The notes under the pieces were generated by a model that had not been told where the DNA came from, ran no database searches, and saw only the letters and a list, made by a program, of their open reading frames with translations. A DNA stretch of 64,000 nt from Haloplanus aerogenes (GTDB taxonomy: Archaea; Halobacteriota; Halobacteria; Halobacteriales; Haloferacaceae), in NCBI RefSeq assembly GCF_003856835.1, contig NZ_CP034145.1, forward strand, positions 2,542,001 to 2,606,000, in the 5' to 3' direction. Positions 1 to 64,000 of the stretch are shown in pieces; the stretch's first letter is position 1, and every line of letters starts with the position of its first letter. Made by a program: the position numbers and the translations under genes.

Positions 1-188
1 GCCGCACTCGATCCCACGAAGTGGACAGGAATCGGATAGATTGGCGAGCGGAACCAACGCCTTTACACCCCCGATTCCACTTACAGCAATCGTCACACAC
101 GCGCGGATACGAGCCAGCTACCGGACCCACCCGACCCCGGGGGGGCTAGGGGACAGGGCCGCGAACCGATCACCATGACGACCAACAC

Positions 189-3100
189 ATGAGTACGCAC
201 GACATCGACGCCACCGAACTGGAGTTGCCGATCAAACGCACGAACGGGGAGACACTGGAGGACCGCCTCACCGCCAACGCCTATCACAACATCCTCCCGG
301 CACGCTATCTTCGCAAGGACGCGAACGGGGACCTGATCGAGGATCAGGAAGACCTCTTCCCCCGTGTCGCGAAGAATATCGCCCTCGCGGAGGCGGTGTT
401 CGAAGCGCGCAAGCAGGACGTGGAGATTACGGTCACGCCCGACCAGTTGAAGCCGGACCACCCCCGGCGTGACGAACTCGCCGCCGAGGTGTTCGGGAAA
501 GGGACGACCGCCGACGCGGACGCCGAGACGACCCTCTCCGTCTACAACGTCAACAAGTTCGCCTACGAGACGGTCGTTCCCGAACTCCCCGACGAGGTAC
601 GCACCGTCGTCGAGGAGACGCGCGACGAGTTCGAGACGCTGATGGAAGACCTCTCCTTCATGCCCAACTCGCCCACGCTGATGAACGCGGGCGACGAACT
701 CCAGCAGCTCTCGGCCTGTTTCGTCGACTCCCCCGACGACGACATCGACGACATCCACCAGACGGCCAAGGAAGCCGCACAAGTGTTCCAGTCCGGCGGC
801 GGCATGGGCTACGCCTTCTGGCGCCTGCGCCCCTACGGCGACCCCGTCGGCTCCACCGGCGGCATCGCCTCCGGCCCCATCACGTTCATGCGCACGTTCG
901 ACCAGATGTGCGAGACCATCGCGCAGGGCGGCGCTCGCCGTGGCGCCCAGATGGGCGTCATGCGCGTCTCACACCCGGACGTGATCCAATTCATCCACGC
1001 GAAAAACAAAGACGTCTCGCTCGCGCACACGCTCCGCCTCAACGACCCCGACGACTACACGCACACGAGCTTCAAGGACGCACTCGAGGAAGCCCGCGAA
1101 CTCATCGACGACGAAGGGAGAGTGCCGAAACACCTCCGCAACGCCGTCGAGGGCCACCTCTCCAACTTCAACATCTCCGTCGGCGTCACCGACGACTTCA
1201 TGGAGGCGCTGCAGGCGGGCGAGGAGTTCACGTTCACCAACCCGCGCACGGGCGAGGCGCACATCGCCACCGCCGAGACGAAGGAACTCTACGAGATGTT
1301 CGACCTCGGCGAGTACGTCGAAGTCGGTGAGGAACTCTCCATGCCCGCCGAGGTGCTCTGGGAGGACATCGTCGAGGGGGCCCACGAGAACGGCGAACCC
1401 GGCGTCATCTACCTCGAACGCGTGAACAAGCAGCACTCCTTCGACGTGGAGGAGCATCCGGACCACCGCATCCTCGCCACGAACCCCTGCGGCGAACAGC
1501 CGCTGGAGGAGTACGAGGCCTGTAACCTCGGTCACATCAACCTCTCGACGCTCGCAGACCTCGACGCGCCGGACTGGCGGGTCTGGGCCGACGAACACGC
1601 CGACGAGTACGACTCGCAGGCCGAGGCGGTCGAGGCGTTCCTCGACGAGGCGATGGACTGGGAAGCCTTCGATCACCGCATCGACTACGGTACCCGGTTC
1701 CTCGAGAACGTCGTCACGATGTCGGATTTCCCGGTGCTGGAGATCGAGCAGAAGGTGCGCGAGATGCGCAAAATTGGGCTCGGCGTCATGGGGCTGGCCC
1801 AGCTGTACGTCCAGCTCGGCATCCGCTACGGGAGCGACACGGGCAACGAAGTCGCCCGGCAGTTGATGACCCACATCAACCACGAGTCGAAGTGGGCCTC
1901 CCACGAACTCGCACAGGAGCGCGGGTCCTTCGAGGACTGGAACGACTCGAAATACGCCGACCCCACCCGCTACCGCAAGTGGTTCGAACACCACACGGGA
2001 CTGGACGCCGACGAGTGGGCGGACGGCTTCCCGATCCGCAACCACAACACGACGACCATCGCCCCGACGGGCACCACGTCGATGGTCGGCAACACGACCG
2101 GCGGCTGTGAGCCGATTTACAACGTCGCCTACTACAAGAACGTCTCCGACGACGTGCAGGGCGACGAGATGCTCGTCGAGTTCGACGACTACTTCCTGCG
2201 GACGCTGGAGGCCAACGACCTCGACATCGACGCGGTGAAAGAGGAGGCACAGGAGCAGATGGCCACCAACGCGTTCGACGGCGTCGAAGGGCTGGAGACG
2301 GTGCCGGACGCCATCGGCGAACTGTTCGTCGTGACCGGCGACCTCGCCGGGAAGGAACACGCCGCCGTCCAGTGTGCGTGTCAGGAGGGCGTCGACTCCG
2401 CCATCTCGAAGACCTGCAACTTCCCCAACAGTGCGTCGGTGGAGGACATGGACGAAGTGTACCGCTACATCTACGAACACGGCGGAAAGGGCGTCACCGT
2501 CTACCGCGACGGCACGCGCTCGAAGCAGGTGCTGACCACCCGCGCGAAGAACACGGAGTTCTCGGACGAGGGCGAGGCCGCGGAGGCGCTCGTCGAACAG
2601 ATCGAAGAGGTGTTCGGCGGTATCGAGGGCTTCCTCGACAACGAGGACGTGCAGGCCGCGCTCGATCAGGAGCTCGAGAACCTGCTCGCGGCCGCCGACG
2701 GCGAGCGCGAACTCGGCACCAAGCGTCCGCGGCCGGACGTGCTCCACGGCGTCACCCAGCGTATCGACACCGGCTACGGGAAACTCTACGTCAACATCAA
2801 CGAGGACGAGGACGGGCGGCCGTTCGAACTCTTCGCCAACATCGGCAACTCCGGCGGCTTCACCGCCTCCTTCACCGAAGCACTGGCGAAGACCATCTCG
2901 ACCGCCCTCCGCTCCGGCGTCGATCCGAGCGAGATCGCCTCCGAACTGCAGGGAATCCGCTCGCCCAAAGTGGCGTGGGACAAGGGCGAACAGATCAACT
3001 CCATCCCCGACGCTATCGGGACGGCCATGCGCCGCTATCTCGACGACGAAATCGACCGGCCCTACCCCAAACAGCAGAACCTCACCGAACTGGAGAAGGC

Positions 3101-3293
3101 CGAGGCGCGAGCGACGCCCGGCGACTCGCCCGAGGCCGACGGCGGCGCCGCGGCAGCGACCACAGCCGACGACGACACCGCGGAACTCCTCGCCGCCGGC
3201 GAGAGTCCCGAGTGCCCGGATTGTGGGTCCATGAGCCTCTACTACTCCGAAGGTTGCAAGACGTGCGAGTCCTGTGGCTGGTCCGAGTGCTGA
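189..3293 (+). CDS. nrdJ: Adenosylcobalamin-dependent ribonucleoside-diphosphate reductase (class II)
   Basis: Reduces ribonucleotides to deoxyribonucleotides in the cytosol with a B12 radical. The 1034-residue protein has the class II core: a Cys in LSACFVDSP near residue 177, the catalytic NPCGEQPL motif with Cys near 434 and Glu near 436, and the GTRFLENVV region. A C-terminal TSCPD-type domain (VLHGVTQRIDTGYGKLY) is followed by a CPDCG...CKTCESCGW tail, likely a zinc ribbon or redox tail. It reads through without an intein, although haloarchaeal nrdJ often carries one. The ATG at 189 follows a 188-base stretch with no clear TATA box at the usual distance. I see no cobalamin riboswitch. 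It is monocistronic as far as visible. Confidence 0.96.
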   Translation: MSTHDIDATELELPIKRTNGETLEDRLTANAYHNILPARYLRKDANGDLIEDQEDLFPRVAKNIALAEAVFEARKQDVEITVTPDQLKPDHPRRDELAAEVFGKGTTADADAETTLSVYNVNKFAYETVVPELPDEVRTVVEETRDEFETLMEDLSFMPNSPTLMNAGDELQQLSACFVDSPDDDIDDIHQTAKEAAQVFQSGGGMGYAFWRLRPYGDPVGSTGGIASGPITFMRTFDQMCETIAQGGARRGAQMGVMRVSHPDVIQFIHAKNKDVSLAHTLRLNDPDDYTHTSFKDALEEARELIDDEGRVPKHLRNAVEGHLSNFNISVGVTDDFMEALQAGEEFTFTNPRTGEAHIATAETKELYEMFDLGEYVEVGEELSMPAEVLWEDIVEGAHENGEPGVIYLERVNKQHSFDVEEHPDHRILATNPCGEQPLEEYEACNLGHINLSTLADLDAPDWRVWADEHADEYDSQAEAVEAFLDEAMDWEAFDHRIDYGTRFLENVVTMSDFPVLEIEQKVREMRKIGLGVMGLAQLYVQLGIRYGSDTGNEVARQLMTHINHESKWASHELAQERGSFEDWNDSKYADPTRYRKWFEHHTGLDADEWADGFPIRNHNTTTIAPTGTTSMVGNTTGGCEPIYNVAYYKNVSDDVQGDEMLVEFDDYFLRTLEANDLDIDAVKEEAQEQMATNAFDGVEGLETVPDAIGELFVVTGDLAGKEHAAVQCACQEGVDSAISKTCNFPNSASVEDMDEVYRYIYEHGGKGVTVYRDGTRSKQVLTTRAKNTEFSDEGEAAEALVEQIEEVFGGIEGFLDNEDVQAALDQELENLLAAADGERELGTKRPRPDVLHGVTQRIDTGYGKLYVNINEDEDGRPFELFANIGNSGGFTASFTEALAKTISTALRSGVDPSEIASELQGIRSPKVAWDKGEQINSIPDAIGTAMRRYLDDEIDRPYPKQQNLTELEKAEARATPGDSPEADGGAAAATTADDDTAELLAAGESPECPDCGSMSLYYSEGCKTCESCGWSEC

Positions 3294-3482
3294 ACTGATT
3301 CGGCCACCCGAGACGCGCTGACGCAACGACTGTCGACCCGTTTCCGTTCGGCGTCCATCATCTCGACAGTCAATTTCTCCCCGATTCAAAAATATACACT
3401 CCCCGACGCGAAACGTTTCGATCCGGACATCGAATCCCCTGCCGGCGGAACAGTCATGTCGATGTGGGAGATATATAAGGGT

Positions 3483-3602
3483 ATGTCTGCTCGGCGCGGG
3501 CGACCCTGCCCTCACTGTGAGACGGCGATGCACCGCCGTCACTGCAAGTACGTCTGTCCGAACCACGGGGTCGTCTACGACTGCAGCGACACGTTCTGGT
3601 GA
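3483..3602 (+). CDS. Small CPxCG zinc-finger protein (HVO_2523-like)
   Basis: A 39-residue protein with Cys at 9, 12, 21, 25 and 34 and a CPHC plus CKYVCPNH arrangement, which is a one-domain zinc finger typical of haloarchaeal micro-proteins. The C-terminal GVVYDCSDTFW is conserved in the family as I recall it. It lies 93 bp before the phytoene synthase on the same strand, the same neighbourhood I recall for HVO_2523 beside HVO_2524 in Haloferax. An in-frame ATG at 3456 would add MSMWEIYKG. I prefer 3483 because the family begins just before the basic RRGRPC segment. The function is unknown; regulation or a structural role near carotenoid genes is inference. Confidence 0.8.
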   Translation: MSARRGRPCPHCETAMHRRHCKYVCPNHGVVYDCSDTFW

Positions 3603-3695
3603 CATGAGGGTCTCCGATTCAGCTTCGACACGTCCCGGCCAGTCGGGGGTCGGTACGCCGACACTACAGGGGACGAACGGCGGGGGGAACGACCG

Positions 3696-4709
3696 ATGGT
3701 GAGCGACGACGGCGTCGCCCGCGGGAAAGCCATCCAGCGGCGGACGGGGAAGACGTTCCATCTCGCGACTCGCTTCCTTCCCGAACGGGTTCGGGAAGCG
3801 ACGTACGTCCTCTATGCCTTCTTCCGGGTTGCCGACGAGGTGGTCGACGACGCCGACGGTGTCCCGCCCGCCGAACAGCGCGCCGAACTCGAACGACTCC
3901 GGGCGGCGGCGCTCGGCGAGGAACCGACGGACGATCCGGTGCTCGACGCCTTCGCCGACCTTCGCGAGACCCACGGAATCGCCGACTCGGACGTGAACAC
4001 GTTCGTCGACGCGATGCTGACCGACGTGACCAAGGACCGCTACGAGACGTTCGCGGAACTCCGGGCGTACATGGACGGCTCCGCGGCGGCGGTGGGCCGC
4101 ATGATGACGGCAGTGATGGACCCCGAGAACCCCGAACGGGCGCTTCCGCACGCGACGGCGCTCGGCGAGGCGTTCCAACTCTCGAACTTCCTGCGTGACG
4201 TGCGCGAGGACATCGTGGAACGGGACCGGATCTATCTGCCGATGGAGACGCTGTCCGAGTACGGTGTCTCGGAGGCCGCCCTCCGGAACTTCGAGATGAG
4301 TCATGGGTTCCGCCGGGCGATGGAGCGCGAACTCCGTCGGACGGAGGCGCTCTACCGCGAGGGGGTGGCGGGCATCGAATCTCTCCCCAGAGACTGCCAG
4401 TTTCCGGTGCTCGTCGCCGCAGTCCTCTACGCCGATCACCACCGCCTGATCCGCGAGCGTGACTACGACGTGTTGTCCACGACGCCACAGATCGGAACGC
4501 TCCGAAAACTCGCGCTCGTGGCCCGGACGCGCTGGCACTGGGCGTGGAACCGCGACCCCGAAATCGTGTTCCGACGGGTGAGTTGCGTCCCGGACGCGTC
4601 CGGCGATCCGGACCCCGGTGCCGGACACGGGCACGCCCACGAACCGAATCGTGGGATCGGCCGGCGCCTCCTGCAAGGCGCCGTCGAGGGTCTCCGGCGG
4701 CTCACCTGA
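3696..4709 (+). CDS. crtB: Phytoene/squalene synthase family protein
   Basis: Condenses two geranylgeranyl diphosphates to phytoene, the first committed step to bacterioruberin. The 337-residue protein has both Asp-rich metal-binding motifs of the trans-isoprenyl diphosphate head-to-head synthases: DEVVDD near residues 46-51 and NFLRDVREDIVERD near 164-177. An N-terminal TFHLATRFLPERVREATYVL segment is also typical. A GGGGGG-rich stretch lies just before the ATG. It runs convergent to the cruF-lyeJ-crtD operon. A squalene synthase role cannot be excluded from sequence, but the carotenoid context favours phytoene. Confidence 0.9.
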   Translation: MVSDDGVARGKAIQRRTGKTFHLATRFLPERVREATYVLYAFFRVADEVVDDADGVPPAEQRAELERLRAAALGEEPTDDPVLDAFADLRETHGIADSDVNTFVDAMLTDVTKDRYETFAELRAYMDGSAAAVGRMMTAVMDPENPERALPHATALGEAFQLSNFLRDVREDIVERDRIYLPMETLSEYGVSEAALRNFEMSHGFRRAMERELRRTEALYREGVAGIESLPRDCQFPVLVAAVLYADHHRLIRERDYDVLSTTPQIGTLRKLALVARTRWHWAWNRDPEIVFRRVSCVPDASGDPDPGAGHGHAHEPNRGIGRRLLQGAVEGLRRLT

Positions 4710-4729
4710 CGACGCTCTCGGATCGCTTG

Positions 4730-4911
4730 CTCACCGAAGTCTCGGCGGCACGAACGGCGTCGACTCTCAGCGACCGATCCGATCCGCCGCGTCTTCCCGC
4801 CGCCTCACCGAAGTCTCGGCGGCACGAACGGCGTCGACTCTCAGCGACCGATCCGATCCGCCGCGTCTTCCCGCCGCCTCACCGAAGTCTCGGCGGCACG
4901 AACGGCGTCGA
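4730..4911. repeat. 74-bp tandem repeat (2.5 copies) over the cruF 3' end
   Basis: Two complete 74-bp units (4730-4803 and 4804-4877) are apparently identical. They are followed by a third partial copy of 34 bp (4878-4911), which is the last codons and stop of cruF on the minus strand. The unit starts CTCACCGAAGTCTCGGCGG. The period is not a multiple of three. It fills the convergent gap between crtB and cruF, so both transcripts end in or near it. Confidence 0.95.
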
Positions 4912-5754
4912 ATCGAATCGCTCAGTCCGAAGCAACCCCACCCCGAACAGCCCGCCGACGGCCGCCGCCCCCCAGTTCCCGAACCAGACGTTGACCGCGC
5001 TCCAGAGCAGGACGAAACTCACCAGGTCGTCCAGCGCGAATTCGCAGGATTCCAGTCGGTCGAGGAGCGCGGTGCGGTCGAGGACGGCATCGAGGACGAG
5101 AACCGTCACCGTCGCGGACAACACCCACCCCGCGAAGTTCGAGAGCGGGACGCCGTACACCGGGCCGCTCCCGGGATAGGTCCAGAACCCCAGCGCCACC
5201 GCGCCGGGATCGAGGACGAGATCCATCGCGACAACAGTCGCGATCACGACCGGAAGACGAATCCGCGCCCACCGCGCCCGGTCGCCGAGAAGGAGCAGGC
5301 AGAGCAGGTAGGCGTTACACACCAGCGGCAGGAAGAAGACGGGCAGTCCGACCGGGACGCCTGCGACGGTCGGCCCGAGGTCGATGACGTAGTGGAAGTC
5401 GCCGTACGGCCACCCGGTCCGCAGGCCGACGAACTCGATGGCGTAGGCGTAGACGGCGAGGCCAGCGATCCCTACCGCTGCCCGGCGGTCGATCAGCGGC
5501 GCCAACCCGACGAGCAACGGCGACCGCATGACGAGCGTCCCCAGCAGGATCAGGAAGGGATCGAACGAAAGCGGCGGGGGGAGGAGACCCTCCGCGCTTG
5601 CGACGAGGAGGACGGCGCCGACGACGGGAAAGACGACGGCGATGGTGAAGCGGTTGTCGCGGACGAGGGCGTCGAGACGCGCCTGCATCTCGGGGCGGGT
5701 CGGCGTCCGCGTCGACGCCGCGGGCGCGAACGCACCGTCGTCACCGTCAGCCAT
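4879..5754 (-). CDS. cruF: Bisanhydrobacterioruberin hydratase
   Basis: Integral membrane carotenoid hydratase of 291 residues (carotenoid biosynthesis, DUF422 family). It adds water to the C50 chain ends in the last step to bacterioruberin. Several hydrophobic helices are visible (e.g. VVFPVVGAVLLVAS, LPVVIATVVAMDLVLDPGAVALG, FVLLWSAVNVWFGNWGAAAV). The LRTGWPYGDF and DLVLDPGAVALGFW segments are typical of the family. It is the last gene of the crtD-lyeJ-cruF operon and overlaps lyeJ by 8 bp. Its final codons, ending in PPRLR, and its stop codon are copied downstream in a 74-bp tandem repeat. Confidence 0.92.
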   Translation of the reverse strand: MADGDDGAFAPAASTRTPTRPEMQARLDALVRDNRFTIAVVFPVVGAVLLVASAEGLLPPPLSFDPFLILLGTLVMRSPLLVGLAPLIDRRAAVGIAGLAVYAYAIEFVGLRTGWPYGDFHYVIDLGPTVAGVPVGLPVFFLPLVCNAYLLCLLLLGDRARWARIRLPVVIATVVAMDLVLDPGAVALGFWTYPGSGPVYGVPLSNFAGWVLSATVTVLVLDAVLDRTALLDRLESCEFALDDLVSFVLLWSAVNVWFGNWGAAAVGGLFGVGLLRTERFDSTPFVPPRLR

Positions 5755-6589
5755 GGACCAGCCTCCAGAGCCCGCCCATCGTGATGAGCGCGCCGACGAC
5801 GGTGTTCACGGCGGGGAACCACCAGTACGCCCGTGTGGCGTCCACCGACGACCACGCGACGAGGGCGACGCCGACGGGGTAGCAGCCGATCAGAGCGCCG
5901 AGCCGTGGGTCGAGGAGGCCGAAGGCGACGGCGGCGAGCGCCCAGCAGACGGCGCAGTAGGCGTAGGTCCGCCGTTCGCCCAGTTTCGTCGCCGTCGTCT
6001 CGATGCCCGCGCGACGGTCGGGGTCGATGTCGGGAATCGCGGAGAAGGTGTGCATCGCCATCGTCCACAGCCAGCCACCGACGACGGCGAGCAGTGGCGG
6101 CTGGGCGCCCGCGACGGCGGCGTAGGCGGCGGCGCCGGGCAGGACGTACAGCCCGTTCGAGAGGGAGTCCAGCGGCGGCCGGGTCTTCAGGCGCAACGGT
6201 GGCGCGCTGTAGGCGACGCCGAGGGCGAGAAAGCCGGCGAGCCACGGCCACGCGAGCGGTGGCGTCACGGCGACGGGAGCGAGGAGGAGGGCAGCGCTGG
6301 CGACGACGGCGGCCGGCACCACCCAGTCGCCGCCGTAGCGCACCTCGCGATCCTCCTTTTTCGGGTTCTCCGCGTCCACGTCGGCGTCGAACACGTCGTT
6401 GACGCCGTACAGCAGGACGTTCGCGGGAAGCAGGAAGTAGGCGAAGAGTGTGAGCGTCGTCGGGGTGAACAGGTCGGCGGTCGACGCCGCGGCGTAGACG
6501 ACGCCGACGGCGACGGGACCGGCGAGGTAGAGCCAGAAGCGCGGGCGCGACAGTTTCAGGAGGTAGCGGCCACGCTCGCTCGCGCTCAT
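5747..6589 (-). CDS. lyeJ: Lycopene elongase / 1,2-hydratase (UbiA prenyltransferase)
   Basis: A 280-residue UbiA-family membrane enzyme that adds C5 units to lycopene to build the C50 skeleton and hydrates it. The two UbiA Asp motifs are present: NDVFDADVDAENPKK near residues 63-77, and IPDIDPDRRAGIETTATKLG near 180. About eight hydrophobic helices separate them. The reading frame stays open upstream, but the ATG at 6589 (MSASERGRYLLKLSRPRFW) overlaps the crtD stop in an ATGA and gives the family's usual N-terminus. It is the middle gene of the bacterioruberin operon. Confidence 0.93.
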   Translation of the reverse strand: MSASERGRYLLKLSRPRFWLYLAGPVAVGVVYAAASTADLFTPTTLTLFAYFLLPANVLLYGVNDVFDADVDAENPKKEDREVRYGGDWVVPAAVVASAALLLAPVAVTPPLAWPWLAGFLALGVAYSAPPLRLKTRPPLDSLSNGLYVLPGAAAYAAVAGAQPPLLAVVGGWLWTMAMHTFSAIPDIDPDRRAGIETTATKLGERRTYAYCAVCWALAAVAFGLLDPRLGALIGCYPVGVALVAWSSVDATRAYWWFPAVNTVVGALITMGGLWRLVHG

Positions 6590-8088
6590 CGTTCGCGTGC
6601 CATCCGTTCGGCCGTCAGCTGGCCGCTGATGAGACACATGGGGACGCCGATGCCCGGCGTGGTGTACGAGCCGGTGAAGTAGAGGCCGTCGACTGCGGTG
6701 GAGGCGTGCGGTGGGCGAAAGAGGGCGGTCTGGCGGAGCGTGTGCGCGAGGCCGAGCGCCGTCCCCTGCGTGCTGTTGTAGCGCTCGCCGAACTCGGAGA
6801 CGGAAAACGTCTCCTCGAAGACGATGCGGTCGCGGATGTCGACGCCGGTGTGGTCCGCGATGTCGTCGAGCAACAGGTCGCGGAACTGCTCGCGGCGCGT
6901 CGGGCCGTCCTCCAGTCCGGGCGCGATGGGGACGAGCGCGAACAGGTTGCTGTGGTCCTCTGGCGCGACGGTGTCGTCCGTCTTCGAAGGGACACAGAGG
7001 TAGTAGGCGGGGTCCTCGGGCCACGACGGGTCGTCACCGAAGATGGTGTCGAAGTGGTCCTCCCAGTCGGTCGGCAGGACGAGCGTGTGGTGAGCCAGTG
7101 GCTCCACGTCGCCTTCAACGCCGAGATAGAGGAGGAAGGCGGAGGGGGCGTAGGTGCGGGAGTCCCAGTAGTCGGCGTCGTACTGGCGGTCCTCGGGGAC
7201 GAGAAGGTCCTGTTCGGTGTGGGCGTAATCGGCGTCGGAGACGACTTCGTCGGGGAAGAACTCGCGACCGTCCTCGGTGCGGACGGCGAAGGCCCCCTCG
7301 CGGCCCCGAATCTCGGCCACCGGGCTGTCGGTGTAGAACTCGACGCCCAGTTCCTCGGCCATCGCGACCACGCCGTCGACGACGCCGCCCATCCCCTCCT
7401 CGGGGTAGTAGACGCCGAGTTCGAAATCGACGTGGCTCATCAGGTTGTAGAGCGCGGGCGTGTTCGACGGCGCGCCGCCGAGGAAGACGAGGGAGTACTG
7501 GACGATCTGCTGGAGTTTCGGGTGGTCGAAGTAGTCCTCGACGTGGTCCTGCATCGTCCCGAGGAGGGAGAGGCCGTGCGCGTAGCGGAGCACGTCGAGG
7601 TCGATAAAGTCGCGGAGGCGGGAGCGATCCTCGTAGACGAAATGTTCCATCCCCACGTCGTAGGTGTAGGCCGCCTGCTCCAGATACTCGTCGAGGGCCT
7701 CGCCCGCCCCGGGTTCGTAGGACTCGAACGTCTCGCGGTTCTGTGCCAGATCGGGGACGAGGTCGACCCGGTCGCCGTCCTTGAAGAAGATGCGGTAGTG
7801 GGGGTCGAGGCGTTCGAGGCCGTAATACTGTCCCGGCCGGCGCCCGAAGTCGGCGAAGAAGTCCTCGAACACGTCGGGCATGAGATACCAGGAAGGCCCC
7901 ATGTCGAACCGGAAGCCGTCGGCGTAGAGCCGACTGGCGCGACCGCCGAGTTGTCCGTTTTTCTCCAGTACCGTCACGTCCGCACCGGCGTCGGCGAGAT
8001 AACAGGCCGTCGAGAGACCGCCGAACCCGCTGCCGACGACGACGACCGACCGACCGTCGGCCGACTCCATCGGCGGCTTGGCATTCAT
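6586..8088 (-). CDS. crtD: Carotenoid desaturase (CrtI/CrtD family), likely 3,4-desaturase
   Basis: A 500-residue FAD-dependent phytoene-desaturase-family enzyme. The N-terminus has the dinucleotide fold VVVVGSGFGGLSTACYLADA followed by TVLEKNGQLGGRAS. The C-terminus has the conserved YFTGSYTTPGIGVPMCLISG. Its place directly before lyeJ and cruF matches the three-gene crtD-lyeJ-cruF cluster characterised in Haloarcula japonica, so I call it the 3,4-desaturase of that pathway. A phytoene desaturase role is the alternative. An in-frame ATG seven codons in (MESADG) is a possible start. A good TATA box sits 24-31 bp before the chosen ATG. Confidence 0.9.
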   Translation of the reverse strand: MNAKPPMESADGRSVVVVGSGFGGLSTACYLADAGADVTVLEKNGQLGGRASRLYADGFRFDMGPSWYLMPDVFEDFFADFGRRPGQYYGLERLDPHYRIFFKDGDRVDLVPDLAQNRETFESYEPGAGEALDEYLEQAAYTYDVGMEHFVYEDRSRLRDFIDLDVLRYAHGLSLLGTMQDHVEDYFDHPKLQQIVQYSLVFLGGAPSNTPALYNLMSHVDFELGVYYPEEGMGGVVDGVVAMAEELGVEFYTDSPVAEIRGREGAFAVRTEDGREFFPDEVVSDADYAHTEQDLLVPEDRQYDADYWDSRTYAPSAFLLYLGVEGDVEPLAHHTLVLPTDWEDHFDTIFGDDPSWPEDPAYYLCVPSKTDDTVAPEDHSNLFALVPIAPGLEDGPTRREQFRDLLLDDIADHTGVDIRDRIVFEETFSVSEFGERYNSTQGTALGLAHTLRQTALFRPPHASTAVDGLYFTGSYTTPGIGVPMCLISGQLTAERMARER

Positions 8089-8111
8089 GCCCCTTCGTAG
8101 GGACGTGATCC

Positions 8112-8119
8112 GTATATAC
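8112..8119 (-). promoter_or_regulatory. TATA box of the crtD-lyeJ-cruF operon
   Basis: GTATATAC on the minus strand, 24-31 bp before the crtD ATG at 8088. This spacing suits a leaderless or very short-leader transcript. Confidence 0.6.
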
Positions 8120-8163
8120 TACCCGCCGCGTGTGCAGGGGGTGATCGCCTGCCCACGCACCGA

Positions 8164-9678
8164 TCAACTCTCCAGCCGACCGTTCACCACTTTCGCCGCG
8201 ACGAGAACGGGATCCCACACCGGGCTGAACGGTGGCGCGTACGCCAGATCGAGGCGTTCGAGGTCGTTCAGGGTCATCTCGGCCTCGATGGCGGTGGCGA
8301 GCGTGTCGATCCGGATGGCCGCCCGGTCCCGCCCCACGATGGCACCGCCGAGGACCCGTCCGGTCCGCCGGTCGGCGACGAGCGTGACGGTCGTCTCGTC
8401 GCCACCGGGGTAGTAGCCCGACCGCGACCCGGCGGTGATCGTCTCGCTCACGGGGTCGAACCCCGTGTCCGCGGCCACGTCTTCGTCGACGAGACCAACC
8501 CGCCCGCATTCGAGGTCGAACGCCTTCACCACCGCCGTCCCGGCCACGTTGCCGACGGGTGTGGGATCGCCGGCAACGGTCGCCCCGATGGCGCGCCCGG
8601 CGCGATTCGCCGTCAGGCCGAGCGGCACCCACGTCTCCGCCCCCGTCACCGCGTGCCGGGCAGTCGCCACGTCCCCCGCGGCGTAGACGGCGGGGAGGGT
8701 CGTCCGCCCGTAGGCGTCGGTGCGAACGGCACCGCTCGGCCCCCGGGCGACGCCCGTCCCGTCGAGGAGTTCCGTGTTGGGCTGGATGCCGACGCCGAGG
8801 AGGGCCATCTCGACAGGGTAGCGCTCGCCGTCACCGGGCTCTGCCCGGTTGCTCGTGGAACTCCGTTCCACGCTGTCGACGGCTTCGCTGTCTGCCCGAG
8901 TGATCTCCGATCCCTCGCTGTCGTCGGCGACAACGGCTTCGATGCGATCCGCGCCCACCAGTTCGTCGACCACCGTCCCGGTGTGGAGCGTGACGCCCTG
9001 CGCGTCGAGGTGGGGTTCGACGCGTTCCGCGACTGCCGCGCCGAACGGCGGGAGGACGTGGTCGGAGCGCTGGAAGAGATGTACGTCGAGGCCGCGAGCG
9101 GTCAGCGCTTCGGCCATCTCGATACCCACGTAGCCGCCGCCGACGATGGCCACCCGCTCCGGCGGGTCGAGGGCGGCGTTGTGATCGATCAGCGCGTCGT
9201 CGACGGGGCCGTCTCCGAGACGGTCGCGGTCGTACTCGCCGGGCGGGGCGAGGTAGGCGTCGACGGCGGCCGCGCTGTCGAGGCCGTGGATAGTGAAGAC
9301 ACCGTCGAGGCTGGCGTCGAACGCGCCCGTCGTCGCTCGCGCGCCCGTCGCCACCAGCAACTCGCTGTAGGGCTGATCGAAGCGCTCTCCGTCGGTGCGG
9401 ACCGTCACGGTTCGCTCCGTGGGGTCGACCGACACGACTTCGTGTCCGCGCCGCAGGTCGATGCCCCGATCCTCGATGTCCGACGGCGAGAGCGAGAGGA
9501 GGTCGGTCAACCGCTCGACCGACCCCTCGACGAAGTAGGGCAGGCCGCAGTGAGCGTAGGAGACCCACTGCCCTTTCTCGAAGACGATTACCTCGCGGTC
9601 GGCCTCGCGCCGGAACTTGCTCGCCGCGCTCAGACCGGCAGCGTCGCCGCCGATCACGACGAACGGATCGCGTGCCAT
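8164..9678 (-). CDS. CoA-disulfide reductase/NADH oxidase-type flavoprotein
   Basis: A 504-residue pyridine nucleotide-disulfide oxidoreductase. It has an N-terminal FAD fold (VVIGGDAAGLSAASKFRR), the redox Cys in SYAHCGLPYFVEG near residue 44 that marks the CoA-disulfide reductase/NOX subfamily, an NAD fold (VAIVGGGYVGIEMAEAL), the second FAD motif AVYAAGDVA, and a C-terminal dimerisation domain. The likely role is NAD(P)H-dependent reduction of CoA or related disulfides. Between EAVVADD and GERYPVEMALLGVGI there is an extra stretch of about 30 residues (SEGSEITRADSE..., ending RAEPGD). It is low-complexity, foreign to the family and encoded by hairpin-rich DNA. It appears monocistronic. Confidence 0.88.
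   Translation of the reverse strand: MARDPFVVIGGDAAGLSAASKFRREADREVIVFEKGQWVSYAHCGLPYFVEGSVERLTDLLSLSPSDIEDRGIDLRRGHEVVSVDPTERTVTVRTDGERFDQPYSELLVATGARATTGAFDASLDGVFTIHGLDSAAAVDAYLAPPGEYDRDRLGDGPVDDALIDHNAALDPPERVAIVGGGYVGIEMAEALTARGLDVHLFQRSDHVLPPFGAAVAERVEPHLDAQGVTLHTGTVVDELVGADRIEAVVADDSEGSEITRADSEAVDSVERSSTSNRAEPGDGERYPVEMALLGVGIQPNTELLDGTGVARGPSGAVRTDAYGRTTLPAVYAAGDVATARHAVTGAETWVPLGLTANRAGRAIGATVAGDPTPVGNVAGTAVVKAFDLECGRVGLVDEDVAADTGFDPVSETITAGSRSGYYPGGDETTVTLVADRRTGRVLGGAIVGRDRAAIRIDTLATAIEAEMTLNDLERLDLAYAPPFSPVWDPVLVAAKVVNGRLES
8829..8925. repeat. In-frame hairpin-rich insert within the flavoprotein gene
   Basis: About 96 bp encoding a family-foreign linker. It contains three consecutive stem-loops: ACCGGGC-TCT-GCCCGGT, CGTGGAA-CTCCG-TTCCACG, and GACGGC-TTC-GCTGTC (one wobble pair). 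It ends with GAGTGATCTCCGATCCC. Two of its blocks recur at 18541-18597. The edges are approximate. Confidence 0.6.
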
Positions 9679-9828
9679 GCGCTCCCTTCACGGAGCGGCG
9701 ACAAAAGCGTACGTCGCGTTCGCGCCGCCGCGACAAAAGCGAGCGAACGGATCGCGACGGCGACGGCGACGTGAACTGTGGTATGGCGGTCCGGTTACGG
9801 ACCGGGAGTGGCAGGCAGCGAAACCGGG

Positions 9829-9960
9829 TTAGAACCGGCCGCGACGGCGGAACAGGCGCGTGAGGAGGCGCTCGACCGGGCCGGGCGCCGTGGAGGGGTT
9901 CGTGCCGGGGAGGTAGTTCTCGAACTCTGACTGCTGGTCGGAACGTGGAGTCTTGCTCAT
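9829..9960 (-). CDS. Small basic protein of unknown function
   Basis: A 43-residue open frame starting MSKTPRSDQQSEFENYLPG and ending in the arginine-rich VERLLTRLFRRRGRF. I do not recognise it. A GAG-rich element and an AT-rich TATA-like sequence (AATTTTTAAT at 9996-9987) precede the ATG at good spacing, which favours a real gene. The basic C-terminus could bind nucleic acid or membranes; this is inference. It is divergent from the SDR gene. Confidence 0.5.
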   Translation of the reverse strand: MSKTPRSDQQSEFENYLPGTNPSTAPGPVERLLTRLFRRRGRF

Positions 9961-10106
9961 GTACTCCTCACTTTGAGCCGGATTGGATTAAAAATTCCGA
10001 AGTAAAGTTGTGTAATCGAAAAGCAAAGTCCGTTATTGACGAACGTTCACACACCCCATCCGCGTGCCGTCCGGGGGTTCATGCGGCTTCCGGCCTAACG
10101 AACACT

Positions 10107-10778
10107 ATGGACGGAACGAACGCCGTCATCACCGGAGCGAGTCGGGGTATCGGCGCGAGCATCGTGCGGCAGTTCGCCGCCGACGGCGCGCAGGTCACGT
10201 GCTGTGCCCGAACGCGGGAGGAGCTAGAATCGGTCGCCGACGGCGAGGCGGCGGTGACCGCGGTTCGGGCCGACGTGCGCGACGAGTTCGACGTGGAACG
10301 GTTGATGGAGACGGCCGCGGAGGCGGGCACCATCGACGTGGTGGTGGCGAACGCCGCGGTCAACCACGGCCCGCCGGGAGAGAGTCCGTTGCAGGAGGAG
10401 TCGTACACGCGGTTCGACGACACGATTCGCACGAACCTTCGGGGCGTCTTCACCACGGTCCGCGAAGCACTCCCTCACCTCGCGCCGGACGGACGAATCC
10501 TCGTCCCGTCGGGCAGCGTCGCTCGCGAGTCGGTGCCGGGCATGGGCGCCTACGCCGTCTCGAAGGCGGGCGCCGAGGCGCTGGTCCGGGGGTTCGCGGC
10601 CGACATCGACCAGTCCGTCGCCGTCGTCGACCCCGGCTACGTCGCCACCGACCTCAGCGGCGGCAAGGGGCGTGACCCCGAGGACGTGGCGCCGATGTTC
10701 GTCTGGGCGGCCCGCGACGCCGACGATATCGACGGGGAGATACTCGACTTGCGGGCGTGGAAACGAGCCACCCGATAG
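10107..10778 (+). CDS. SDR family oxidoreductase
   Basis: A 223-residue short-chain dehydrogenase/reductase. It has the cofactor motif TGASRGIGAS near residue 9, the ANAAVNHG variant of NNAG near 80, the catalytic Ser in PSGSVARES, and the YAVSK catalytic Tyr-Lys. The substrate is unknown. The frame is open further upstream, but MDGTNAVITGASRG at 10107 places the glycine motif where SDR proteins have it. The C-terminus (DGEILDLRAWKRATR) is short. It is probably a single-gene unit, followed 45 bp later by the ZIP transporter, which has its own promoter. Confidence 0.88.
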   Translation: MDGTNAVITGASRGIGASIVRQFAADGAQVTCCARTREELESVADGEAAVTAVRADVRDEFDVERLMETAAEAGTIDVVVANAAVNHGPPGESPLQEESYTRFDDTIRTNLRGVFTTVREALPHLAPDGRILVPSGSVARESVPGMGAYAVSKAGAEALVRGFAADIDQSVAVVDPGYVATDLSGGKGRDPEDVAPMFVWAARDADDIDGEILDLRAWKRATR

Positions 10779-10791
10779 GCCGAATCGAACG

Positions 10792-10802
10792 TATTATTAA
10801 TT
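10792..10802 (+). promoter_or_regulatory. TATA box of the ZIP transporter gene
   Basis: TATTATTAATT lies 21-31 bp before the ATG at 10823, which suits a leaderless transcript. Confidence 0.6.
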
Positions 10803-10822
10803 GCTGGCGTTTCGTTGTTAAT

Positions 10823-11644
10823 ATGACTCGATTCTCCCTCGCCGGCGGCGGTGCCGCCGGCACGCTGGTGGTGCTCTCCGTCCTCGCCGCGACCAGTGGT
10901 GCGTGGAAGCTCCTCGGTATCTCGTGGGTCGCGTTCGCCGCCATGGCGCTCGGTATCCCACTCGGTCGGCAGACGCTCGGCGACCGCTCGTGGGCACTCG
11001 TGTGGGGCTACGGTCTCGCGGCGGGCGCGATGGTGACGAGCGCCGCGGTCTTTCTCATCCCGCAGGCCATCGCCCACGACGCCAACTTCGGGGGTTTCGG
11101 CATCGCTCTCGGCCTGCTGGTCGGCTTCGCGGGTCACACTATCGGCCACCGCCTCGCCCACTACGACCTGCCGCTCGACCGCACAGTCGCCGAACTCTCG
11201 GCGCACGCCTTCTCCGCCGGGATCATCATCGGCATCGTCTACGGCAACATGCCCGAGCTCGGCCCCATCCTCGGCCTCGCCATCGTCTCGCACAAGGGGC
11301 CGGCGGGCTACGCGGCGGCGCGGCGCCTCGTCTCGAACGACCGCGATCCGACCGTCCTCCTCCTGCCAGCCGCGGGCGTCGGCATCGCGGCCATCGTCGC
11401 CAGCCTGATCCAGTTGCCAGCAGCGCCGGCCATTCGGGGCATCGTCTTCGGCTTCGCCGCCGGCATCTTCCTCCACGTCGCCATGGACTTCCTCCCGCGG
11501 TGTGAACTCGGCAGCGACGTGCACGAACTCCTGACGGTGACGGGCGACGCGCACGAACTGCTGGACCAGCTTCGCATCCACGCCGTCCTCAGCACGGGCC
11601 TCGGCGGCGTCGCCGTCTTCCTCGCGTGGGTGGCGGTCACCTAG
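10823..11644 (+). CDS. ZIP family metal transporter
   Basis: A 273-residue polytopic membrane protein with about eight hydrophobic helices. The conserved ZIP-like helices are recognisable: AELSAHAFSAGIIIGIVYG (a metal-site helix with His) and GIVFGFAAGIFLHVAMDFLP (His and Asp in the binuclear region). It probably carries divalent cations across the cytoplasmic membrane; the metal is unknown. The ATG at 10823 is preferred over an upstream in-frame start because a TATA box sits 21-31 bp before it. Its stop codon overlaps the stop of the convergent neighbour by 4 bp. Confidence 0.8.
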   Translation: MTRFSLAGGGAAGTLVVLSVLAATSGAWKLLGISWVAFAAMALGIPLGRQTLGDRSWALVWGYGLAAGAMVTSAAVFLIPQAIAHDANFGGFGIALGLLVGFAGHTIGHRLAHYDLPLDRTVAELSAHAFSAGIIIGIVYGNMPELGPILGLAIVSHKGPAGYAAARRLVSNDRDPTVLLLPAAGVGIAAIVASLIQLPAAPAIRGIVFGFAAGIFLHVAMDFLPRCELGSDVHELLTVTGDAHELLDQLRIHAVLSTGLGGVAVFLAWVAVT

Positions 11645-11952
11645 CCGTACAGCCGCCGAAGCTGGTACGAGATGCCGACACCCGCCGCCAGCAACACGAC
11701 GAGGTTGAACGCCGCCTGGAACAGCGACCGGTACTCGGGGTTGATCCACGTCCGGATTGCGTTCGAGACGCTGAGATACAGTTGGATCACGGCGACGAAG
11801 GCGAGCAATCCGAGGACGAGCAGAACGGCGTAGTTGGCGTACCGCCGGACGCGGGGGCCGTCCGTGGTCGCGTCAGTCTCGGTCTCGGTCTCGGCCGCAG
11901 TGTCGTCGTCGGTACTCTCAGTCTCGTCGGGGGCGGTATCGGTATCACTCAT
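11641..11952 (-). CDS. Two-helix membrane protein with acidic N-terminus
   Basis: A 103-residue protein. About 30 residues rich in Asp, Glu and Thr are followed by two hydrophobic helices (YAVLLVLGLLAFVAVIQLYL and AAFNLVVLLAAGVGISYQL). I do not recognise a function. Its ATG overlaps the stop of the PGF-CTERM gene upstream in an ATGA, so the two are translationally coupled and may act together at the membrane. Confidence 0.75.
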   Translation of the reverse strand: MSDTDTAPDETESTDDDTAAETETETDATTDGPRVRRYANYAVLLVLGLLAFVAVIQLYLSVSNAIRTWINPEYRSLFQAAFNLVVLLAAGVGISYQLRRLYG

Positions 11953-12962
11953 TGGCTCTTCCTCCGTGCGAGCAGCGCGGCAGCGACGAGGGCAACGAGA
12001 GCGACGCCGACGCCGAAGCCGGGACCGCCGCCCGCGGTGGGCATGCCCGTCTCCTCCGGCACCGGTCGGTCGCCCTCCGCCCCGTCGCCGCGGGTGAAGT
12101 CACTCACGCGCAGTTCCACGTCACGCCGGGTTTCGTTGACGCTGATCGTCTCCGAGGGGTCGAGGTTCGCGGCCCCGCGGGCGCTGTCGATGACGACGCC
12201 GTCCTTCCAGAGCACGACGTCGATGTAGTAGTTGTAGTCCGTCGGCACCGACAGCCGCGTCTCCACCGTCTCCGTCCGGCCGGGGCGGATCGACCCCACC
12301 GGGACCGAGGTGCGGTTGGCGACGATGTTCGAGTCGGCCTGCCGGAGCGTCACCGTGACCCGCAGGTCCTCGGGTTGCTCGTCGCCAGTGTTGGTCAACG
12401 CCATCTGGAGGGCGAGGACCGTGCGGTCCGGGTCGCCTCCGACGACGGAGAAGGCGACGGGCGGGAGGGCATCGGCCTCCGCGAACTGGACGGCGCTCCG
12501 GGCGTACGGTGGCTGGAGCGCGTCGAGGCCGCGGAGTTCGCGCGCCCCGCTGTCGACCCGCTGACCGTCACGGTAGACGACCGCGCGGATACGGTAGCCC
12601 CCCTCACGCTCGACGGTCAGGGTCGTCGGCACCGCTACCTCGCGTTCTTCGGTCAGGTCGCCGACGGTAGCCGTCCGGGTGGTCTCGACCAGCCCGGACT
12701 CCGCGTCGACGGCCTGTACCCGCACGGTCACGTTCCGGGCCGGTGGGCCGCGGTGTGACAGCCGGGTCTCGACGTTCAGGGCGACCGTGTCGCCGGTCAC
12801 CTCGCCGGCCGAAATCTCCATCTCCGTGATGTCGACCGGTCCCGGACGGACCGGCCGCTCCTCGGTGGGGTCGGCGAGGGCGCCGGGGGCGAGGACGGCA
12901 GCGACGACGGCGATCAGGACGACGCCGGCCGCGCCGACGGCCAGCGCGGTTTCACGACGCAT
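11949..12962 (-). CDS. Secreted PGF-CTERM surface protein (DUF7490-like)
   Basis: A 337-residue exported protein. It has an N-terminal hydrophobic signal (MRRETALAVGAAGVVLIAVV), two similar beta-rich modules with GDTVALNVETRLSH and QMALTNTGDEQPEDLRV-type segments, a Pro/Gly linker, and a C-terminal PGF motif followed by a helix and Arg-Arg-Lys (GPGFGVGVALVALVAAALLA). That is the PGF-CTERM signal cut by archaeosortase A and lipid-anchored in haloarchaea. The substrate or role is unknown. The start at 12962 is chosen because the signal begins there; the frame is open upstream. It is in an operon with the two-helix protein. Confidence 0.82.
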   Translation of the reverse strand: MRRETALAVGAAGVVLIAVVAAVLAPGALADPTEERPVRPGPVDITEMEISAGEVTGDTVALNVETRLSHRGPPARNVTVRVQAVDAESGLVETTRTATVGDLTEEREVAVPTTLTVEREGGYRIRAVVYRDGQRVDSGARELRGLDALQPPYARSAVQFAEADALPPVAFSVVGGDPDRTVLALQMALTNTGDEQPEDLRVTVTLRQADSNIVANRTSVPVGSIRPGRTETVETRLSVPTDYNYYIDVVLWKDGVVIDSARGAANLDPSETISVNETRRDVELRVSDFTRGDGAEGDRPVPEETGMPTAGGGPGFGVGVALVALVAAALLARRKSQ

Positions 12963-13013
12963 GGGCGTGGGGAGTCGGGGACTCGGCAAAGGCTTTGGGG
13001 AGAGTGAAACACC

Positions 13014-13023
13014 CATTTATGTT
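13014..13023 (+). promoter_or_regulatory. TATA box of the UspA gene
   Basis: CATTTATGTT lies 23-32 bp before the ATG at 13046. Confidence 0.5.
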
Positions 13024-13045
13024 TTCGAGCGACGAGAGGGGACGT

Positions 13046-13450
13046 ATGGCCAGCTACGTGATCGGGACCGACACGGTCGACACGAGCGCCGCGCTGTGTG
13101 ACTACCTCGACCGCCGGATCGACGCCGGCGACACGATCCACGCCGTCAACTCCCTGCGCGGCGGCGACGCGACGAGCGCCGAGGACGTACGCGACGGCGA
13201 GGACGCGGTCAACGTCGTCCAGTCGCGGCTGGGCGCCGTGGCGACGGTCGAGACCCACCAGTTCGTCCGCGGCAACGACCCCGCCGAGGACCTCCTCGCC
13301 TACGCCGACGAAATCGACGCCGACGAACTCGTCATCGGCGTTCGCAAGCGCAACCCGACGGCGAAAGTCGTCTTCGGGAGCAACGCGCAGTCGATCCTGC
13401 TGCGCTCGGCGCGTCCCGTCGCCGTCGTGCCGTTGACCGAGGGGATCTAG
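13046..13450 (+). CDS. Universal stress protein (UspA family)
   Basis: A 134-residue single-domain protein with a Usp fold. It starts with a beta strand (ASYVIGTDTVDTSAAL) and has the nucleotide-binding signature in ELVIGVRKRNPTAKVVFGSN followed by AQSILLRSARPVAVVP. It likely binds ATP and acts in stress adaptation; no partner is visible. The ATG at 13046 has a TATA box at leaderless distance. Its last codons overlap by 4 bp with the convergent TIGR00300 gene. Confidence 0.88.
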   Translation: MASYVIGTDTVDTSAALCDYLDRRIDAGDTIHAVNSLRGGDATSAEDVRDGEDAVNVVQSRLGAVATVETHQFVRGNDPAEDLLAYADEIDADELVIGVRKRNPTAKVVFGSNAQSILLRSARPVAVVPLTEGI

Positions 13451-14667
13451 TCTAGCACTTTCTCGGCCAGCATCGGCACGAACGTCCCGATATCGGTCAC
13501 CATGCCGACCGCCTGCGAACTCCCGCGGTCGAGCAACTGCGTCACCGTCGCCGGGTTGATATCGACACACACCACCTTCGTCGTCGAGGGGAGACAGTTA
13601 CCCACCGCCACCGAGTGCAGGAGCGTCGCCAGCATCACCACCATGTCGGCCTCGTGGGCCTGCTCCCGGATGGCGTTCTGTGCCTCGATGGCGTCGGTGA
13701 TCGTCTCCGGCAGTGGCCCGTCGTCGCGAATCGACCCCGCGAGGACGTACGGCACGTCGTTCGCGACGCACTCGTACATCACGCCCTCCTCGACCAGTCC
13801 CTCGGCCACCGCGTCCTCGATTCCGCCCGCCCGGATCACCTCGCTGATCGTGTAGATGTGGTGTTTGTGTCCCTTGCGCGGGTGTTCGAGCGTCTCGATG
13901 TCCATCCCGAGCGACGTGCCGTAGAGCGCACGCTCGAGGTCGTGGACCGCGAAGCCGTTGCCCGCGCTGATCGCGTCGACGTACCCCTCGCGGACCAGGC
14001 GGGCGAGGGCGTCGCCCGCGCCCGAGTGGATCACCGCGGGACCGGGCACGACGAGCACTCGCCCGCCCGCTTCCTTCGTCTCCACCAGCGCCGCCGCCAC
14101 CTGTTCGATCAGCGACTCGGAGGGGCGCTCGCTGGAGACGCCGCCCTGCATAAAGCCGAACGGCCCGCCACTCCCGCGGGGACGGTCCGGGGGGTCGACC
14201 CGGATACCCGCCTCACCCGTCACGACGAGGTCGCCCTCCCGAATCGCATTCAGGACCGCCGTGTACGCTCGCGGCCCGTCGGGATCGACGACGATGGCAC
14301 AGTCCATCTCGATATGCTCGACGGGGAGCCACTCGCCCTCGTAGCGCACCTCGGTCGGGTGATTCGTCGTCGAGTAGAAGTCCGTCGGCACCACCTGATC
14401 GGCTGGCGCGGGATCGAGCGTCGCGTCCACCGGATCGGAGAGGTTCGCCCCGTTCTGGTGGAGTTCGTGGAGAATCGACTGGAGCAACGACGGGTCGTCC
14501 GCGCGCACCGCCATCCGGCAGTACGACTCCTCGTCCTTGTGCCGACCGATGTCGAACGCCTCGACCTCGAACTCTCCACCCATGTCCATGACGAGGCCGA
14601 AACACCGCCCCATCGTCCCCGAGTCGATGATGTGCCCCTCGAGTTCGACCGTTCGTGTGGGAACCAT
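13447..14667 (-). CDS. TIGR00300 family protein (archaeal ornithine cyclodeaminase / LOR-SDH domain)
   Basis: A 406-residue protein. The N-terminal LOR/SDH domain (ELEGHIIDSGTMGRCFGLVM) is followed by a C-terminal NAD-binding region with SAGNGFAVHDLERALYGTSL, HPRKGHKHHIYTISEVIRA and VVMLATLLHSVAVGNCLPS. Members in methanogens convert L-ornithine to proline and ammonia, and the related cyanobacterial domain acts on arginine. The substrate here is inferred from the family. The ATG at 14667 is used; an in-frame GTG two codons earlier exists. It is single, convergent with UspA. Confidence 0.88.
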   Translation of the reverse strand: MVPTRTVELEGHIIDSGTMGRCFGLVMDMGGEFEVEAFDIGRHKDEESYCRMAVRADDPSLLQSILHELHQNGANLSDPVDATLDPAPADQVVPTDFYSTTNHPTEVRYEGEWLPVEHIEMDCAIVVDPDGPRAYTAVLNAIREGDLVVTGEAGIRVDPPDRPRGSGGPFGFMQGGVSSERPSESLIEQVAAALVETKEAGGRVLVVPGPAVIHSGAGDALARLVREGYVDAISAGNGFAVHDLERALYGTSLGMDIETLEHPRKGHKHHIYTISEVIRAGGIEDAVAEGLVEEGVMYECVANDVPYVLAGSIRDDGPLPETITDAIEAQNAIREQAHEADMVVMLATLLHSVAVGNCLPSTTKVVCVDINPATVTQLLDRGSSQAVGMVTDIGTFVPMLAEKVLD

Positions 14668-14711
14668 TACCACAGGAGAGGGGCGACCGCGGTATCAGGG
14701 TTGCGGGCGGC

Positions 14712-15650
14712 CTACACGCCCAGCAGGTCGTCGAGGAAGGCGAGTTGGTGGCTTGCGGCCGTCTCGAACGCCGATCCGAGCGCGTCGACGTGGCCGACAG
14801 GGAGACGGAGATACGTCGACCGGTCGATCCGATCTGCCGCGTCCGCGACGGTATCGGCTGGGGCGAGTTCGTCGTCGCCGGCCGCCACCAGCAGCGTCGG
14901 GCAGGTTACGTCCTCGGCGTCGGCGAGGGGGCGGTAGCGAAACAGGGCGAGCAGTCCGCGGGCCGACGTTTCGTTGCGCCAGTCGCTCTCCGGCGGAACG
15001 AGGTCGAGATACGCGTCGCCGGTCGGTTTGGGCAGGACGCCGAACTCGTCGTAGCCGCCGACGACGGGGACGGTGTGGCCGCGACCGAGCGGCGCCGTCA
15101 GGCGGTCGCGCAGACCGGCGCCGACCGCTCGGGCGAGGTAGCGAGGTGAGCGGGCGCGGGCGAACGCCCGGCCGTCGAGCATCGGTGCGACGGCGACGAC
15201 GCCGTCGACCCGGCGGTTCGCGGCCACGCGAACAGCGTGCCCGCCGCCGAGGCCGAACCCCCAGAGGACGACCCGCCGGCGCTCGCCGTCGAGACGGCGA
15301 ACGCGGTCGATCGCCGCGTGCCAGTCGGCTACCTGTGTGTCGGGGTCGACGAGGTTGGTGGCGCCGTGACTACGGAATCGGCCGGCCGGCGCGAGGTCGT
15401 CGCTCTCGCCGAAGCCGCCGTAATCGAAGACGAAGGCAGCGTAGCCGGCGCGAGCGAACCGCTCGGCGTAGCGCGGGTAGCCGAACGTCCCCTCGGCCGC
15501 GAACGTCGGGCCCAACACGATCACCGGCGGCGTCGCGGGGCGGGCCGGTCGGTAGAGTCGACCGCGACACGTCCGGTCCTCGCTCTCGAAGGCGAGCGTC
15601 GTCGTCGCGACGTCGAAGCGACGGCGGTCGCGTGTCACGGTCGCCGCCAT
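14712..15650 (-). CDS. Alpha/beta hydrolase fold protein lacking the nucleophile serine
   Basis: A 312-residue alpha/beta hydrolase-fold protein (dienelactone-hydrolase/peptidase-like). The core is VIVLGPTFAAEGTFGYPRYA, FDYGGFGESDD, VVLWGFGLGGGHAVRVA, then PTLLVAAGDDELAPA with the acid and LPVGHVDALG with the His. The nucleophile elbow, normally G-x-S-x-G, reads G-F-G-L-G, so the catalytic Ser is Gly. Asp and His are retained. It may be non-catalytic, use another residue, or be a recent loss, since GGC differs from AGC by one base. It lies 1 bp from the downstream end of the preceding small gene. Confidence 0.85.
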   Translation of the reverse strand: MAATVTRDRRRFDVATTTLAFESEDRTCRGRLYRPARPATPPVIVLGPTFAAEGTFGYPRYAERFARAGYAAFVFDYGGFGESDDLAPAGRFRSHGATNLVDPDTQVADWHAAIDRVRRLDGERRRVVLWGFGLGGGHAVRVAANRRVDGVVAVAPMLDGRAFARARSPRYLARAVGAGLRDRLTAPLGRGHTVPVVGGYDEFGVLPKPTGDAYLDLVPPESDWRNETSARGLLALFRYRPLADAEDVTCPTLLVAAGDDELAPADTVADAADRIDRSTYLRLPVGHVDALGSAFETAASHQLAFLDDLLGV

Positions 15651-15651
15651 C

Positions 15652-15990
15652 TTACAGGTCTTCCTCGAGGGTTTCGAGGACGCGCGTGGAGAACTCGGTC
15701 TCCGAGATGCGGTACTCGCGCAGACCCTCGAACCACTCGGCTTTGGCGTACCACGTGTTCATGACGTCGTCCTCGAACCGGAGGACGGTCGCCTCGACGC
15801 GAGTCGTGTCCCACTCGTTCTCTTCCTCCAGGTCGATGAAGGCGTTCAACACCTTCCCCATCTCCATGTGGTTGACCTCGTCGCCCGGGTACGCAGTGAT
15901 GTACGACAGTTCGACGGGATCGACGTCCTCGATGTCGTGTACGTCGACGCCGAAGTTCCGCAGTTCCTCTTCCAGTTCGGATTCGTCCAT
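15652..15990 (-). CDS. Conserved haloarchaeal acidic protein, unknown function
   Basis: A 112-residue acidic soluble protein with no signal or membrane segment. Recognisable stretches are NFGVDVHDIEDVDPVELSY, AYPGDEVNHMEMGKVLNAFI and MNTWYAKAEWFEGLREY. I do not recognise a characterised family. It is translated one base before the alpha/beta hydrolase gene, so the two form a two-gene operon. Confidence 0.75.
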   Translation of the reverse strand: MDESELEEELRNFGVDVHDIEDVDPVELSYITAYPGDEVNHMEMGKVLNAFIDLEEENEWDTTRVEATVLRFEDDVMNTWYAKAEWFEGLREYRISETEFSTRVLETLEEDL

Positions 15991-16071
15991 CGTGGTCGGT
16001 CTTGCACCTCGGTAGGCAAAACCCTTGCCGGATGGTGGGTGAAAATGCGAAGGGGGAGGAGACGGTGGCCG

Positions 16072-16275
16072 TCAGTTCCGGTTGGGCTTCGGTCCGAGTC
16101 CACCGCGGTCGATCATCGGGATCATCGTCGTCGGTTCGGGGGTCGGCTCCGGCTCGGGCCGATCCCGGCGGCCGTCGGTCGTCGGTCCGCTTCCGGATCG
16201 CGGCTGCAGCGGGATGACGGGGTCGATGGTGATCGTCGAACGGTTCTTCTGTGTCGTGCGTCGGGACGTGCTCAT
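16072..16275 (-). CDS. Possible small protein, Pro/Arg-rich
   Basis: A 67-residue open frame (starts MSTSRRTTQKNRSTITIDPV, with a repeated PEPEPTPEPT stretch). It is low-complexity with no known domain. The promoter and ribosome-site signals are weak. The gap it occupies is otherwise empty. It could be a genuine small haloarchaeal protein or chance. Confidence 0.35.
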   Translation of the reverse strand: MSTSRRTTQKNRSTITIDPVIPLQPRSGSGPTTDGRRDRPEPEPTPEPTTMIPMIDRGGLGPKPNRN

Positions 16276-16511
16276 TGGGGTGTGTCGTATGCTGGTGTCG
16301 GTTGCCGAACTGCGCTGGATCGTCGGACCGTGATCAGCATACGAGTACGACGCGTTGCATCGTAGTTCCTCCAAAGAGCCCATCCATAATAAACCTTCAT
16401 GATCGTTACTGATATGCTGACGCGTCACACGGTTTCGATCATGTCATTTGCCTAATATCAGTATGGCTTCGACATCTTGAATGGGCCAGCCCGTCTCCAT
16501 TCTTCGAAGAC
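16276..16511. promoter_or_regulatory. Upstream region of the SLC13 gene with nested inverted repeats
   Basis: The region holds two perfect inverted repeats. CGTATGCTG (16286-16294) pairs with CAGCATACG (16335-16343). CATGATCG (16398-16405) pairs with CGATCATG (16436-16443). AT-rich TATA-like stretches lie near 16386-16395 and 16452-16460. The spacing suits protein-binding sites rather than a terminator. Confidence 0.4.
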
Positions 16512-18467
16512 GTGCCCCGAACTGGCTGTGTCGTCACCGAGTTGACTGCCCCGACGCCGGCCGCAGTCACCGGGTTACCTCCGGTGACGACCGACGCTCT
16601 CGTCGTCTTCGGCATCGTCGTCCTCACGCTCGTCCTGTTCGTGACTGAACGGGTGCCCATCGACGTGACCGCCATCTTCATCATGGTCCTCCTGATGTTG
16701 CTGGGGAGCGACGGCGTGGTCAACCTCACCCACATCTCCACCGCGGAGGGCATCTCGGGCTTCTCCAACCCCGCGACGATAACCGTCCTCGCGATGCTCA
16801 TCCTGAGTTCGGGTATCAGCCGGACGGGTGTGGTGCAGATCCTCGGCCGGAAGATGGCCGCCTTCGCCGGCGAGGACCGCGACCGGCAGTTGCTCGCCAC
16901 CATCGGCGTCGCCGGTCCCGTCTCCGGGTTCATCAACAACACGCCCGTCGTCGCCATCCTCGTTCCCGTCATCACCGACCTCGCACACGCGGGCAAGACC
17001 TCGCCCTCGAAACTCCTGCTTCCCCTCTCCTACGCCTCGATGTTCGGCGGGATGCTCACGTTGATCGGCACCTCGACGAACATCCTCGCCAGTGACGTGT
17101 CGGCCCGCCTGCTCGGCCATCCCTTCTCCATGTTCGAGTTCACGTCGCTCGGGGTCATCGTCCTCGTCGCCGGCAGTCTCTACCTCATGACTATCGGTCA
17201 GCGCCTCCTCCCCGAACGCGTCCCCGTGAAAGACGACTACGTGCAGGAGTACGCCATCGAGGAGTATCTGACCGAAGTGATCGTCGAACCCGACTCGCCG
17301 CTCGTGGGGACGACAGTCGAGACGGCCATCGACACGGTGGAGTTCGACGCCGACATCCTTCAGGTCGTCCGCGACGGCGAGGAGTTCATCGAACCGCTCG
17401 GTCACATGATGATCCGCGAGGGGGACGTGCTGCGCCTCCGTGCCGACCGCGAGACGCTCCAGGAACTGGTCGAACGCGACACGCTCACCCTCACCGGCCA
17501 CCCGCCACAGACGGGGGCGGAACTCGAACCGGAGACGGAGGAGGCCCAGACGCTCGTCGAAGTCGTCATTCCCCGGGGCTCCTACCTCGCCGGCAAGTCG
17601 CTGGCGAGTTCCACCTTCCGCCAGCGCTACGACGCGAACGTCCTCGCCTTCCGCAGTCGAGGGGAGACCGTCCGCGACCACATGGACCGCCGGCGCATCC
17701 GCGTGGGGGACACCCTCCTCGTCCAGGCCGCGCCGGACAGCATCGACCGCCTCGCCGACAACGAGGATTTCATCGTCGCCCACGAACCCGACGAACCCCA
17801 CTACCGGACGGAGAAGATTCCCCACGCCATCGCCATCATGCTCGGCGTCGTCGGCTTCGCCGCCGTCCCGTGGGCGCCACTCGGCGGCGCACTCGCCAGC
17901 GTGACCGGCGTCGCCGCCTTCGAGGCCCTCGCCGCGCTCTCGCTTCCCATCCTCGTCACCGCACTCGCGGGCGTCGTCGCCATGGTCGTGGCCGGCGTCA
18001 TGGAACCGACCGAACTCTACGACGCCGTCGAGTGGGACGTGATCTTCCTCCTCGCGGGCGTCATCCCCCTCGGCATGGCGCTGGAACAGACCGGCGGGGC
18101 CGACCTCCTCGGCGCGCTCGTCGCCGCCACTGGCCTCTATCTTCCCGCTATCGGCGTTCTCTGGGTGTTCTACATCGCTACCGGCCTCATCACCGGCGTC
18201 ATCTCGAACAACGCGAGCGTCGTGTTGATGCTCCCCGTCGCCGTCGAGGCCGCGACCCGCATCGGCGCCGACCCCTTCTCCTTCGTCCTCGCGGTGACCT
18301 TCGCGGCCTCCACGGCCTTCCTCACGCCCGTCGGCTACCAGACCAACCTCTTCGTCTACGGCCCCGGCGGCTACAAGTTCTCAGACTACGTCCGCGTCGG
18401 CGCGCCGCTTCAACTGTTCCTCTCCGTGGTGACCGTCGCGGGAATCGTGGCGCTCTGGGGGCTGTGA
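16512..18467 (+). CDS. SLC13 family permease with two TrkA-C domains
   Basis: A 651-residue membrane transporter of the divalent-anion:sodium symporter family. The N-terminal half has helices and the TSTNILASD-type re-entrant motif (GGMLTLIGTSTNILASD). Two RCK_C/TrkA-C regulatory domains follow in the middle (about residues 255-330 and 345-425). The second membrane half has SNNASVVLMLPVAVEAATRI and LTPVGYQTNLFVYGPGGY. The substrate could be sulfate, dicarboxylate or another anion. The start is unsettled: GTG at 16512, or GTG at 16584 just before TTDALVVFGIVV. Confidence 0.9.
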   Translation: MPRTGCVVTELTAPTPAAVTGLPPVTTDALVVFGIVVLTLVLFVTERVPIDVTAIFIMVLLMLLGSDGVVNLTHISTAEGISGFSNPATITVLAMLILSSGISRTGVVQILGRKMAAFAGEDRDRQLLATIGVAGPVSGFINNTPVVAILVPVITDLAHAGKTSPSKLLLPLSYASMFGGMLTLIGTSTNILASDVSARLLGHPFSMFEFTSLGVIVLVAGSLYLMTIGQRLLPERVPVKDDYVQEYAIEEYLTEVIVEPDSPLVGTTVETAIDTVEFDADILQVVRDGEEFIEPLGHMMIREGDVLRLRADRETLQELVERDTLTLTGHPPQTGAELEPETEEAQTLVEVVIPRGSYLAGKSLASSTFRQRYDANVLAFRSRGETVRDHMDRRRIRVGDTLLVQAAPDSIDRLADNEDFIVAHEPDEPHYRTEKIPHAIAIMLGVVGFAAVPWAPLGGALASVTGVAAFEALAALSLPILVTALAGVVAMVVAGVMEPTELYDAVEWDVIFLLAGVIPLGMALEQTGGADLLGALVAATGLYLPAIGVLWVFYIATGLITGVISNNASVVLMLPVAVEAATRIGADPFSFVLAVTFAASTAFLTPVGYQTNLFVYGPGGYKFSDYVRVGAPLQLFLSVVTVAGIVALWGL

Positions 18468-18540
18468 GTTTTTGCCCGCCGCACAGTCCGCCGACGCGCT
18501 GGTGAACGCCGCCGGGACGAGCCTCCGGATGGGGAGTGGC

Positions 18541-18597
18541 GTCACCGGCGCGTAGCGCCGGTTGCCAGAGTGATCTCCGATCCCCCACTGTCGCGGG
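18541..18597. repeat. Intergenic relative of the hairpin insert
   Basis: In the 236-bp convergent gap between SLC13 and BtpA. GTCACCGGCGC-GTA-GCGCCGGTTGCC forms an 8-bp perfect stem-loop, followed by GAGTGATCTCCGATCCC. Both blocks match the insert in the flavoprotein gene at 8829-8925. The insert has about 45 extra bases between the two blocks. No gene was recognised in the rest of the gap (18468-18703). Confidence 0.55.
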
Positions 18598-18703
18598 AGC
18601 GCTCCGCCGTGGTGCCAACGGCCCGATCAACGAGGAAGCTATGTCGAAAGGCCCGGTCGACCTCGGCGCGTCGCCGCCGACGTTCGGGGCTGACCCGGCC
18701 CGA

Positions 18704-19522
18704 TCACCGCACCGCGTCCGCGGCCTCGACCAGCCGTTCGACGCGCTCGACCGACACCGGATTCCCGACCTCACCACCCGCTTTCAGCGCACTCCCCACG
18801 ATCACGCCGTCCGCCACCGAGAGCGCGTCGCCCACGGTGTCGGCGGTGACACCGCTCCCGACGAACACCGGCGCGTCGAGACCGCGGTCGTCGCGGGTTG
18901 CTACCGCCTCTCGCACCGTCTCGTGCTCCGTCGCGTCTCCGGTCCCCGCACCGCTCACGACCACGCCGTCCGCGAGGCCACGCTCGACGGCGTCACCGAG
19001 CATCCCCTCACCTCGTTCCCGCCCCAGCGGCACCGAGTGCTTCACGTCCACGTCCGCGAGCACCCGCACGTCCGCGTCGAGGCGCTCGCGCAGGCGCATC
19101 GTCTCGTGGGCATGCCCCTCCAGCATCCCCTGATCGGCCACCCGCGCCCCGACGTGGACGTTGACGCGGACGAACGCCGCCCCCGTCGCGGCCGCCACGG
19201 CCACCGCGCTCGGCCCGTCGTTGCGGAGGACGTTCACCCCGACCGGCCGATCCGTCGCGTCCCGCACCGTCCCGACGAGCGCCGTGAGGTCCGCGACGAC
19301 GTGTCGGGGAACCGAGTCGGGATAGAACGGGGCGTCGCCGAAGTTCTCCACCAGCAGAGCGTCGACACCGCCGGCGTCGAGGCGTTCGGCGTCCCGCCGC
19401 GCCGCCGCGTGAATCGCCTCGCGACCCTCCTCGCCGTCGTATCCGGGTGCGCCGGGGAGCGCCGGCAGGTGGACCATCCCCACGACCGGCCGCTCGGCGC
19501 CGAAGACGGCCTGAACGTTCAC
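18704..19522 (-). CDS. BtpA/SgcQ family TIM-barrel protein
   Basis: A 272-residue BtpA-family protein. Typical segments are VVGMVHLPALPGAPGY at the N-terminus, DALLVENFGDAPF, PVGVNVLRNDG, FVRVNVHVGARVADQGMLEG and PVFVGSGVTADT. BtpA is needed for photosystem I stability in cyanobacteria; in archaea the role is unknown. The start is GTG at 19522, one base after the MBL stop codon, so it is the second gene of a two-gene operon. No RBS is apparent other than coupling. Confidence 0.88.
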   Translation of the reverse strand: MNVQAVFGAERPVVGMVHLPALPGAPGYDGEEGREAIHAAARRDAERLDAGGVDALLVENFGDAPFYPDSVPRHVVADLTALVGTVRDATDRPVGVNVLRNDGPSAVAVAAATGAAFVRVNVHVGARVADQGMLEGHAHETMRLRERLDADVRVLADVDVKHSVPLGRERGEGMLGDAVERGLADGVVVSGAGTGDATEHETVREAVATRDDRGLDAPVFVGSGVTADTVGDALSVADGVIVGSALKAGGEVGNPVSVERVERLVEAADAVR

Positions 19523-19523
19523 G

Positions 19524-20267
19524 CTACACCAGCCCCGCCGGCTCCGCGTCCAGAATTGCCCACTCGTGGCCCGGCAGAATCCGATCCGCCCGATCCAGCA
19601 CCTCGCCCGCGCTCTCCCACCACTCGAAGTCGTTCATCGCGATCCCTCTGATCCGCTCGCCGTCCGCGGGCACGTTGTCGAAGGTCGGCACCGCGTCGAC
19701 GGCGACGACCGTCGTGCCGTCCGCGCTGTCGACGGCGACCGACTGGTGTCCCACCGTGTGCCCCGGCGTCGGAAACGCTGTGACGCCCGGGCAGAGTTCC
19801 GTCTCGCCGTCGAGTGGCGTCAGATCCACCGTCAGCCACGGCGGCTCCCGACCCAAGGACTTCGCCTCGTAGCGGTCCGCGTGCATCGGGTAGGGCGCGA
19901 TGGCGTACTCCAGTTCCCGGCGCTGGACGTAGATGTCCGTCTCGCCCTCGTCGAAGGGGCCGAGGTTGTAGCAGTGATCCCAGTCGAGGTGGCTGAGGAC
20001 GACGGCGTCGATATCGGCAGGGGCGTACCCCTCGCTGTCGAGGATGGATTCGAGATTCTGACCCGGTTCGCGGTGGCATTCGTAACTCGGGTGGCGGCGG
20101 TCCATCAACTCCACCGGGCCGAAGCCCGTGTCGACGAGGATGGTCTCCTCGGCCTCGATCAGGTAAGTGATCGAGGGCGCCTCGACGACGCCGCTCCGGG
20201 TCCCGACGAGGATGCGCTCGTCGACGAGGAAGGAGCCACAGCAGTGAGGGGTGACCGTCGGTGTCAT
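19524..20267 (-). CDS. MBL-fold metallo-hydrolase (AHL-lactonase-like)
   Basis: A 247-residue metallo-beta-lactamase-fold hydrolase close to the N-acyl homoserine lactonase group. Metal motifs are LSHLDWDHCYN near residue 95 (HxDxDH, with the usual second His replaced by Asp), PGHTVGHQ near 170, VVAVDAVPTFD with the bridging Asp, and PGHEWAILD. The substrate is unknown, and lactonase activity is only a family guess. A TATA box is present at leaderless distance. It leads an operon with btpA. Confidence 0.85.
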   Translation of the reverse strand: MTPTVTPHCCGSFLVDERILVGTRSGVVEAPSITYLIEAEETILVDTGFGPVELMDRRHPSYECHREPGQNLESILDSEGYAPADIDAVVLSHLDWDHCYNLGPFDEGETDIYVQRRELEYAIAPYPMHADRYEAKSLGREPPWLTVDLTPLDGETELCPGVTAFPTPGHTVGHQSVAVDSADGTTVVAVDAVPTFDNVPADGERIRGIAMNDFEWWESAGEVLDRADRILPGHEWAILDAEPAGLV

Positions 20268-20290
20268 GGTCGGTGGTGACGTGGGCGAGA

Positions 20291-20297
20291 CATAAAC
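20291..20297 (-). promoter_or_regulatory. TATA box of the MBL-BtpA operon
   Basis: GTTTATG on the minus strand, 24-30 bp before the ATG at 20267. It sits just outside palindromic element A. Confidence 0.5.
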
Positions 20298-20302
20298 GCC
20301 TC

Positions 20303-20384
20303 GTACGGATTATTGTAACTGTGTACCGGTGGGTCGCCGAGACGGGCCGGCGCGTCACCGGTACTGGCGTACGATAAACCGTAT
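20303..20384. repeat. 82-bp palindromic element A
   Basis: An imperfect palindrome with arms beginning GTACGGATTATTGTAACTG and ending ATAAACCGTAT, and a GTACCGGTG inner arm. It has the same length and end sequences as element B at 20986-21067, in inverted orientation. It abuts the stop codon of the minus-strand MoaD-like gene. Confidence 0.85.
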
Positions 20385-20620
20385 CACTCCCGCATCGGCG
20401 ACTGTGAGAGCGCGAGGGTGTCGCCGTCCGACAGCGCCGCGTCGGCGTCGGCGTAGCTCCCGTTCACCAGCACGACGAGGCCGCCGGAGAACGACTCCGT
20501 CGCGATGGAGAGGGCCGCGCGAGCGTCGCCGACCGTCGCGTCGTCGGCCAGCGACAGGGTCCGGGTACGACCGCCGACCGCCGCCGCTACCTCGCCGTAA
20601 CACCGAACCTCGATGCGCAC
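20384..20620 (-). CDS. MoaD/ThiS-family beta-grasp protein without the C-terminal Gly-Gly
   Basis: A 78-residue beta-grasp protein. It starts RIEVRCYGEVAAAVGGRTRT and has LVVLVNGSYADADAALSDGD, the usual MoaD core, but ends ALSQSPMRE instead of Gly-Gly, so it cannot be adenylated in the canonical way. I choose GTG at 20620, where homologues begin; another in-frame GTG lies at 20644. It is divergent from a second MoaD-like gene that does end in GG, and both neighbour an aldehyde:ferredoxin oxidoreductase. A role in tungsto/molybdopterin or protein modification is inference. Confidence 0.7.
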   Translation of the reverse strand: MRIEVRCYGEVAAAVGGRTRTLSLADDATVGDARAALSIATESFSGGLVVLVNGSYADADAALSDGDTLALSQSPMRE

Positions 20621-20697
20621 GAGCGACGGTTGGACGCGGGACACAAAACCGCACCGGACGGACAGCTACAAGCCGCCGCGGCCGTCTTCTACCGACG

Positions 20698-20979
20698 ATG
20701 GAGGTCCACTTCGACTTCTTCGGCCCGATGCGGGACGCTGTGGGACGAAAGCGCGTCACCCGGACGTTCGACGGGACGACGACGGTCGACGCCGCCCTCG
20801 AGTCGCTGTGTGCGGCGTTCGACGGCCTCACGGATCACCTCCGCGACGACGACGGTGGCTGGACTCGGCAGGTGACGGTGACGGTCGACGGAACGAACGT
20901 CCGGCAGTTGGACGGCTACGGGACGACGCTGTCCGACGGCGACGTGGTGCGTCTCGCCCCGCCGGTCGTCGGCGGCTGA
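20698..20979 (+). CDS. MoaD-like / ubiquitin-like small modifier protein ending in Gly-Gly
   Basis: A 93-residue beta-grasp protein with MEVHFDFFGPMRDAVGRK, VTVTVDGTNVRQLDGYGTTL and SDGDVVRLAPPVVGG. The terminal VVGG is the mark of MoaD, ThiS and the archaeal SAMP modifiers, activated by E1-like enzymes. It may donate sulfur to molybdopterin/tungstopterin for the neighbouring AOR or conjugate to proteins. It is convergent with AOR across palindromic element B. Confidence 0.85.
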   Translation: MEVHFDFFGPMRDAVGRKRVTRTFDGTTTVDAALESLCAAFDGLTDHLRDDDGGWTRQVTVTVDGTNVRQLDGYGTTLSDGDVVRLAPPVVGG

Positions 20980-20985
20980 GCCGTC

Positions 20986-21067
20986 GTACGGTTTGTTGTA
21001 CGTCAGTACCGGTGGTTCGCCAAGACGGGTCGGCGAACCACCAGTAAACAGTTACAACGATCCGTAT
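20986..21067. repeat. 82-bp palindromic element B
   Basis: An imperfect palindrome with arms GTACGGTTTGTTGTACGTCA and GTTACAACGATCCGTAT, and inner arms ACCGGTGGTTCGCC and GGCGAACCACCAGT. It fills the gap between the MoaD and AOR stop codons exactly, so it probably serves as a bidirectional terminator. It is paired with element A. Confidence 0.9.
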
Positions 21068-22740
21068 CAGTCGTCGGCGACGGCGTACTCGCCGACGGTG
21101 TCGTCGGAAACCGTTCCGTCCGCGTTCCACCCGCGCAGGGCGTAGTATTCGTCCAGCGCGTCCTCTATTCCCGGGAGGTCGTAGGGGAGCGTGTCGGCCT
21201 CGCGGTCCATCCCCCGCTTGTTGTTGAAGTGGCGTTCGAGTTCGACAGTCCGGGCACCGACCGCCTGCAGGTCCTCGTAGTCACACTCGAACAGCGCCTC
21301 CAGAGTCTCCTCGGTCACGTGATCGGTGCCGCCGGCGAAGGCACAGACGATCCCCGAGTCCCGGAAGGCGGCGTGATTCTCGCGTCGCATCACGAGTTCC
21401 GGCTTTCCCTCCAGCGTTTCGGGGTCGACCTCCCCGGCGTACTCGACGCGGAGCGTCGTGGAGTACATGTGGTCGCCGCCACGGTTGGCAACCGCGTAGC
21501 TGAGCCCCTGACCGTGGAGGACGCGACCGTCGTGGGCCGCGAACTCCATGTCCTTGACCGTGTAGTTCCGCACGCCGAGTTCGTCGGCGGCCCGCGAAAT
21601 TCCCTCCGCGAGCAGGTCACCGACGCCCTCACGGGCCGCAATCTTCTCGACCGTCTCGTGGACCAGGTCGGCGTTGCCGAACTCGTCTTCCGACGCGAGA
21701 TAGGCGGCGACCACGTTGCCACAGGAGATGGTGTCCAGCCCGTAGACGTCACAGAGCTCGTTCGACTTCATCACGTCGACGATGTCGCCGATTTCGCAGT
21801 TGCTTCCGAAGGAAAACACCGTCTCGAACTCCGGCCCCTCCGTCTCCAGCCCCGTCGCCTCGTCTCTCGTGGGCAGTTTACAGGCGAAGGCACACACCGA
21901 ACACGACCCCTTCCGGTACTTCTTCTCCTCGACGGCGTCCCCGCCGATCGCGTCCGCGTGTTCGAAGCTGTACTTCTCGAAGTACCGCGTCGGTAGCGAG
22001 AAGTTGTCGTTGATGAACTCCGTCCCGCCAGTGGTCCCCTGTCGCCGCATCAGATCGTCGGACGTAGCCGCGGCGCTGTGGACCTCTCGCTGGACGTTTT
22101 CGGGAAGATCGAGATCCGGTGCGGCGTCGCCCTCGAAGGTGATCGCCTTCACGTTTTTCGACCCGAGGACGGCCCCCATCCCACCCCGGCCGAACGCCCG
22201 GCTCTCGTAAGTCATCACGCACGCGAACCGGACCTGGTTCTCGCCCGCCGGGCCGATACAGAGGACGTTTTCGGCGTCCAGATCCCGCTCTCGTTGCACG
22301 TACCCCGTCACCTCGGGCACCGTCGCGCCCCGGAGTTCGGGAGCCTCGACGAACTCGACGCCCTCGTCGGTCACGTGGATCACGAGTAACTCGTCGGCCG
22401 CGCCGACGACTTCGACCGCCGAATGCCCCGTGTCGACGAAGTTCCGCGAGAGATACCCGCCGGCGTTCGTCGAGAGGAGGCCGTCGGTCAGCGGCGACAG
22501 CCCCGTGCAGTTCATCCGACCGGTGAACGACATCCCCGACTGCTGGAGCGGGCCGGACGCGAAGTATATCCGATTTTCCGGACCCAGCGGGTCCGCATCG
22601 AACGGGATTCGATCGTGTGCGAGCTTCGTACAGAGCCCCCGGCCACCGACGAACGACCGTCGCTCCTCGGTCACGTCGACGGTCGTCGCCTTCCGGTCGC
22701 CTGCGTCTATCTCGAGCAGTGGCCCCTTGACGTGGTTCAT
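21067..22740 (-). CDS. Aldehyde:ferredoxin oxidoreductase (tungsten enzyme)
   Basis: A 557-residue AOR-family enzyme that oxidises aldehydes to acids with ferredoxin, using tungstopterin and a 4Fe-4S cluster. The N-terminus (VGGRGLCTKLAHDRIP) and the cofactor region (GLSPLTDGLLSTNAGG, AFGRGGMGAVLGSKNVKA) are typical. Cluster Cys are seen in CSVCAFAC (near residues 280-287), and the fourth in GIVCAFAG near 460. The aldehyde substrate is unknown. It starts at ATG 22740 with a TTTTTAC TATA-like box upstream. Two MoaD-type genes lie just downstream. Confidence 0.93.
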   Translation of the reverse strand: MNHVKGPLLEIDAGDRKATTVDVTEERRSFVGGRGLCTKLAHDRIPFDADPLGPENRIYFASGPLQQSGMSFTGRMNCTGLSPLTDGLLSTNAGGYLSRNFVDTGHSAVEVVGAADELLVIHVTDEGVEFVEAPELRGATVPEVTGYVQRERDLDAENVLCIGPAGENQVRFACVMTYESRAFGRGGMGAVLGSKNVKAITFEGDAAPDLDLPENVQREVHSAAATSDDLMRRQGTTGGTEFINDNFSLPTRYFEKYSFEHADAIGGDAVEEKKYRKGSCSVCAFACKLPTRDEATGLETEGPEFETVFSFGSNCEIGDIVDVMKSNELCDVYGLDTISCGNVVAAYLASEDEFGNADLVHETVEKIAAREGVGDLLAEGISRAADELGVRNYTVKDMEFAAHDGRVLHGQGLSYAVANRGGDHMYSTTLRVEYAGEVDPETLEGKPELVMRRENHAAFRDSGIVCAFAGGTDHVTEETLEALFECDYEDLQAVGARTVELERHFNNKRGMDREADTLPYDLPGIEDALDEYYALRGWNADGTVSDDTVGEYAVADD

Positions 22741-22763
22741 CGCACCTCTCTACCGTCTCGGTG

Positions 22764-22771
22764 GTAAAAAG
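22764..22771 (-). promoter_or_regulatory. TATA box of AOR / T-tract after the secY hairpin
   Basis: CTTTTTAC on the minus strand, 24-31 bp before the AOR start. It also lies about 25 bases beyond the secY stem-loop. Confidence 0.45.
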
Positions 22772-22793
22772 AGTGTTTCGACGGGAGGTGTGT

Positions 22794-22816
22794 GCCGGCG
22801 GGCGTGCGCCGCCGGC
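22794..22816 (-). terminator. Stem-loop after secY, end of the ribosomal operon
   Basis: GCCGGCGG and CCGCCGGC form a perfect 8-bp stem with a 7-base loop, about 18 bases after the secY stop. On the minus strand it is followed by a run of T about 25 bases later. It is likely the end of the S10-spc transcript. Confidence 0.45.
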
Positions 22817-22833
22817 AATCGTCGGTGTGAGCG

Positions 22834-24303
22834 TTACTCGGAGCCGAACATCTGGCGCATCATCGGATGCATCTCCATCAACTGCTCTTCCGCAATCTCC
22901 TCGTACAGCTTGTACGTGATGGAGACGGTGAGCAGGAGGCCGGTCCCGGAGACCTGCCCGATGGTACCGAGCATGTTGGCGCCGACGGCGAGCAAGCCGA
23001 CGAGGGCGCCGCCGATGACGGTCACTTGCGGGATGTACCGCTCCATGACCTTCTCGATCACCTGCGGGTTGCGCCGGAAGCCGGGGATCTGCATCCCGGA
23101 GTTCTGGATCTGCTGGGCGGTCGCTTCCGGGCCCATCCCGGTCGTCTCCACCCAGAAGATGGCGAAGATGGCGCCGCCGACGACCATGATGAACAGGTCG
23201 AGGCCGACCCGGATCATGATCTGCCACGGCTCGGCGGCGGTGCCAGCGAGCCACCACATCCAGTCGCCACGCGTCTGGATCGGGGCCAGATAGTAGAAGA
23301 TCCCGGAGACGGGCTGGCCGTTACTGTACGTCCCCAGCCAGCCCGGCATCGCACTCCACGTGCTGTTGAGGATGCGCCCGGCGAACTGGATGTTCGCCTG
23401 CAGGGCGCGCACGAGGATCATGGGCAGGACGCTGGCGTAGATGAGCTTCACCGGGAAACGCCCTCGCGCACCCTTGACGCGGGCGTGCGAGAGCGGGATT
23501 TCGACCCGGACACTCTCGGCGTAGACGACGATGGCGAAGATGAGCACCGTCGTCACCAGCGCGAGCAACTGCCCCTGTCCGAGCAGGAGCGCCTGAAGCC
23601 CCTCGGCAGTGAGCGGCGAGGCAATCTCCTGTGCGCCGGTCAGGATGGCGAACCACGTCGGGAAGAAGCCGGCGGTACCGCCGAGGCCCTCCCACGCGAA
23701 CAGCCCACCGACGAGCTGCTGGCTCACGCCAGCGATGATGAAGAGGCCGACACCGGAGCCGACACCCCACTTGCTGACGATCTCGTCCATGAACAGGATG
23801 AGGATACCGCCGACGGCGATCTGGAAGAACAGGAGGGACTGCACGCCCCTGAGCCCGATCCCCAGCGCCTCACCGACCGCCGTATCGGCCGGCAGGAAGT
23901 TCCCGGCGAACACCATCGGCAGCCCCGTCAGACAGATCATCACGACCACCAGCAGCTTCTGGAGGCCCTGATACAGCACCTGATCGCGGGGGTCGTTCGT
24001 GTCCAAGCCGAGCAGGTCGGCCCCGCCCAGCAGTTGCAGGACGATGCTCGCCGTGACGATGGGCCCGATCCCCAGCTGGAGGATCGATCCCTGCGATCCG
24101 GCGAGGATCGACCGGAAGCGACCGAACAGGTCGCTCTGCGTGCCGGCGTCCAGCCCGAACAGCTGGATGTTCGTCAGGAAGAAATACAACACGAGGACGC
24201 CTGCGGTCCAGCCGAGCTTGCGCCGGAAGGGGACGTGCCCCTCCGGCCGCGTGACTGACGGCATCCGCGTCAGCACCGGTTCGGCGGTCTCCTTCCATCC
24301 CAT
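22834..24303 (-). CDS. secY: Preprotein translocase subunit SecY
   Basis: The channel subunit of the Sec61/SecYEG translocon, 489 residues with ten hydrophobic helices, in the cytoplasmic membrane. Typical stretches are GWTAGVLVLYFFLTNIQLFG at the first helix and the plug region. Other helices include FFQIAVGGILILFMDEIVS and VYAESVRVEIPLSHARVKGA in the cytosolic loop. It is the last gene of the ribosomal operon, as usual in archaea, and starts 4 bp after L15. Confidence 0.97.
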   Translation of the reverse strand: MGWKETAEPVLTRMPSVTRPEGHVPFRRKLGWTAGVLVLYFFLTNIQLFGLDAGTQSDLFGRFRSILAGSQGSILQLGIGPIVTASIVLQLLGGADLLGLDTNDPRDQVLYQGLQKLLVVVMICLTGLPMVFAGNFLPADTAVGEALGIGLRGVQSLLFFQIAVGGILILFMDEIVSKWGVGSGVGLFIIAGVSQQLVGGLFAWEGLGGTAGFFPTWFAILTGAQEIASPLTAEGLQALLLGQGQLLALVTTVLIFAIVVYAESVRVEIPLSHARVKGARGRFPVKLIYASVLPMILVRALQANIQFAGRILNSTWSAMPGWLGTYSNGQPVSGIFYYLAPIQTRGDWMWWLAGTAAEPWQIMIRVGLDLFIMVVGGAIFAIFWVETTGMGPEATAQQIQNSGMQIPGFRRNPQVIEKVMERYIPQVTVIGGALVGLLAVGANMLGTIGQVSGTGLLLTVSITYKLYEEIAEEQLMEMHPMMRQMFGSE

Positions 24304-24307
24304 TGGT

Positions 24308-24805
24308 TTACTCCTCGGCCGACTCCTCGGTCTCGGATTCGTCCGCCTCGGACTCGGCCTCCTCGGCCCGTTCCGAGAGGTCGGCGCTGCCGCCGGCGGA
24401 TTCGAGCTTTTCGACCGCGCTCGCGGTGAACGCGTCGGCGACGACGGTCAGTTCGTTGCGAACCTGCCCGTCGCCGAGCACCTTCACCACGTCCGCGTCG
24501 TAGCCGTCGTCGGCCACGTCTCGGGCGTCGATGCGGTAGCCGTCACCGGTCTCCTCGGCGAGTCCCTCCGCCACGTAGAGGGCGGCGTTCTCGTCGAGTT
24601 CCTGGACCGTCACCTCGCGCACCTCGTCCTGAACGGTCTCGGGGCGGTTGAAGCCGTGTTTGCCGAGCGGTTCGTAGTTGTGGAACTCGTGTTTGTCGCG
24701 TCCCGCGCGGCCGCGGCCGCCACGGTGACCGGCACCGCGCCGGTTCTTGTGCGTGCCGCCGCCGTGCGTGCGCGAGCCACGCTGTCGCTTTTTCTTGTTC
24801 GTCAT
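24308..24805 (-). CDS. rpl15: 50S ribosomal protein L15 (uL15)
   Basis: A 165-residue large-subunit protein. It has a basic N-terminus (KKKRQRGSRTHGGGTHKNRR, GAGHRGGRGRAGR) and a globular domain with DVVKVLGDGQVRNELTVVAD. A Glu/Ser-rich C-terminal tail (AEEAESEADESETEESAEE) is a common haloarchaeal extension. The chosen ATG at 24805 overlaps the L30 stop in an ATGA. The reading frame is open upstream, but only within L30. Confidence 0.96.
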   Translation of the reverse strand: MTNKKKRQRGSRTHGGGTHKNRRGAGHRGGRGRAGRDKHEFHNYEPLGKHGFNRPETVQDEVREVTVQELDENAALYVAEGLAEETGDGYRIDARDVADDGYDADVVKVLGDGQVRNELTVVADAFTASAVEKLESAGGSADLSERAEEAESEADESETEESAEE

Positions 24806-25266
24806 CGCATTGCCTCCAGCAGTCGGTCGATCTCCTCGGTCGAGTGCTTGCCGAGCTGGCCGCTCTCGACGGTCGGGTGCTTGACGCCGTCGTGGCCGCC
24901 ACGCGGCGGGTGGAGCCGGATCGACGGGGCGAGCCCCGCGTCGCGGAGCGTTGTCTCCTCGTCGACCAGCGCCTGCGCCAGTGCGTCCACGTCGGCGTAG
25001 TCCGTGTTGTCCGCGACCCACTCGTCGTCGACGTCGGCCGACCCCTCGAGGGGTTCGCCGCGGCGACGGACGAGCGTCGCGACCACGTCAGCCGACGGTT
25101 CGCCGTGGGCGACGTAGTCGTTGACCTTCGTGATCATGCCACGGTAGGTGTCCGTCTCGGGCACCAGCGTACACTGGTTGACGGCGTGCAGGTTGAGCAT
25201 GTTGAGCGTGTCCTGCACGTCGCCGGCGATGTTCACCTCGCCGCGAATCTGGACGAGCGCTTCCAT
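24802..25266 (-). CDS. rpl30: 50S ribosomal protein L30 (uL30)
   Basis: A 154-residue large-subunit protein, about two and a half times the bacterial length, as in archaea and eukaryotes. The N-terminal core [20 protein letters not shown] is followed by LNLHAVNQCTLVPET. A C-terminal segment contains SIRLHPPRGGHDGVKHP. It overlaps S5 and L15 at the ends. Confidence 0.96.
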   Translation of the reverse strand: MEALVQIRGEVNIAGDVQDTLNMLNLHAVNQCTLVPETDTYRGMITKVNDYVAHGEPSADVVATLVRRRGEPLEGSADVDDEWVADNTDYADVDALAQALVDEETTLRDAGLAPSIRLHPPRGGHDGVKHPTVESGQLGKHSTEEIDRLLEAMR

Positions 25267-25928
25267 TACTCGTTCACCTCCGCTTCGTTCTCGCGTCGCT
25301 TGCGTCGCGCCCGCTGGGGCGTCCGCGACTGCGACGCGTTCTGGAGCGCGTTATACGTCGCTTTCGCGAGGTTGACCGTCGTCCGGGTGTTGCCGTTGGA
25401 CTTCGTCCAGGCGTCCTGGACGCCCGCGAGTTCGAGGATGTTCCGAACCGTGGGCGCGGCCGCCAGTCCCAGCCCCTGCGGAGCGGGGATGATTTCGACC
25501 GTCACCGAACCGGCTTTCCCCGTCGCCTTCCGCGTCAGGGAGTTGACGCCGCCGGCGCGGTCCTCCCAGGACCCGGAGCCGCGGTCGACCTCGATGATGT
25601 TCAGTTTCGCCACGTCGATGGCCTTCTGGATGGCCGAGCCGACCTGATCGTCGCGGGCCTCGGCGTAGCCGAGGTAGCCGTCACGGTTCCCCACCGCGAC
25701 GACACACCGGAACTTCACCCGGCGCCCGGAGTCGGTCATCCGCTGGACCATGTTGATGTCCAGCACCTCGTCGTCCAGCCCCGGGAGGAGCTGATCGACG
25801 ATTTCGGCCTCCTTCAGCGGGAGGCCGGATTCGAGGGCCGCCTTCATCGACGTGATGTCGCCGTCCTGTACCTTGCGGCCGAGCCGCGTGCGCGGTTCCC
25901 AGCCGTCGCCGTAATCGTTACTGCTCAT
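25266..25928 (-). CDS. rps5: 30S ribosomal protein S5 (uS5)
   Basis: A 220-residue small-subunit protein. It has the double-stranded RNA-binding domain ([20 protein letters not shown]) and the C-terminal [20 protein letters not shown] typical of uS5. It acts at the decoding-site side of the 30S. It ends with a basic then acidic tail ([13 protein letters not shown]) and is coupled to L18 by an 11-bp overlap. Confidence 0.96.
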
Positions 25929-26478
25929 TGTCCTCCATCAGTCGTTCGCGCACTTCGTCGAAGTGCTCGGGGAGCTCCGTCGCGTCGAAGTCGCCGCCGT
26001 ACAGCGGTTCGTCGAGCTGTTCGGCGTACTCGGCGATATGCTCGCCGCGGTTGCGCGACCAGTCCGCGAGGACGCTCTCGCTGTGCGGGATTTCGAGTCC
26101 CGCGTCGATTGCGCCTTCCTGTACTGCGAACACCTTGTTGCCCGGTGTCGCGGTGTTGAGCCCGATATCGAGGACGGCCTCCGTGAGGCCAGCCTCGAGC
26201 GCCCGCATCCCCGCGAGATACCCCGTGAGGTACGCGCTGGGGAGGTTGCCCGTGGGGGCGTCCCAGCCGTACTCCGCGAGGTCCTCGGAGGAGGCGGCCG
26301 CGTGCGTCTCGTCACCGTCGGGACCGGGGGTGATCAGCTGCGCCCTGACGTGCCGGTTGCTCACGCGAGCGACCAGGCGGGGCTTGCCGGATTTCAGCAG
26401 GCGCAACCTCTGGTGGTAGTCGGTTCGGTCCTCGCGGCGACGCCGCATCGGGACCTTGTATCGTGGGCCTGTTGCCAT
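25918..26478 (-). CDS. rpl18: 50S ribosomal protein L18 (uL18)
   Basis: A 186-residue 5S rRNA-binding protein. It has a basic N-terminus ([20 protein letters not shown]), the [16 protein letters not shown] strand, and a C-terminal extension ([20 protein letters not shown]) usual in archaea. It is encoded between S5 and L19e with overlapping ends. Confidence 0.96.
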
Positions 26479-26936
26479 CAGTCGTTCACCTCCACGTCGT
26501 AGTTGTTCTCGATGTACGCTTCGAGTCGCGCCACGCTCTCGAACTCCCCACCGCCAGCCTTGTTGTAGAGCTCGCGGTACTGGGAGCGGTCGAGGGGGCC
26601 GTCGTCGCGCAACTCGCGCAGACGACGCCGCTGGGCGCGGATGCGACTCGTCCAGTTCTCCTTGCTGTTCTCGCGCGCACCGGCGGTCCCGCGACGGGAA
26701 CCAGCGCCGGTCCGGTGGCCGTAGGCCTGTTTGTCGGCTCGTTCGCGAGCGCGACCGCGCGAGTTGTTCGAGGAACCCTTCTGCTGGATCGTGCCCTCGT
26801 CGACGAGGTCACGGATGTCCTCGCGCGTGATCGCTTCCGCGATCTCGCTCTGTGCTTCGGGGTCGAACCACACGCGGTCCTTGCCCACGTCGAGCACGTC
26901 GGCCGCGAGCCGTTTCTGAGCGCTCAGATCCGTCAT
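26478..26936 (-). CDS. rpl19e: 50S ribosomal protein L19e (eL19)
   Basis: A 152-residue archaeal/eukaryotic-type protein of the large subunit. It begins [20 protein letters not shown] and has the long basic helix with [18 protein letters not shown]. It ends in the [12 protein letters not shown] region. It overlaps L32e by 4 bp and touches L18. Confidence 0.96.
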
Positions 26937-27652
26937 GCTTCTTCCTCCACTTCGACCTCGATGTACGTCGGGTTGAGGACGCGAATCTCGCGGTCCTCAC
27001 AGACGTCCTCGATGCGTTCGCGCTTGCGCGCGCCCACGCCGCTCGCGATGCGGACGGCCTGACTGTCGGGGTCGACCCCCTCCAGATCGTCCGTGTTGTG
27101 GACGCGCACTTCTTCGAAGCCGCTGGGGTGCAGGCCACGAGCGGCCGTGGGCGAGCGGTAGCCCGCCTCGACGGTCGCGCCCTTGCCTTTGATCCCTCGG
27201 CGCTGCTTCGAGAGCTGTCCTCGGGGCTTGCGCCACGAGGGGTCGACGCGCTTTTTCTTGTGGTGGTCCTGCCGGTTGAACTGCGGCTTGCCCTCCCGGC
27301 GCTTCTGGACGAGCGCACGGGCGGCCTCGTCGTCGAGGTCCGGCGTCTTGTCGGCGTGACCGCGCGGGCGGAGTTCCGTCTCCACCTCTTCGGTCTCCTC
27401 GGCTTCTTCCGGCTCTTCCTCTTCGACTTCGGCTTCCGTCTCCTCGCTGACTTCGAGGCCACCGACGTCGGCCTTGATTCGCGCGGCGAGCGCGTTGCCG
27501 ATGCCGTCGATGTCGGCCAGTTCCGACTGGCTGGCGGCCTTGAGGTCCTCGATGGACTCGTAGCCGGCCTCGCGGAGCGCTTCCGCCTTCGACGGACCGA
27601 CGCCACCGATGTCTTCGATCTCCTGAATTTCGTTCTCGTCTTCGTCGCTCAT
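26933..27652 (-). CDS. rpl32e: 50S ribosomal protein L32e (eL32) with N-terminal helix-hairpin-helix domain
   Basis: A 239-residue large-subunit protein. The C-terminal L32e core ([39 protein letters not shown]) is preceded by about 100 extra residues. These hold a helix-hairpin-helix unit ([33 protein letters not shown]) and a Glu-rich linker. This extension is common in haloarchaea and may add nucleic-acid contacts. It starts one base after the L6 stop. Confidence 0.95.
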
Positions 27653-28189
27653 CTACGCCCCACCTGCCTGCGGTTTCTGTGTGATGTAGACGCCGTCCTG
27701 GAAGACGCGGGTGTCCTTGTCGGGCACGCGCGTCAACTGTTCGATGTCGGCGGCGGTCTGTCCGACGGCTTCCTTGTCGGGACCGGAGAGCGTGAGCTCC
27801 TCGCCGTCGACCTGTACCTCCGTGTCGCCGCGGATCTGCACTTTCCGCGGCGCGCGTTCGCCGAGGAAGTTCTCGATGACGACCTCGTCGCCCTCGACGG
27901 TGACCTGCATCGGGAAGTGGGCGTAGAAGATCTCCATCTGATACTCCCATCCCTCGGTCACGCCGTGGATCATGTTGTTGACGTGGCTCTCGAACGTGCC
28001 GAGCGTCGCGCGCGTGTTGGCGTCGTCGGCCTCGCTCTCGATCACCACGTGGTCGTCTGCCACGTCGACCGACACGTCGGGGTACCAGAGGCGTCGCGTG
28101 ACGCTCCCGTTCGGTCCCTCGACGGTCAGATCGAGATGGTCCACCTCGGCGGACACGTCGTCCGGAATTTCGAGTTCTATTCGGTTCAT
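27653..28189 (-). CDS. rpl6: 50S ribosomal protein L6 (uL6)
   Basis: A 178-residue protein with the two L6 domains: ELEIPDDVSAEVDHLDLTVE in the first, and EGDEVVIENFLGERAPRKV followed by LTRVPDKDTRVFQDGVYIT in the second. It binds near the sarcin-ricin loop and the factor-binding site. It lies 4 bp after the S8 stop. Confidence 0.96.
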   Translation of the reverse strand: MNRIELEIPDDVSAEVDHLDLTVEGPNGSVTRRLWYPDVSVDVADDHVVIESEADDANTRATLGTFESHVNNMIHGVTEGWEYQMEIFYAHFPMQVTVEGDEVVIENFLGERAPRKVQIRGDTEVQVDGEELTLSGPDKEAVGQTAADIEQLTRVPDKDTRVFQDGVYITQKPQAGGA

Positions 28190-28193
28190 GGTT

Positions 28194-28586
28194 CTAGTAG
28201 ACGTACGCGATCACCTGGCCACCGATGCCCTGTTCGCGGGCCTCGTAGTGGCTCATGACGCCGTGACTGGTCGTGACGACGAGTGCCCCGTAGTCGCGGG
28301 CGGGGAGATACCGCTTCTCCCACTTTTCGAACTCGTCGGCGCCCGCGGAGTAGCGGGGCTTGACGACGCCACACTGGTTGATCGCACCTTTCAGTTCGAT
28401 CTCGAAGCGACCGGCCTTACCGTCGTCGACGAACTCGAAGCCGTCGATGTACCCGCGGTCGTAGAAGACCTCGAGTACGGAGCCGATCACATTCGAGGCG
28501 GGCTGTACCGTGTGGGACAGATGTCCCACGCTCTCGGCGTTGTCGAGTCCCGAGAGCGCGTTCGAGAGGGGGTCGTTCCCTGCCAT
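28194..28586 (-). CDS. rps8: 30S ribosomal protein S8 (uS8)
   Basis: A 130-residue 16S-binding protein. It starts [20 protein letters not shown] and ends with [20 protein letters not shown] then GGQVIAYVY. The ATG at 28586 is chosen because it fits the family length and lies 2 bases from the S14 stop; the open frame continues upstream. Confidence 0.96.
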
Positions 28587-28588
28587 TG

Positions 28589-28777
28589 TTATCGATACTT
28601 CTTGAAGCCCATGTCGCGCGCGACCTCGCGGAAGCACTGCCGACACAGGAAGATGTCGTACTTGCCGACGAGTCCCTGCTTGCGCCCGCACCGACGACAC
28701 TGGTGGCGGTCGTCGGTCCGCGGCGAGGCGTGCTCACCGGTCACGTCGCGCTCGTTCTGTGATTCACTTTCGCTCAT
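28589..28777 (-). CDS. rps14: 30S ribosomal protein S14 (uS14), zinc type
   Basis: A 62-residue small-subunit protein with two CxxC pairs (CRRCGRKQG and CRQCFRE) forming a zinc finger, and the archaeal end [10 protein letters not shown]. The first 20 or so residues are a polar extension. The start overlaps the L5 stop in an ATGA. Confidence 0.95.
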
Positions 28778-29301
28778 TGCGTGACCTCCACGTCGAAGTT
28801 AGCTTCGAGGAAGGCAATCGCGTCCGCGGCGTCGAGGCGGTGCCCCGACGGGATCGACCGAGAGACCTTGTCGCGCTTGGCGACGCGGTAGCCCGGTCGG
28901 ACCATGTTGACCGTCACGTCGAGCCCGTAGATGCCGACGTTCGGATCGTACTCCTGACTCGGGAACTCCGTGTGTTCCTCGATGCCGAAGCTGAAGTTGC
29001 CCGTCTCGTCGAACTGCGCGGCCGAGAGGTCGACCAGCGTGAGGGCGGTGTCGAGGAAGTCCGCGGCGTCGTCGCCGCGGAGCGTCACCTTCGCACCGAT
29101 GGGATCGCCCTCGCGGATGTTGAACTCCTGAACCGTGCGCCGGGCCTGCGTCCGCACGCTCTGCTGCCCCGTCACGTCTTCCAGGATCTCCTCGGCGTCC
29201 GCGAGTTCGCGACCACCTTCGCCGACGCCCATGTGGACGACGACCTTCTCGATCCGCGGTTCGCGCATCTCGTGGAAGTCCGCCGATTCGGCGTCGCTCA
29301 T
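28774..29301 (-). CDS. rpl5: 50S ribosomal protein L5 (uL5)
   Basis: A 175-residue 5S rRNA-binding protein. It has [40 protein letters not shown] and [21 protein letters not shown]-type segments (here [12 protein letters not shown]). It lies between S4e and S14 with 4-bp overlaps on both sides. Confidence 0.96.
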
Positions 29302-30002
29302 TCGTCATCACTCTCCGTGAAGTTCTCGTCGATCACGACGACGTACTCCTCGATGGTCTCGAAGGCGCCGTCGTCCTGGGAGACGGTGACGACGTTGTCG
29401 CCGCTCCCCGGCGTGACCGTGATATCGTCGATCGTGCCGATCTCGCCGGCGTGGCTGCCGGCGACGGCCGTCACGAGCGCGCCCTCCTCGTAGACGAAGT
29501 GGGCGACGATGTCCTTGGTCTCGTTGTCGATGACGAGCGAGTCGCCGGTGGCGTACTCGGCGTCCGCGTCGACGCGAACGTTCGCGCCGTCGTGGAGCGT
29601 GAGCTGCACGTCGCCGCCGGTGACCTGCGTCTTGCGGACGATCTTGCCGAGGCGGCTCTCGGCCGCGTCGGCGTCGATGGGGGTCAGCGAGAGCCGACCG
29701 CCCTCGTCCGGGAACACCCGGTAGAACTCCTCGCGCTCGACGAAGGAGAGGATGTCGAACATCCCGATGGGGCGCTCGACGCTCGACGGGACGTCCCCGT
29801 TGACGAGCACGCCGTTCTGGTTCAGGGCGTAGTTGGCTTCCTTCCGCGAGTCGACGTAGCCGAGCACGTCCCGCAGGACGATGAGCAGGGGAACCCCTGC
29901 CTCGCCGTGCGGGCCGGCACCGGCTTTGACCGTCCACGTCGCAGTCTTCCGTTCGACCGGCCAGGACTTCGGTACCGAGAGTCGTTTCTGATGTCGCGTC
30001 AT
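29298..30002 (-). CDS. rps4e: 30S ribosomal protein S4e (eS4)
   Basis: A 234-residue archaeal/eukaryotic-type protein. It has an N-terminal S4-like RNA-binding domain ([40 protein letters not shown]) and a C-terminal KOW motif ([20 protein letters not shown]). It is in the small subunit. It overlaps L24 and L5 by 4 bp each. Confidence 0.96.
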
Positions 30003-30355
30003 TCGCTATCCGCCTCCAGTCGCTCCTGCCGGCGGCCGTCTTCCAGATCGAGGTCCGTCACGCGGAGGTTGCTCGCGTCGAGTGGCCGCGGCACTTCTTC
30101 GCCGTCGGCCTTCTCGACGGTCACACCCTCGACGTGGACGACTTCGTCTTTGAGATCCACTGCGAGCACCTCGGCTTCCTCGCCGGCGTGGTCGCCGCGG
30201 AGCACTTCGACGGTGTCGCCCGCGTTGACGCGGACGCTCCGCTGGCCGTACTCCTCGCGGAGGTCGTCGGCCAGCGTGGCTCGAACCTGGTCGTGTCGCT
30301 CGTGCAGGGGCGCGTTCCGTTTCTGTGTGCGCTGTTTGCGTGGCTGTCGAGTCAT
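29999..30355 (-). CDS. rpl24: 50S ribosomal protein L24 (uL24)
   Basis: A 118-residue KOW-motif protein. It has the basic N-terminus [20 protein letters not shown], the archaeal [20 protein letters not shown], and [19 protein letters not shown]. It is an assembly initiator of the large subunit. It overlaps L14 by 4 bp. Confidence 0.96.
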
Positions 30356-30750
30356 ACGATCATGGTCGCTGTCGATGCGATGCTCCCGAAGCGTTCGGCG
30401 ACTTCACGCGCCACGGGACCCTTGATTTCGGTCCCGCGAGGCTCTTCCATGTCGTCGATGACGACGGCGGCGTTGTCCTCGAATTTGACGCGCGTGCCGT
30501 CGGGGCGGCGAATGGGCTTGCGCTGGCGGACGACGACCGCCTCCAGCACCTGCCGGCGCATTTCCGGCGTACCCTTGGTGACCGAGACGGTCACCTTGTC
30601 GCCGATTCCCGCTTTGGGGTGTCGATTCTTGGTTCCGGAGTAGCCCGCAACGCTGATGACCTTCAACTGACGTGCGCCGGTGTTGTCGGCGCAGTTGATC
30701 AGCGACCCCTTGGCGAGGCCACGGGTGATGTCGGCTTTCAGGGCCTCCAT
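30352..30750 (-). CDS. rpl14: 50S ribosomal protein L14 (uL14)
   Basis: A 132-residue protein with [20 protein letters not shown] and [20 protein letters not shown], the uL14 signature. The ATG at 30750 is used; the codon before it is GTG. It overlaps the S17 stop by one base (TGATG). It sits at the subunit interface. Confidence 0.96.
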
Positions 30751-31076
30751 CACGCGTCACCTCCCACTTTCTCGACGACCACGTGTGATTTGGTCTTCGA
30801 GAGGGGTCGGGTCTCCGCGATGCGGACCGTGTCGCCTTCCTCGAGGCCCAGACACGGGGGTGCGTGGGCCGGGATGCGACTCCGGCGTTTCATGTATCGG
30901 TCGTACTTCGGAACGCGAACGTCGTACTCGCGTTCGACGACGACCGTCTTTTCCATTGCTGTGGAGGCGACGGTGCCCTCCAGCGTCTGGCCGCGCACGG
31001 ATAACGATCCGTGGAACGGACAGTGCTGGTCGGAGCAGGCCTCCTCCGGTTCGGTTACGTTCAGTCCTATCGCCAT
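30750..31076 (-). CDS. rps17: 30S ribosomal protein S17 (uS17)
   Basis: A 108-residue protein. It has [40 protein letters not shown] and [20 protein letters not shown]. Two Cys in [10 protein letters not shown] near the N-terminus are a recognisable haloarchaeal feature. The ATG at 31076 overlaps the end of the RNase P gene by 10 bp. Confidence 0.96.
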
Positions 31077-31453
31077 GTGGATACACCTGCCTTCTCGGTT
31101 CGCAAGGCGGGTCGTGAGAGCAGTCGTGTGCCATCCACCGTAACGTAGGCCACGTCCTCGCAACCGTCAGACTGACCAGTTCGGCTGGCAGTTTCCGACG
31201 GAAGTTTGGGCGCGGTCCCCGACGCCTTCGCGGCGTCGGCGGCTTCATCTGTGCACGGAAGGGCAAATTCGACGGTCGTCCCCTGTTTGGGGAGTTGCCA
31301 CACCCGATCCCCATCGCTCAGCGTCAGCGTCCGCATCGTCTCGCTAACGACGCGGCCGCTGATCCCGACGGCGTCGGGATTGGTCGACTCGACGACCCGC
31401 GCGTGCAGGCCGACGAGTTCGTGTCTGAGCAGGGTCTCGGGTGTGAGCGCCAT
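31067..31453 (-). CDS. rnp1: Ribonuclease P protein component 1 (Rpp29/Pop4)
   Basis: A 128-residue RNase P subunit for tRNA 5'-end maturation. [20 protein letters not shown] and [20 protein letters not shown] match the archaeal Rpp29 core. About 40 polar residues are inserted in the middle ([20 protein letters not shown]). It sits between L29 and S17, a conserved archaeal position. Confidence 0.93.
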
Positions 31454-31656
31454 CAGATATCGCCCTCTTCGCGCTGGATCGTCTTGATCCGCGCGATCGT
31501 CTTTTTCAGTTCGCCGACGCGCGACGGGTTCTCCGGCATCCCGCCAGCGGCCTGGACGGCCTTGGCGTTCAGCAGTTCCGTCTCGAGGTCCTCGAGTTCC
31601 GCCTCGCGTTCGGCGGGCGTCATGTCGCGGATCTCTTCGGTGTGCAGGATCGCCAT
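31453..31656 (-). CDS. rpl29: 50S ribosomal protein L29 (uL29)
   Basis: A 67-residue two-helix protein (ILHTEEIRDMTPAEREAELE, GMPENPSRVGELKKTIARIK). It lies at the polypeptide exit tunnel. It touches S3 and RNase P gene ends. Confidence 0.95.
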   Translation of the reverse strand: MAILHTEEIRDMTPAEREAELEDLETELLNAKAVQAAGGMPENPSRVGELKKTIARIKTIQREEGDI

Positions 31657-32610
31657 CTACGCGTCCTCCTCTTCGTCGTCTTCGTCGGCGGCTTCCATCT
31701 CTTCGACGAGATCGGCCGCCTCGTCCATCGTCTCTTCGTCGACGTCCTCGTCGAGGTCCTCGGCCTCGTCCTCCTCGTCGGCCTCCGCGTCAGCCGCCGC
31801 CTCGGACGGACCGCCTTCCTCGTCGGGGAGTTCCTCCTCGACGACTTCCTCGACGATCTCCTCGTCGAGACTCTCCTCGATGTCTTCGGGCGTCTCGGTC
31901 GGCACTTCGACTTCCTCGCCCTCGCCGACGTCCGGGATCTCCTCCGGTTCCTCCTCGAGAAGTTCCTCGACGCCGCCGCCGGTCTCGGCCGCCTGCTCGA
32001 CGGGTTCGACGTCGGCGTCCTCGGCGATCTCGAAGTCGTCCGGGAGTTCGGCGCCCGGCGGGATGATCTTCACCGTCACGCCGATGGTGCCGAGTTTCAT
32101 CACGGCGACGCCCTGGCCCTCGTCCACGATGGACTCGGCGGGTTCGCCGTTGTGCTTGATGTAGCCCCGGTTGAACTTCTCGACGCGCGAACGCGCGCCG
32201 GTGACCTTCCCGGACAGGACGATCTCGGCGCCGAGGGCGCCGGCCTCCATGATCCGGTCGATGGTCGTGTGGCCCGCCTTGCGGAAGTACCAGCCACGCT
32301 CGAGGGCGTTGGCCAGTCGGTCCGCGACGATGCGGGCGTTCAGGTCCGGTTCGTCGACCTCCTGTACGTCGATCTGAGGGTCGTCGAGGTCGAAGCGCTC
32401 CTCGAGTTCGGTAGTCACCTTGCGGATGTTCTTCCCACCCTTGCCGATGACCATCCCGGGCTTCTCGGCCTTGAGGACGATCTGGGTCCCCATCGGGGTC
32501 TTGGCGACGTCCATGCCGCCGTAGCCCGCGCGGCCGAGTTCGTCCGCGAAGAACTCGTCGATCTGGGAGCGCTGAAGTCCGTTCTCGATGAACTGGTGTT
32601 CGTCAGCCAT
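31657..32610 (-). CDS. rps3: 30S ribosomal protein S3 (uS3) with long acidic tail
   Basis: A 317-residue mRNA-entry-site protein. It has a KH domain (EKPGMVIGKGGKNIRKVTTE) and the C-terminal S3 domain (GVAVMKLGTIGVTVKIIPPG). About 110 residues after that are almost entirely Asp/Glu with Ala and Val. This acidic extension is seen in haloarchaea. It overlaps L22 by one base. Confidence 0.96.
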   Translation of the reverse strand: MADEHQFIENGLQRSQIDEFFADELGRAGYGGMDVAKTPMGTQIVLKAEKPGMVIGKGGKNIRKVTTELEERFDLDDPQIDVQEVDEPDLNARIVADRLANALERGWYFRKAGHTTIDRIMEAGALGAEIVLSGKVTGARSRVEKFNRGYIKHNGEPAESIVDEGQGVAVMKLGTIGVTVKIIPPGAELPDDFEIAEDADVEPVEQAAETGGGVEELLEEEPEEIPDVGEGEEVEVPTETPEDIEESLDEEIVEEVVEEELPDEEGGPSEAAADAEADEEDEAEDLDEDVDEETMDEAADLVEEMEAADEDDEEEDA

Positions 32611-33071
32611 TATTCGTCACTCTCCTCGATGATGAGTTCCACGTCACAGAGCGTGGTGTTCCACGGGTCCGCGCGACCGAACGCACGGGGCTTGCGACCC
32701 TGCCGCTCGCCGACCTTGTGGGCGGCGACGTGCACGATCGTCATCGCCTCGCCCTCGAACCCCTGCTCGTCCGCGTTGTTGCGGGCGTTCTCGATGAGTT
32801 TGAGGAAGTCCTTGCTGGCCTTCTCGGGGTAGCGACCGGCGTCCCAGCCGTCGATGTCGCTCCGGTGACCGACGCCCGAGTTGTGCTGTTTGAACGGGAC
32901 CGACTGCTTCTCGTCGATCACGTCGTTCAGGTACTCCTCGGCGTCGGCGACGGTCATGCCCTTGATCGCGCGGGCGATGGCCTTGCTGTGCTTGATGCTG
33001 ATGGGCCGCTCTCGGAGCATCGCCTTGGCGGTCGTCTCCGGGTCGGCCTCGACGCTGTAGTTGATTCCCAT
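32610..33071 (-). CDS. rpl22: 50S ribosomal protein L22 (uL22)
   Basis: A 153-residue tunnel protein. It has KAMLRERPISIKHSKAIARA, KSVPFKQHNSGVGHRSDIDG (here starting QSVPFKQHN), and AHKVGERQGRKPRAFGRADP. It lies 3 bp after S19. Confidence 0.95.
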   Translation of the reverse strand: MGINYSVEADPETTAKAMLRERPISIKHSKAIARAIKGMTVADAEEYLNDVIDEKQSVPFKQHNSGVGHRSDIDGWDAGRYPEKASKDFLKLIENARNNADEQGFEGEAMTIVHVAAHKVGERQGRKPRAFGRADPWNTTLCDVELIIEESDE

Positions 33072-33074
33072 GTG

Positions 33075-33497
33075 TTACTTGAGTGGCACGAACTTCGAGG
33101 ACCGGGTCGCGCCGATGCCGGCCTGGCCGTGCTCGACCGAGTTTCGGGTGAGCTGGAACTCGCCGAGGTAGTGACCGATCATCTCAGGGTCGACCTCGAC
33201 GCGGTTGAACTCCTGGCCGTTGTAGACCGAGAAGGTCAGCCCGACGAACTCGGGCACGATGGGCATGTCACGGAGGTGCGTCCGGATCGGGTCGTTCGCC
33301 GTCTCCTCCTCGCCCGCGTCACGCGCCTTCTCGAGCAGCTTCTCGTGTTCGACCGAGAGCCCTCGGGTGATGGTTCGCCGCATTCGAGCGGGGAGCAGTT
33401 CCGCGACCTCGTCGAGCGACAGGGACTGCAACTCGTCGAGCGTGTGACCGCGGTAGGTGAACTCACCCTCGCGGCCGGTTCGGTATTCCGAGCTCAT
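33075..33497 (-). CDS. rps19: 30S ribosomal protein S19 (uS19)
   Basis: A 140-residue protein of the 30S head. It has [40 protein letters not shown] and [20 protein letters not shown]. The long N-terminal part is normal in archaea. It overlaps L2 by one base. Confidence 0.95.
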
Positions 33498-34219
33498 TAT
33501 TTGTTACCTCCGCGTCCGGTGCGTTTCGAGGCGATGTCACCCACCTTCCGTCCCGGCGGGGCGTTCCGCGAGACGGATTTGGGCTTGCCGGGGTGCTGAC
33601 GGCCGCCGCCACCGAACGGGTGGTCGACGGCGTTCATGGCGACCCCACGGACCCGCGGCCACTTCGTGCCGCGCGCCTTCATCTTGTGGTGCTTGTTGCC
33701 GGCCTTGACGAACGGCTTCTCCGTTCGGCCGCCACCCGCGACCACGCCGACCGTGGCGCGACACTGCGGGTTGAGGCGCTTGACCTGCCCACTCGGCAGC
33801 TTCACGACCGCCACGCGCTTGTCGTGGGTCATGAGCTGGGCGCTCGTCCCCGACGCGCGGGCGAACTTGCCGCCGTCACCCGGGCTACTCTCGACGTTAC
33901 AGACCGGGACCCCTTCCGGAATCTCGGCCAGCGGGAGCGTGTTGCCCGGCTTGATCTCGGCGGAGACGCCCACCTGGATCGTCTCGCCGACCGTCACGCC
34001 CTCGGGGGCGAGAACCAGCCGCTGGTCCCCATCCTCGAACTCCACCGCGGCGATCGGCGCCGAGCGAGCCGGGTCGTGTTCGATGTCGACGATCTCGCCG
34101 CTGATCGTATCGCGCTCTTCGTCCTTCTTGTGACTGAGTTCGGCCTTGTAGCGGTGGCTGGGGGCACGGAACGTCGGCCCACCGCGACCACGCCGCTGGC
34201 CCTGAATGCGTCGTCCCAT
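33497..34219 (-). CDS. rpl2: 50S ribosomal protein L2 (uL2)
   Basis: A 240-residue protein near the peptidyl-transferase centre. It has [40 protein letters not shown] and [20 protein letters not shown] with the conserved His. It ends in [16 protein letters not shown]. It lies 2 bp after L23. Confidence 0.97.
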
Positions 34220-34221
34220 CG

Positions 34222-34476
34222 TTAGAACACCCCGATTCGCGAGGCGATTTCCTGTGCGTCGTCGTCCGGCGACAGCGTCACGACCGCCTTCTTCTCGCCG
34301 CGGGCGGTGATCTGCGTGTTCACCTTCTCGATCGACACGTCGTAGCGCGACTCGATAGCGTCGGTGATCTCCGCCTTGGTGGCGTCGATGTCGACGATGA
34401 ACTGGAGCTTGTTGTCGAAGTCCATCTGGTCCATCGCCTTCTCCGTCACCAGCGGGTGCTCGATGACCGAGCTCAT
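34222..34476 (-). CDS. rpl23: 50S ribosomal protein L23 (uL23)
   Basis: An 84-residue exit-tunnel protein. It has MSSVIEHPLVTEKAMDQMDF and VSIEKVNTQITARGEKKAVV. Its ATG at 34476 overlaps the L4 stop in an ATGA. The reading frame remains open upstream inside L4. Confidence 0.96.
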   Translation of the reverse strand: MSSVIEHPLVTEKAMDQMDFDNKLQFIVDIDATKAEITDAIESRYDVSIEKVNTQITARGEKKAVVTLSPDDDAQEIASRIGVF

Positions 34477-35219
34477 CGCTCGTTCACCTCCGCGACCGCG
34501 CTCTCGGTCCAGATGGTCAGTCGACCGGCGTGCGTGCCGGGCGCCAGATCCTCGGCGTTGACCTCCGCGGCCGTCGTCACGTCCGCGCCGGCGAGGTTGC
34601 GCGCCGCCTTCGACGGCTCCTCGCTCGTCACGAACAGGATCGACTTCGGCTCGCGGTACTTCCGACCGCGGGTCTTGCCACGTCCGGCCTTCACCGATCG
34701 GCCGTCGTCGGCGCGTTCCACGTCGGCGTGGACGCCGAGCGCTTCGAGCAGATCGACAACCTCGCGGGTCTTGACCAGATCCTCGAAGTCGTCGCTGACG
34801 ACCAGCGGAAGGTCGAGATCCTCGTCGAACTCGTGACCGCGCTCGGCCACGCGCTCGGCGTCGGTCGTCGCCGCGACGGCCGACCGGATCGCGAGTTTGC
34901 GCTCCTTGTCGTTGATTCCTTTCCCCTGGTCCTTCTCGGCTTTCGGCGGGTGCGCCTTGCGCCCGCCGACCGTCTGGGGCACGCGGCGGCCCTGCCCGTT
35001 CTCGCGGGGGACGTGGGCCATGCCGCGGCCGCTGCCGAAGGACTCCGCCGGGGTTCGCAGCCCGGCGTAGGGATCGGCACCGTACGCCTGCTTTCGGTTC
35101 GCCTGTGCGGCCAGGACGGCACGCTTGATGAGGTCCGGCCGGTAGGCCGTCTCGAAGACCTCGGGGAGGTCCACCGTGCCCGCATCCTCGCCGTTCAGAT
35201 CGCGTACTGTTGCTTGCAT
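34473..35219 (-). CDS. rpl4: 50S ribosomal protein L4 (uL4)
   Basis: A 248-residue tunnel-wall protein. It has FETAYRPDLIKRAVLAAQAN, SFGSGRGMAHVPRENGQGRR and VPQTVGGRKAHPPKAEK, the archaeal loop. It lies 3 bp after L3. Confidence 0.96.
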   Translation of the reverse strand: MQATVRDLNGEDAGTVDLPEVFETAYRPDLIKRAVLAAQANRKQAYGADPYAGLRTPAESFGSGRGMAHVPRENGQGRRVPQTVGGRKAHPPKAEKDQGKGINDKERKLAIRSAVAATTDAERVAERGHEFDEDLDLPLVVSDDFEDLVKTREVVDLLEALGVHADVERADDGRSVKAGRGKTRGRKYREPKSILFVTSEEPSKAARNLAGADVTTAAEVNAEDLAPGTHAGRLTIWTESAVAEVNER

Positions 35220-35222
35220 TGG

Positions 35223-36239
35223 TTATCCCTGGTTGGATGCGGTGGAAACGTAGCGCACCTCGGGGTCGAGGCGCGGCTGGTCGGTCGGTCGGACGGCCGG
35301 ACGGAAGCGCAGGAGGCGCTGGTCCGGGCCGGGCAGCGAGCCCTTGACGAGCGCGTACGGCCCGTCGACCTCGCCGTAGTTGACGAAGCCACCGTCGACG
35401 GTGGGCTCGTCGCCGTCGCCCATGTCGATCAGGCGCTTGTTGAGCTCCGTCCGCTGGTGGTAGCCCGTCTGGCCCTGCTGGGGGACGGTCGAGCGCACGC
35501 GGGACGGGTTCCACGGCCCGAGGTTCCCGATGCGTCGCCGCCAGCCCTGGCGGGCGTGCTTGCCTTTCCGCTTCTGGACGCCCCAGCGCTTGACGGGACC
35601 CTGGGTGCCCTTCCCCTTCGTGATGCCGCTCGCGTCCATGTACTCGCCGGCGCGGAACACGTCCGACATGGCGTGTTCGCCACCCTCCTCGAGGAGGTCG
35701 AGCGCGAAGTCGATGCGCTCGTCGAGCGAGCCACCGCCGACGCGCGTCTCCATCACGTCGGGCTTTTTCTTCGGGACGTTCGCCAGTTCGCTCGGCACCG
35801 TGTGGGTGATCATCCGCAGGTCGTCGACTTCACCGGCGTCGACGGCCTCGCGGAGCGCCTCGGCGTCCGCCTCGAAGCTGTCTTCCGCCGGCAGGTCGAG
35901 CGTGCGGTCGAGTTCCGGGTGGAACTCGTCGGTCCACACTTCGGTTGCCGGCTTCAGTCCGTACGACGTCTGTTCGTAGGCTCGCAGGGCGACTGCCCGC
36001 ATCGGTGGCGTCTCGACGACGGTCACCGGAACCGACTCCTCCATTCCTTCGCGGGGGGAGTTGGCCTCGTCGTTGACCATGACGACGTGCGTCATGCCGG
36101 CCTTGTAGCCAGCGAAGCCCTGCAGCGCAGGGGCACCATCGTCGTCGGGCCACGAGCGGATACGCGGGACTTCACTGGCCGCGCGGGTGCGCGGGCCGAA
36201 TCCCATCGAGCCTTTTCGTGGTCTGCTTGGTTGTGGCAT
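35223..36239 (-). CDS. rpl3: 50S ribosomal protein L3 (uL3)
   Basis: A 338-residue large-subunit protein. It has MPQPSRPRKGSMGFGPRTRA, GYKAGMTHVVMVNDEANSP, KGKGTQGPVKRWGVQKRKGK and the end segment. It follows the SPOUT methyltransferase gene by 4 bp, so both belong to the ribosomal operon. Confidence 0.97.
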   Translation of the reverse strand: MPQPSRPRKGSMGFGPRTRAASEVPRIRSWPDDDGAPALQGFAGYKAGMTHVVMVNDEANSPREGMEESVPVTVVETPPMRAVALRAYEQTSYGLKPATEVWTDEFHPELDRTLDLPAEDSFEADAEALREAVDAGEVDDLRMITHTVPSELANVPKKKPDVMETRVGGGSLDERIDFALDLLEEGGEHAMSDVFRAGEYMDASGITKGKGTQGPVKRWGVQKRKGKHARQGWRRRIGNLGPWNPSRVRSTVPQQGQTGYHQRTELNKRLIDMGDGDEPTVDGGFVNYGEVDGPYALVKGSLPGPDQRLLRFRPAVRPTDQPRLDPEVRYVSTASNQG

Positions 36240-36243
36240 GGAT

Positions 36244-37095
36244 TTACTCCGTGAGTGTCAGGGGCGCGAGCGACGCGAACATCGCTTCCTCCGTTCGCAC
36301 CGTCTCGCTTCCCTGTCGCGGAATCGTATTCAGCCAGAGGTCGAACCCCGGATCGGGTTCGACGCCCTCGCCGCCGCGTGCGGCTACGTCCTCGACAGCC
36401 ACGTCGAGGATGGCCGGAAGGCCGCGCCCGGGCGCCCCAAAGGCGACCGTCAGATCGCCAGCGTCGTCGATCCGCCCGACCAGTTCGGTCAGGCGACCGA
36501 CCGACAACTCCGTCCCGTGGACGGACGTGGCGATCCGAACCCCGGCGTCGGGGCGGGCCAGCGCTTCCGGCAGGTCCGCGCGTCGGATCTCGAACCCCGG
36601 CAGGGGTTCGTCGACGATCCGGGCGCGGACGGGTTCTCTCGAAGAGATCCTGATGGCGACGCGCTCCCCCTCCTCGGCCGACATTCCGTCGGGGACGAGG
36701 AGAGAGATTGGGTGTTGCAGTCCGCAATTGACCCGGACGCGGCCGTCAGGTCCGACCTCGGTCACGATTCCCTCTTGTAACGACCCCGGACGCTCGGGTC
36801 CGGAGCCGGTCCGTGACGAGACGCGAAGGGGCGGCAACACGCCGACGTACTCCAGTTCGTCCCGCGTGCCCCACACCTCGGTTTTGAGGTAGGGGGGCGT
36901 CGCGGCGTACCGCAGGACCGTCTCGACGAACCCGCCTCCCCATCGGCGCTCGCCTTCCGAATCGGGGAAGACGACCAGCCGATCCGCCCGGAACACTGTC
37001 GCCGCGCGGGCGACGTAGCCGAGTTTGCGAGTTGCCTCGCGTTTGTCCTCGGCTTCCCGGACGAGGGAAGACGGCACGAGCACGCTGAGCGTCAT
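36244..37095 (-). CDS. Putative RNA uridine N3-methyltransferase (SPOUT, DUF171/C9orf114 family)
   Basis: A 283-residue knotted (SPOUT) methyltransferase-family protein. It has TLSVLVPSSLVREAEDKREA, YVARAATVFRADRLVVFPDS, YLKTEVWGTRDELEYVGVLPP, and the C-terminal knot region GFDLWLNTIPRQGSETVRTE. A central OB-like insert is typical of the family. It likely modifies rRNA with SAM. It is the first gene of the S10 ribosomal operon, ahead of L3, a conserved archaeal arrangement. Confidence 0.88.
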   Translation of the reverse strand: MTLSVLVPSSLVREAEDKREATRKLGYVARAATVFRADRLVVFPDSEGERRWGGGFVETVLRYAATPPYLKTEVWGTRDELEYVGVLPPLRVSSRTGSGPERPGSLQEGIVTEVGPDGRVRVNCGLQHPISLLVPDGMSAEEGERVAIRISSREPVRARIVDEPLPGFEIRRADLPEALARPDAGVRIATSVHGTELSVGRLTELVGRIDDAGDLTVAFGAPGRGLPAILDVAVEDVAARGGEGVEPDPGFDLWLNTIPRQGSETVRTEEAMFASLAPLTLTE

Positions 37096-37151
37096 GCCGG
37101 GCCTTTCCGCGTCACGTCACTAGACTGTGCAAGTCGTACCGTATCCTCCGG

Positions 37152-37157
37152 TAAAAG
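37152..37157 (-). promoter_or_regulatory. Candidate TATA box of the ribosomal operon
   Basis: TTTTAC on the minus strand, 57-62 bp before the ATG at 37095. This implies a short leader. An ACGCCG-CAAAA-CGGCGT stem-loop lies further upstream at 37194-37210. Confidence 0.35.
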
Positions 37158-37278
37158 GGTAGCGAAACTCGTGGCGGGCTGTGAGGGCCTGACACGCCGC
37201 AAAACGGCGTTTCGTGGGGACGAATCGCACGGCACTGATCCCCACGCGGGCAGCGAGTTGGCCTGGATTTCGGAACGC

Positions 37279-37286
37279 TTAATTAT
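37279..37286 (+). promoter_or_regulatory. TATA box of tRNA-Gly
   Basis: TTAATTAT, 29-36 bp before the tRNA start at 37315. Confidence 0.65.
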
Positions 37287-37314
37287 CCATCCCGGTTTGG
37301 TTAGGATGCGAAGG

Positions 37315-37385
37315 GCGCTGGTAGTGTAGTGGTATCACGTGACCTTGCCATGGTCACAACCTGGGTTCAAATCCCAGCCAGCGCA
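37315..37385 (+). tRNA. tRNA-Gly (GCC)
   Basis: A 71-nucleotide tRNA. The acceptor GCGCTGG pairs with CCAGCGC plus discriminator A. The anticodon stem-loop TGACC-TTGCCAT-GGTCA reads anticodon GCC. The T arm is CTGGGTTCAAATCCCAG. CCA is not encoded and there is no intron. Confidence 0.97.
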
Positions 37386-37530
37386 TTTTCGGACTGATAC
37401 AGAACGACGAGCGAAGCGAGTCGTTTCTGCAGTCCGAAAATCATCTTCTGTGGATTTGAACGAGAGAAGACGCAGCGTCGAGCGTAGCGAGACGACCGTC
37501 TTCACGTAGTTCAACATCCCAGCAACGCCG
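37386..37530 (+). repeat. tRNA-Gly tail element: hairpins plus degenerate copy of the tRNA 3' end
   Basis: Behind the tRNA lie ACGACGAGCGAAGCGAGTCG (hairpin), then CTGTGGATTTGAAC, an inverted copy of the T arm at about 37448-37462. A GAAGACG...CGTCTTC stem follows, then GTTCAACATCCCAGCAACGC at 37509-37528. That last segment is a diverged direct copy of the tRNA 3' end GTTCAAATCCCAGCCAGCGC. A similar arrangement follows tRNA-Glu. Confidence 0.6.
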
Positions 37531-37541
37531 CAACCCGCCGA

Positions 37542-37946
37542 TCACTGCGACGGATGCGCGATAATGTGGTCGCCCTCCGCGAACCCGACCCGGTAGTACG
37601 TCTCGCCCCGCCGGAGATACACCTCAAGCCCGCCGTCCGCGCGACGTTCGATCCGATCCCGGAGGGATTCGAGCGCCGGCGACGCCTCCTCACTGTCGAC
37701 CGTGTACTCGCCGTCCTCGATCGCTGTCTCGACGATCTGCTGTTCCTCGGGAGGAAGATCCGCGAACACGATGGGGTCGATCTCCTCCCGCTCGGAGCTA
37801 GAGAGGTCGACACGTTCGAGCCAGAGTCGGGTCGGCAGGTCGGCGGTGCCGGGCGAGTCGCTGCCGCCGCTAGCGCCGAGACAGCCAGCCACGGAACCCA
37901 CGAAAGCGACACCGGCGCCCACGAGGAGCCGGCGGCGAGCCGTCAT
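37542..37946 (-). CDS. Tat-type lipoprotein, unknown function
   Basis: A 134-residue exported protein. MTARRRLLVGAGVAFVGSVA carries a twin-arginine signal and a lipobox with Cys (SVAGC) near residue 22. The mature part is acidic with LPPEEQQIVETAIEDGEYTV and ETYYRVGFAEGDHIIA. I do not recognise the domain. It is divergent from a second lipoprotein gene. Confidence 0.82.
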   Translation of the reverse strand: MTARRRLLVGAGVAFVGSVAGCLGASGGSDSPGTADLPTRLWLERVDLSSSEREEIDPIVFADLPPEEQQIVETAIEDGEYTVDSEEASPALESLRDRIERRADGGLEVYLRRGETYYRVGFAEGDHIIAHPSQ

Positions 37947-38033
37947 GGCTCACGGCACGGCCGGTACCAGTAAAACGTCTTTGCCGTGTGAGCAGGCACA
38001 GGGTCTATGCCGCTTCTACTCGAAGCATCCCCC

Positions 38034-38861
38034 ATGCCCCCCACCGTATCGCGCCGTCGACTGCTGGCGTCGAGTGCGGTCACGGTCGGGTCGCTCGCGG
38101 GATGCCTGTCAGCGTCGCCGGAGTCGGAGCCGACCACGTCACCGTCGCGCTCGCCGGACCGAACGCCGACCCGCACCGACACCGACGACGGCACGCTCCG
38201 AATCGACGCGCTGTCCGTCGCCGACTTCGTCGTGTACCCGCTCGCGGGCAACCACCCGCACGTCCACCGCCGAACGGGGACGCAGTACGTGATCGTTCGC
38301 GTCGCTACCTCGCTGGACGAGACGGCGGTCCGCGAGCGCCTGACGCTCGAACTCGACGGCGAGTCGGTGCCGCTGGCGGAACGCCAGCCCGTCCCCTGGG
38401 AGCGAGAGACGGTCGACCTCGCCTTCGCCGTCTCGAAGACGGCGACGGTCGACGAGGGGCGCGTGCTGTTCGACGGGACGGCAGTGCGGTCGCTCGCGGC
38501 CGCGACCGTCGAACGGCTGAACGACCCGCCGGTCTTCGAGGTGGCCGAGCCCTCGGTGTCGCCGACGGAGATCGAAGCGGGCCAGCGCGTCGACGCGACG
38601 GTGCGAGTCGACGTGACGAACACCGGCGGTGCCGGAACGTTCGGCGCCAGCCTCGGGAGTAGCTACCTCTCGGGATCGAAGACGCTGACGGCGACGCTCG
38701 ATGCCGGCACGGAACGGGAACTGACGGGAGAGATCAGGATCGTCGGCGGGGACGACGCACCGACTGTCAGTCTGGACTGGGGCACGGACGAGTGGACGAC
38801 GACGGTGCCGGTCGTGGGCACGGCGACCGCGGGGAGTCCCAGTCCGACGCCGACGCCGTGA
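38034..38861 (+). CDS. Tat-type lipoprotein, unknown function
   Basis: A 275-residue exported protein. SRRRLLASSAVTVGSLAGC is a twin-arginine lipoprotein signal. A Ser/Thr/Pro linker is followed by two beta-rich modules; the second (DATVRVDVTNTGGAGTFGAS) resembles CARDB/FxLYD-type beta-sandwich adhesion domains. An earlier in-frame ATG at 38007 adds nine residues that spoil the signal, so I use 38034. Confidence 0.82.
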   Translation: MPPTVSRRRLLASSAVTVGSLAGCLSASPESEPTTSPSRSPDRTPTRTDTDDGTLRIDALSVADFVVYPLAGNHPHVHRRTGTQYVIVRVATSLDETAVRERLTLELDGESVPLAERQPVPWERETVDLAFAVSKTATVDEGRVLFDGTAVRSLAAATVERLNDPPVFEVAEPSVSPTEIEAGQRVDATVRVDVTNTGGAGTFGASLGSSYLSGSKTLTATLDAGTERELTGEIRIVGGDDAPTVSLDWGTDEWTTTVPVVGTATAGSPSPTPTP

Positions 38862-38987
38862 ATCGATTCTCTCACGGTTTCGCCTCGCGATCTGAGCTGC
38901 CACTCCAAAACCCCGACACGACGGCGAGACGCGGCGACCGTCGCTGTATGACGAACCCTTTTCATCCTGACTCCCTCACCGGAGGCC

Positions 38988-39578
38988 ATGGATCGACGCG
39001 CGTTTCTGGCGGCCGCGGGCGCCAGTCTTTCGGGGCTCACTGGCTGTGGGTCGTCAGGGTCGTCTCCGTCGACTGACGAGGCGACGAGGACGGGAACGAA
39101 GACGGTGACGAGGACGGCGACACCGGAACCGACGCCCACGACCACGCCGTCGGACACGACGACGCCGTTGCCGACGCGGATACCGCCGGATCAGCGGTAC
39201 CGGCCGCAGTTACTCGACGTGGTCCTCGTCTCGACGTGGTCGGAGCCGGGCGATCTGACTGCCAATCGGATCGAGCGCGTCCAACGCGGTCAGCCGGCCG
39301 TCGTCGCGTACCGATACCGGATGCGCATCCCGCAGGGGACGGTCAATCTCAAGGAGGGGATCGACGTGCTCGACGGCGACGACCGGATCGCCCGTCGATC
39401 CCGAGACATCGACCGGTACGTCGACTCGGCGGGACTCCACACGTGGGAGGACGCGATGACGTTCGAGACGGGAAACTGGCCGGCGGGCGAGTTGACGGCG
39501 ACGGTGGCTATCGGCGAACTCCAGCTTCACCGCGTCTCCAACCGCGTGTCGACGACGTTCGAGGTTGCCGCGCCCTGA
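38988..39578 (+). CDS. Tat-type lipoprotein, unknown function
   Basis: A 196-residue exported protein. MDRRAFLAAAGASLSGLTGC is a Tat lipoprotein signal. A Thr/Pro-rich spacer (TPEPTPTTTPSDTTTPLPT) leads to a beta-rich C-terminal domain with RGQPAVVAYRYRMRIPQGT. It is the third such gene in 2 kb but not clearly homologous in sequence to the other two. No partner is visible. Confidence 0.8.
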   Translation: MDRRAFLAAAGASLSGLTGCGSSGSSPSTDEATRTGTKTVTRTATPEPTPTTTPSDTTTPLPTRIPPDQRYRPQLLDVVLVSTWSEPGDLTANRIERVQRGQPAVVAYRYRMRIPQGTVNLKEGIDVLDGDDRIARRSRDIDRYVDSAGLHTWEDAMTFETGNWPAGELTATVAIGELQLHRVSNRVSTTFEVAAP

Positions 39579-39661
39579 GCCTCGCCAGTCCCGACCACCG
39601 GTGCGCTTTTGCCCGAAGCTCACCCAGATTCGGTCGATGAAGAGATCGTCGGTGGTGCGAG

Positions 39662-41191
39662 ATGACTGACGAGGGTGGTGGCGGCGACGGTGCCGATGGG
39701 AGCCGCCTCGAACACCTTCTCGACCGCATGACCGACGGGATCTTCGGCCTCGACGCCGACTGGCGATTCACGTATCTGAACGAGACGGGGCGGTCGGTCA
39801 TCTGTGACGCCGCCGGCGAGACGTTCACGGCCGACGAACTCGTCGGGCAGAACATCTGGGACCTCTTGCCCGAGGCTCGCGAAACGACGTTCGAGGAGGA
39901 GTACCGCGAGGCGATGCGGACACAGGAGCAGACCGCGTTCGACGAGTACTACGAACCGCTCGACGTGTGGTTCGACGTGCGGGTGTACCCCTCTGAGACG
40001 GGGCTCTCGGTCTGTTTCCGCGACGTGACCGAACGTCGGCGGCAACGCGAACGGCTCCAGACCCGCGAGGCTGTGTTGCGGGAGATGTACGACGCCATCG
40101 CCGACCGCGACGCCGCGTTCGAGGAGCGGGTCGACGACCTCCTGCGGATCGGTCAGCGCGCCCTCGGAACGTCCTACGGGACGCTCTCGCGCGTCGAGGG
40201 CGACGAGTACGTCTTCGAAGTGGTTCGGTCGCCAGGCGACATCGAGGAAGGCGACGTGGTCGACCTGTCGGCGACGAACTGCGAACAGATCGTACTCGAC
40301 GAGGAGACGCTCGTCCTCGAGAACGTCGCCGAGGACGCGCCGGATCTCACCGACAAAGCAGGGTACGAGGAGTGGGGCATCAGTTGCTATCTCGGCGCGC
40401 CAGTGATCGTCGACGACGAGGTGTACGGGACCTTCTGCTTCTACGACACCGAACCCCGGACGGAGCCGTTCTCAGACTGGGAGATCACGCTCGTCGACCT
40501 GATGGGTCGGTGGGTGAGCGTCGCGCTGGAGCGCAAACTCGCTCAGGAACGCCTCCGCCACCAGAACGACCGACTCGAAAAGTTCGCGACGCTTGTCTCG
40601 CACGACCTCCGGAACCCGCTCAACGTCGCGGACGGGTGGCTCGACATCGCCAGCGAGGACTGCGAGAGCGAGGCGATCGCGAAGATCGAGGCCTCTCACG
40701 ACCGGATGCGGGCACTCATCGACGACGTACTGGCGCTGGCGCAGGCGGGGCGCACCGTCGACGAACCGACGGAACTCGACCTCGGACAGGTTGCAGCCGA
40801 CGCCTGGCAGCAGGTCCGAACCGGGAACGCCACGCTCGCCGTCGACCTCGACCACACCGTCAGCGGCGACCGATCGCGGCTCCAGCAACTGTTCGAGAAT
40901 CTGTTTCGGAACAGCGTGGAGCATGGCTCCACGACCGACCGACCGGCGACGAGCGGTATCGCCGTCGAAGTCGGCACGCTCCCCGGTGGCTTCTACGTCG
41001 AGGACGACGGCGTCGGCATCGACGCCGCCGACCACGAGCGCGTCCTCGAATTCGGCTTCTCGACGGCCGAGAACGGGACGGGTGTCGGCCTCGGCGTCGT
41101 CGAAGATATCGCCACCGCACACGGCTGGACGGTGGCCGTCACCGAGAGCGACGCGGGCGGCGCACGCTTCGAGTTCGCGAACATCACCTGA
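39662..41191 (+). CDS. PAS-GAF sensor histidine kinase
   Basis: A 509-residue cytosolic sensor kinase. It has an N-terminal PAS domain (DRMTDGIFGLDADWRFTYLN), a GAF domain (about residues 130-285, DEVYGTFCFYDTEP), and a HisKA helix with phospho-acceptor His near 314 in VSHDLRNPLNVADGW. The ATP-binding domain has an N box (FENLFRNSVEHGS), a D box (DDGVGID) and a G box (GTGVGLGVV). There is no membrane segment. No cognate receiver gene is nearby. The N box is followed by STTDRPATSG, a haloarchaeal-style insert. Confidence 0.93.
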   Translation: MTDEGGGGDGADGSRLEHLLDRMTDGIFGLDADWRFTYLNETGRSVICDAAGETFTADELVGQNIWDLLPEARETTFEEEYREAMRTQEQTAFDEYYEPLDVWFDVRVYPSETGLSVCFRDVTERRRQRERLQTREAVLREMYDAIADRDAAFEERVDDLLRIGQRALGTSYGTLSRVEGDEYVFEVVRSPGDIEEGDVVDLSATNCEQIVLDEETLVLENVAEDAPDLTDKAGYEEWGISCYLGAPVIVDDEVYGTFCFYDTEPRTEPFSDWEITLVDLMGRWVSVALERKLAQERLRHQNDRLEKFATLVSHDLRNPLNVADGWLDIASEDCESEAIAKIEASHDRMRALIDDVLALAQAGRTVDEPTELDLGQVAADAWQQVRTGNATLAVDLDHTVSGDRSRLQQLFENLFRNSVEHGSTTDRPATSGIAVEVGTLPGGFYVEDDGVGIDAADHERVLEFGFSTAENGTGVGLGVVEDIATAHGWTVAVTESDAGGARFEFANIT

Positions 41192-41214
41192 CGACCGCGA
41201 ACCGAAAAAGACGG

Positions 41215-41224
41215 ATTTATCAAT
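41215..41224 (+). promoter_or_regulatory. TATA box of tRNA-Glu
   Basis: ATTTATCAAT, 27-36 bp before the tRNA start. Confidence 0.65.
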
Positions 41225-41250
41225 AGCCCCCCCTTCGTCGAAGATGCGGC

Positions 41251-41325
41251 GCTCGGTTGGTGTAGTCCGGCCAATCATGTTGGCCTTTCGAGCCGACGAC
41301 CAGGGTTCAAATCCCTGACCGAGCA
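41251..41325 (+). tRNA. tRNA-Glu (TTC)
   Basis: A 75-nucleotide tRNA. The acceptor GCTCGGT pairs with ACCGAGC, with discriminator A. The anticodon loop CTTTCGA in GTTGGC...GCCGAC gives anticodon TTC. The T arm is CAGGGTTCAAATCCCTG. CCA is not encoded. Confidence 0.97.
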
Positions 41326-41435
41326 CTACAGCGAGCGAACGTTAGTGAGCGATCGAAGCGCACAGGGAAGGGATTTGAAGTAGAGAAACGCGAGCGGCAG
41401 CGAGGTTTCGCGTGGTTCAACTCCCTGACCGAGTA
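41326..41435 (+). repeat. tRNA-Glu tail element with a 22-base copy of the tRNA 3' end
   Basis: Behind the tRNA is CAGGGAAGGGATTTGAAG at 41363-41380, an inverted copy of the T arm. After a GC-rich spacer comes GGTTCAACTCCCTGACCGAG at 41414-41433, continuing TA. It matches the tRNA 3' end GGTTCAAATCCCTGACCGAG then CA at 20 of 22 bases. The layout is the same as behind tRNA-Gly. Confidence 0.8.
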
Positions 41436-41452
41436 CGAGCGTCTGTCCGTGC

Positions 41453-41488
41453 GGCCGTCCGAGACGGCCGATTTCTCGTCTCAATTTT
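41453..41488 (+). terminator. Stem-loop and T tract
   Basis: GGCCGTC-CGA-GACGGCC (41453-41469) is followed by CTCAATTTTTT. It is probably the end of the tRNA-Glu transcription unit. From there to the ATG at 41654 no gene was recognised. Confidence 0.5.
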
Positions 41489-41653
41489 TTAACTCTGAAA
41501 ATAAAGGCATGACTTTATCACCCGAACGGACGCAGTGCTTATCGAGTGGGTGGCCGGAGTGGCGCACCGGCCCGGTAGCGACCACGAAAGGGGGGCTCCG
41601 GACTGTCGGTCTCACTCTCGCGGCCATCGAGTCCACTGGCCAGACCAAACTCC

Positions 41654-42229
41654 ATGTCGACCCAACGATCACGCTCCCACGACCGCTCGCCGCCGGAGCG
41701 GCTATCGAAAGATACGATCTTCTCGATGCTGAGCAACCAGCGACGGCGGTACGTGCTCTACCACCTCAACCGGGAGCCCGGACCGGTCGCCTTGCGCGAC
41801 CTCGCCGAACAGATCGCGGCGTGGGAGAACGACGTGGACGTGGCGGATCTGGACTACAAACAGCGCAAGCGAGCCTACACCTCGCTCCACCAGACACACC
41901 TCCCGAAACTCGACGACGTGGGGATCGTCGACTACGACCGAGACGGCGGGACGATCACGCTCGCGGATCGGGCGAACGACCTCGATATCTACCTCGAACT
42001 CGTCGGCGAACACGACGTGCCGTGGTGTGACTTCTATCTCGGCCTGTCGGTGGTCGCGTCGCTGTTCGTTCTCGCGGCGTGGCTCGGCGTGTTTCCGTTC
42101 GTGCCGGAGTTGGCACTTGCGGGTGGGGTCGTCGTCGTCTTCGCCGCCGTCGCAGGCGTCCACTCCCATCTCGCCCGCCGAAACCACATCGGCGGCGACG
42201 ACGCGCCCATCGAGGGCCCGGAGGATTAG
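41654..42229 (+). CDS. HTH protein with two C-terminal membrane helices (DUF7344-like)
   Basis: A 191-residue protein. Residues 15-100 look like a winged helix (TIFSMLSNQRRRYVLYHLNR, TSLHQTHLPKLDDVGIVDYD), followed by two hydrophobic helices (SVVASLFVLAAWLGVFPFVP, ALAGGVVVVFAAVAGVHSHL). Such membrane-tethered HTH proteins are numerous in haloarchaea; the regulated genes are unknown. The stop overlaps the convergent SpoVR stop by 3 bases. Confidence 0.82.
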   Translation: MSTQRSRSHDRSPPERLSKDTIFSMLSNQRRRYVLYHLNREPGPVALRDLAEQIAAWENDVDVADLDYKQRKRAYTSLHQTHLPKLDDVGIVDYDRDGGTITLADRANDLDIYLELVGEHDVPWCDFYLGLSVVASLFVLAAWLGVFPFVPELALAGGVVVVFAAVAGVHSHLARRNHIGGDDAPIEGPED

Positions 42230-44232
42230 GCCAGCCAGTCGTCCGGTTTCGTGTCGTAATCGATGTCGTTAGCCGCGATTCGCTCCTCCAGGTCGGGGTC
42301 GAGGTCGTGGGTCTCGAACCGCTCACCGTCGTAGCGGATGCGCTTGCCGACCTCCGTCGGCGTCGGTTCGCGGTTCCGCCGCCGTGCGATTTCCAGTTCG
42401 TGTTCGTCGTACTCCTTGACGATGGTCATGAGGTTGACCGGGCGCCCCCAGAGATTGTAGGTGCGTTCGAGCACGCGTTTCGCCTGCTCGATATCGAGGC
42501 TGATGCCGTTGTACTGGTGGCCCAGCAGGAGTTCGTTGCGGTTGTCGAAGTTGCCGTCGTACACCGCGACGGTGGGTTTGCCGAAGTTGGTGAACTGCAA
42601 GAGCAGTTTCTTCTTCACGTCGTCGGGGTCCTCGGAGGCGACACGGAAGTCGCCGGTCGCCTGTGAGAACTCGTAGGTGAAGTAGTCGTTCTCCTTCACG
42701 AACTCCTCGGAGAGGAAGGCGTCGATGAAGGTCACGTCGTTGTGGCTCTCGCGGAGTTCGCGCATCCGCCGCCAGCCCACGCCGTAGTCCACGTCGTCGA
42801 TGGCGTCGGCAACGGTGTCGTATTTCGCGTCGTCGAACATGTACCGCGACAGGCGTTCGAGTTCCGACCGTCGGATGCGACGGAGGAAGCCGCGGTTCTG
42901 TGGCTTGCACAGCGAGAAGTGACGTTCGGTCAGGCCCTCGGTCGTGAGCACCTTCCACGGGTAGCGTGTCACGTCGACGTCGCCGTCCAGCGCGCGCTGT
43001 AGCGCCTCGGCGTCGACCCGCGGGTCGTCGGGGTCGAGGTCGTCGAGCGTCTCGGGCGTGATCGACGCGATGGCGGCGTCGGGGGCCAGTAGCTCCGCTA
43101 CCTCGTCGAAGTCGATCACGTCGTGGAAGTTTCGCCACGAGATACCCTCGACGCGCAGGAGGTGGTCGGCCACTTCGCGCCGGTTGGTCACGTTCTCGAT
43201 GTACTCCCAGAGTTCCATCCCGAGTTTGTAGGGGTTGAGCCCGGGCGAACCGAGCACGCGCGCCATGTGGTCGGCGTAGGTGACGAACTCGTCGTCCTCG
43301 GCGAAGTTCTCGTCGCTCATCATCAGCGACTCCCAGAAGGCCGCCCACCCCTCGTTCATCACCTTCGTCATCTTCTGGCCCGCGAAGTAGTAGGCCTCCG
43401 TCCGCAGGATTTCGAGTACGTCCTTCTGCCACGGTTCGAATGCCACCGCTTTCCCCGTCTCCTCGTCGTACTGTCGGCCGTGTTCGAGGAGGAAGGCCAG
43501 CACGTCGGTGTGGGGGTCTTCGAGGCGCGCCTTCGCCCGCTCCGATTCGGCGAGTTCGTCCAGCCACTCCTCGTCGAAGGCGTGCCGGCGCACGTCGTCG
43601 GACACGTCGAGTTCGTCCAGCCGCTCGCGGAGGTCGGACGGGGCGTCTCGCTCCCGGCGCTGGCCCGCGCGGGCGAACGCGCGGTGCTGGTCGATCGTGT
43701 CCTCCAGACAGAGGACGGCGTCGATGAACCGCTCGACCTCGTCGCGGTCGATTTCCGGGTCCTCGACGTACCCCTTGATCGTCTCGGCGTGGCGTTCGAG
43801 CATGGCCGCGGCGTCGAGGTCGGATCGATCGTCGCCCTGTCCGTCGCCGAACAACCCGAACCACTCGTTGTTGGCGAAGAAGTCGGCGTGGGCCTCGACG
43901 TGCGTGATGACCGCCTTCTGGTCGGCCAGCGAGTTCGATTCCTGCAGGAAGGCGTGGGAGGGGTTGTCGTTGTTGACGATCTCGAACGCCTTGCCCATGC
44001 CGAACTGGTCCTGTTTGCGCTGGCGGTCGTAGGCCATCCCCCACCGCCAGTGGGGGTAGCGCCGCTGGAACCCGCCGTAGGCGATGAGTTCGTTCATCTC
44101 GTCGTGGTCGACGATCCAGTAGTTGACCGGGTAGGGGTCGAGCCCCAGTTTCCGGGCCAGATTCCCCGCCTCCTCGACCGGTTCGGTGAGGCGCGTCGCT
44201 TCCTTCCGTGCGCCGATGCGGTCGTCTCTCAT
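42226..44232 (-). CDS. SpoVR family protein
   Basis: A 668-residue SpoVR/YcgB family protein. It begins with [20 protein letters not shown] and has [54 protein letters not shown] and [20 protein letters not shown], all typical of the family. SpoVR is linked to spore cortex in Bacillus, and in enterobacteria (YcgB) to the YeaG/YeaH stress group. It is the last gene of the operon and overlaps yeaH by 4 bp. The biochemical role is unknown. Confidence 0.93.
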
Positions 44233-45551
44233 TCCTGATCCTCCGTGCTCAGAATCTCGTAGATGGCGTCGGTCACGTCCGCGGGGTCGGAGACGTAGGC
44301 GACGACGACGCCGTCGTGTTCCTCGAACGCCCGTTCCACTTCCTCGGCGTGGGTGGCGTTGATGGCCGTCCCGCCCGGTTGCGTCTCCACGTACGCGTGG
44401 AGGTTGGCCGGGATGGACTCCATCAGCGGCACCACGTTCTCGCGGGTGTCGTTACTCGAGTTCTCGCTGTCGCCCGCGGCGAAGACGTAGCGGTTCCACT
44501 CGCTCCAGGGGTACCGCTCCTCCAGAATCTCCGCGGCGAGTTCGTACGCCGAGGAGATTCGCGTGCCGCCGCCGGAGCGGATGCCGAAGAAGTCCCCGCG
44601 CTCGACTTCCCACGCTTCCGCGTCGTGGGCGATGTAGACGAACTCCGCGCGGTCGTACTTGCCAGTGAGATACCAGTCGAGCGGCGTGAACGTCCGCTCG
44701 ACGAGTTCGCGTTTCTGCTCGCGCATGCTCCCCGACACGTCGCGGATGTTCACCACCACGACGTTTTTCTCCGTCTTCTCGACCACCTCGGGGTGGCGGT
44801 AGCGCTCGTCCTCGCGGCGGAAGGGCACCTCTCGCAGCCCTTCCCGACGGATGCGTTCGAGCGTCGTCGTCCGGTCGACGTTCTCGGCCATCTCCTCGAA
44901 GCTCTCCCAGCGACCCCGTTCGTCGTCGGGAATCGTGTCCCACTGGTCTTCGATCCACGCGCGCGAGACGAGAATGTTCTCCTCGCGACACCAGCGGAAC
45001 ACGTCGCCCGGCGTCGCGCCCGCGACCCGCATCGCCTCGCGGACGTACTCCTCGTCGAAATCCATCGCCAGCTTGCGCTTCAGCCCCTGCTTGAACAGGC
45101 GCTCGAAGTCGAGCGTGCTGTTCGGGCCGGCGCGGGTGAGTTCCGTGAAGTCGCCCTCGACTTCCTCGACGACTTCCTTCCCCTTCGGCTCCAGATCCAG
45201 CCCGAGTTCCTCGTCGAGTTCCTCCGCGAACTCCTCGGGGTCCATCTCGTAATACTCGTGCTCGCCAGCCTCGTCGCCGGGGTCGCCGTCCTCGTCGCCG
45301 TCGCCGTCGTCGGCGGGTTGGGGCGGGCCGACCGGCTGCCCCACGTCCGGCGTGCCGTCCTGTCCCTGACCGACGCCGCCGCGGTCCCGGGGGTCGTACG
45401 CGAACTCCGGCAGGTCGACCACCTTGATCGGCACCTGAATGCTGTCGGGGTCGCTCCCGCCGAGGTCACCGTAGCGGATGAACTCCTTCAGGTCTTCACG
45501 GCGCCGTTCGCCGACTTCGCGGAATCGGTCCAGATCTTCTCTCAGTCCCAT
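44229..45551 (-). CDS. YeaH/YhbH family protein (UPF0229), VWA-like
   Basis: A 440-residue UPF0229 family protein. A long acidic linker near residues 60-110 separates the N-terminus ([20 protein letters not shown]) from a C-terminal von Willebrand A-like domain. That domain has the metal-site pattern [15 protein letters not shown] (DxSxS), then [15 protein letters not shown]. Start 45551 ([20 protein letters not shown]) overlaps the end of the second PrkA gene by 10 bp. It works with the PrkA kinases in the known YeaG-YeaH pair. Confidence 0.92.
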
Positions 45552-47794
45552 CGGTAGCTCACCTCCCGCATCACTTTCCGGCTCGTCAGTTCGGCGGACG
45601 CCGGCGAGTAGCCCTGCGTCTGCAGGTGGTCGAGCGTCCGCTCCTTGCGGCGCTCGGTCTCCGTATCGGAGGGCGGGTCCGTCCACTGGGCGGGGTCGAA
45701 CCCCTCGAACAGCCGCTTCACGTCGCCCCAGTCGTGGGCGTCGAGGACGGCCCGGATGACCGGAATGTCGCTCACGTCGACGTTCTCGATGGCGAAATCC
45801 TCGTCACGGTTCTCCCACGCGTAGCGGTTGATCGCCGTGATGACCTTCTCGCGGCGGAACTCTTCGACGCGTTCGGCGGGGTCGGCCCCGCTGTAAGCGT
45901 CCTCGCCGAACCGACCCAGATGCTCCGTCTCGAACACCTTCATCAGCAGGGGGTCGGGATCGACGGGGCCGCGGTCGGTGTCGATCTGATCCTCGTTCGC
46001 CCACGCGAAGACGTGTTCGACGTACTCCGCGACGGTCTCCTCGTCGACGCCCTTCTCGGCCAGTAGGGCGTCGAGGACGTCCGCCTCCTGCCGGTCGTAG
46101 ATGTGGCTCTTGACGATGGCGAGGCGGTTCTCGTACTCCGCGGCCTCGGCGCGCGAGAAGACGGGCGCCTCGGTGAGTCCGTCGGCCATCGCGTCGAGTA
46201 CGTCGTCGGGCATGACGACCCGTTCGACCGGCAGGTCGGGATGCTGGCGGTCGGCGTCGGTCTGGAGCAGGTCGGCGATCACGTCCCGGGTGTAGGTGAC
46301 GGGGATGCCGTGGCTGCCGTCGTCGCCGTCGAAGTCGAACTCGTCGGCCTCGACGCGTTCGTCGCCCTCCTGTAAGTAGCCCTGATCGAACAGGAGCGCC
46401 TTCTCGACGAGGCCGTGATTCCCCGGCGTGTCCTCGCCGTCGAGGCGGGTGACGACGCTGTACAGCGCCGCCGCCTCGACGGTGTGGGGCGCGAGTTCCC
46501 GGTCGACGGCGCCGCCGCGCCCGTCACGCATCGACAGCGTCAGCCCCTCGCGAACCCGTGCTTCGAGGTCGGCGTAGCCCTCGGCCTCCCAGACGGCCGT
46601 CTCGCTCGTCAGTTCGCGGCGGATCAGTTCCGCCTCCAGCGAGAGGTTGGTCAGGTAGCCGAACTCGTGTTTGTCGAGGCGGCGCTTCAGCGCCTTCAGC
46701 GGGTCGCGCCCGTTGCGGTCGGCGTACTTGTCGAGTTCCACGTCGAGGTCGGGGTTCGAGATGATGAGCAGTTGGGTGTCGATATCCATCCCGATCCCCT
46801 TGTCCAGTTTCACGCGCCCCTCGTCGGGAACGTTCAGCAGTTTGCGGAGCAAATCGGCGTGCTGGGCCGCGTCCTCGACGATGGTCAACAGGCCGTTGCC
46901 CTGCGAGAGGACGCCGTCGTAGGAGAACGCCTGCGGATTCTTTCGCCCCCGCGAATCGAGTTCGCGGAGCATCCCCGGCATCCACGACCCGACCAGTCGC
47001 TCCTTGGGCGTGCCGTCGTCCTCCGAGTGGAGGATGCCGATGCCCCGCCCCACGTCGACGACGTAGTTTTTCACCCGGAGGTGGCGCGGATCGGTAATGG
47101 AGGAGAACAGGTTCGTCCCCCCGTTCCGTCGGTAGCGCTCCTCGAGAACGTCGTACGCCTCCCGACAGAACGGATCGAGGCTGGCTTCCACGCGCGTCGG
47201 CACGTGGTCGCCCTGATTGAGGTCGTCGAGGATGGCCGACCGGACGCCCTCGGGGAACACCGAGAGCGGATGTGACTGGACCGGACTCTCGTACCAGTCG
47301 TCTTCGCGGTCGATCTCGTCGCCGTAGCTCAGCCCGCGGTCTTCGGTCGCGCTGGCGACGTTCCACTCGACCGTGTAGCGCCGGCCCGCTTCGGTCTTCG
47401 AGTACTCTCGGAGGCCGTTGATGAGACACCGTTTGAGCTCCGACTTGCCCGTCGCCGTCGGCCCGTCGAACCAGATGATCTTCTCCCGTTTGCCCCGGTC
47501 CGCGGCGATGGTCCGGAGGTCGTCGACGAAGCCGTTCAACACGTCCGTGTTGCCGAGGATGGCGTGTTCGCCGCCGTTGGCAGGGTCGTCGAAGAAGCGG
47601 TAGCGCTCCCGCTTCTCGCCCTCCTCGACGACCGTCCGCGTCCCCATCGACTCGATGGCTTCGAGCAGGTACTTCGGGGCGTGGGAGGCGATCGAGGGGC
47701 GTTCGAGCGCCCGTTCGACGTACGCCTCCAGACTCATCGGCTCCTCGTACGCGCCGGAGAGTTCCTCGTCGCCGGCGCGGATGTAATCCGTCAT
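45542..47794 (-). CDS. PrkA-family serine protein kinase, second copy
   Basis: A 750-residue PrkA/YeaG-related protein. An N-terminal AAA-type domain has the P-loop [10 protein letters not shown] at residues 111-120, a Walker B-like [14 protein letters not shown], and [10 protein letters not shown] in between. The C-terminal PrkA region has [16 protein letters not shown]. It is clearly diverged from the neighbouring first PrkA (GPVGSGKS) and longer. The ATG at 47794 overlaps the stop of the first copy in an ATGA. It may be a partner or a differently regulated paralogue. Confidence 0.92.
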
Positions 47795-49857
47795 CCTTCC
47801 AGTTCGCTCTTGGCGACCTCCGCCCCGGCGAACTCGAGGACCTCCTGGGCGCCCTCGCGGGAGTAGCCCTGTTCGATCAACGCGTCGACCCACGCGCTCC
47901 GCTCGTCGTCGTCGAGTTCGTTCGCCGACACCAGCGCGGAGAAGTTGATGTTGTGTTTCTTGTCCTCCCACAGTTTGCGTTCGAGGGCGCGGCGCAGGCG
48001 GTCGTTGTCCTGCGGGTCGAACCCTTCACCCTCGCGGGCGCGGCGGCTGACCCAGTTCGACACTTCCTGCCGGAAGTCGTCTTTCCGGTCGCTCGGAATC
48101 TCCAACTTCTCCTCGACCGAGCGCAGGAACGTCTCGTCCGGTTCCTGCTCCCGTCCGGTGAGTTCGTCCGTCACCGTCGCGTCGTCGATGTACGCCATCA
48201 CGTGGTCCATGTACTTCTCGCCCTGCCGCTGGATCTCGTCCACGTCGTAGGCGAGGGCGTGGCGCACGTCCTCGATGGCGCGTTCCTTGTACTCCTCGCG
48301 CACGAGTTCGAGGTAGCGGTGGTAGCGGTCGACGTTCTCCTCGGGGATGGAGCCGTGATTCTCGAGGTTGCGCTCGAAGTGGGTGAACACCGAGAGCGGC
48401 GAGAGGTAGGCGCGGTCGCGGTGGGTGGCGTCCATGATCGCCTCCGCAATCTCGTCGCCGATGAACCGGGCAGAGACGCCGTCCATCCCCTCCGCGATGT
48501 CGGCGTTCTGCTCCCCCTCCTCCCGTAACTTCTTCACGTCGATATCGTCGGCCTCGTCTATCTCGCCGTTGTAGGCCTTGGCCTTCTGGACGAGCGTGAC
48601 GTTCTCGCCGTTGGGCTCCGTGATGCGGGTGAGCACGCCGAACAGCCCCGCCATCTCCATCGCGTGCGGTTCGATGTGCATGTCCGGCACGTCCGCGTTC
48701 CGGAGCATCTTCCGGTAGATTTCCGCCTCCTCCGAGTATTCGAGGACGTACGGGAAGTCGATCCGTTTCGTCCGGTCGTTGAACGCCTCCATCTTCTCGT
48801 CGCCCTTCTTGTCCCGGTATTCGGGCATGTTGGTACGGCCGACGATCACCTGATCGATGTCGATGCGAGGGTTGTTCTTCGGCTTGATCGTCTGTTCCTG
48901 CGAGGCGTGCAGGAAGTCGTAGAGGAACTCCCGCTGGAGTTTCAGCAGTTCCTCGCCGCTGAACAGGCCGCGGTTGGCGTTACAGAAGGCGCCGGAGTAG
49001 TCGAACGCCCGGGGGTCCGACTCGCCGTAGATGGCGATTTTGGAGTAGTTGACGTCGCCGGTCAGTTCCGTCTCGTCCTGATTCTTCTTGTCCTTGGGCT
49101 CGAACGTCTCGATGCACTGGCGCTTGTTCTCGCTCGCGACGAGACGGACGATTTCGACGTGGTTGTCGAGGACGGCTTTCAGGTCGTCGTCGTAGTGGGC
49201 CAGCAGGCGATCCATGTAGAACTCGCTGGCGGGGTCGAGCGACTGCTCGTTGCGGACGGTGTAGGGCGCGTCGAGTTCGTCGTTCAACCGTTCGAGCACC
49301 CGGTCGCGCTGTTCCTGCGGGAGGAGAACGAGCGGGTCCTGACTCATCGGGGAGACGACGGTGTCGTCCGCGGGGTCCTGATCGCGGACGATGTCACAGA
49401 GGTTGGTCCACCGGAAGGTGTACATCCGGCCCTCGTCGCTCATGGTGTAATCCTCGAAGTACCGCCGGACCATCCAGTCGAAGTGTGACTTACCGGACCC
49501 GACGGGACCGAGCAGCAGTTTGATACGTTTCTCCGGGCCGAGTCCCCGGGCACCGCTTTTCACCTTGTTGACGAATTCGTGGATCGACTCGTGGACCTCG
49601 CGACCGTAGAAGGTGTTCTCCCCGTCGTGTAAGGGATCTTCCGAGGCCATGAGGTACTCGACGACGCCGGCATCTTCGTCGTACTCCGTCCCGTAGTAGT
49701 CGAACATGTCGGCGACGCGCTGGTGAGCGTTGCGGGCGATCCGCGGATCGTCGTACACCTCGTCCAGATACCAGTCGAAGCGCTTCGCTTCGCGGAGGTC
49801 CGCCGGAACCGATTCCTTGTAATGCTGGCTGAGGTCTTCGAGGGTTTCCTTCGTCAT
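47791..49857 (-). CDS. prkA: PrkA-family serine protein kinase, first copy
   Basis: A 688-residue YeaG/PrkA-type kinase. The P-loop GPVGSGKS is at residues 117-124 in RIKLLLGPVGSGKSHFDWMV. FYGREVHESIHEFVNKVKSG precedes it, and VGRTNMPEYRDKKGDEKMEA lies in the AAA domain. A C-terminal PrkA domain follows. Bacterial homologues respond to nutrient or pH stress. It is the first gene of a four-gene overlapping operon with a second PrkA, YeaH and SpoVR. Start 49857 gives the YeaG-like N-terminus MTKETLEDLSQHYKESVP. Confidence 0.94.
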   Translation of the reverse strand: MTKETLEDLSQHYKESVPADLREAKRFDWYLDEVYDDPRIARNAHQRVADMFDYYGTEYDEDAGVVEYLMASEDPLHDGENTFYGREVHESIHEFVNKVKSGARGLGPEKRIKLLLGPVGSGKSHFDWMVRRYFEDYTMSDEGRMYTFRWTNLCDIVRDQDPADDTVVSPMSQDPLVLLPQEQRDRVLERLNDELDAPYTVRNEQSLDPASEFYMDRLLAHYDDDLKAVLDNHVEIVRLVASENKRQCIETFEPKDKKNQDETELTGDVNYSKIAIYGESDPRAFDYSGAFCNANRGLFSGEELLKLQREFLYDFLHASQEQTIKPKNNPRIDIDQVIVGRTNMPEYRDKKGDEKMEAFNDRTKRIDFPYVLEYSEEAEIYRKMLRNADVPDMHIEPHAMEMAGLFGVLTRITEPNGENVTLVQKAKAYNGEIDEADDIDVKKLREEGEQNADIAEGMDGVSARFIGDEIAEAIMDATHRDRAYLSPLSVFTHFERNLENHGSIPEENVDRYHRYLELVREEYKERAIEDVRHALAYDVDEIQRQGEKYMDHVMAYIDDATVTDELTGREQEPDETFLRSVEEKLEIPSDRKDDFRQEVSNWVSRRAREGEGFDPQDNDRLRRALERKLWEDKKHNINFSALVSANELDDDERSAWVDALIEQGYSREGAQEVLEFAGAEVAKSELEG

Positions 49858-50030
49858 TGTCTCATCGGGGTCTCGGGCCCGAGCGCCGTCCGATCGCCCC
49901 GCCACCCGGTCGTCGCGTGGTGTGGGCACACGTACCACACCGCGGCTCTGACCGCGGGATCATCGTCGTGGGAACGGCGGAGGGGTGGCGGGGCGTTCGA
50001 CCGACGGCTGCTCGGTCCGCTGGTAACCGA
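49858..50030 (-). promoter_or_regulatory. Long leader of the prkA-prkA-yeaH-spoVR operon
   Basis: About 173 bases separate the nearest TATA-like box from the prkA ATG, unlike the leaderless pattern elsewhere. Stem-loops visible are CCGCGG-CTCTGA-CCGCGG (49940-49957) and TGTGG...CCACA (49921-49939). No RNA family was recognised, and regulation is inference. Confidence 0.35.
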
Positions 50031-50040
50031 GACTATAAAC
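50031..50040 (-). promoter_or_regulatory. TATA box of the PrkA operon
   Basis: GTTTATAGTC on the minus strand. A second AT-rich run (GTATATGTAC, 50051-50060) lies behind it. From here to the next gene (50061-50304) only its TATA box, ACTATAGG at 50274-50281, was recognised. Confidence 0.5.
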
Positions 50041-50273
50041 ACTGTCAGTAGTACATATACATAAGCCTTCCCCCAATGTCCACGGTAGGCACTCCTTACC
50101 CGATCCGACGAATTCCGCCGTTGGCAGCCGTTTCCGATCGTCGATAGGCCGATTCGACGAACCGCTAGAATGGGGACGAACGGTTAGGGAACGGACGCAC
50201 GATACTCGGTGGGAGCCGTCGACGAGCGTGCGGCGTGTCTCGCCGCCGTCGGCCGCTGTGTCACGACGCACAG

Positions 50274-50281
50274 ACTATAGG
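50274..50281 (+). promoter_or_regulatory. TATA box of the DUF5820-like gene
   Basis: ACTATAGG, 24-31 bp before the ATG at 50305. Confidence 0.5.
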
Positions 50282-50304
50282 GCCGCCGTGCCGAGGGTCG
50301 GTAT

Positions 50305-50685
50305 ATGAGCTTCGACGACCTGCCGGACGGGTGGACCGTCTGGCACGAGGAGGCCGGCGGGCGAGCGATCCTCGCCTATCGGCCGGACGTGTTCGACACG
50401 GACGCGTTTCCGGCCGCCTGCATGCCCACCATCTACCTCTCGCCCGGATCGCCGCGGCGCCGTCCCGGCGCGCGTCGGGCCGACGGCTGGACGATCACGC
50501 TCTTTCTCGAACCGGAGATCGACGCACGCGTCGAGACGGCGGACACCCGCGAGGCGGGCGTCGAGGCGGCGCTCGATCTCGCCCACGCGTTCGCCGCCGG
50601 GAAAATCGACTACCGCGCCGCCTACCAGATTCCCCGCGAGGACTACTTCGACCGTCTCGACGAACTCGTCGGTCGCGAGGCTTAA
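50305..50685 (+). CDS. Conserved haloarchaeal protein (DUF5820-like)
   Basis: A 126-residue soluble protein. It begins SFDDLPDGWTVWHEEAGGRA and has YRPDVFDTDAFPAACMPTIY and EDYFDRLDELVGREA. I believe this matches DUF5820, but cannot verify it. Function unknown. It is followed 25 bp later by a UPF0179 gene, so the two may form an operon. Confidence 0.75.
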   Translation: MSFDDLPDGWTVWHEEAGGRAILAYRPDVFDTDAFPAACMPTIYLSPGSPRRRPGARRADGWTITLFLEPEIDARVETADTREAGVEAALDLAHAFAAGKIDYRAAYQIPREDYFDRLDELVGREA

Positions 50686-50710
50686 CCTCCCTGGCCGAGA
50701 ACGGCTATCC

Positions 50711-51166
50711 ATGTCCGAGGTCACGCTTATCGGGACGCGCCTCGCCGAAGTCGGTCGCGAGTTCGTCTTCCGGGGCGAATCCAGCGCGTGCGAGGGCTGT
50801 CCGTATCGCGGCCAGTGTCTCAATCTCTCACCAGGGACCCGCTACCGGATCACGGACGTGCGCGAGAACGCCCAGACGCTCGACTGTGCCGTCCACGACA
50901 GCGGCGTCCGCGCCGTCGAGGTCGAACCCGCGCCCATCCCCGCGAACGTTCCATCCAAGGTGGCGTACGCCGGGAGCAAGGCGAAACTCGCCGGCACGTG
51001 TCCGTACACCGACTGTCCGAGTCACGCCTACTGCGTCCCCGACGGCGTCGACTTCGACGCCGAGTACCGCATCGACGAGGTCCTCGGCGACCCGCCCCAC
51101 GACTACTGTATGCTCGACCGTGACCTCACGCTGGTCGAACTCGCGCCGCGCGACGACTCCTCCTGA
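50711..51166 (+). CDS. UPF0179 family protein, cysteine-rich
   Basis: A 151-residue UPF0179 protein. Cys pairs are in CEGCPYRGQCLNLSPG and CPYTDCPSHAYCVPDG, and another in YCMLDRD. These eight or so Cys suggest metal or iron-sulfur binding. Its function is unknown. Its last 64 bases overlap the end of the convergent aspartoacylase-like gene. Confidence 0.9.
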   Translation: MSEVTLIGTRLAEVGREFVFRGESSACEGCPYRGQCLNLSPGTRYRITDVRENAQTLDCAVHDSGVRAVEVEPAPIPANVPSKVAYAGSKAKLAGTCPYTDCPSHAYCVPDGVDFDAEYRIDEVLGDPPHDYCMLDRDLTLVELAPRDDSS

Positions 51167-51960
51167 TCGGTCTCGAAGTCCGCCAGCCGACCCACGCGCT
51201 CGCCCGCGTATCCAAACACGCCCTCGTAGCCCTCAGCCGACATCAGAATGGGATAGAAGGGCTCTTCGGCCACGTGCTCTACGCCGTCCGCCGAGGCGAA
51301 GGGAACGCCAGCTTCGACGCGTTCGAAGTTCTCGACGAACACCTCGTAGTCGTCTGCTGGCGCCTTCGACACCCGACCGGTGAGACGGAAGACGGGTGCG
51401 TCGGCCGCTTCGGGTTCGTCGGCCGCGGGCAAGACGCCCGTCGCCGCGAGGAACGCCCGCACGAGTTCCCGCGCGTTCTCCGCCGCCGTCTCCGACCACT
51501 GGAGCCCACACTCCACCTCGAATACGCCGGGGTAGTCGATCAGTCGCCCGCCGGCGTACACCGCCGTCTCGACGACGGCGTCGATCGGTAGCCGCGCACA
51601 GATATCCGCCGTCGTGGGGTCGACGGTGTCGACGAGCGCGAACGGGGACGCGTACGACTGCGTCGAGTGGAGCGCCAGCGTCGTACAGCCGTCGAGTTCG
51701 GCCAGCAACCGCTGGGCCAGTCGCCGTTCGTGACTCTCCGCCTCGGCGTCGCCGGGGAACGCGCGATTGAGGTCGTCGTCCAGATATCGGACGCCGCGTT
51801 CGAGCGCTTCCTCGTTGGCGATAACGAACTTCACCGGGTGCTGGAAGGTGGGTGGATCGTCGAGCAACGTCTCGACCGCGTCGGGCCCACAGGGCTCGTC
51901 CCCGTGGATCCCCGCGACGACCGCCACCTCGGGGTCGTCGCCGAACTCGCGAATTCTCAT
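51103..51960 (-). CDS. Succinylglutamate desuccinylase/aspartoacylase family protein
   Basis: A 285-residue zinc carboxypeptidase-like amidohydrolase. Metal and active-site motifs are VAGIHGDEPCG near residue 17 (His and Glu), DDDLNRAFPGD near 63 (Asn-Arg), LALHSTQSYASPF near 96 (His), and VFEVECGLQWSE near 146 with the catalytic Glu. The substrate is unknown. The C-terminal tail SSRGASSTSVRSRSSIQ is encoded antisense to the UPF0179 end and is probably not conserved. Confidence 0.85.
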   Translation of the reverse strand: MRIREFGDDPEVAVVAGIHGDEPCGPDAVETLLDDPPTFQHPVKFVIANEEALERGVRYLDDDLNRAFPGDAEAESHERRLAQRLLAELDGCTTLALHSTQSYASPFALVDTVDPTTADICARLPIDAVVETAVYAGGRLIDYPGVFEVECGLQWSETAAENARELVRAFLAATGVLPAADEPEAADAPVFRLTGRVSKAPADDYEVFVENFERVEAGVPFASADGVEHVAEEPFYPILMSAEGYEGVFGYAGERVGRLADFETDQEESSRGASSTSVRSRSSIQ

Positions 51961-51969
51961 TGTCCGTGT

Positions 51970-52428
51970 CTAGCCGTCGGCGTTGAAGTGGGTTCCGTCC
52001 TCGCCTCGTTCCGCGAGCGCCGTGTAGAAGCGCTCGAAGTAGGCGTCGGTCGTCGGCACCGCGACGGCGACGGCGTCGTACGGCATCGTGACGGGACGCC
52101 GGTCGGCGTGCGACTGGCCGAATTTGAGACGGAGCGTTGCCTCGTCGGTCGTCAGTGCGTAGGCGTCGTACCCGTCCGGCAGGCCCGAGAACACGCTCCC
52201 GGGAAATCGCCGTTTGAGCGCCGCCAGATCGTCCGAAACGTAGCACGTCGCCGCGTGCAGTCGGTCGATACCACGTGCGAGGTCGGCGTACGTGTCTTCC
52301 GCGAGTTCGAGAGTGAGTGACTCGTCGTACCGACGACAGATCCGATCCAGTTCCGCGAACGCGGTGTCGACGGGACTACCCGTGATCGTCGCTCGGACCG
52401 TCGCCGGATCGGGGGCGTCCGGGGGCAC
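51970..52428 (-). CDS. Conserved protein of unknown function
   Basis: A 152-residue soluble protein with an apparent GTG start. Segments are DESLTLELAEDTYADLARGI, ATCYVSDDLAALKRRFPGSV and VPTTDAYFERFYTALAERGE. I do not recognise a domain. It is translated 9 bp before the aspartoacylase-like gene, so the two are an operon. Confidence 0.7.
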   Translation of the reverse strand: MPPDAPDPATVRATITGSPVDTAFAELDRICRRYDESLTLELAEDTYADLARGIDRLHAATCYVSDDLAALKRRFPGSVFSGLPDGYDAYALTTDEATLRLKFGQSHADRRPVTMPYDAVAVAVPTTDAYFERFYTALAERGEDGTHFNADG

Positions 52429-52524
52429 GGGATGGCGGTACGCGTGGGCGGGACTTGGGGGTTTGGCCCCGATCCCCGTACCGAGTAAATCGACGCGAAC
52501 CGCCGACCGACGTCCTCCCGCCGG

Positions 52525-53619
52525 CTACTGTGGAAGCTTGACGACCATGTTCAGCGCCTGGGGTAAGAGAACGCTGAGAAAGATCTGTGACCACATCGTG
52601 AACGTAGTCGGGTACGTCTTCGTCCGCTTGACCTGTTCGAGGCTCTCCTGTGCGTTGTCGTATTTGGCGCGGTCGTCGATGTTGGTCGGGGTCGCGTCGT
52701 ACGGGTCCGCGAGTGCGTCCTTGATCTCGGCTTCGAGCGTTCGGAGCCGTGCCTCCTTTTTCGACTTCATCAGCCTGTGAATCCGGAACATCGAGTAGCC
52801 GATGGTCACCACACCTACGAACCAGATGCCGGAGAGGACGACCTGAAAGATCGGTCCGGGGGCCGGATACGGTGAGTCGACCACACTCGCCAGCAACACG
52901 GGTGCGTGTGTCTGAAGAAACCACAGCAGCAGGATCGCCGTGTAGATGTAGTACGAACGTTTGAGGAGTTCGCCGATCGGTTCGAATCCGCCGAGATTCC
53001 GAGGATCGTAGAAGAACAGCCCGAGATCGGCGTTTTTCAGCCGCCGCGGCACCAGAACGTGTACCGCGACGTAGGAAACGGCGAGTTCCGTGAGCACGGG
53101 AACGATGATGAGCGGAAACGTCACTAACTGGGCGTACAGCACGAGGCCGATACCACTAATTTCGACGAGTTCCGGAATGCCGAGGACGAGCGTGACGAAC
53201 GCGTAGTAACAGACCAGTGCCAGAGCGTACGCGCCGAGGCGCACGCGGAACGAGACGAGTCCCTCGAAATTGCGTCGGACATCCCGATCCAGACCAACGT
53301 GTTCGTCCTCGATGCCGAGACTGACGACTGCCCTGGCGTACTCGTCGTGAATGTACCGCAGTCCGACGAGACCGAGAACGGTCATCGCCGGAATCGCCAA
53401 CGCGTTCGGTGACGTGATGAACGAACTCTTCCCGGTGACGAGATAGTTGTACACGTCGAACAGTCCGTATTCGATCAAGAGGCCGACAGCGACGAACAGA
53501 TAGGATCCGTACGCGGCCGACCCGAAGAGCCACGTTGCGAGGTGGTCGAATCCAGCCAACTCTGCGATGCGTTCGATAAGGAGCGTATCGCGGTACCGTC
53601 CTCGAACAGCCTCCGACAT
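52525..53619 (-). CDS. Multi-pass membrane protein of unknown function
   Basis: A 364-residue protein with about seven hydrophobic segments (e.g. YGSYLFVAVGLLIEYGLFDV, VCYYAFVTLVLGIPELVEIS, IFQVVLSGIWFVGVVTIGYS). A charged coiled-coil-like stretch lies near the C-terminus (MKSKKEARLRTLEAEIKDAL). Start 53619 (MSEAVRGRYRDTLLIERI) is used, and the frame is open upstream. No family is recognised. Confidence 0.72.
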   Translation of the reverse strand: MSEAVRGRYRDTLLIERIAELAGFDHLATWLFGSAAYGSYLFVAVGLLIEYGLFDVYNYLVTGKSSFITSPNALAIPAMTVLGLVGLRYIHDEYARAVVSLGIEDEHVGLDRDVRRNFEGLVSFRVRLGAYALALVCYYAFVTLVLGIPELVEISGIGLVLYAQLVTFPLIIVPVLTELAVSYVAVHVLVPRRLKNADLGLFFYDPRNLGGFEPIGELLKRSYYIYTAILLLWFLQTHAPVLLASVVDSPYPAPGPIFQVVLSGIWFVGVVTIGYSMFRIHRLMKSKKEARLRTLEAEIKDALADPYDATPTNIDDRAKYDNAQESLEQVKRTKTYPTTFTMWSQIFLSVLLPQALNMVVKLPQ

Positions 53620-53735
53620 ATCTGTTCGCACGCATACAGGCCCGTCTATTGGATGTGTCGCCTCGTGGAGACGACGTCGAGTGACGGGCCGCACGCACCG
53701 CAGACGTTACACCCGTGGGACGACTGACGACAGCC

Positions 53736-54230
53736 ATGGACGACCACACCCGCGATTACACCGTCGGGCCGCCCACGTCCGGCGATCCGACCGGGTGGCA
53801 GGCCGACCGCGGCGAGTCCAACGGGTGGGAACACGGCACGCTCCGGCGGGCGGTGGTCCACGGCGTCCGCCTCTACAACGCGGGCGCATTCCACGAATCA
53901 CACGACTGCTTCGAGGACGAGTGGTACAACTACGGGAGCGGGTCGACCGAGAGCGCCTTCCTCCACGGGATGGTGCAGGTCGCCGCCGGCGCGTACAAGC
54001 ACTTCGACTTCGAGAACGACGACGGCATGCGCTCGCTGTTCGAGACGGCGCTCCAGTATCTCCACGGCGTCCCCGACGACTACTACGGGGTCGACCTCGT
54101 CGACGTGCGCACGACGCTCCGCGAGTCGCTCGACGATCCGACGGCGCTGCACGGCTGGGCCATCTCGCTCGACGGCGACCGCCACGAGGCCACCGACGCC
54201 GACTTTCGCTACGCCGAGCGACTCGACTGA
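53736..54230 (+). CDS. DUF309 domain protein
   Basis: A 164-residue helical protein. The DUF309 core is [20 protein letters not shown] followed by [11 protein letters not shown] and [20 protein letters not shown]. The family is of unknown biochemical function and predicted to be a helical bundle. A small acidic reading frame follows it. Start 53736 is chosen over an ATG at 53715. Confidence 0.85.
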
Positions 54231-54285
54231 GCGGAGCGATTACCTCGGCGCAAGATACAGCATCGGGCGGCCCGACGGAGTGTGT

Positions 54286-54390
54286 ATGGACCGCCCCGAC
54301 GCCGAGACCGACGCGAACGAGGACGACGAAGAGCGGATCAACGAGCGCCTCGACCGCCTCGTGAACTTCCTCGCGACGTACCTCCCCTAG
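54286..54390 (+). CDS. Small acidic protein, unknown function
   Basis: A 34-residue frame, rich in Asp/Glu, ending RLDRLVNFLATYLP. It lies 55 bp after DUF309 on the same strand, where a haloarchaeal small protein is plausible. No homologue is recognised. It is too short for confidence from coding statistics. Confidence 0.45.
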   Translation: MDRPDAETDANEDDEERINERLDRLVNFLATYLP

Positions 54391-54473
54391 ACGCGTCGAG
54401 ACGGGGATGCAGAGCTGGGAGGGTCGTGGCGGTCGGTCCCGACAGCACGATTGTACACGCCGAGCGACGAGCG

Positions 54474-55889
54474 TTACCGTCGGCGCCGCCGCGGGTACGG
54501 AAGTCGGGTGCGCAACAGCCAGCCGAGTGCGCCGAGGACGATCAATACGACGCCCGTCGCCACGAGGGCCAGCGCACCGTCGCGCCCGCCGTCGAGCAGG
54601 AGTCGCCACGCCGGACGGGCGACGCCAGCGGCCTTCGCCGCCGTCACCAGCGCGAGTACCGGCGGGACGACGTACCGGACGACGGGATAGAGGCGGCCCA
54701 GTTCCGCACGCACGGGAGCGAGGTCGGCGGCCCAGCCGAACACGAGTGCGATGCAGATGGCCGAGAGCGGGAGGGCGTACGTTCCCACGGACTCGTCGAC
54801 GAGGTCGAGGACGGGCGTGCCGACGACGGTGAGGTCGAGGGGGCTGTAGCTCAACGCCGAGGGGACCCCGACCAGAAAGACGCCGGCCGTCAGGAGGTAC
54901 GTCGCCCGCGTCCGCCCGAGTCGCGTCGTGTTCGTCGCGGCGGCGACGCCCACCTCCAGCAGCGAGACGGACGAACTCAGCGCCGCGAAAAAGAGGAGGC
55001 CGAAGAAGGCGACGGCGACGACCCGACCGAAGCCCATCGAGGCGAAGGCCGTCGGAAGGGTAGTGAAGGCGAGTTCCGTCCCGAGCGTCGGCTGGAGGCC
55101 GAAACTGAACACGATGGGGAAGATGACGAGGCCTGCGAGGAGCGCCGCCGAGATGTCGGAGACGGTGATCACGAGCGACGAGCGGAGCAGGTCCGTCTCC
55201 TCGTCGGTGTAGCTCCCGTAGGTCAGCATGATGCCCTGCCCGACCGAGAGCGAGAAGAACACCTGTCCGAAGGCGGCGCTCCAGAGCGCGGGATCGGTGA
55301 GCACCGAGAGGTCGGGCGTGAACAGGAACTCGACCGCCCGGCCCCATCCCGAGAAGGTGACGGCGTAGCCGGCGAGCGCGACGAGGAGGACGAACACCGT
55401 CGGCATCACGATTTTCGACATCCGCTCGATGCCGCCCCGAACGCCCCTGGCGACGACGGCGCCCGTGACGACCGTCGCGACGACGAAGTAGCCGACGGGC
55501 AACCACCCTTCGGTGAAGGTGGCGAACGTCGTCCCCGACCCGCCGAGCCACGAGAGGAGGAAGCCGAACACCCAGCCCGTGAGGACGAGGTAGTAGCTCA
55601 GGATGAGCAACACGCCGCCCACGACCAGCCAGCCGAGTGCCGTGTACGCCGTGTCGACGCTCCGGAACGCGGAGACCACGTCCGAGCGGAGCGTCCGCCC
55701 CACCGCCAGTTCGAGGACGAGCATCGGGACGGCGAGACTAAAGGCCGCGAGCAGGTAGGGGACGAGATACGCGCCGCCGCCGTTCGCGCCGAGGACCGCC
55801 GAAAATCGCCAGATGTTGCCCAGTCCCACCGCGGCGCCAGTCGTCGCCAGCAGGAAGCCGAGCCGCGACGACCATCGGTCGGAAGCCAT
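54474..55889 (-). CDS. Sodium-dependent (NSS) transporter
   Basis: A 471-residue, twelve-helix sodium:neurotransmitter-type symporter. It has the signature WSSRLGFLLATTGAAVGLGN with IWRF at the Na+ and substrate site, then FSLSVGQGIMLTYGSY in helix 6. It probably imports an amino acid or a compatible solute. It has a TATA box at leaderless distance and appears monocistronic. Confidence 0.93.
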   Translation of the reverse strand: MASDRWSSRLGFLLATTGAAVGLGNIWRFSAVLGANGGGAYLVPYLLAAFSLAVPMLVLELAVGRTLRSDVVSAFRSVDTAYTALGWLVVGGVLLILSYYLVLTGWVFGFLLSWLGGSGTTFATFTEGWLPVGYFVVATVVTGAVVARGVRGGIERMSKIVMPTVFVLLVALAGYAVTFSGWGRAVEFLFTPDLSVLTDPALWSAAFGQVFFSLSVGQGIMLTYGSYTDEETDLLRSSLVITVSDISAALLAGLVIFPIVFSFGLQPTLGTELAFTTLPTAFASMGFGRVVAVAFFGLLFFAALSSSVSLLEVGVAAATNTTRLGRTRATYLLTAGVFLVGVPSALSYSPLDLTVVGTPVLDLVDESVGTYALPLSAICIALVFGWAADLAPVRAELGRLYPVVRYVVPPVLALVTAAKAAGVARPAWRLLLDGGRDGALALVATGVVLIVLGALGWLLRTRLPYPRRRRR

Positions 55890-55913
55890 GCAGGTCGTTG
55901 GACAGGTCAGCTA

Positions 55914-55920
55914 CTTATAA
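55914..55920 (-). promoter_or_regulatory. TATA box of the NSS transporter gene
   Basis: TTATAAG on the minus strand, 25-31 bp before the ATG at 55889. Confidence 0.6.
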
Positions 55921-56003
55921 CGAGGCGGCTGGGCAGACGCGGGACGCCGATTGCCTCACCCCCGACGCCCACCAGTGTCGTTCGAGTGACAGGTCACTCA
56001 CCG

Positions 56004-56234
56004 ATGCCCTCCCTCTCCGTCTCCGGCCACGTCGCGCCGACCGACGCCGACGCTATCGAGGAGTTCGACCGGGTCGACGCGCCGACACCCACTCGGTCGC
56101 TCGAAGCTCGCGCCGCGTCGGCGGTGGAGACGGGATACTGGTCCCTCCGAGCGTTCGGCCGGGAACTGCGCGCCCACCCGCGGGCGACGACCGTGTTCGG
56201 CGCGTTCGTCCTCGTCGGCGGCGGGTGGCTGTGA
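56004..56234 (+). CDS. Small protein with a C-terminal hydrophobic segment
   Basis: A 76-residue frame. It starts MPSLSVSGHVAPTDADAIEE and ends FGAFVLVGGGWL, with a possible short membrane anchor near the C-terminus. It lies upstream of another membrane protein gene with a 45-bp gap, so the two may be an operon. No family is recognised. Confidence 0.55.
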   Translation: MPSLSVSGHVAPTDADAIEEFDRVDAPTPTRSLEARAASAVETGYWSLRAFGRELRAHPRATTVFGAFVLVGGGWL

Positions 56235-56279
56235 TCGTCCACAGCCGTTTTCCGTCGCTCCCGAGTGCTACCGAACGTC

Positions 56280-56921
56280 ATGCCCTCCACGGACGGACAC
56301 CGACCGCCGGACGCAGTCGCCATCGCCAGTCGGTATCGACGCCTCGAACGACCCCTCAGCGGCGCCGTCGCCCTCCTCGTCGGCGTCGCCGCCGCCGTCG
56401 CGATGCTGTCGTTTCCCCTCCTCGCAGCACTCGGCGTCGTCGCCGTCGTCGTCCTCGTAGTTCGGGCCCCCCTGTTCACGAGTCAAGGGACCGCCCGCCT
56501 CGCTACCGAGGCGAGCCCCGAGGCGGTGCGGGCGGACTTCGCCGGTCCGACGCCGCCGTCCCTCGCGTTCCAGTGGGGCGTCGCGGACGCCGTGCGCGAG
56601 ACGGAGTCGGGGGCGACCTACGAGTTCTCCTCTCTCTTCGGCCTGCGGTCGACGACGATGGCCGTCGAGACGCACCGGGAGGCGGGCGGCGACGTACGAC
56701 TGGTCGTGACCGCGGGCGGACGACCGTGGGCGACGTACGAGGTGACGGTCACGGGTGGAGGTGAGGATACCACCGTCGGCCTGACATGGTCGTCCGACCG
56801 CCGGTTCGGCCTCAACCGGCTGCCGCAGTGGGCGATTGCGGAGCGGTATCGTGCCGATGCGCTCGGTGCGCAGGGGTACACGGTCGTCGACCGGGAGGCG
56901 ACGCTCTCGCTGTCGGGGTGA
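56280..56921 (+). CDS. Membrane protein of unknown function
   Basis: A 213-residue protein. Two hydrophobic helices are at about residues 26-60 (LSGAVALLVGVAAAVAMLSF, LLAALGVVAVVVLVVRAPLF). A soluble beta-rich part follows (TTMAVETHREAGGDVRLVVT, ILTVVDREATLSLSG-like end). I do not recognise the family. It is followed by ileS, which has its own promoter. Confidence 0.7.
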   Translation: MPSTDGHRPPDAVAIASRYRRLERPLSGAVALLVGVAAAVAMLSFPLLAALGVVAVVVLVVRAPLFTSQGTARLATEASPEAVRADFAGPTPPSLAFQWGVADAVRETESGATYEFSSLFGLRSTTMAVETHREAGGDVRLVVTAGGRPWATYEVTVTGGGEDTTVGLTWSSDRRFGLNRLPQWAIAERYRADALGAQGYTVVDREATLSLSG

Positions 56922-56950
56922 TTCCCGACCGCCTCGACGCGCGACCACCG

Positions 56951-56960
56951 TTTTGATATA
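56951..56960 (+). promoter_or_regulatory. TATA box of ileS
   Basis: TTTTGATATA, 22-31 bp before the ATG at 56982. Confidence 0.6.
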
Positions 56961-56981
56961 CGCGCGGGAATTGGGTCGGGT

Positions 56982-59900
56982 ATGGACGACGCCGACGACG
57001 TCAGCGACCAGTACGCCCCCGAGGACGTGGAGTCCTCGGTGAACGCGTACTGGGACGAACACGACGCCTACGAGGCGGCGAAGGAGGCCCACGCGGACGA
57101 CCCGCCCTTCTTCTTCGTCGACGGCCCGCCGTACACGAGCGGCCAGATGCACCTCGGCACGGCGTGGAACAAGACGCTGAAAGACGCCATCCTCCGCTAC
57201 AAGCGGATGTCGGGGTTCGACGTGACCGACCGCCCCGGCTACGACATGCACGGCCTCCCCATCGAGGTGAAAGTCGAGGAGGAACTCGGTTTCGACTCCA
57301 AGAAGGACATCGAGGAGTACGGGATGGAGGCGTTCATCGAGGAGTGCAAGTCGTTCGCCGAGGAAAATCGGGAGAAGATGGACGAGGACTTCCAATCCAT
57401 CGGCGCGTGGATGGACTGGGACGACCCCTACCGCACGGTGTCGCCGGAGTACATGGAGGCGACGTGGTGGGCGTTCCAGCAGGTCCACGAGAACGGCCTC
57501 GTCGAACGCGGCAAGCGCGCCATCAACCAGTGTCCGCGGTGTGAGACGGCCATCGCCGACAACGAGGTCGAGTACCACGAAATCGAGTCCCCCTCCATCT
57601 ACGTCAAGTTCTCCCTGCAGGACCGCGAGGGCTCGCTCGTCATCTGGACGACGACGCCGTGGACCATCCCGGCCAACGAGTTCGTCGCCGTCGACCCCGA
57701 GATGACGTATCAGGCCGTGGAAGCGACGAAGGACGGCGAGACGGAGACGCTCTACGTCGCCGAGCCCTGCGTCGAGGACGTCCTCCGCGAGGGCCGGTAC
57801 GAGGACTACGAAGTCGCCGCGGAGTTCACGGGCGAGGAACTCGTGGGCTGGCAGTACGATCACCCGCTGGCCGACGAGGTGCCGGATCACGCCACCGGCG
57901 AGGGTGTCGGGCAGGTGTACGCCGCCGACTACGTCGAAGCCGACCGCACCGGTCTCGTCCACTCCGCACCCGGCCACGGGCAGGAAGACTTCGAACGCGG
58001 GCAGGAACTCGGTCTGCCCGTCTTCTCGCCCGTCGCCGGCGACGGCACCTTCACCGACGAGGCCGGGGCGTACGCCGGGCAGTTCGTCCGCGACGCCAAC
58101 GACGACATCATCGCGGATCTGGAGGCGAACGGCCGCCTGCTGTCGTCGGGCACGCACTCTCATCGCTACGGACAGTGCTGGCGGTGCGATACGGACATCG
58201 TCTACCTCGCCACCGACCAGTGGTTCATCACCGTCACCGACGTGAAAGAAGAGCTGTTGGAAAACATCGAGGACAGCGAGTGGCACCCGCAGTGGGCACG
58301 GGACAACCGGTTCAAGAACTTCGTCGCGGACGCCCCGGACTGGAACGTCTCGCGCCAGCGCTACTGGGGGATTCCGCTGCCCGTCTGGGTGCCCGAGGAC
58401 GACCCGAACCCGAGCGCGGAGGACATCCTCGTCGTCGGCACGCGCGAGGAACTCGCGGAGCGTGCGGATGGGGAGGTCGACCCCGAGACCATCGACCTGC
58501 ATCGCCCGAGCGTCGACCCCATCACCATCACGGAGGACGGCACCACCTACGAGCGCGTGCCGGACGTGTTCGACGTGTGGATCGACTCCTCGGTGGCGAC
58601 GTGGGGTACCCTCGACTATCCGGGTGAGACGGAGGCGTTCGACGACCTCTGGCCCGCCGATCTGATCGTCGAGGCCCACGACCAGACCCGCGGCTGGTTC
58701 TGGTCGCAGTTGGGCATGGGCACCGCCGCCCTCGGCCAGATTCCGTACGAGGAGGTCGTCATGCACGGCTTCGCCAACGACAGCGAGGGCCGGAAGATGT
58801 CGAAGTCGCTCGGCAACATCGTCACGCCACAGGAGGCCATCGACCGCTTCGGGCGTGACCCCCTGCGCGCCTACCTCATGAGCCACGATCAGCACGGCGT
58901 CGACCTCTCCTTCGAGTGGGAGGGGCTGGGCGAGATGCAGTCGACGCTCAACATCTTCTGGAACGTCTTCCGATTCCCCCTGCAGTACATGGCACTCGAC
59001 GACTACGACCCCGCCGATGCCGACCTCTCCGATGGGGAACTGACCGTCGTCGACGAGTGGGTGCTCTCGCGCCTGCAGTCCGTCAAAGCTGAAGCCAGCG
59101 AGGCGTGGGACGACTACGCCGTCCACGACGCACTCAACGCCGTCCTCGAGTTCGTCACCGAGGACGTCTCCCGCTTCTACGTGAAGGCCATCCGGGAACG
59201 GATGTGGGAGGAGGCCGACTCGGCCTCGAAACGCGGCGCCTACGCCACGCTCGCGACGGTCCTCGACGAGACGATTCGCCTGCTGGCTCCCGTCACCCCC
59301 TACCTCGCGGAGGAGATGTACCAGATCCTCGACGGCGAGGCGACGACGGTCCACCAACTCGCCTATCCGACCGTCGACGACGACTGGCACGACCCCGACC
59401 TCGAAACCGACGTGGCCGTCCTCCGGGCGGTGGAGGAAGCGGCGGCGAACGCCCGCCAGCAGGGTGGTCGCAAGCTCCGCTGGCCCGTCCCGCGCGTGAT
59501 CGTCGAGACCGAAGACGCCGACGTGGCCGACGCGGTGCAGTCACTCTCCGACCTGCTGGCCGACCGGGTGAACGCCCGCGCCATCGAGGTGGTCGACGCC
59601 TTCGACGAACTGGTCGAACGCGCCGAACCCGAGATGGGCGTGATCGGTCCCGCCTTCGGCGGCGACGCACAGGAGGTCATGGCGGCGGTCGAGGGTCTGC
59701 GCCGTGAGGACCTCGAAGCCGACGACTTCGTCGTCACCGTCGACGGCGAGGACTACGAGTTGACCGACGAGATGGTGTCGTTCCGCGCCGAACCGCCAGA
59801 GAACGTCGCCAGCGCCGACTTCGACCTGACCCTCGACGGCGACCGCACGGGCGGCACCGTCTACGTCGACACGTCGCTGACCGACGACATCGAGTCGGAG

Positions 59901-60167
59901 GGCTACGCTCGCGACGTGGTCCGGCGGATTCAGGAGATGCGCAAGCGACTGGAGCTGGACGTGGACGAGCGCATCCGCACGCGGGTCGACGTGGACGACG
60001 ACCGGGTCGCCGGCTTCGTCGACGAACATCGCGACCTGATCGCCGAGGAGACGCGAACGGCCGAGTTCGCCGCCGACGCCGACGGCCTCGTCGAGGAGTG
60101 GGAGGTCGAAGGCGTCGGCGTCACCATCGGTATCGAGCGCTTGGAAGCGGAACAGCGGGCGGCCTGA
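56982..60167 (+). CDS. ileS: Isoleucyl-tRNA synthetase
   Basis: A 1061-residue class I synthetase that charges tRNA-Ile. The HIGH-equivalent is HLGT in SGQMHLGTAWNK near residue 56, and the KMSKS motif is GRKMSKSLGN near 604. The editing (CP1) domain shows WTTTPWTIPANEFVAV. CPRCE and CWRCD Cys pairs likely bind zinc. The C-terminal part has the archaeal-type anticodon-binding and tail domains. It is a monocistronic, leaderless-type gene. Confidence 0.97.
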   Translation: MDDADDVSDQYAPEDVESSVNAYWDEHDAYEAAKEAHADDPPFFFVDGPPYTSGQMHLGTAWNKTLKDAILRYKRMSGFDVTDRPGYDMHGLPIEVKVEEELGFDSKKDIEEYGMEAFIEECKSFAEENREKMDEDFQSIGAWMDWDDPYRTVSPEYMEATWWAFQQVHENGLVERGKRAINQCPRCETAIADNEVEYHEIESPSIYVKFSLQDREGSLVIWTTTPWTIPANEFVAVDPEMTYQAVEATKDGETETLYVAEPCVEDVLREGRYEDYEVAAEFTGEELVGWQYDHPLADEVPDHATGEGVGQVYAADYVEADRTGLVHSAPGHGQEDFERGQELGLPVFSPVAGDGTFTDEAGAYAGQFVRDANDDIIADLEANGRLLSSGTHSHRYGQCWRCDTDIVYLATDQWFITVTDVKEELLENIEDSEWHPQWARDNRFKNFVADAPDWNVSRQRYWGIPLPVWVPEDDPNPSAEDILVVGTREELAERADGEVDPETIDLHRPSVDPITITEDGTTYERVPDVFDVWIDSSVATWGTLDYPGETEAFDDLWPADLIVEAHDQTRGWFWSQLGMGTAALGQIPYEEVVMHGFANDSEGRKMSKSLGNIVTPQEAIDRFGRDPLRAYLMSHDQHGVDLSFEWEGLGEMQSTLNIFWNVFRFPLQYMALDDYDPADADLSDGELTVVDEWVLSRLQSVKAEASEAWDDYAVHDALNAVLEFVTEDVSRFYVKAIRERMWEEADSASKRGAYATLATVLDETIRLLAPVTPYLAEEMYQILDGEATTVHQLAYPTVDDDWHDPDLETDVAVLRAVEEAAANARQQGGRKLRWPVPRVIVETEDADVADAVQSLSDLLADRVNARAIEVVDAFDELVERAEPEMGVIGPAFGGDAQEVMAAVEGLRREDLEADDFVVTVDGEDYELTDEMVSFRAEPPENVASADFDLTLDGDRTGGTVYVDTSLTDDIESEGYARDVVRRIQEMRKRLELDVDERIRTRVDVDDDRVAGFVDEHRDLIAEETRTAEFAADADGLVEEWEVEGVGVTIGIERLEAEQRAA

Positions 60168-60275
60168 CTTCGTCGAGTCGAGGGTGATTCCGGCGGCCAC
60201 CGCTTCGGACGTGGGTGGACGGTAAACGAGGAAGCGACAGCGAAGTGGTGCAAAAATCGGGTGAAGCGGTACGGC

Positions 60276-60911
60276 TCAGCGTGCCCGGTCGGACATCCGG
60301 GACACCTGCGGGGAGCCCTCGTGTCCGAGCGCCATCAGATTGTAGACGGGCGAGCGGGTGACCCACTCACCGACTCGGTCGACGATGTCGTCGCCGAGGT
60401 CCTCTCCGCTGACCTGAATGTCGATCCGGAGATCACCGTACATGTTCGTGGGGGTTCCGTCGGCGTCTCGGGGCGCTTCCAGACCGAGGAAGACCGACGG
60501 ATCGAAGTCGACCGAAACCGTCGTCTCGAGTTCGTCGATGTCGACGCCGGCCTGTGCCGAACTCAGCGAGATTGCTCCGTTGATGCAGGCGGTCAGGGAC
60601 GCCAGGGCGACCTCGATGGCCTCCTCTCTGTCGGTCGGATCGACGAATCCGACGGCCTCCTCGACTTCTTTGTGGCCGCCGAAGTGCTGGGTGTACCCGC
60701 GAGCGACGCGGTCGAACTCTTGACCGCCGAGCATGTACGACTGCGTCTGCGAGCGGGTGTGTAGCACGCGACCCTCGTCGGTACCAACCGCGCTCAGTAC
60801 GAACTGGACGGCTTCCGGGTTCTCCTCGGCGTACGTGAGGAACTCCTCGTGGGCCGCCATATCGATGCCGTGGACTGGTCGCTTCGCTTGGGGTTGTGTG
60901 TTTGTTGACAT
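60276..60911 (-). CDS. OsmC-family protein with a single cysteine
   Basis: A 211-residue OsmC-like protein, in a fold family of thiol peroxidases. The first Cys is in LASLTACINGAI near residue 108. The partner Cys, usually in CPVSxxL, is replaced by Ser in TRSPVYNLMALG, so two-Cys resolution cannot occur. The chosen ATG at 60911 (MSTNTQPQAKR) matches the family; the frame opens earlier. Nothing suggests operon partners. Confidence 0.82.
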   Translation of the reverse strand: MSTNTQPQAKRPVHGIDMAAHEEFLTYAEENPEAVQFVLSAVGTDEGRVLHTRSQTQSYMLGGQEFDRVARGYTQHFGGHKEVEEAVGFVDPTDREEAIEVALASLTACINGAISLSSAQAGVDIDELETTVSVDFDPSVFLGLEAPRDADGTPTNMYGDLRIDIQVSGEDLGDDIVDRVGEWVTRSPVYNLMALGHEGSPQVSRMSDRAR

Positions 60912-61345
60912 TGTTCTCTCCATAGCTTCTCAAGGAATCGTCGCCCAGCCCCGCCAGCGGCTCCGAGGTGCGGTCCGCTGAGAATCGTATATATATATAT
61001 ATATATACGCGAGAAGAGTATATATACTCCTCTGACACACCTGCAGTACCCACGACACGTGCCGTCCGTGAGATTCGTTCGTATCCGGGTACTCCTCGAA
61101 CGGAAGCCGACGTGGTGCGATGAACACGGCCGCCCCTAGTCATAGGGATTCTCGGAAGTCATCATAGAGTCTCGCCGGACCGACTCGGCGAGACTCTATG
61201 GACCGTTACGATACTCCCTATCAGCACGCGAATTGTGTCGGTTGTTGAGGATGTCACCGAGGAGGATTGCTGTATTGCCGGCACTACGTCGACCGTTCGG
61301 CGGCGCACCGGTACCGACCTCCAGCAGGGCCGACAACCGCTCCGC
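60912..61345. promoter_or_regulatory. AT-tract and inverted-repeat region between OsmC and UDP-glucose dehydrogenase
   Basis: It contains (TA)10 at 60988-61007 and the palindrome GAGTATATATACTC at 61016-61029. A perfect 15-bp inverted repeat, CATAGAGTCTCGCCG / CGGCGAGACTCTATG (61163-61177 and 61186-61200), has an 8-base loop and sits inside a weaker ATAGGGA/TCCCTAT pair. No gene was recognised; the AT tract is the probable OsmC promoter area. Confidence 0.6.
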
Positions 61346-62656
61346 CTACCACGTCAGCCCTTCGTACGTGATGCCCTCCCGACGCTCGACGATCCGGCGG
61401 CCGTCGATCACGACCGAGTTCGACATCAGGTCGAACTCCCGATCCAGCTCGCCGAACTCCGGCCAGTCCGTGACGATCAGCGCGGCGTGGGCGCCCGACA
61501 GCGTCGGCGACGGCGAGGCGAGATACTCCACGTCGGGGAAGTGTTTGGCCATGTTGTCCCGCGCGGCGGGGTTGGGGTCGTAGGCGATGACGTCCGCGCC
61601 GCGTTCCTGTAGCCCTTCGATGATCGGAATGGCCCGCGAGTTGCGCACGTCGTCCGTCCCGGGTTTGAACGCGAGGCCGAGGACGGCCACCCGTTTCCCT
61701 TCTACGTCGACGTGGTCGTCCATCAGATCGAGCATGCGCTGGGGTTGGCGGTCGTTCACGTCGATGGCCGCCTGCAGGAGTTCGGGGTCGTACCCCTGCT
61801 CCCTGGCGGCGGCGACGATGGCGTTCACGTCCTTCGGGAAGCAACTGCCGCCCCAGCCGACACCGCTGCGGAGGAACTGCTCGCCGATGCGGTCGTCGAG
61901 GCCGATAGCGTCGGCCACCTCGTAGGCGTCGACGCCGTACTCCTTGCAGATGTTCCCGAGTTCGTTGATGAGGCTGACCTTCGCGGCGAGGAAGGCGTTG
62001 TTGGCGTACTTGATGATCTCGGCCTCGCGGAGGCCGGTCTCGACGACGGGCACGTCGTCGTCGTCGTCGAGGAGGGGTGCGTACACTGATTCGAGCGCCT
62101 CGCGGGCGCGATCGTCGTCGTCCGTCCCGAAGACGAGTTTGTCGGGGTCAGTGAAGTCGGACACGGCGCTGCCCTCACGCAGGAACTCGGGATTGACTGC
62201 GAGGCCGAAGTCGACGCCGATCCGGCCGCCGGATTCGAGTTCGAGCGCCGGCCCGATCACGTTCTCGGTCGTGCCGGGGACGACCGTACTCTTGACGACG
62301 ACGGTGGGGTAGCCCTCGATGTCCGCGAGGACGCCACCGAGCGCCTCGGCGCCGGCTTCGATGGTCGACGTGTCGATGCTCCCGTCGTCGTTCGAGGGGG
62401 TGGGGAGCGCGAGAAAGATCACCTCGGGACGGAAGTCGACGAGGTCCTCGTACTCGGTCGTCGCGAACAGCGATTCGCCGGCGTACCGGCCGAGCAAGTC
62501 GTCGAGGTCGGGTTCGGATATCGGCGCCGCGCCGTCGTTCAACTTCGTGACGACCGCCTCGTCGACGTCGACGTTCATCACATCGTGGCCCAGATCGGCG
62601 AAACAGGCCGCGATGGTCGTTCCCACGTAGCCGCTTCCGACGATACCGATCTTCAT
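61346..62656 (-). CDS. aglM: UDP-glucose 6-dehydrogenase
   Basis: A 436-residue UDP-sugar dehydrogenase that makes UDP-glucuronate with NAD. The N-terminal Rossmann motif is [19 protein letters not shown], and the catalytic Cys is in [12 protein letters not shown]. The C-terminus has [19 protein letters not shown]. In haloarchaea AglM supplies glucuronate for the S-layer N-glycan; the name is by homology of function. It has a divergent promoter with the GlmU-like gene. Confidence 0.93.
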
Positions 62657-62677
62657 CGTGTACGGATGGCGAGGCCG

Positions 62678-62685
62678 GCACAAAG
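62678..62685 (-). promoter_or_regulatory. TATA-like box of aglM
   Basis: CTTTGTGC on the minus strand, 22-29 bp before the ATG at 62656. Confidence 0.35.
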
Positions 62686-62735
62686 AGGGTTCGGATGCCC
62701 ACTCGGCCGAGACGGTGGCCGAATCCCCACGAGGG

Positions 62736-62743
62736 CTTATTAG
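62736..62743 (+). promoter_or_regulatory. TATA box of the GlmU-like gene
   Basis: CTTATTAG, 23-30 bp before the ATG at 62766. Confidence 0.5.
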
Positions 62744-62765
62744 TAGTCATTCCGAATACAGGTTC

Positions 62766-63959
62766 ATGCAACTCGACTCCGCGGTCGTTCTCGCGGCCGG
62801 TGAGGGGACACGTCTCCGGCCGCTGACGAAACACCGGCCGAAGCCGTTGCTCCCCGCCGCGAACCGCCCGATTCTGGCGTACGTCCTCGACGCGTTGATC
62901 GACGCCGGAATCGACGACCTCCACCTCGTCGTCGGCTATCAGCGCGACCGGGTGCAGGATCACGTCGGACCGACCTACCGCGGCCGCACCGTCACCTACC
63001 ACGTGCAGGAGAAGCAACTCGGCACCGGTCACGCGGTGTTGCAGGCCCGCGACGCCATCGACGCGGACTTCCTCGTCGTCAACGGCGACGAGGTGGTGAC
63101 GGCGGCGATGGTGGAGGCGGTGATGGACGCCCACTCCAGAACCGACGCGGCGACGCTCGGCATCGTCGAGAGCGACCGCGCGGCGGAGTACGGCGCCGTC
63201 CGTCTCGACGGCGACCGGATCGTCGAACTCGTCGAGCGGCCACAAGACGACACCTACCGCCTGCTGAACGCCGGCATCTACGCCTGCGGCCCCTCGCTCC
63301 TCGCCGACATCGAGTCCACGGAACGCCGGGCGGGCGAACTCCACCTGACCGACGCCATCGCGGATCAGATCAGGGGGGGCAACGCCGTCCGTGGCGTCCG
63401 GATCGAGGGGCTGTGGTCCACCGCGACCTACCCGTGGGACCTGCTGACCGTGGCGCGCGACCTGCTGGCGATCGGCCACGTCGACGAACCCGAACGCTCG
63501 CGGGGCGTCTACGTCGACGAGACGGCGAGCGTCCACGACGACGCCACCCTCCGCCCGCCGGTCGTCGTCGGCCCGGACGCGGTGATCGGCCCCGGCGCCG
63601 TCGTCGGCCCGGACACCGCGCTGGGGCGGAACACGACCGTCGACGCCGGCGCCGTCGTCGAGGGGTCGGTCCTCGACATCGACAGTCGCGTCGGGTCGAA
63701 CGCGACGGTCGTCGACGCCGTCACCGGGCAGGGCGTGACCGTCGGCCCCGGCGCGACCGTCCCCGGCGGCGACGCCGACGTGCGCGTCGGCACGACGATC
63801 CACGAGAACCGCCGACTCGGCTGTGTCGCCGCCGATCGTGCCGAAATCGGCGGCGGCGCCACCGTCGCCCCGGGGACGCTCATCGGCCCCGACGCGAGCG
63901 TGGGCACCGGCGCACACGCGAGCGACATCGTCCCCGGGAGCACGGAGGTGCGGCGATGA
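62766..63959 (+). CDS. Bifunctional sugar-1-phosphate nucleotidyltransferase/acyltransferase (GlmU-like)
   Basis: A 397-residue protein. The N-terminal nucleotidyltransferase has VVLAAGEGTRLRPLTKHRPK and VNGDEVVTA. The C-terminal left-handed beta-helix has repeated hexapeptides such as VVGPDAVIGPGAVVGPDTAL. That fits an archaeal GlmU-type enzyme (UDP-GlcNAc or a similar sugar). The next gene probably starts MCG, i.e. glmS, which supports this. A glucose-1-phosphate thymidylyl/uridylyltransferase is the alternative. Confidence 0.85.
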   Translation: MQLDSAVVLAAGEGTRLRPLTKHRPKPLLPAANRPILAYVLDALIDAGIDDLHLVVGYQRDRVQDHVGPTYRGRTVTYHVQEKQLGTGHAVLQARDAIDADFLVVNGDEVVTAAMVEAVMDAHSRTDAATLGIVESDRAAEYGAVRLDGDRIVELVERPQDDTYRLLNAGIYACGPSLLADIESTERRAGELHLTDAIADQIRGGNAVRGVRIEGLWSTATYPWDLLTVARDLLAIGHVDEPERSRGVYVDETASVHDDATLRPPVVVGPDAVIGPGAVVGPDTALGRNTTVDAGAVVEGSVLDIDSRVGSNATVVDAVTGQGVTVGPGATVPGGDADVRVGTTIHENRRLGCVAADRAEIGGGATVAPGTLIGPDASVGTGAHASDIVPGSTEVRR

Positions 63960-63993
63960 CGCGACCACCGACGGTAGCGAGGAGGTGCCGCTG

Positions 63994-64000
63994 ATGTGTG
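63994..64000 (+). CDS. glmS: Probable glmS start (cut by the window edge)
   Basis: ATG TGT G, preceded by GGAGGTG 7 bases upstream. Amidotransferases of the GlmS type begin Met-Cys-Gly, and a glmS beside a GlmU-like gene is a common archaeal pair. Only seven bases are visible, so the call rests on context and could be wrong. The frame starting at 63956 (MTRPPTVARRCR) ends after 12 codons and is not a gene. Confidence 0.35.

Follow-up and report, generated by a model that had tools for sequence, protein, structure and literature searches.

The gene under study lies in a 64,000-nucleotide stretch of the Haloplanus aerogenes genome (hereafter the window) and encodes a flavoprotein of 504 residues resembling CoA disulfide reductases and NADH oxidases (Table 1). 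Its product contains the Pfam domains Pyr_redox_2 (5e-53) and Pyr_redox_dim, and its top relatives in the PDB are NADH oxidase 6ruz and CoA disulfide reductase 3kd9. The open reading frame runs through a hairpin-rich insert of about 93 bp, as proposed in an earlier sequence-only reading of this DNA. The peptide encoded there, DSEGSEITRADSEAVDSVERSSTSNRAEPGD, is flanked by VVAD and GERYPVE. The insert consists of two tandem 45-bp units, each combining a hairpin A with a hairpin B (loops of three bases, stems of 6-9 bp), and RGCA and GACAG spacers connect the hairpins. On the coding strand the first unit reads GACAG CGAGGGATC-GGA-GATCACTCG GGCA GACAGC-GAA-GCCGTC and the second GACAG CGTGGAAC-GGA-GTTCCACG AGCA ACCGGGC-AGA-GCCCGGT GAC. 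The stem-loops had been recognised from the sequence alone, but as three; there are four, two perfect and two with one mismatch. The mismatch-free form of hairpin B1, GACGGCGAAGCCGTC, is found at a separate locus (L048), and CGTGGAACTCCGTTCCACG does not recur in the 64-kb window (0.06 occurrences expected when up to 3 mismatches are allowed).

Table 1. Positions of the flavoprotein gene, its insert and related copies in the window
Feature	Position	Strand	Basis
CoA-disulfide-reductase/NADH-oxidase-like flavoprotein gene, 504 aa	8164..9678	-	ORF, Pfam and PDB relatives
In-frame hairpin-array insert, two tandem 45-bp units	8830..8922	-	about 93 bp longer than congeners
Hairpin A1, CGAGGGATC GGA GATCACTCG, 9-bp stem with one mismatch	8897..8917	-	sequence
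Hairpin B1, GACAGC GAA GCCGTC, 6-bp stem with one mismatch	8878..8892	-	sequence
Hairpin A2, CGTGGAAC GGA GTTCCACG, perfect 8-bp stem, triloop	8854..8872	-	sequence
Hairpin B2, ACCGGGC AGA GCCCGGT, perfect 7-bp stem, triloop	8833..8849	-	sequence
Second unit of the insert, best covariance-model match in the window	8828..8877	-	70.7 bits, E 1.8e-22
Decayed intergenic copy, between ORFs ending at 18467 and 18704	18539..18592	-	31.0 bits, E 1.5e-8
Partial copy in a histidine-kinase N box (FRNSVEHGST; GTGGAGC ATG GCTCCAC)	40910..40952	+	30.5 bits, E 2.2e-8

The insertion site is empty in each of the seven orthologues recovered from the same genus, and of about 100 haloarchaeal homologues nearly all run from the V..D stretch directly into GER... 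In an AlphaFold2 model, residues 256-279 fall in a turn between two strands and form the sole segment with pLDDT below 50, a value to be expected anyway because the alignment holds little other sequence there. Such a placement, together with a shorter, unrelated extension at the same site in the Haloplanus LUM.53 homologue, would also suit an ordinary variable linker or low-complexity loop. Yet the stretch is missing from the homologous flavoproteins whose alignment had been suggested as the check for such a linker, the same sequence family occurs in dozens of unrelated genes, and its palindromes covary at synonymous sites (see below). The empty sites and the genome-wide copies lead us to reject the linker, which is barely credible.

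Distribution, host genes and insertion sites

A covariance model built from ten copies gives 53 matches at E<=1e-5 in the H. aerogenes genome, so that the search proposed in the sequence-only reading did find further copies. Partial copies were recovered by BLASTN, and a search for the spacer pattern returned 32 matches against 6 for the reversed control. With the same model, matches are present in 99 of 119 genomes of the family-level sample and in 153 of 195 of the order-level sample, whereas outside the order only 2 of roughly 160 genomes of the phylum sample matched, both weakly. The element also resides on named haloarchaeal plasmids of Natrinema, Salinigranum, Halobacterium and Halocatena; a single exact-pattern scan of viral contigs gave no match. 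Within H. aerogenes, nearest-neighbour sharing of alleles is weakly above chance (0.44 vs 0.31, sd 0.08), where strong sharing had been expected.

The model also clarifies two relatives of the insert in the window. The motif repeat noted at 18.57 kb is indeed related, but it is a decayed intergenic copy. The resemblance of DSVERSSTSN to the SVEHGSTT stretch of the kinase at 40.9 kb holds at the DNA level, where GTGGAGC-ATG-GCTCCAC copies hairpin A; the kinase N box is thus not merely similar to the insert but contains a copy of its unit. Two other matches, at 31973-32019 (in the acidic tail of a KH-domain, ribosomal-protein-S3-like ORF) and at 58381-58436, are probably due to chance and were set aside. 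These data support the initial interpretation of the insert as a palindromic element. The proposed archaeal family of coding-tolerant palindromes exists as copies throughout the genome, but its module is a 45-bp unit with two hairpins and not a single palindrome.

About 44 of 50 own-genome loci are genic, as judged from ORF extent, codon-position GC and inspection of the peptide reading, and these copies share the same strand and codon phase. Stops are rare in five of the six frames (2-7 of 117 copies, against 38 in the sixth), and therefore stops alone do not explain this bias. The reading in use is the only clearly net acidic one (+2.0 per copy vs -0.1 to -3.3 in the other five), which suits the protein surfaces of halophiles. 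Hosts identified by Pfam or clear sequence identity include a Mre11-like phosphoesterase, endonuclease III, MutS, photolyase, PDH E1, chorismate synthase, TruB, PhzF, a P-type ATPase and an MFS carrier. Histidine-kinase N boxes account for 11 of the 50 loci, and most copies are in genes without homology to kinases. The presence of DNA-repair genes among the hosts (Mre11-like, endonuclease III, MutS and photolyase; L191, L196, L242, L184) echoes the frequent location of intragenic bacterial REPs in repair genes (PMC3733652).

In twelve hosts, the flavoprotein and 11 others, comparison with congeners reveals an indel of about 36-93 bp with clean boundaries, nearly always at an Asp codon; about 33% of positions would have an Asp within a stretch of four residues by chance. 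For AroC, MutS and PDH the insertion also occurs, intact or decayed, in some relatives. The most informative case is an MBL-fold nuclease gene, in which the empty site, also seen in sister species, reads GTC GAC GAC GGC. The form GTC GAC [45 bp ending GAC] GAC GGC occurs in two congeneric species and in a single species from another family, and a third genus has GTC [45 bp ending GAC] GAC GAC GGC. Three lineages have thus gained exactly 45 bp adjoining GAC, at two positions separated by 3 bp, and this displacement suggests repeated insertion. Short-tract transfer between species is also possible for the three nuclease insertions, given their common hairpin B, and a tolerance of loops rich in Asp could account in part for the GAC at the junction.

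Several other arrangements were encountered in the wider sample. In genus g14 (L332-L334, L336, L343), long near-identical arrays of several hairpins also occupy apparently non-coding DNA, and several of them end in a common GACCTCGCGCGTGCT tail. The plasmid-borne mercuric reductase gene merA carries the element at one shared site in Salinigranum rubrum and Natrinema zhouii (L402 901-934, L403 901-943), and the hairpin B loop is longer in one of the two copies. In other genomes, further conserved enzymes, apparently aconitase/LeuC-like and inositol-phosphate-synthase-like proteins, have the element at a common site in two genomes each (L329, L347, L339, L344).

Maintenance of the palindromes at the DNA level

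Over 117 copies, 98.4% of cells are standard pairs and 302 double changes are observed vs 93.5 after shuffling, in a sample picked in part by a model that itself rewards pairing. Free of that selection is a test on the VEHGST peptide pattern, sought in any codons in 293 genomes, with 150 listed hits analysed. Among these listed hits, the synonymous third positions of V and S pair in 126 of 150 (expected 69, sd 5.6) and those of E and G in 111 of 150 (expected 66, sd 5.8), whereas non-partner controls are much nearer expectation (56 for 44 and 46 for 41). Because the hits are related by descent, this departure from expectation should not be read as a formal probability. Since the VEHGST peptide is constant, selection on the protein cannot explain this pairing. 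Stems covary even at synonymous codon positions, and the palindrome is therefore maintained at the level of DNA.

The hairpins are carried by the coding strand, as would be the case for a structured, regulatory element of the mRNA. However, pairs are almost strictly Watson-Crick, with G-U in 0 of 146 cells in one set and in fewer than 10 of 1665 in another, the gene positions of the copies vary, and Rfam has no match above the gathering score at 8829-8925. The near absence of G-U pairs led us to reject an RNA element, which is most improbable.

Among 238 hairpins, 236 have C-G as the pair that closes the loop, and triloops of the form GNA outnumber their complement TNC by 96 to 23. C-GNA-G is an unusually stable DNA triloop; this stability and the excess of GNA point to the coding strand as the folded strand. 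Among the spacers, GGCA was counted 56 times, AGCA 37, GACAG 26 and GACA 11. A separate feature concerns tandem VEHGST units 45-51 bp apart in kinase loci (e.g. G274, G474, G258), where the third position of Val differs between 17 of 18 neighbours, as though neighbouring hairpins of the same sequence were either avoided or lost by deletion.

Origin and relation to known mobile palindromes

Copies are dispersed, sites are empty in relatives, insertion is exact to 45 bp and recurred at one site, frame and strand are biased, and stems covary at the level of DNA. In view of these observations, the insert is very probably one copy of a family of protein-coding palindromic elements spread across the haloarchaeal order. 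The mobile unit of about 45 bp would comprise AGC, a hairpin A with a C-G-closed triloop, RGCA, a hairpin B and GAC, and would insert singly or as tandem arrays, typically beside a GAC (Asp) codon. Copies in the acidic, hydrophilic reading would survive within the surface loops of functional proteins, most other readings being purged; such survival is expected since the unit length is a multiple of three, stops are few and one of six readings gives an acidic, hydrophilic loop peptide.

In-frame palindromes that code for protein are known mainly from Rickettsia and relatives. The Rickettsia palindromic elements (RPEs; Ogata et al. 2000/2002) are bacterial and measure about 150 bp (PMC10969869, PMC3733652). 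As described there, they are dispersed palindromes in frame in unrelated working genes, encode a conserved peptide and have some intergenic copies. The haloarchaeal element likewise inserts in frame in unrelated hosts with a conserved peptide reading, and TruB genes host both. The same accounts describe a unit of about 100-150 bp forming one palindrome, whereas the haloarchaeal element, a feature of Halobacteria, consists of 45-bp units with two triloop hairpins, in arrays and with freely varying stems. It works like an RPE, a likeness of behaviour and not of aligned sequence, the model having been run on Halobacteriota only.

Short tagged hairpins, arrays and occasional copies within ORFs, often in repair genes, are also typical of REP/BIME sequences with their RAYT transposases, whose palindromes bear GTAG and CGTC tags (PMC3733652). 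In Haloquadratum, PATEs have near-terminal, IS605-like palindromes around a core, and SMRs are repeats of about 80-110 bp, bounded by terminal inverted repeats and inserted mainly in other mobile elements (PMC3119063). These too are haloarchaeal repeats without a transposase, and PATEs carry palindromes. The present element could be a non-autonomous IS200/IS605 derivative such as a PATE, or a REP, mobilised by a Y1/RAYT transposase acting in trans: the single-strand hairpins, the short constant tag by the hairpin and insertion beside a fixed short motif all fit, PATEs are established in Haloquadratum (PMC3119063), and H. aerogenes itself has three Y1 genes. Nevertheless, Y1_Tnp counts and copy number are uncorrelated over 119 family genomes (Spearman rho -0.05, p 0.57), and 13 genomes with at least 10 copies lack a detectable Y1 gene. 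At the hairpin foot RGCA and GACAG (spacers GGCA, AGCA and GACAG) take the place of GTAG or CGTC. REPs are mainly extragenic, whereas most own-genome loci here are in genes; PATEs and SMRs differ from the element in that it lies in frame in host genes, and the SMR architecture differs from a 45-bp unit in housekeeping genes. The loci inspected, by eye and not by alignment to IS605 ends, showed neither IS605-like ends nor a core or IS605 gene between the hairpins. The lack of correlation with copy number led us to reject Y1_Tnp/RAYT as the driver, and movement in trans by such an enzyme is improbable. The search for Y1_Tnp/RAYT genes in the H. aerogenes genome and the 119 family genomes yielded no mobile machinery for the element.

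Another explanation dispenses with mobility altogether. The repeat would have been born in kinase N boxes (SVEHGST) and spread by recombination between paralogues and between species, its arms being palindromic only through template switching. The share of N boxes among own-genome loci and the abundance of VEHGST units across the order are compatible with such an origin. Template switching has been suggested for nematomorph mitochondria, whose coding genes contain perfect inverted repeats of up to 284 bp (PMC6649704); these resemble the present case in their concerted arms but have not been presented as a sequence family with dispersed copies. Insertions are nonetheless precise beside GAC, mostly in genes without kinase homology, and one gene has the same site filled in separate lineages. 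We regard this explanation as rather unlikely, though deserving of attention.

For the mobile element, the hairpins would act as DNA, probably as single-stranded coding-strand DNA during replication or repair. Their arms would be kept identical by self-templated correction, selection for mobility or both; for the correction, quasi-palindrome template switching is about an even prospect. New copies might be inserted at C^GAC in a hairpin-dependent manner, while DNA is replicated or repaired, by a machine other than a Y1 (IS200/RAYT) transposase, a route we propose tentatively. With similar reserve, these steps could be combined into an order-wide and possibly still active system, in which 45-bp double-hairpin cassettes are delivered to C^GAC by a hairpin-dependent machine and become in-frame loops in essential proteins, with the shape of the hairpin and not its sequence being recognised, so that stems drift while remaining palindromic.

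Our search, which covered the open-access literature, found no description of the element and nothing on VEHGSTS, so that its novelty is provisional. Compared with Rickettsia, the haloarchaeal case is far wider and concerns a different domain of life and genetically tractable organisms. Each unit adds about 15 amino acids, in dozens of unrelated working genes per genome. The copies amount to insertion experiments performed by nature in enzymes of DNA repair and metabolism, and represent a measurable conflict between DNA and protein inside codons. They also explain the odd DSEExxSSGSRxxADD and VEHGST repeats of haloarchaeal proteins, which might otherwise pass for motifs with a function. Separately from the element, the window holds on its reverse strand (36650-36749) a strong Rfam match, in this haloarchaeon, to the L4-Archaeoglobi ribosomal protein leader (72.9 bits).
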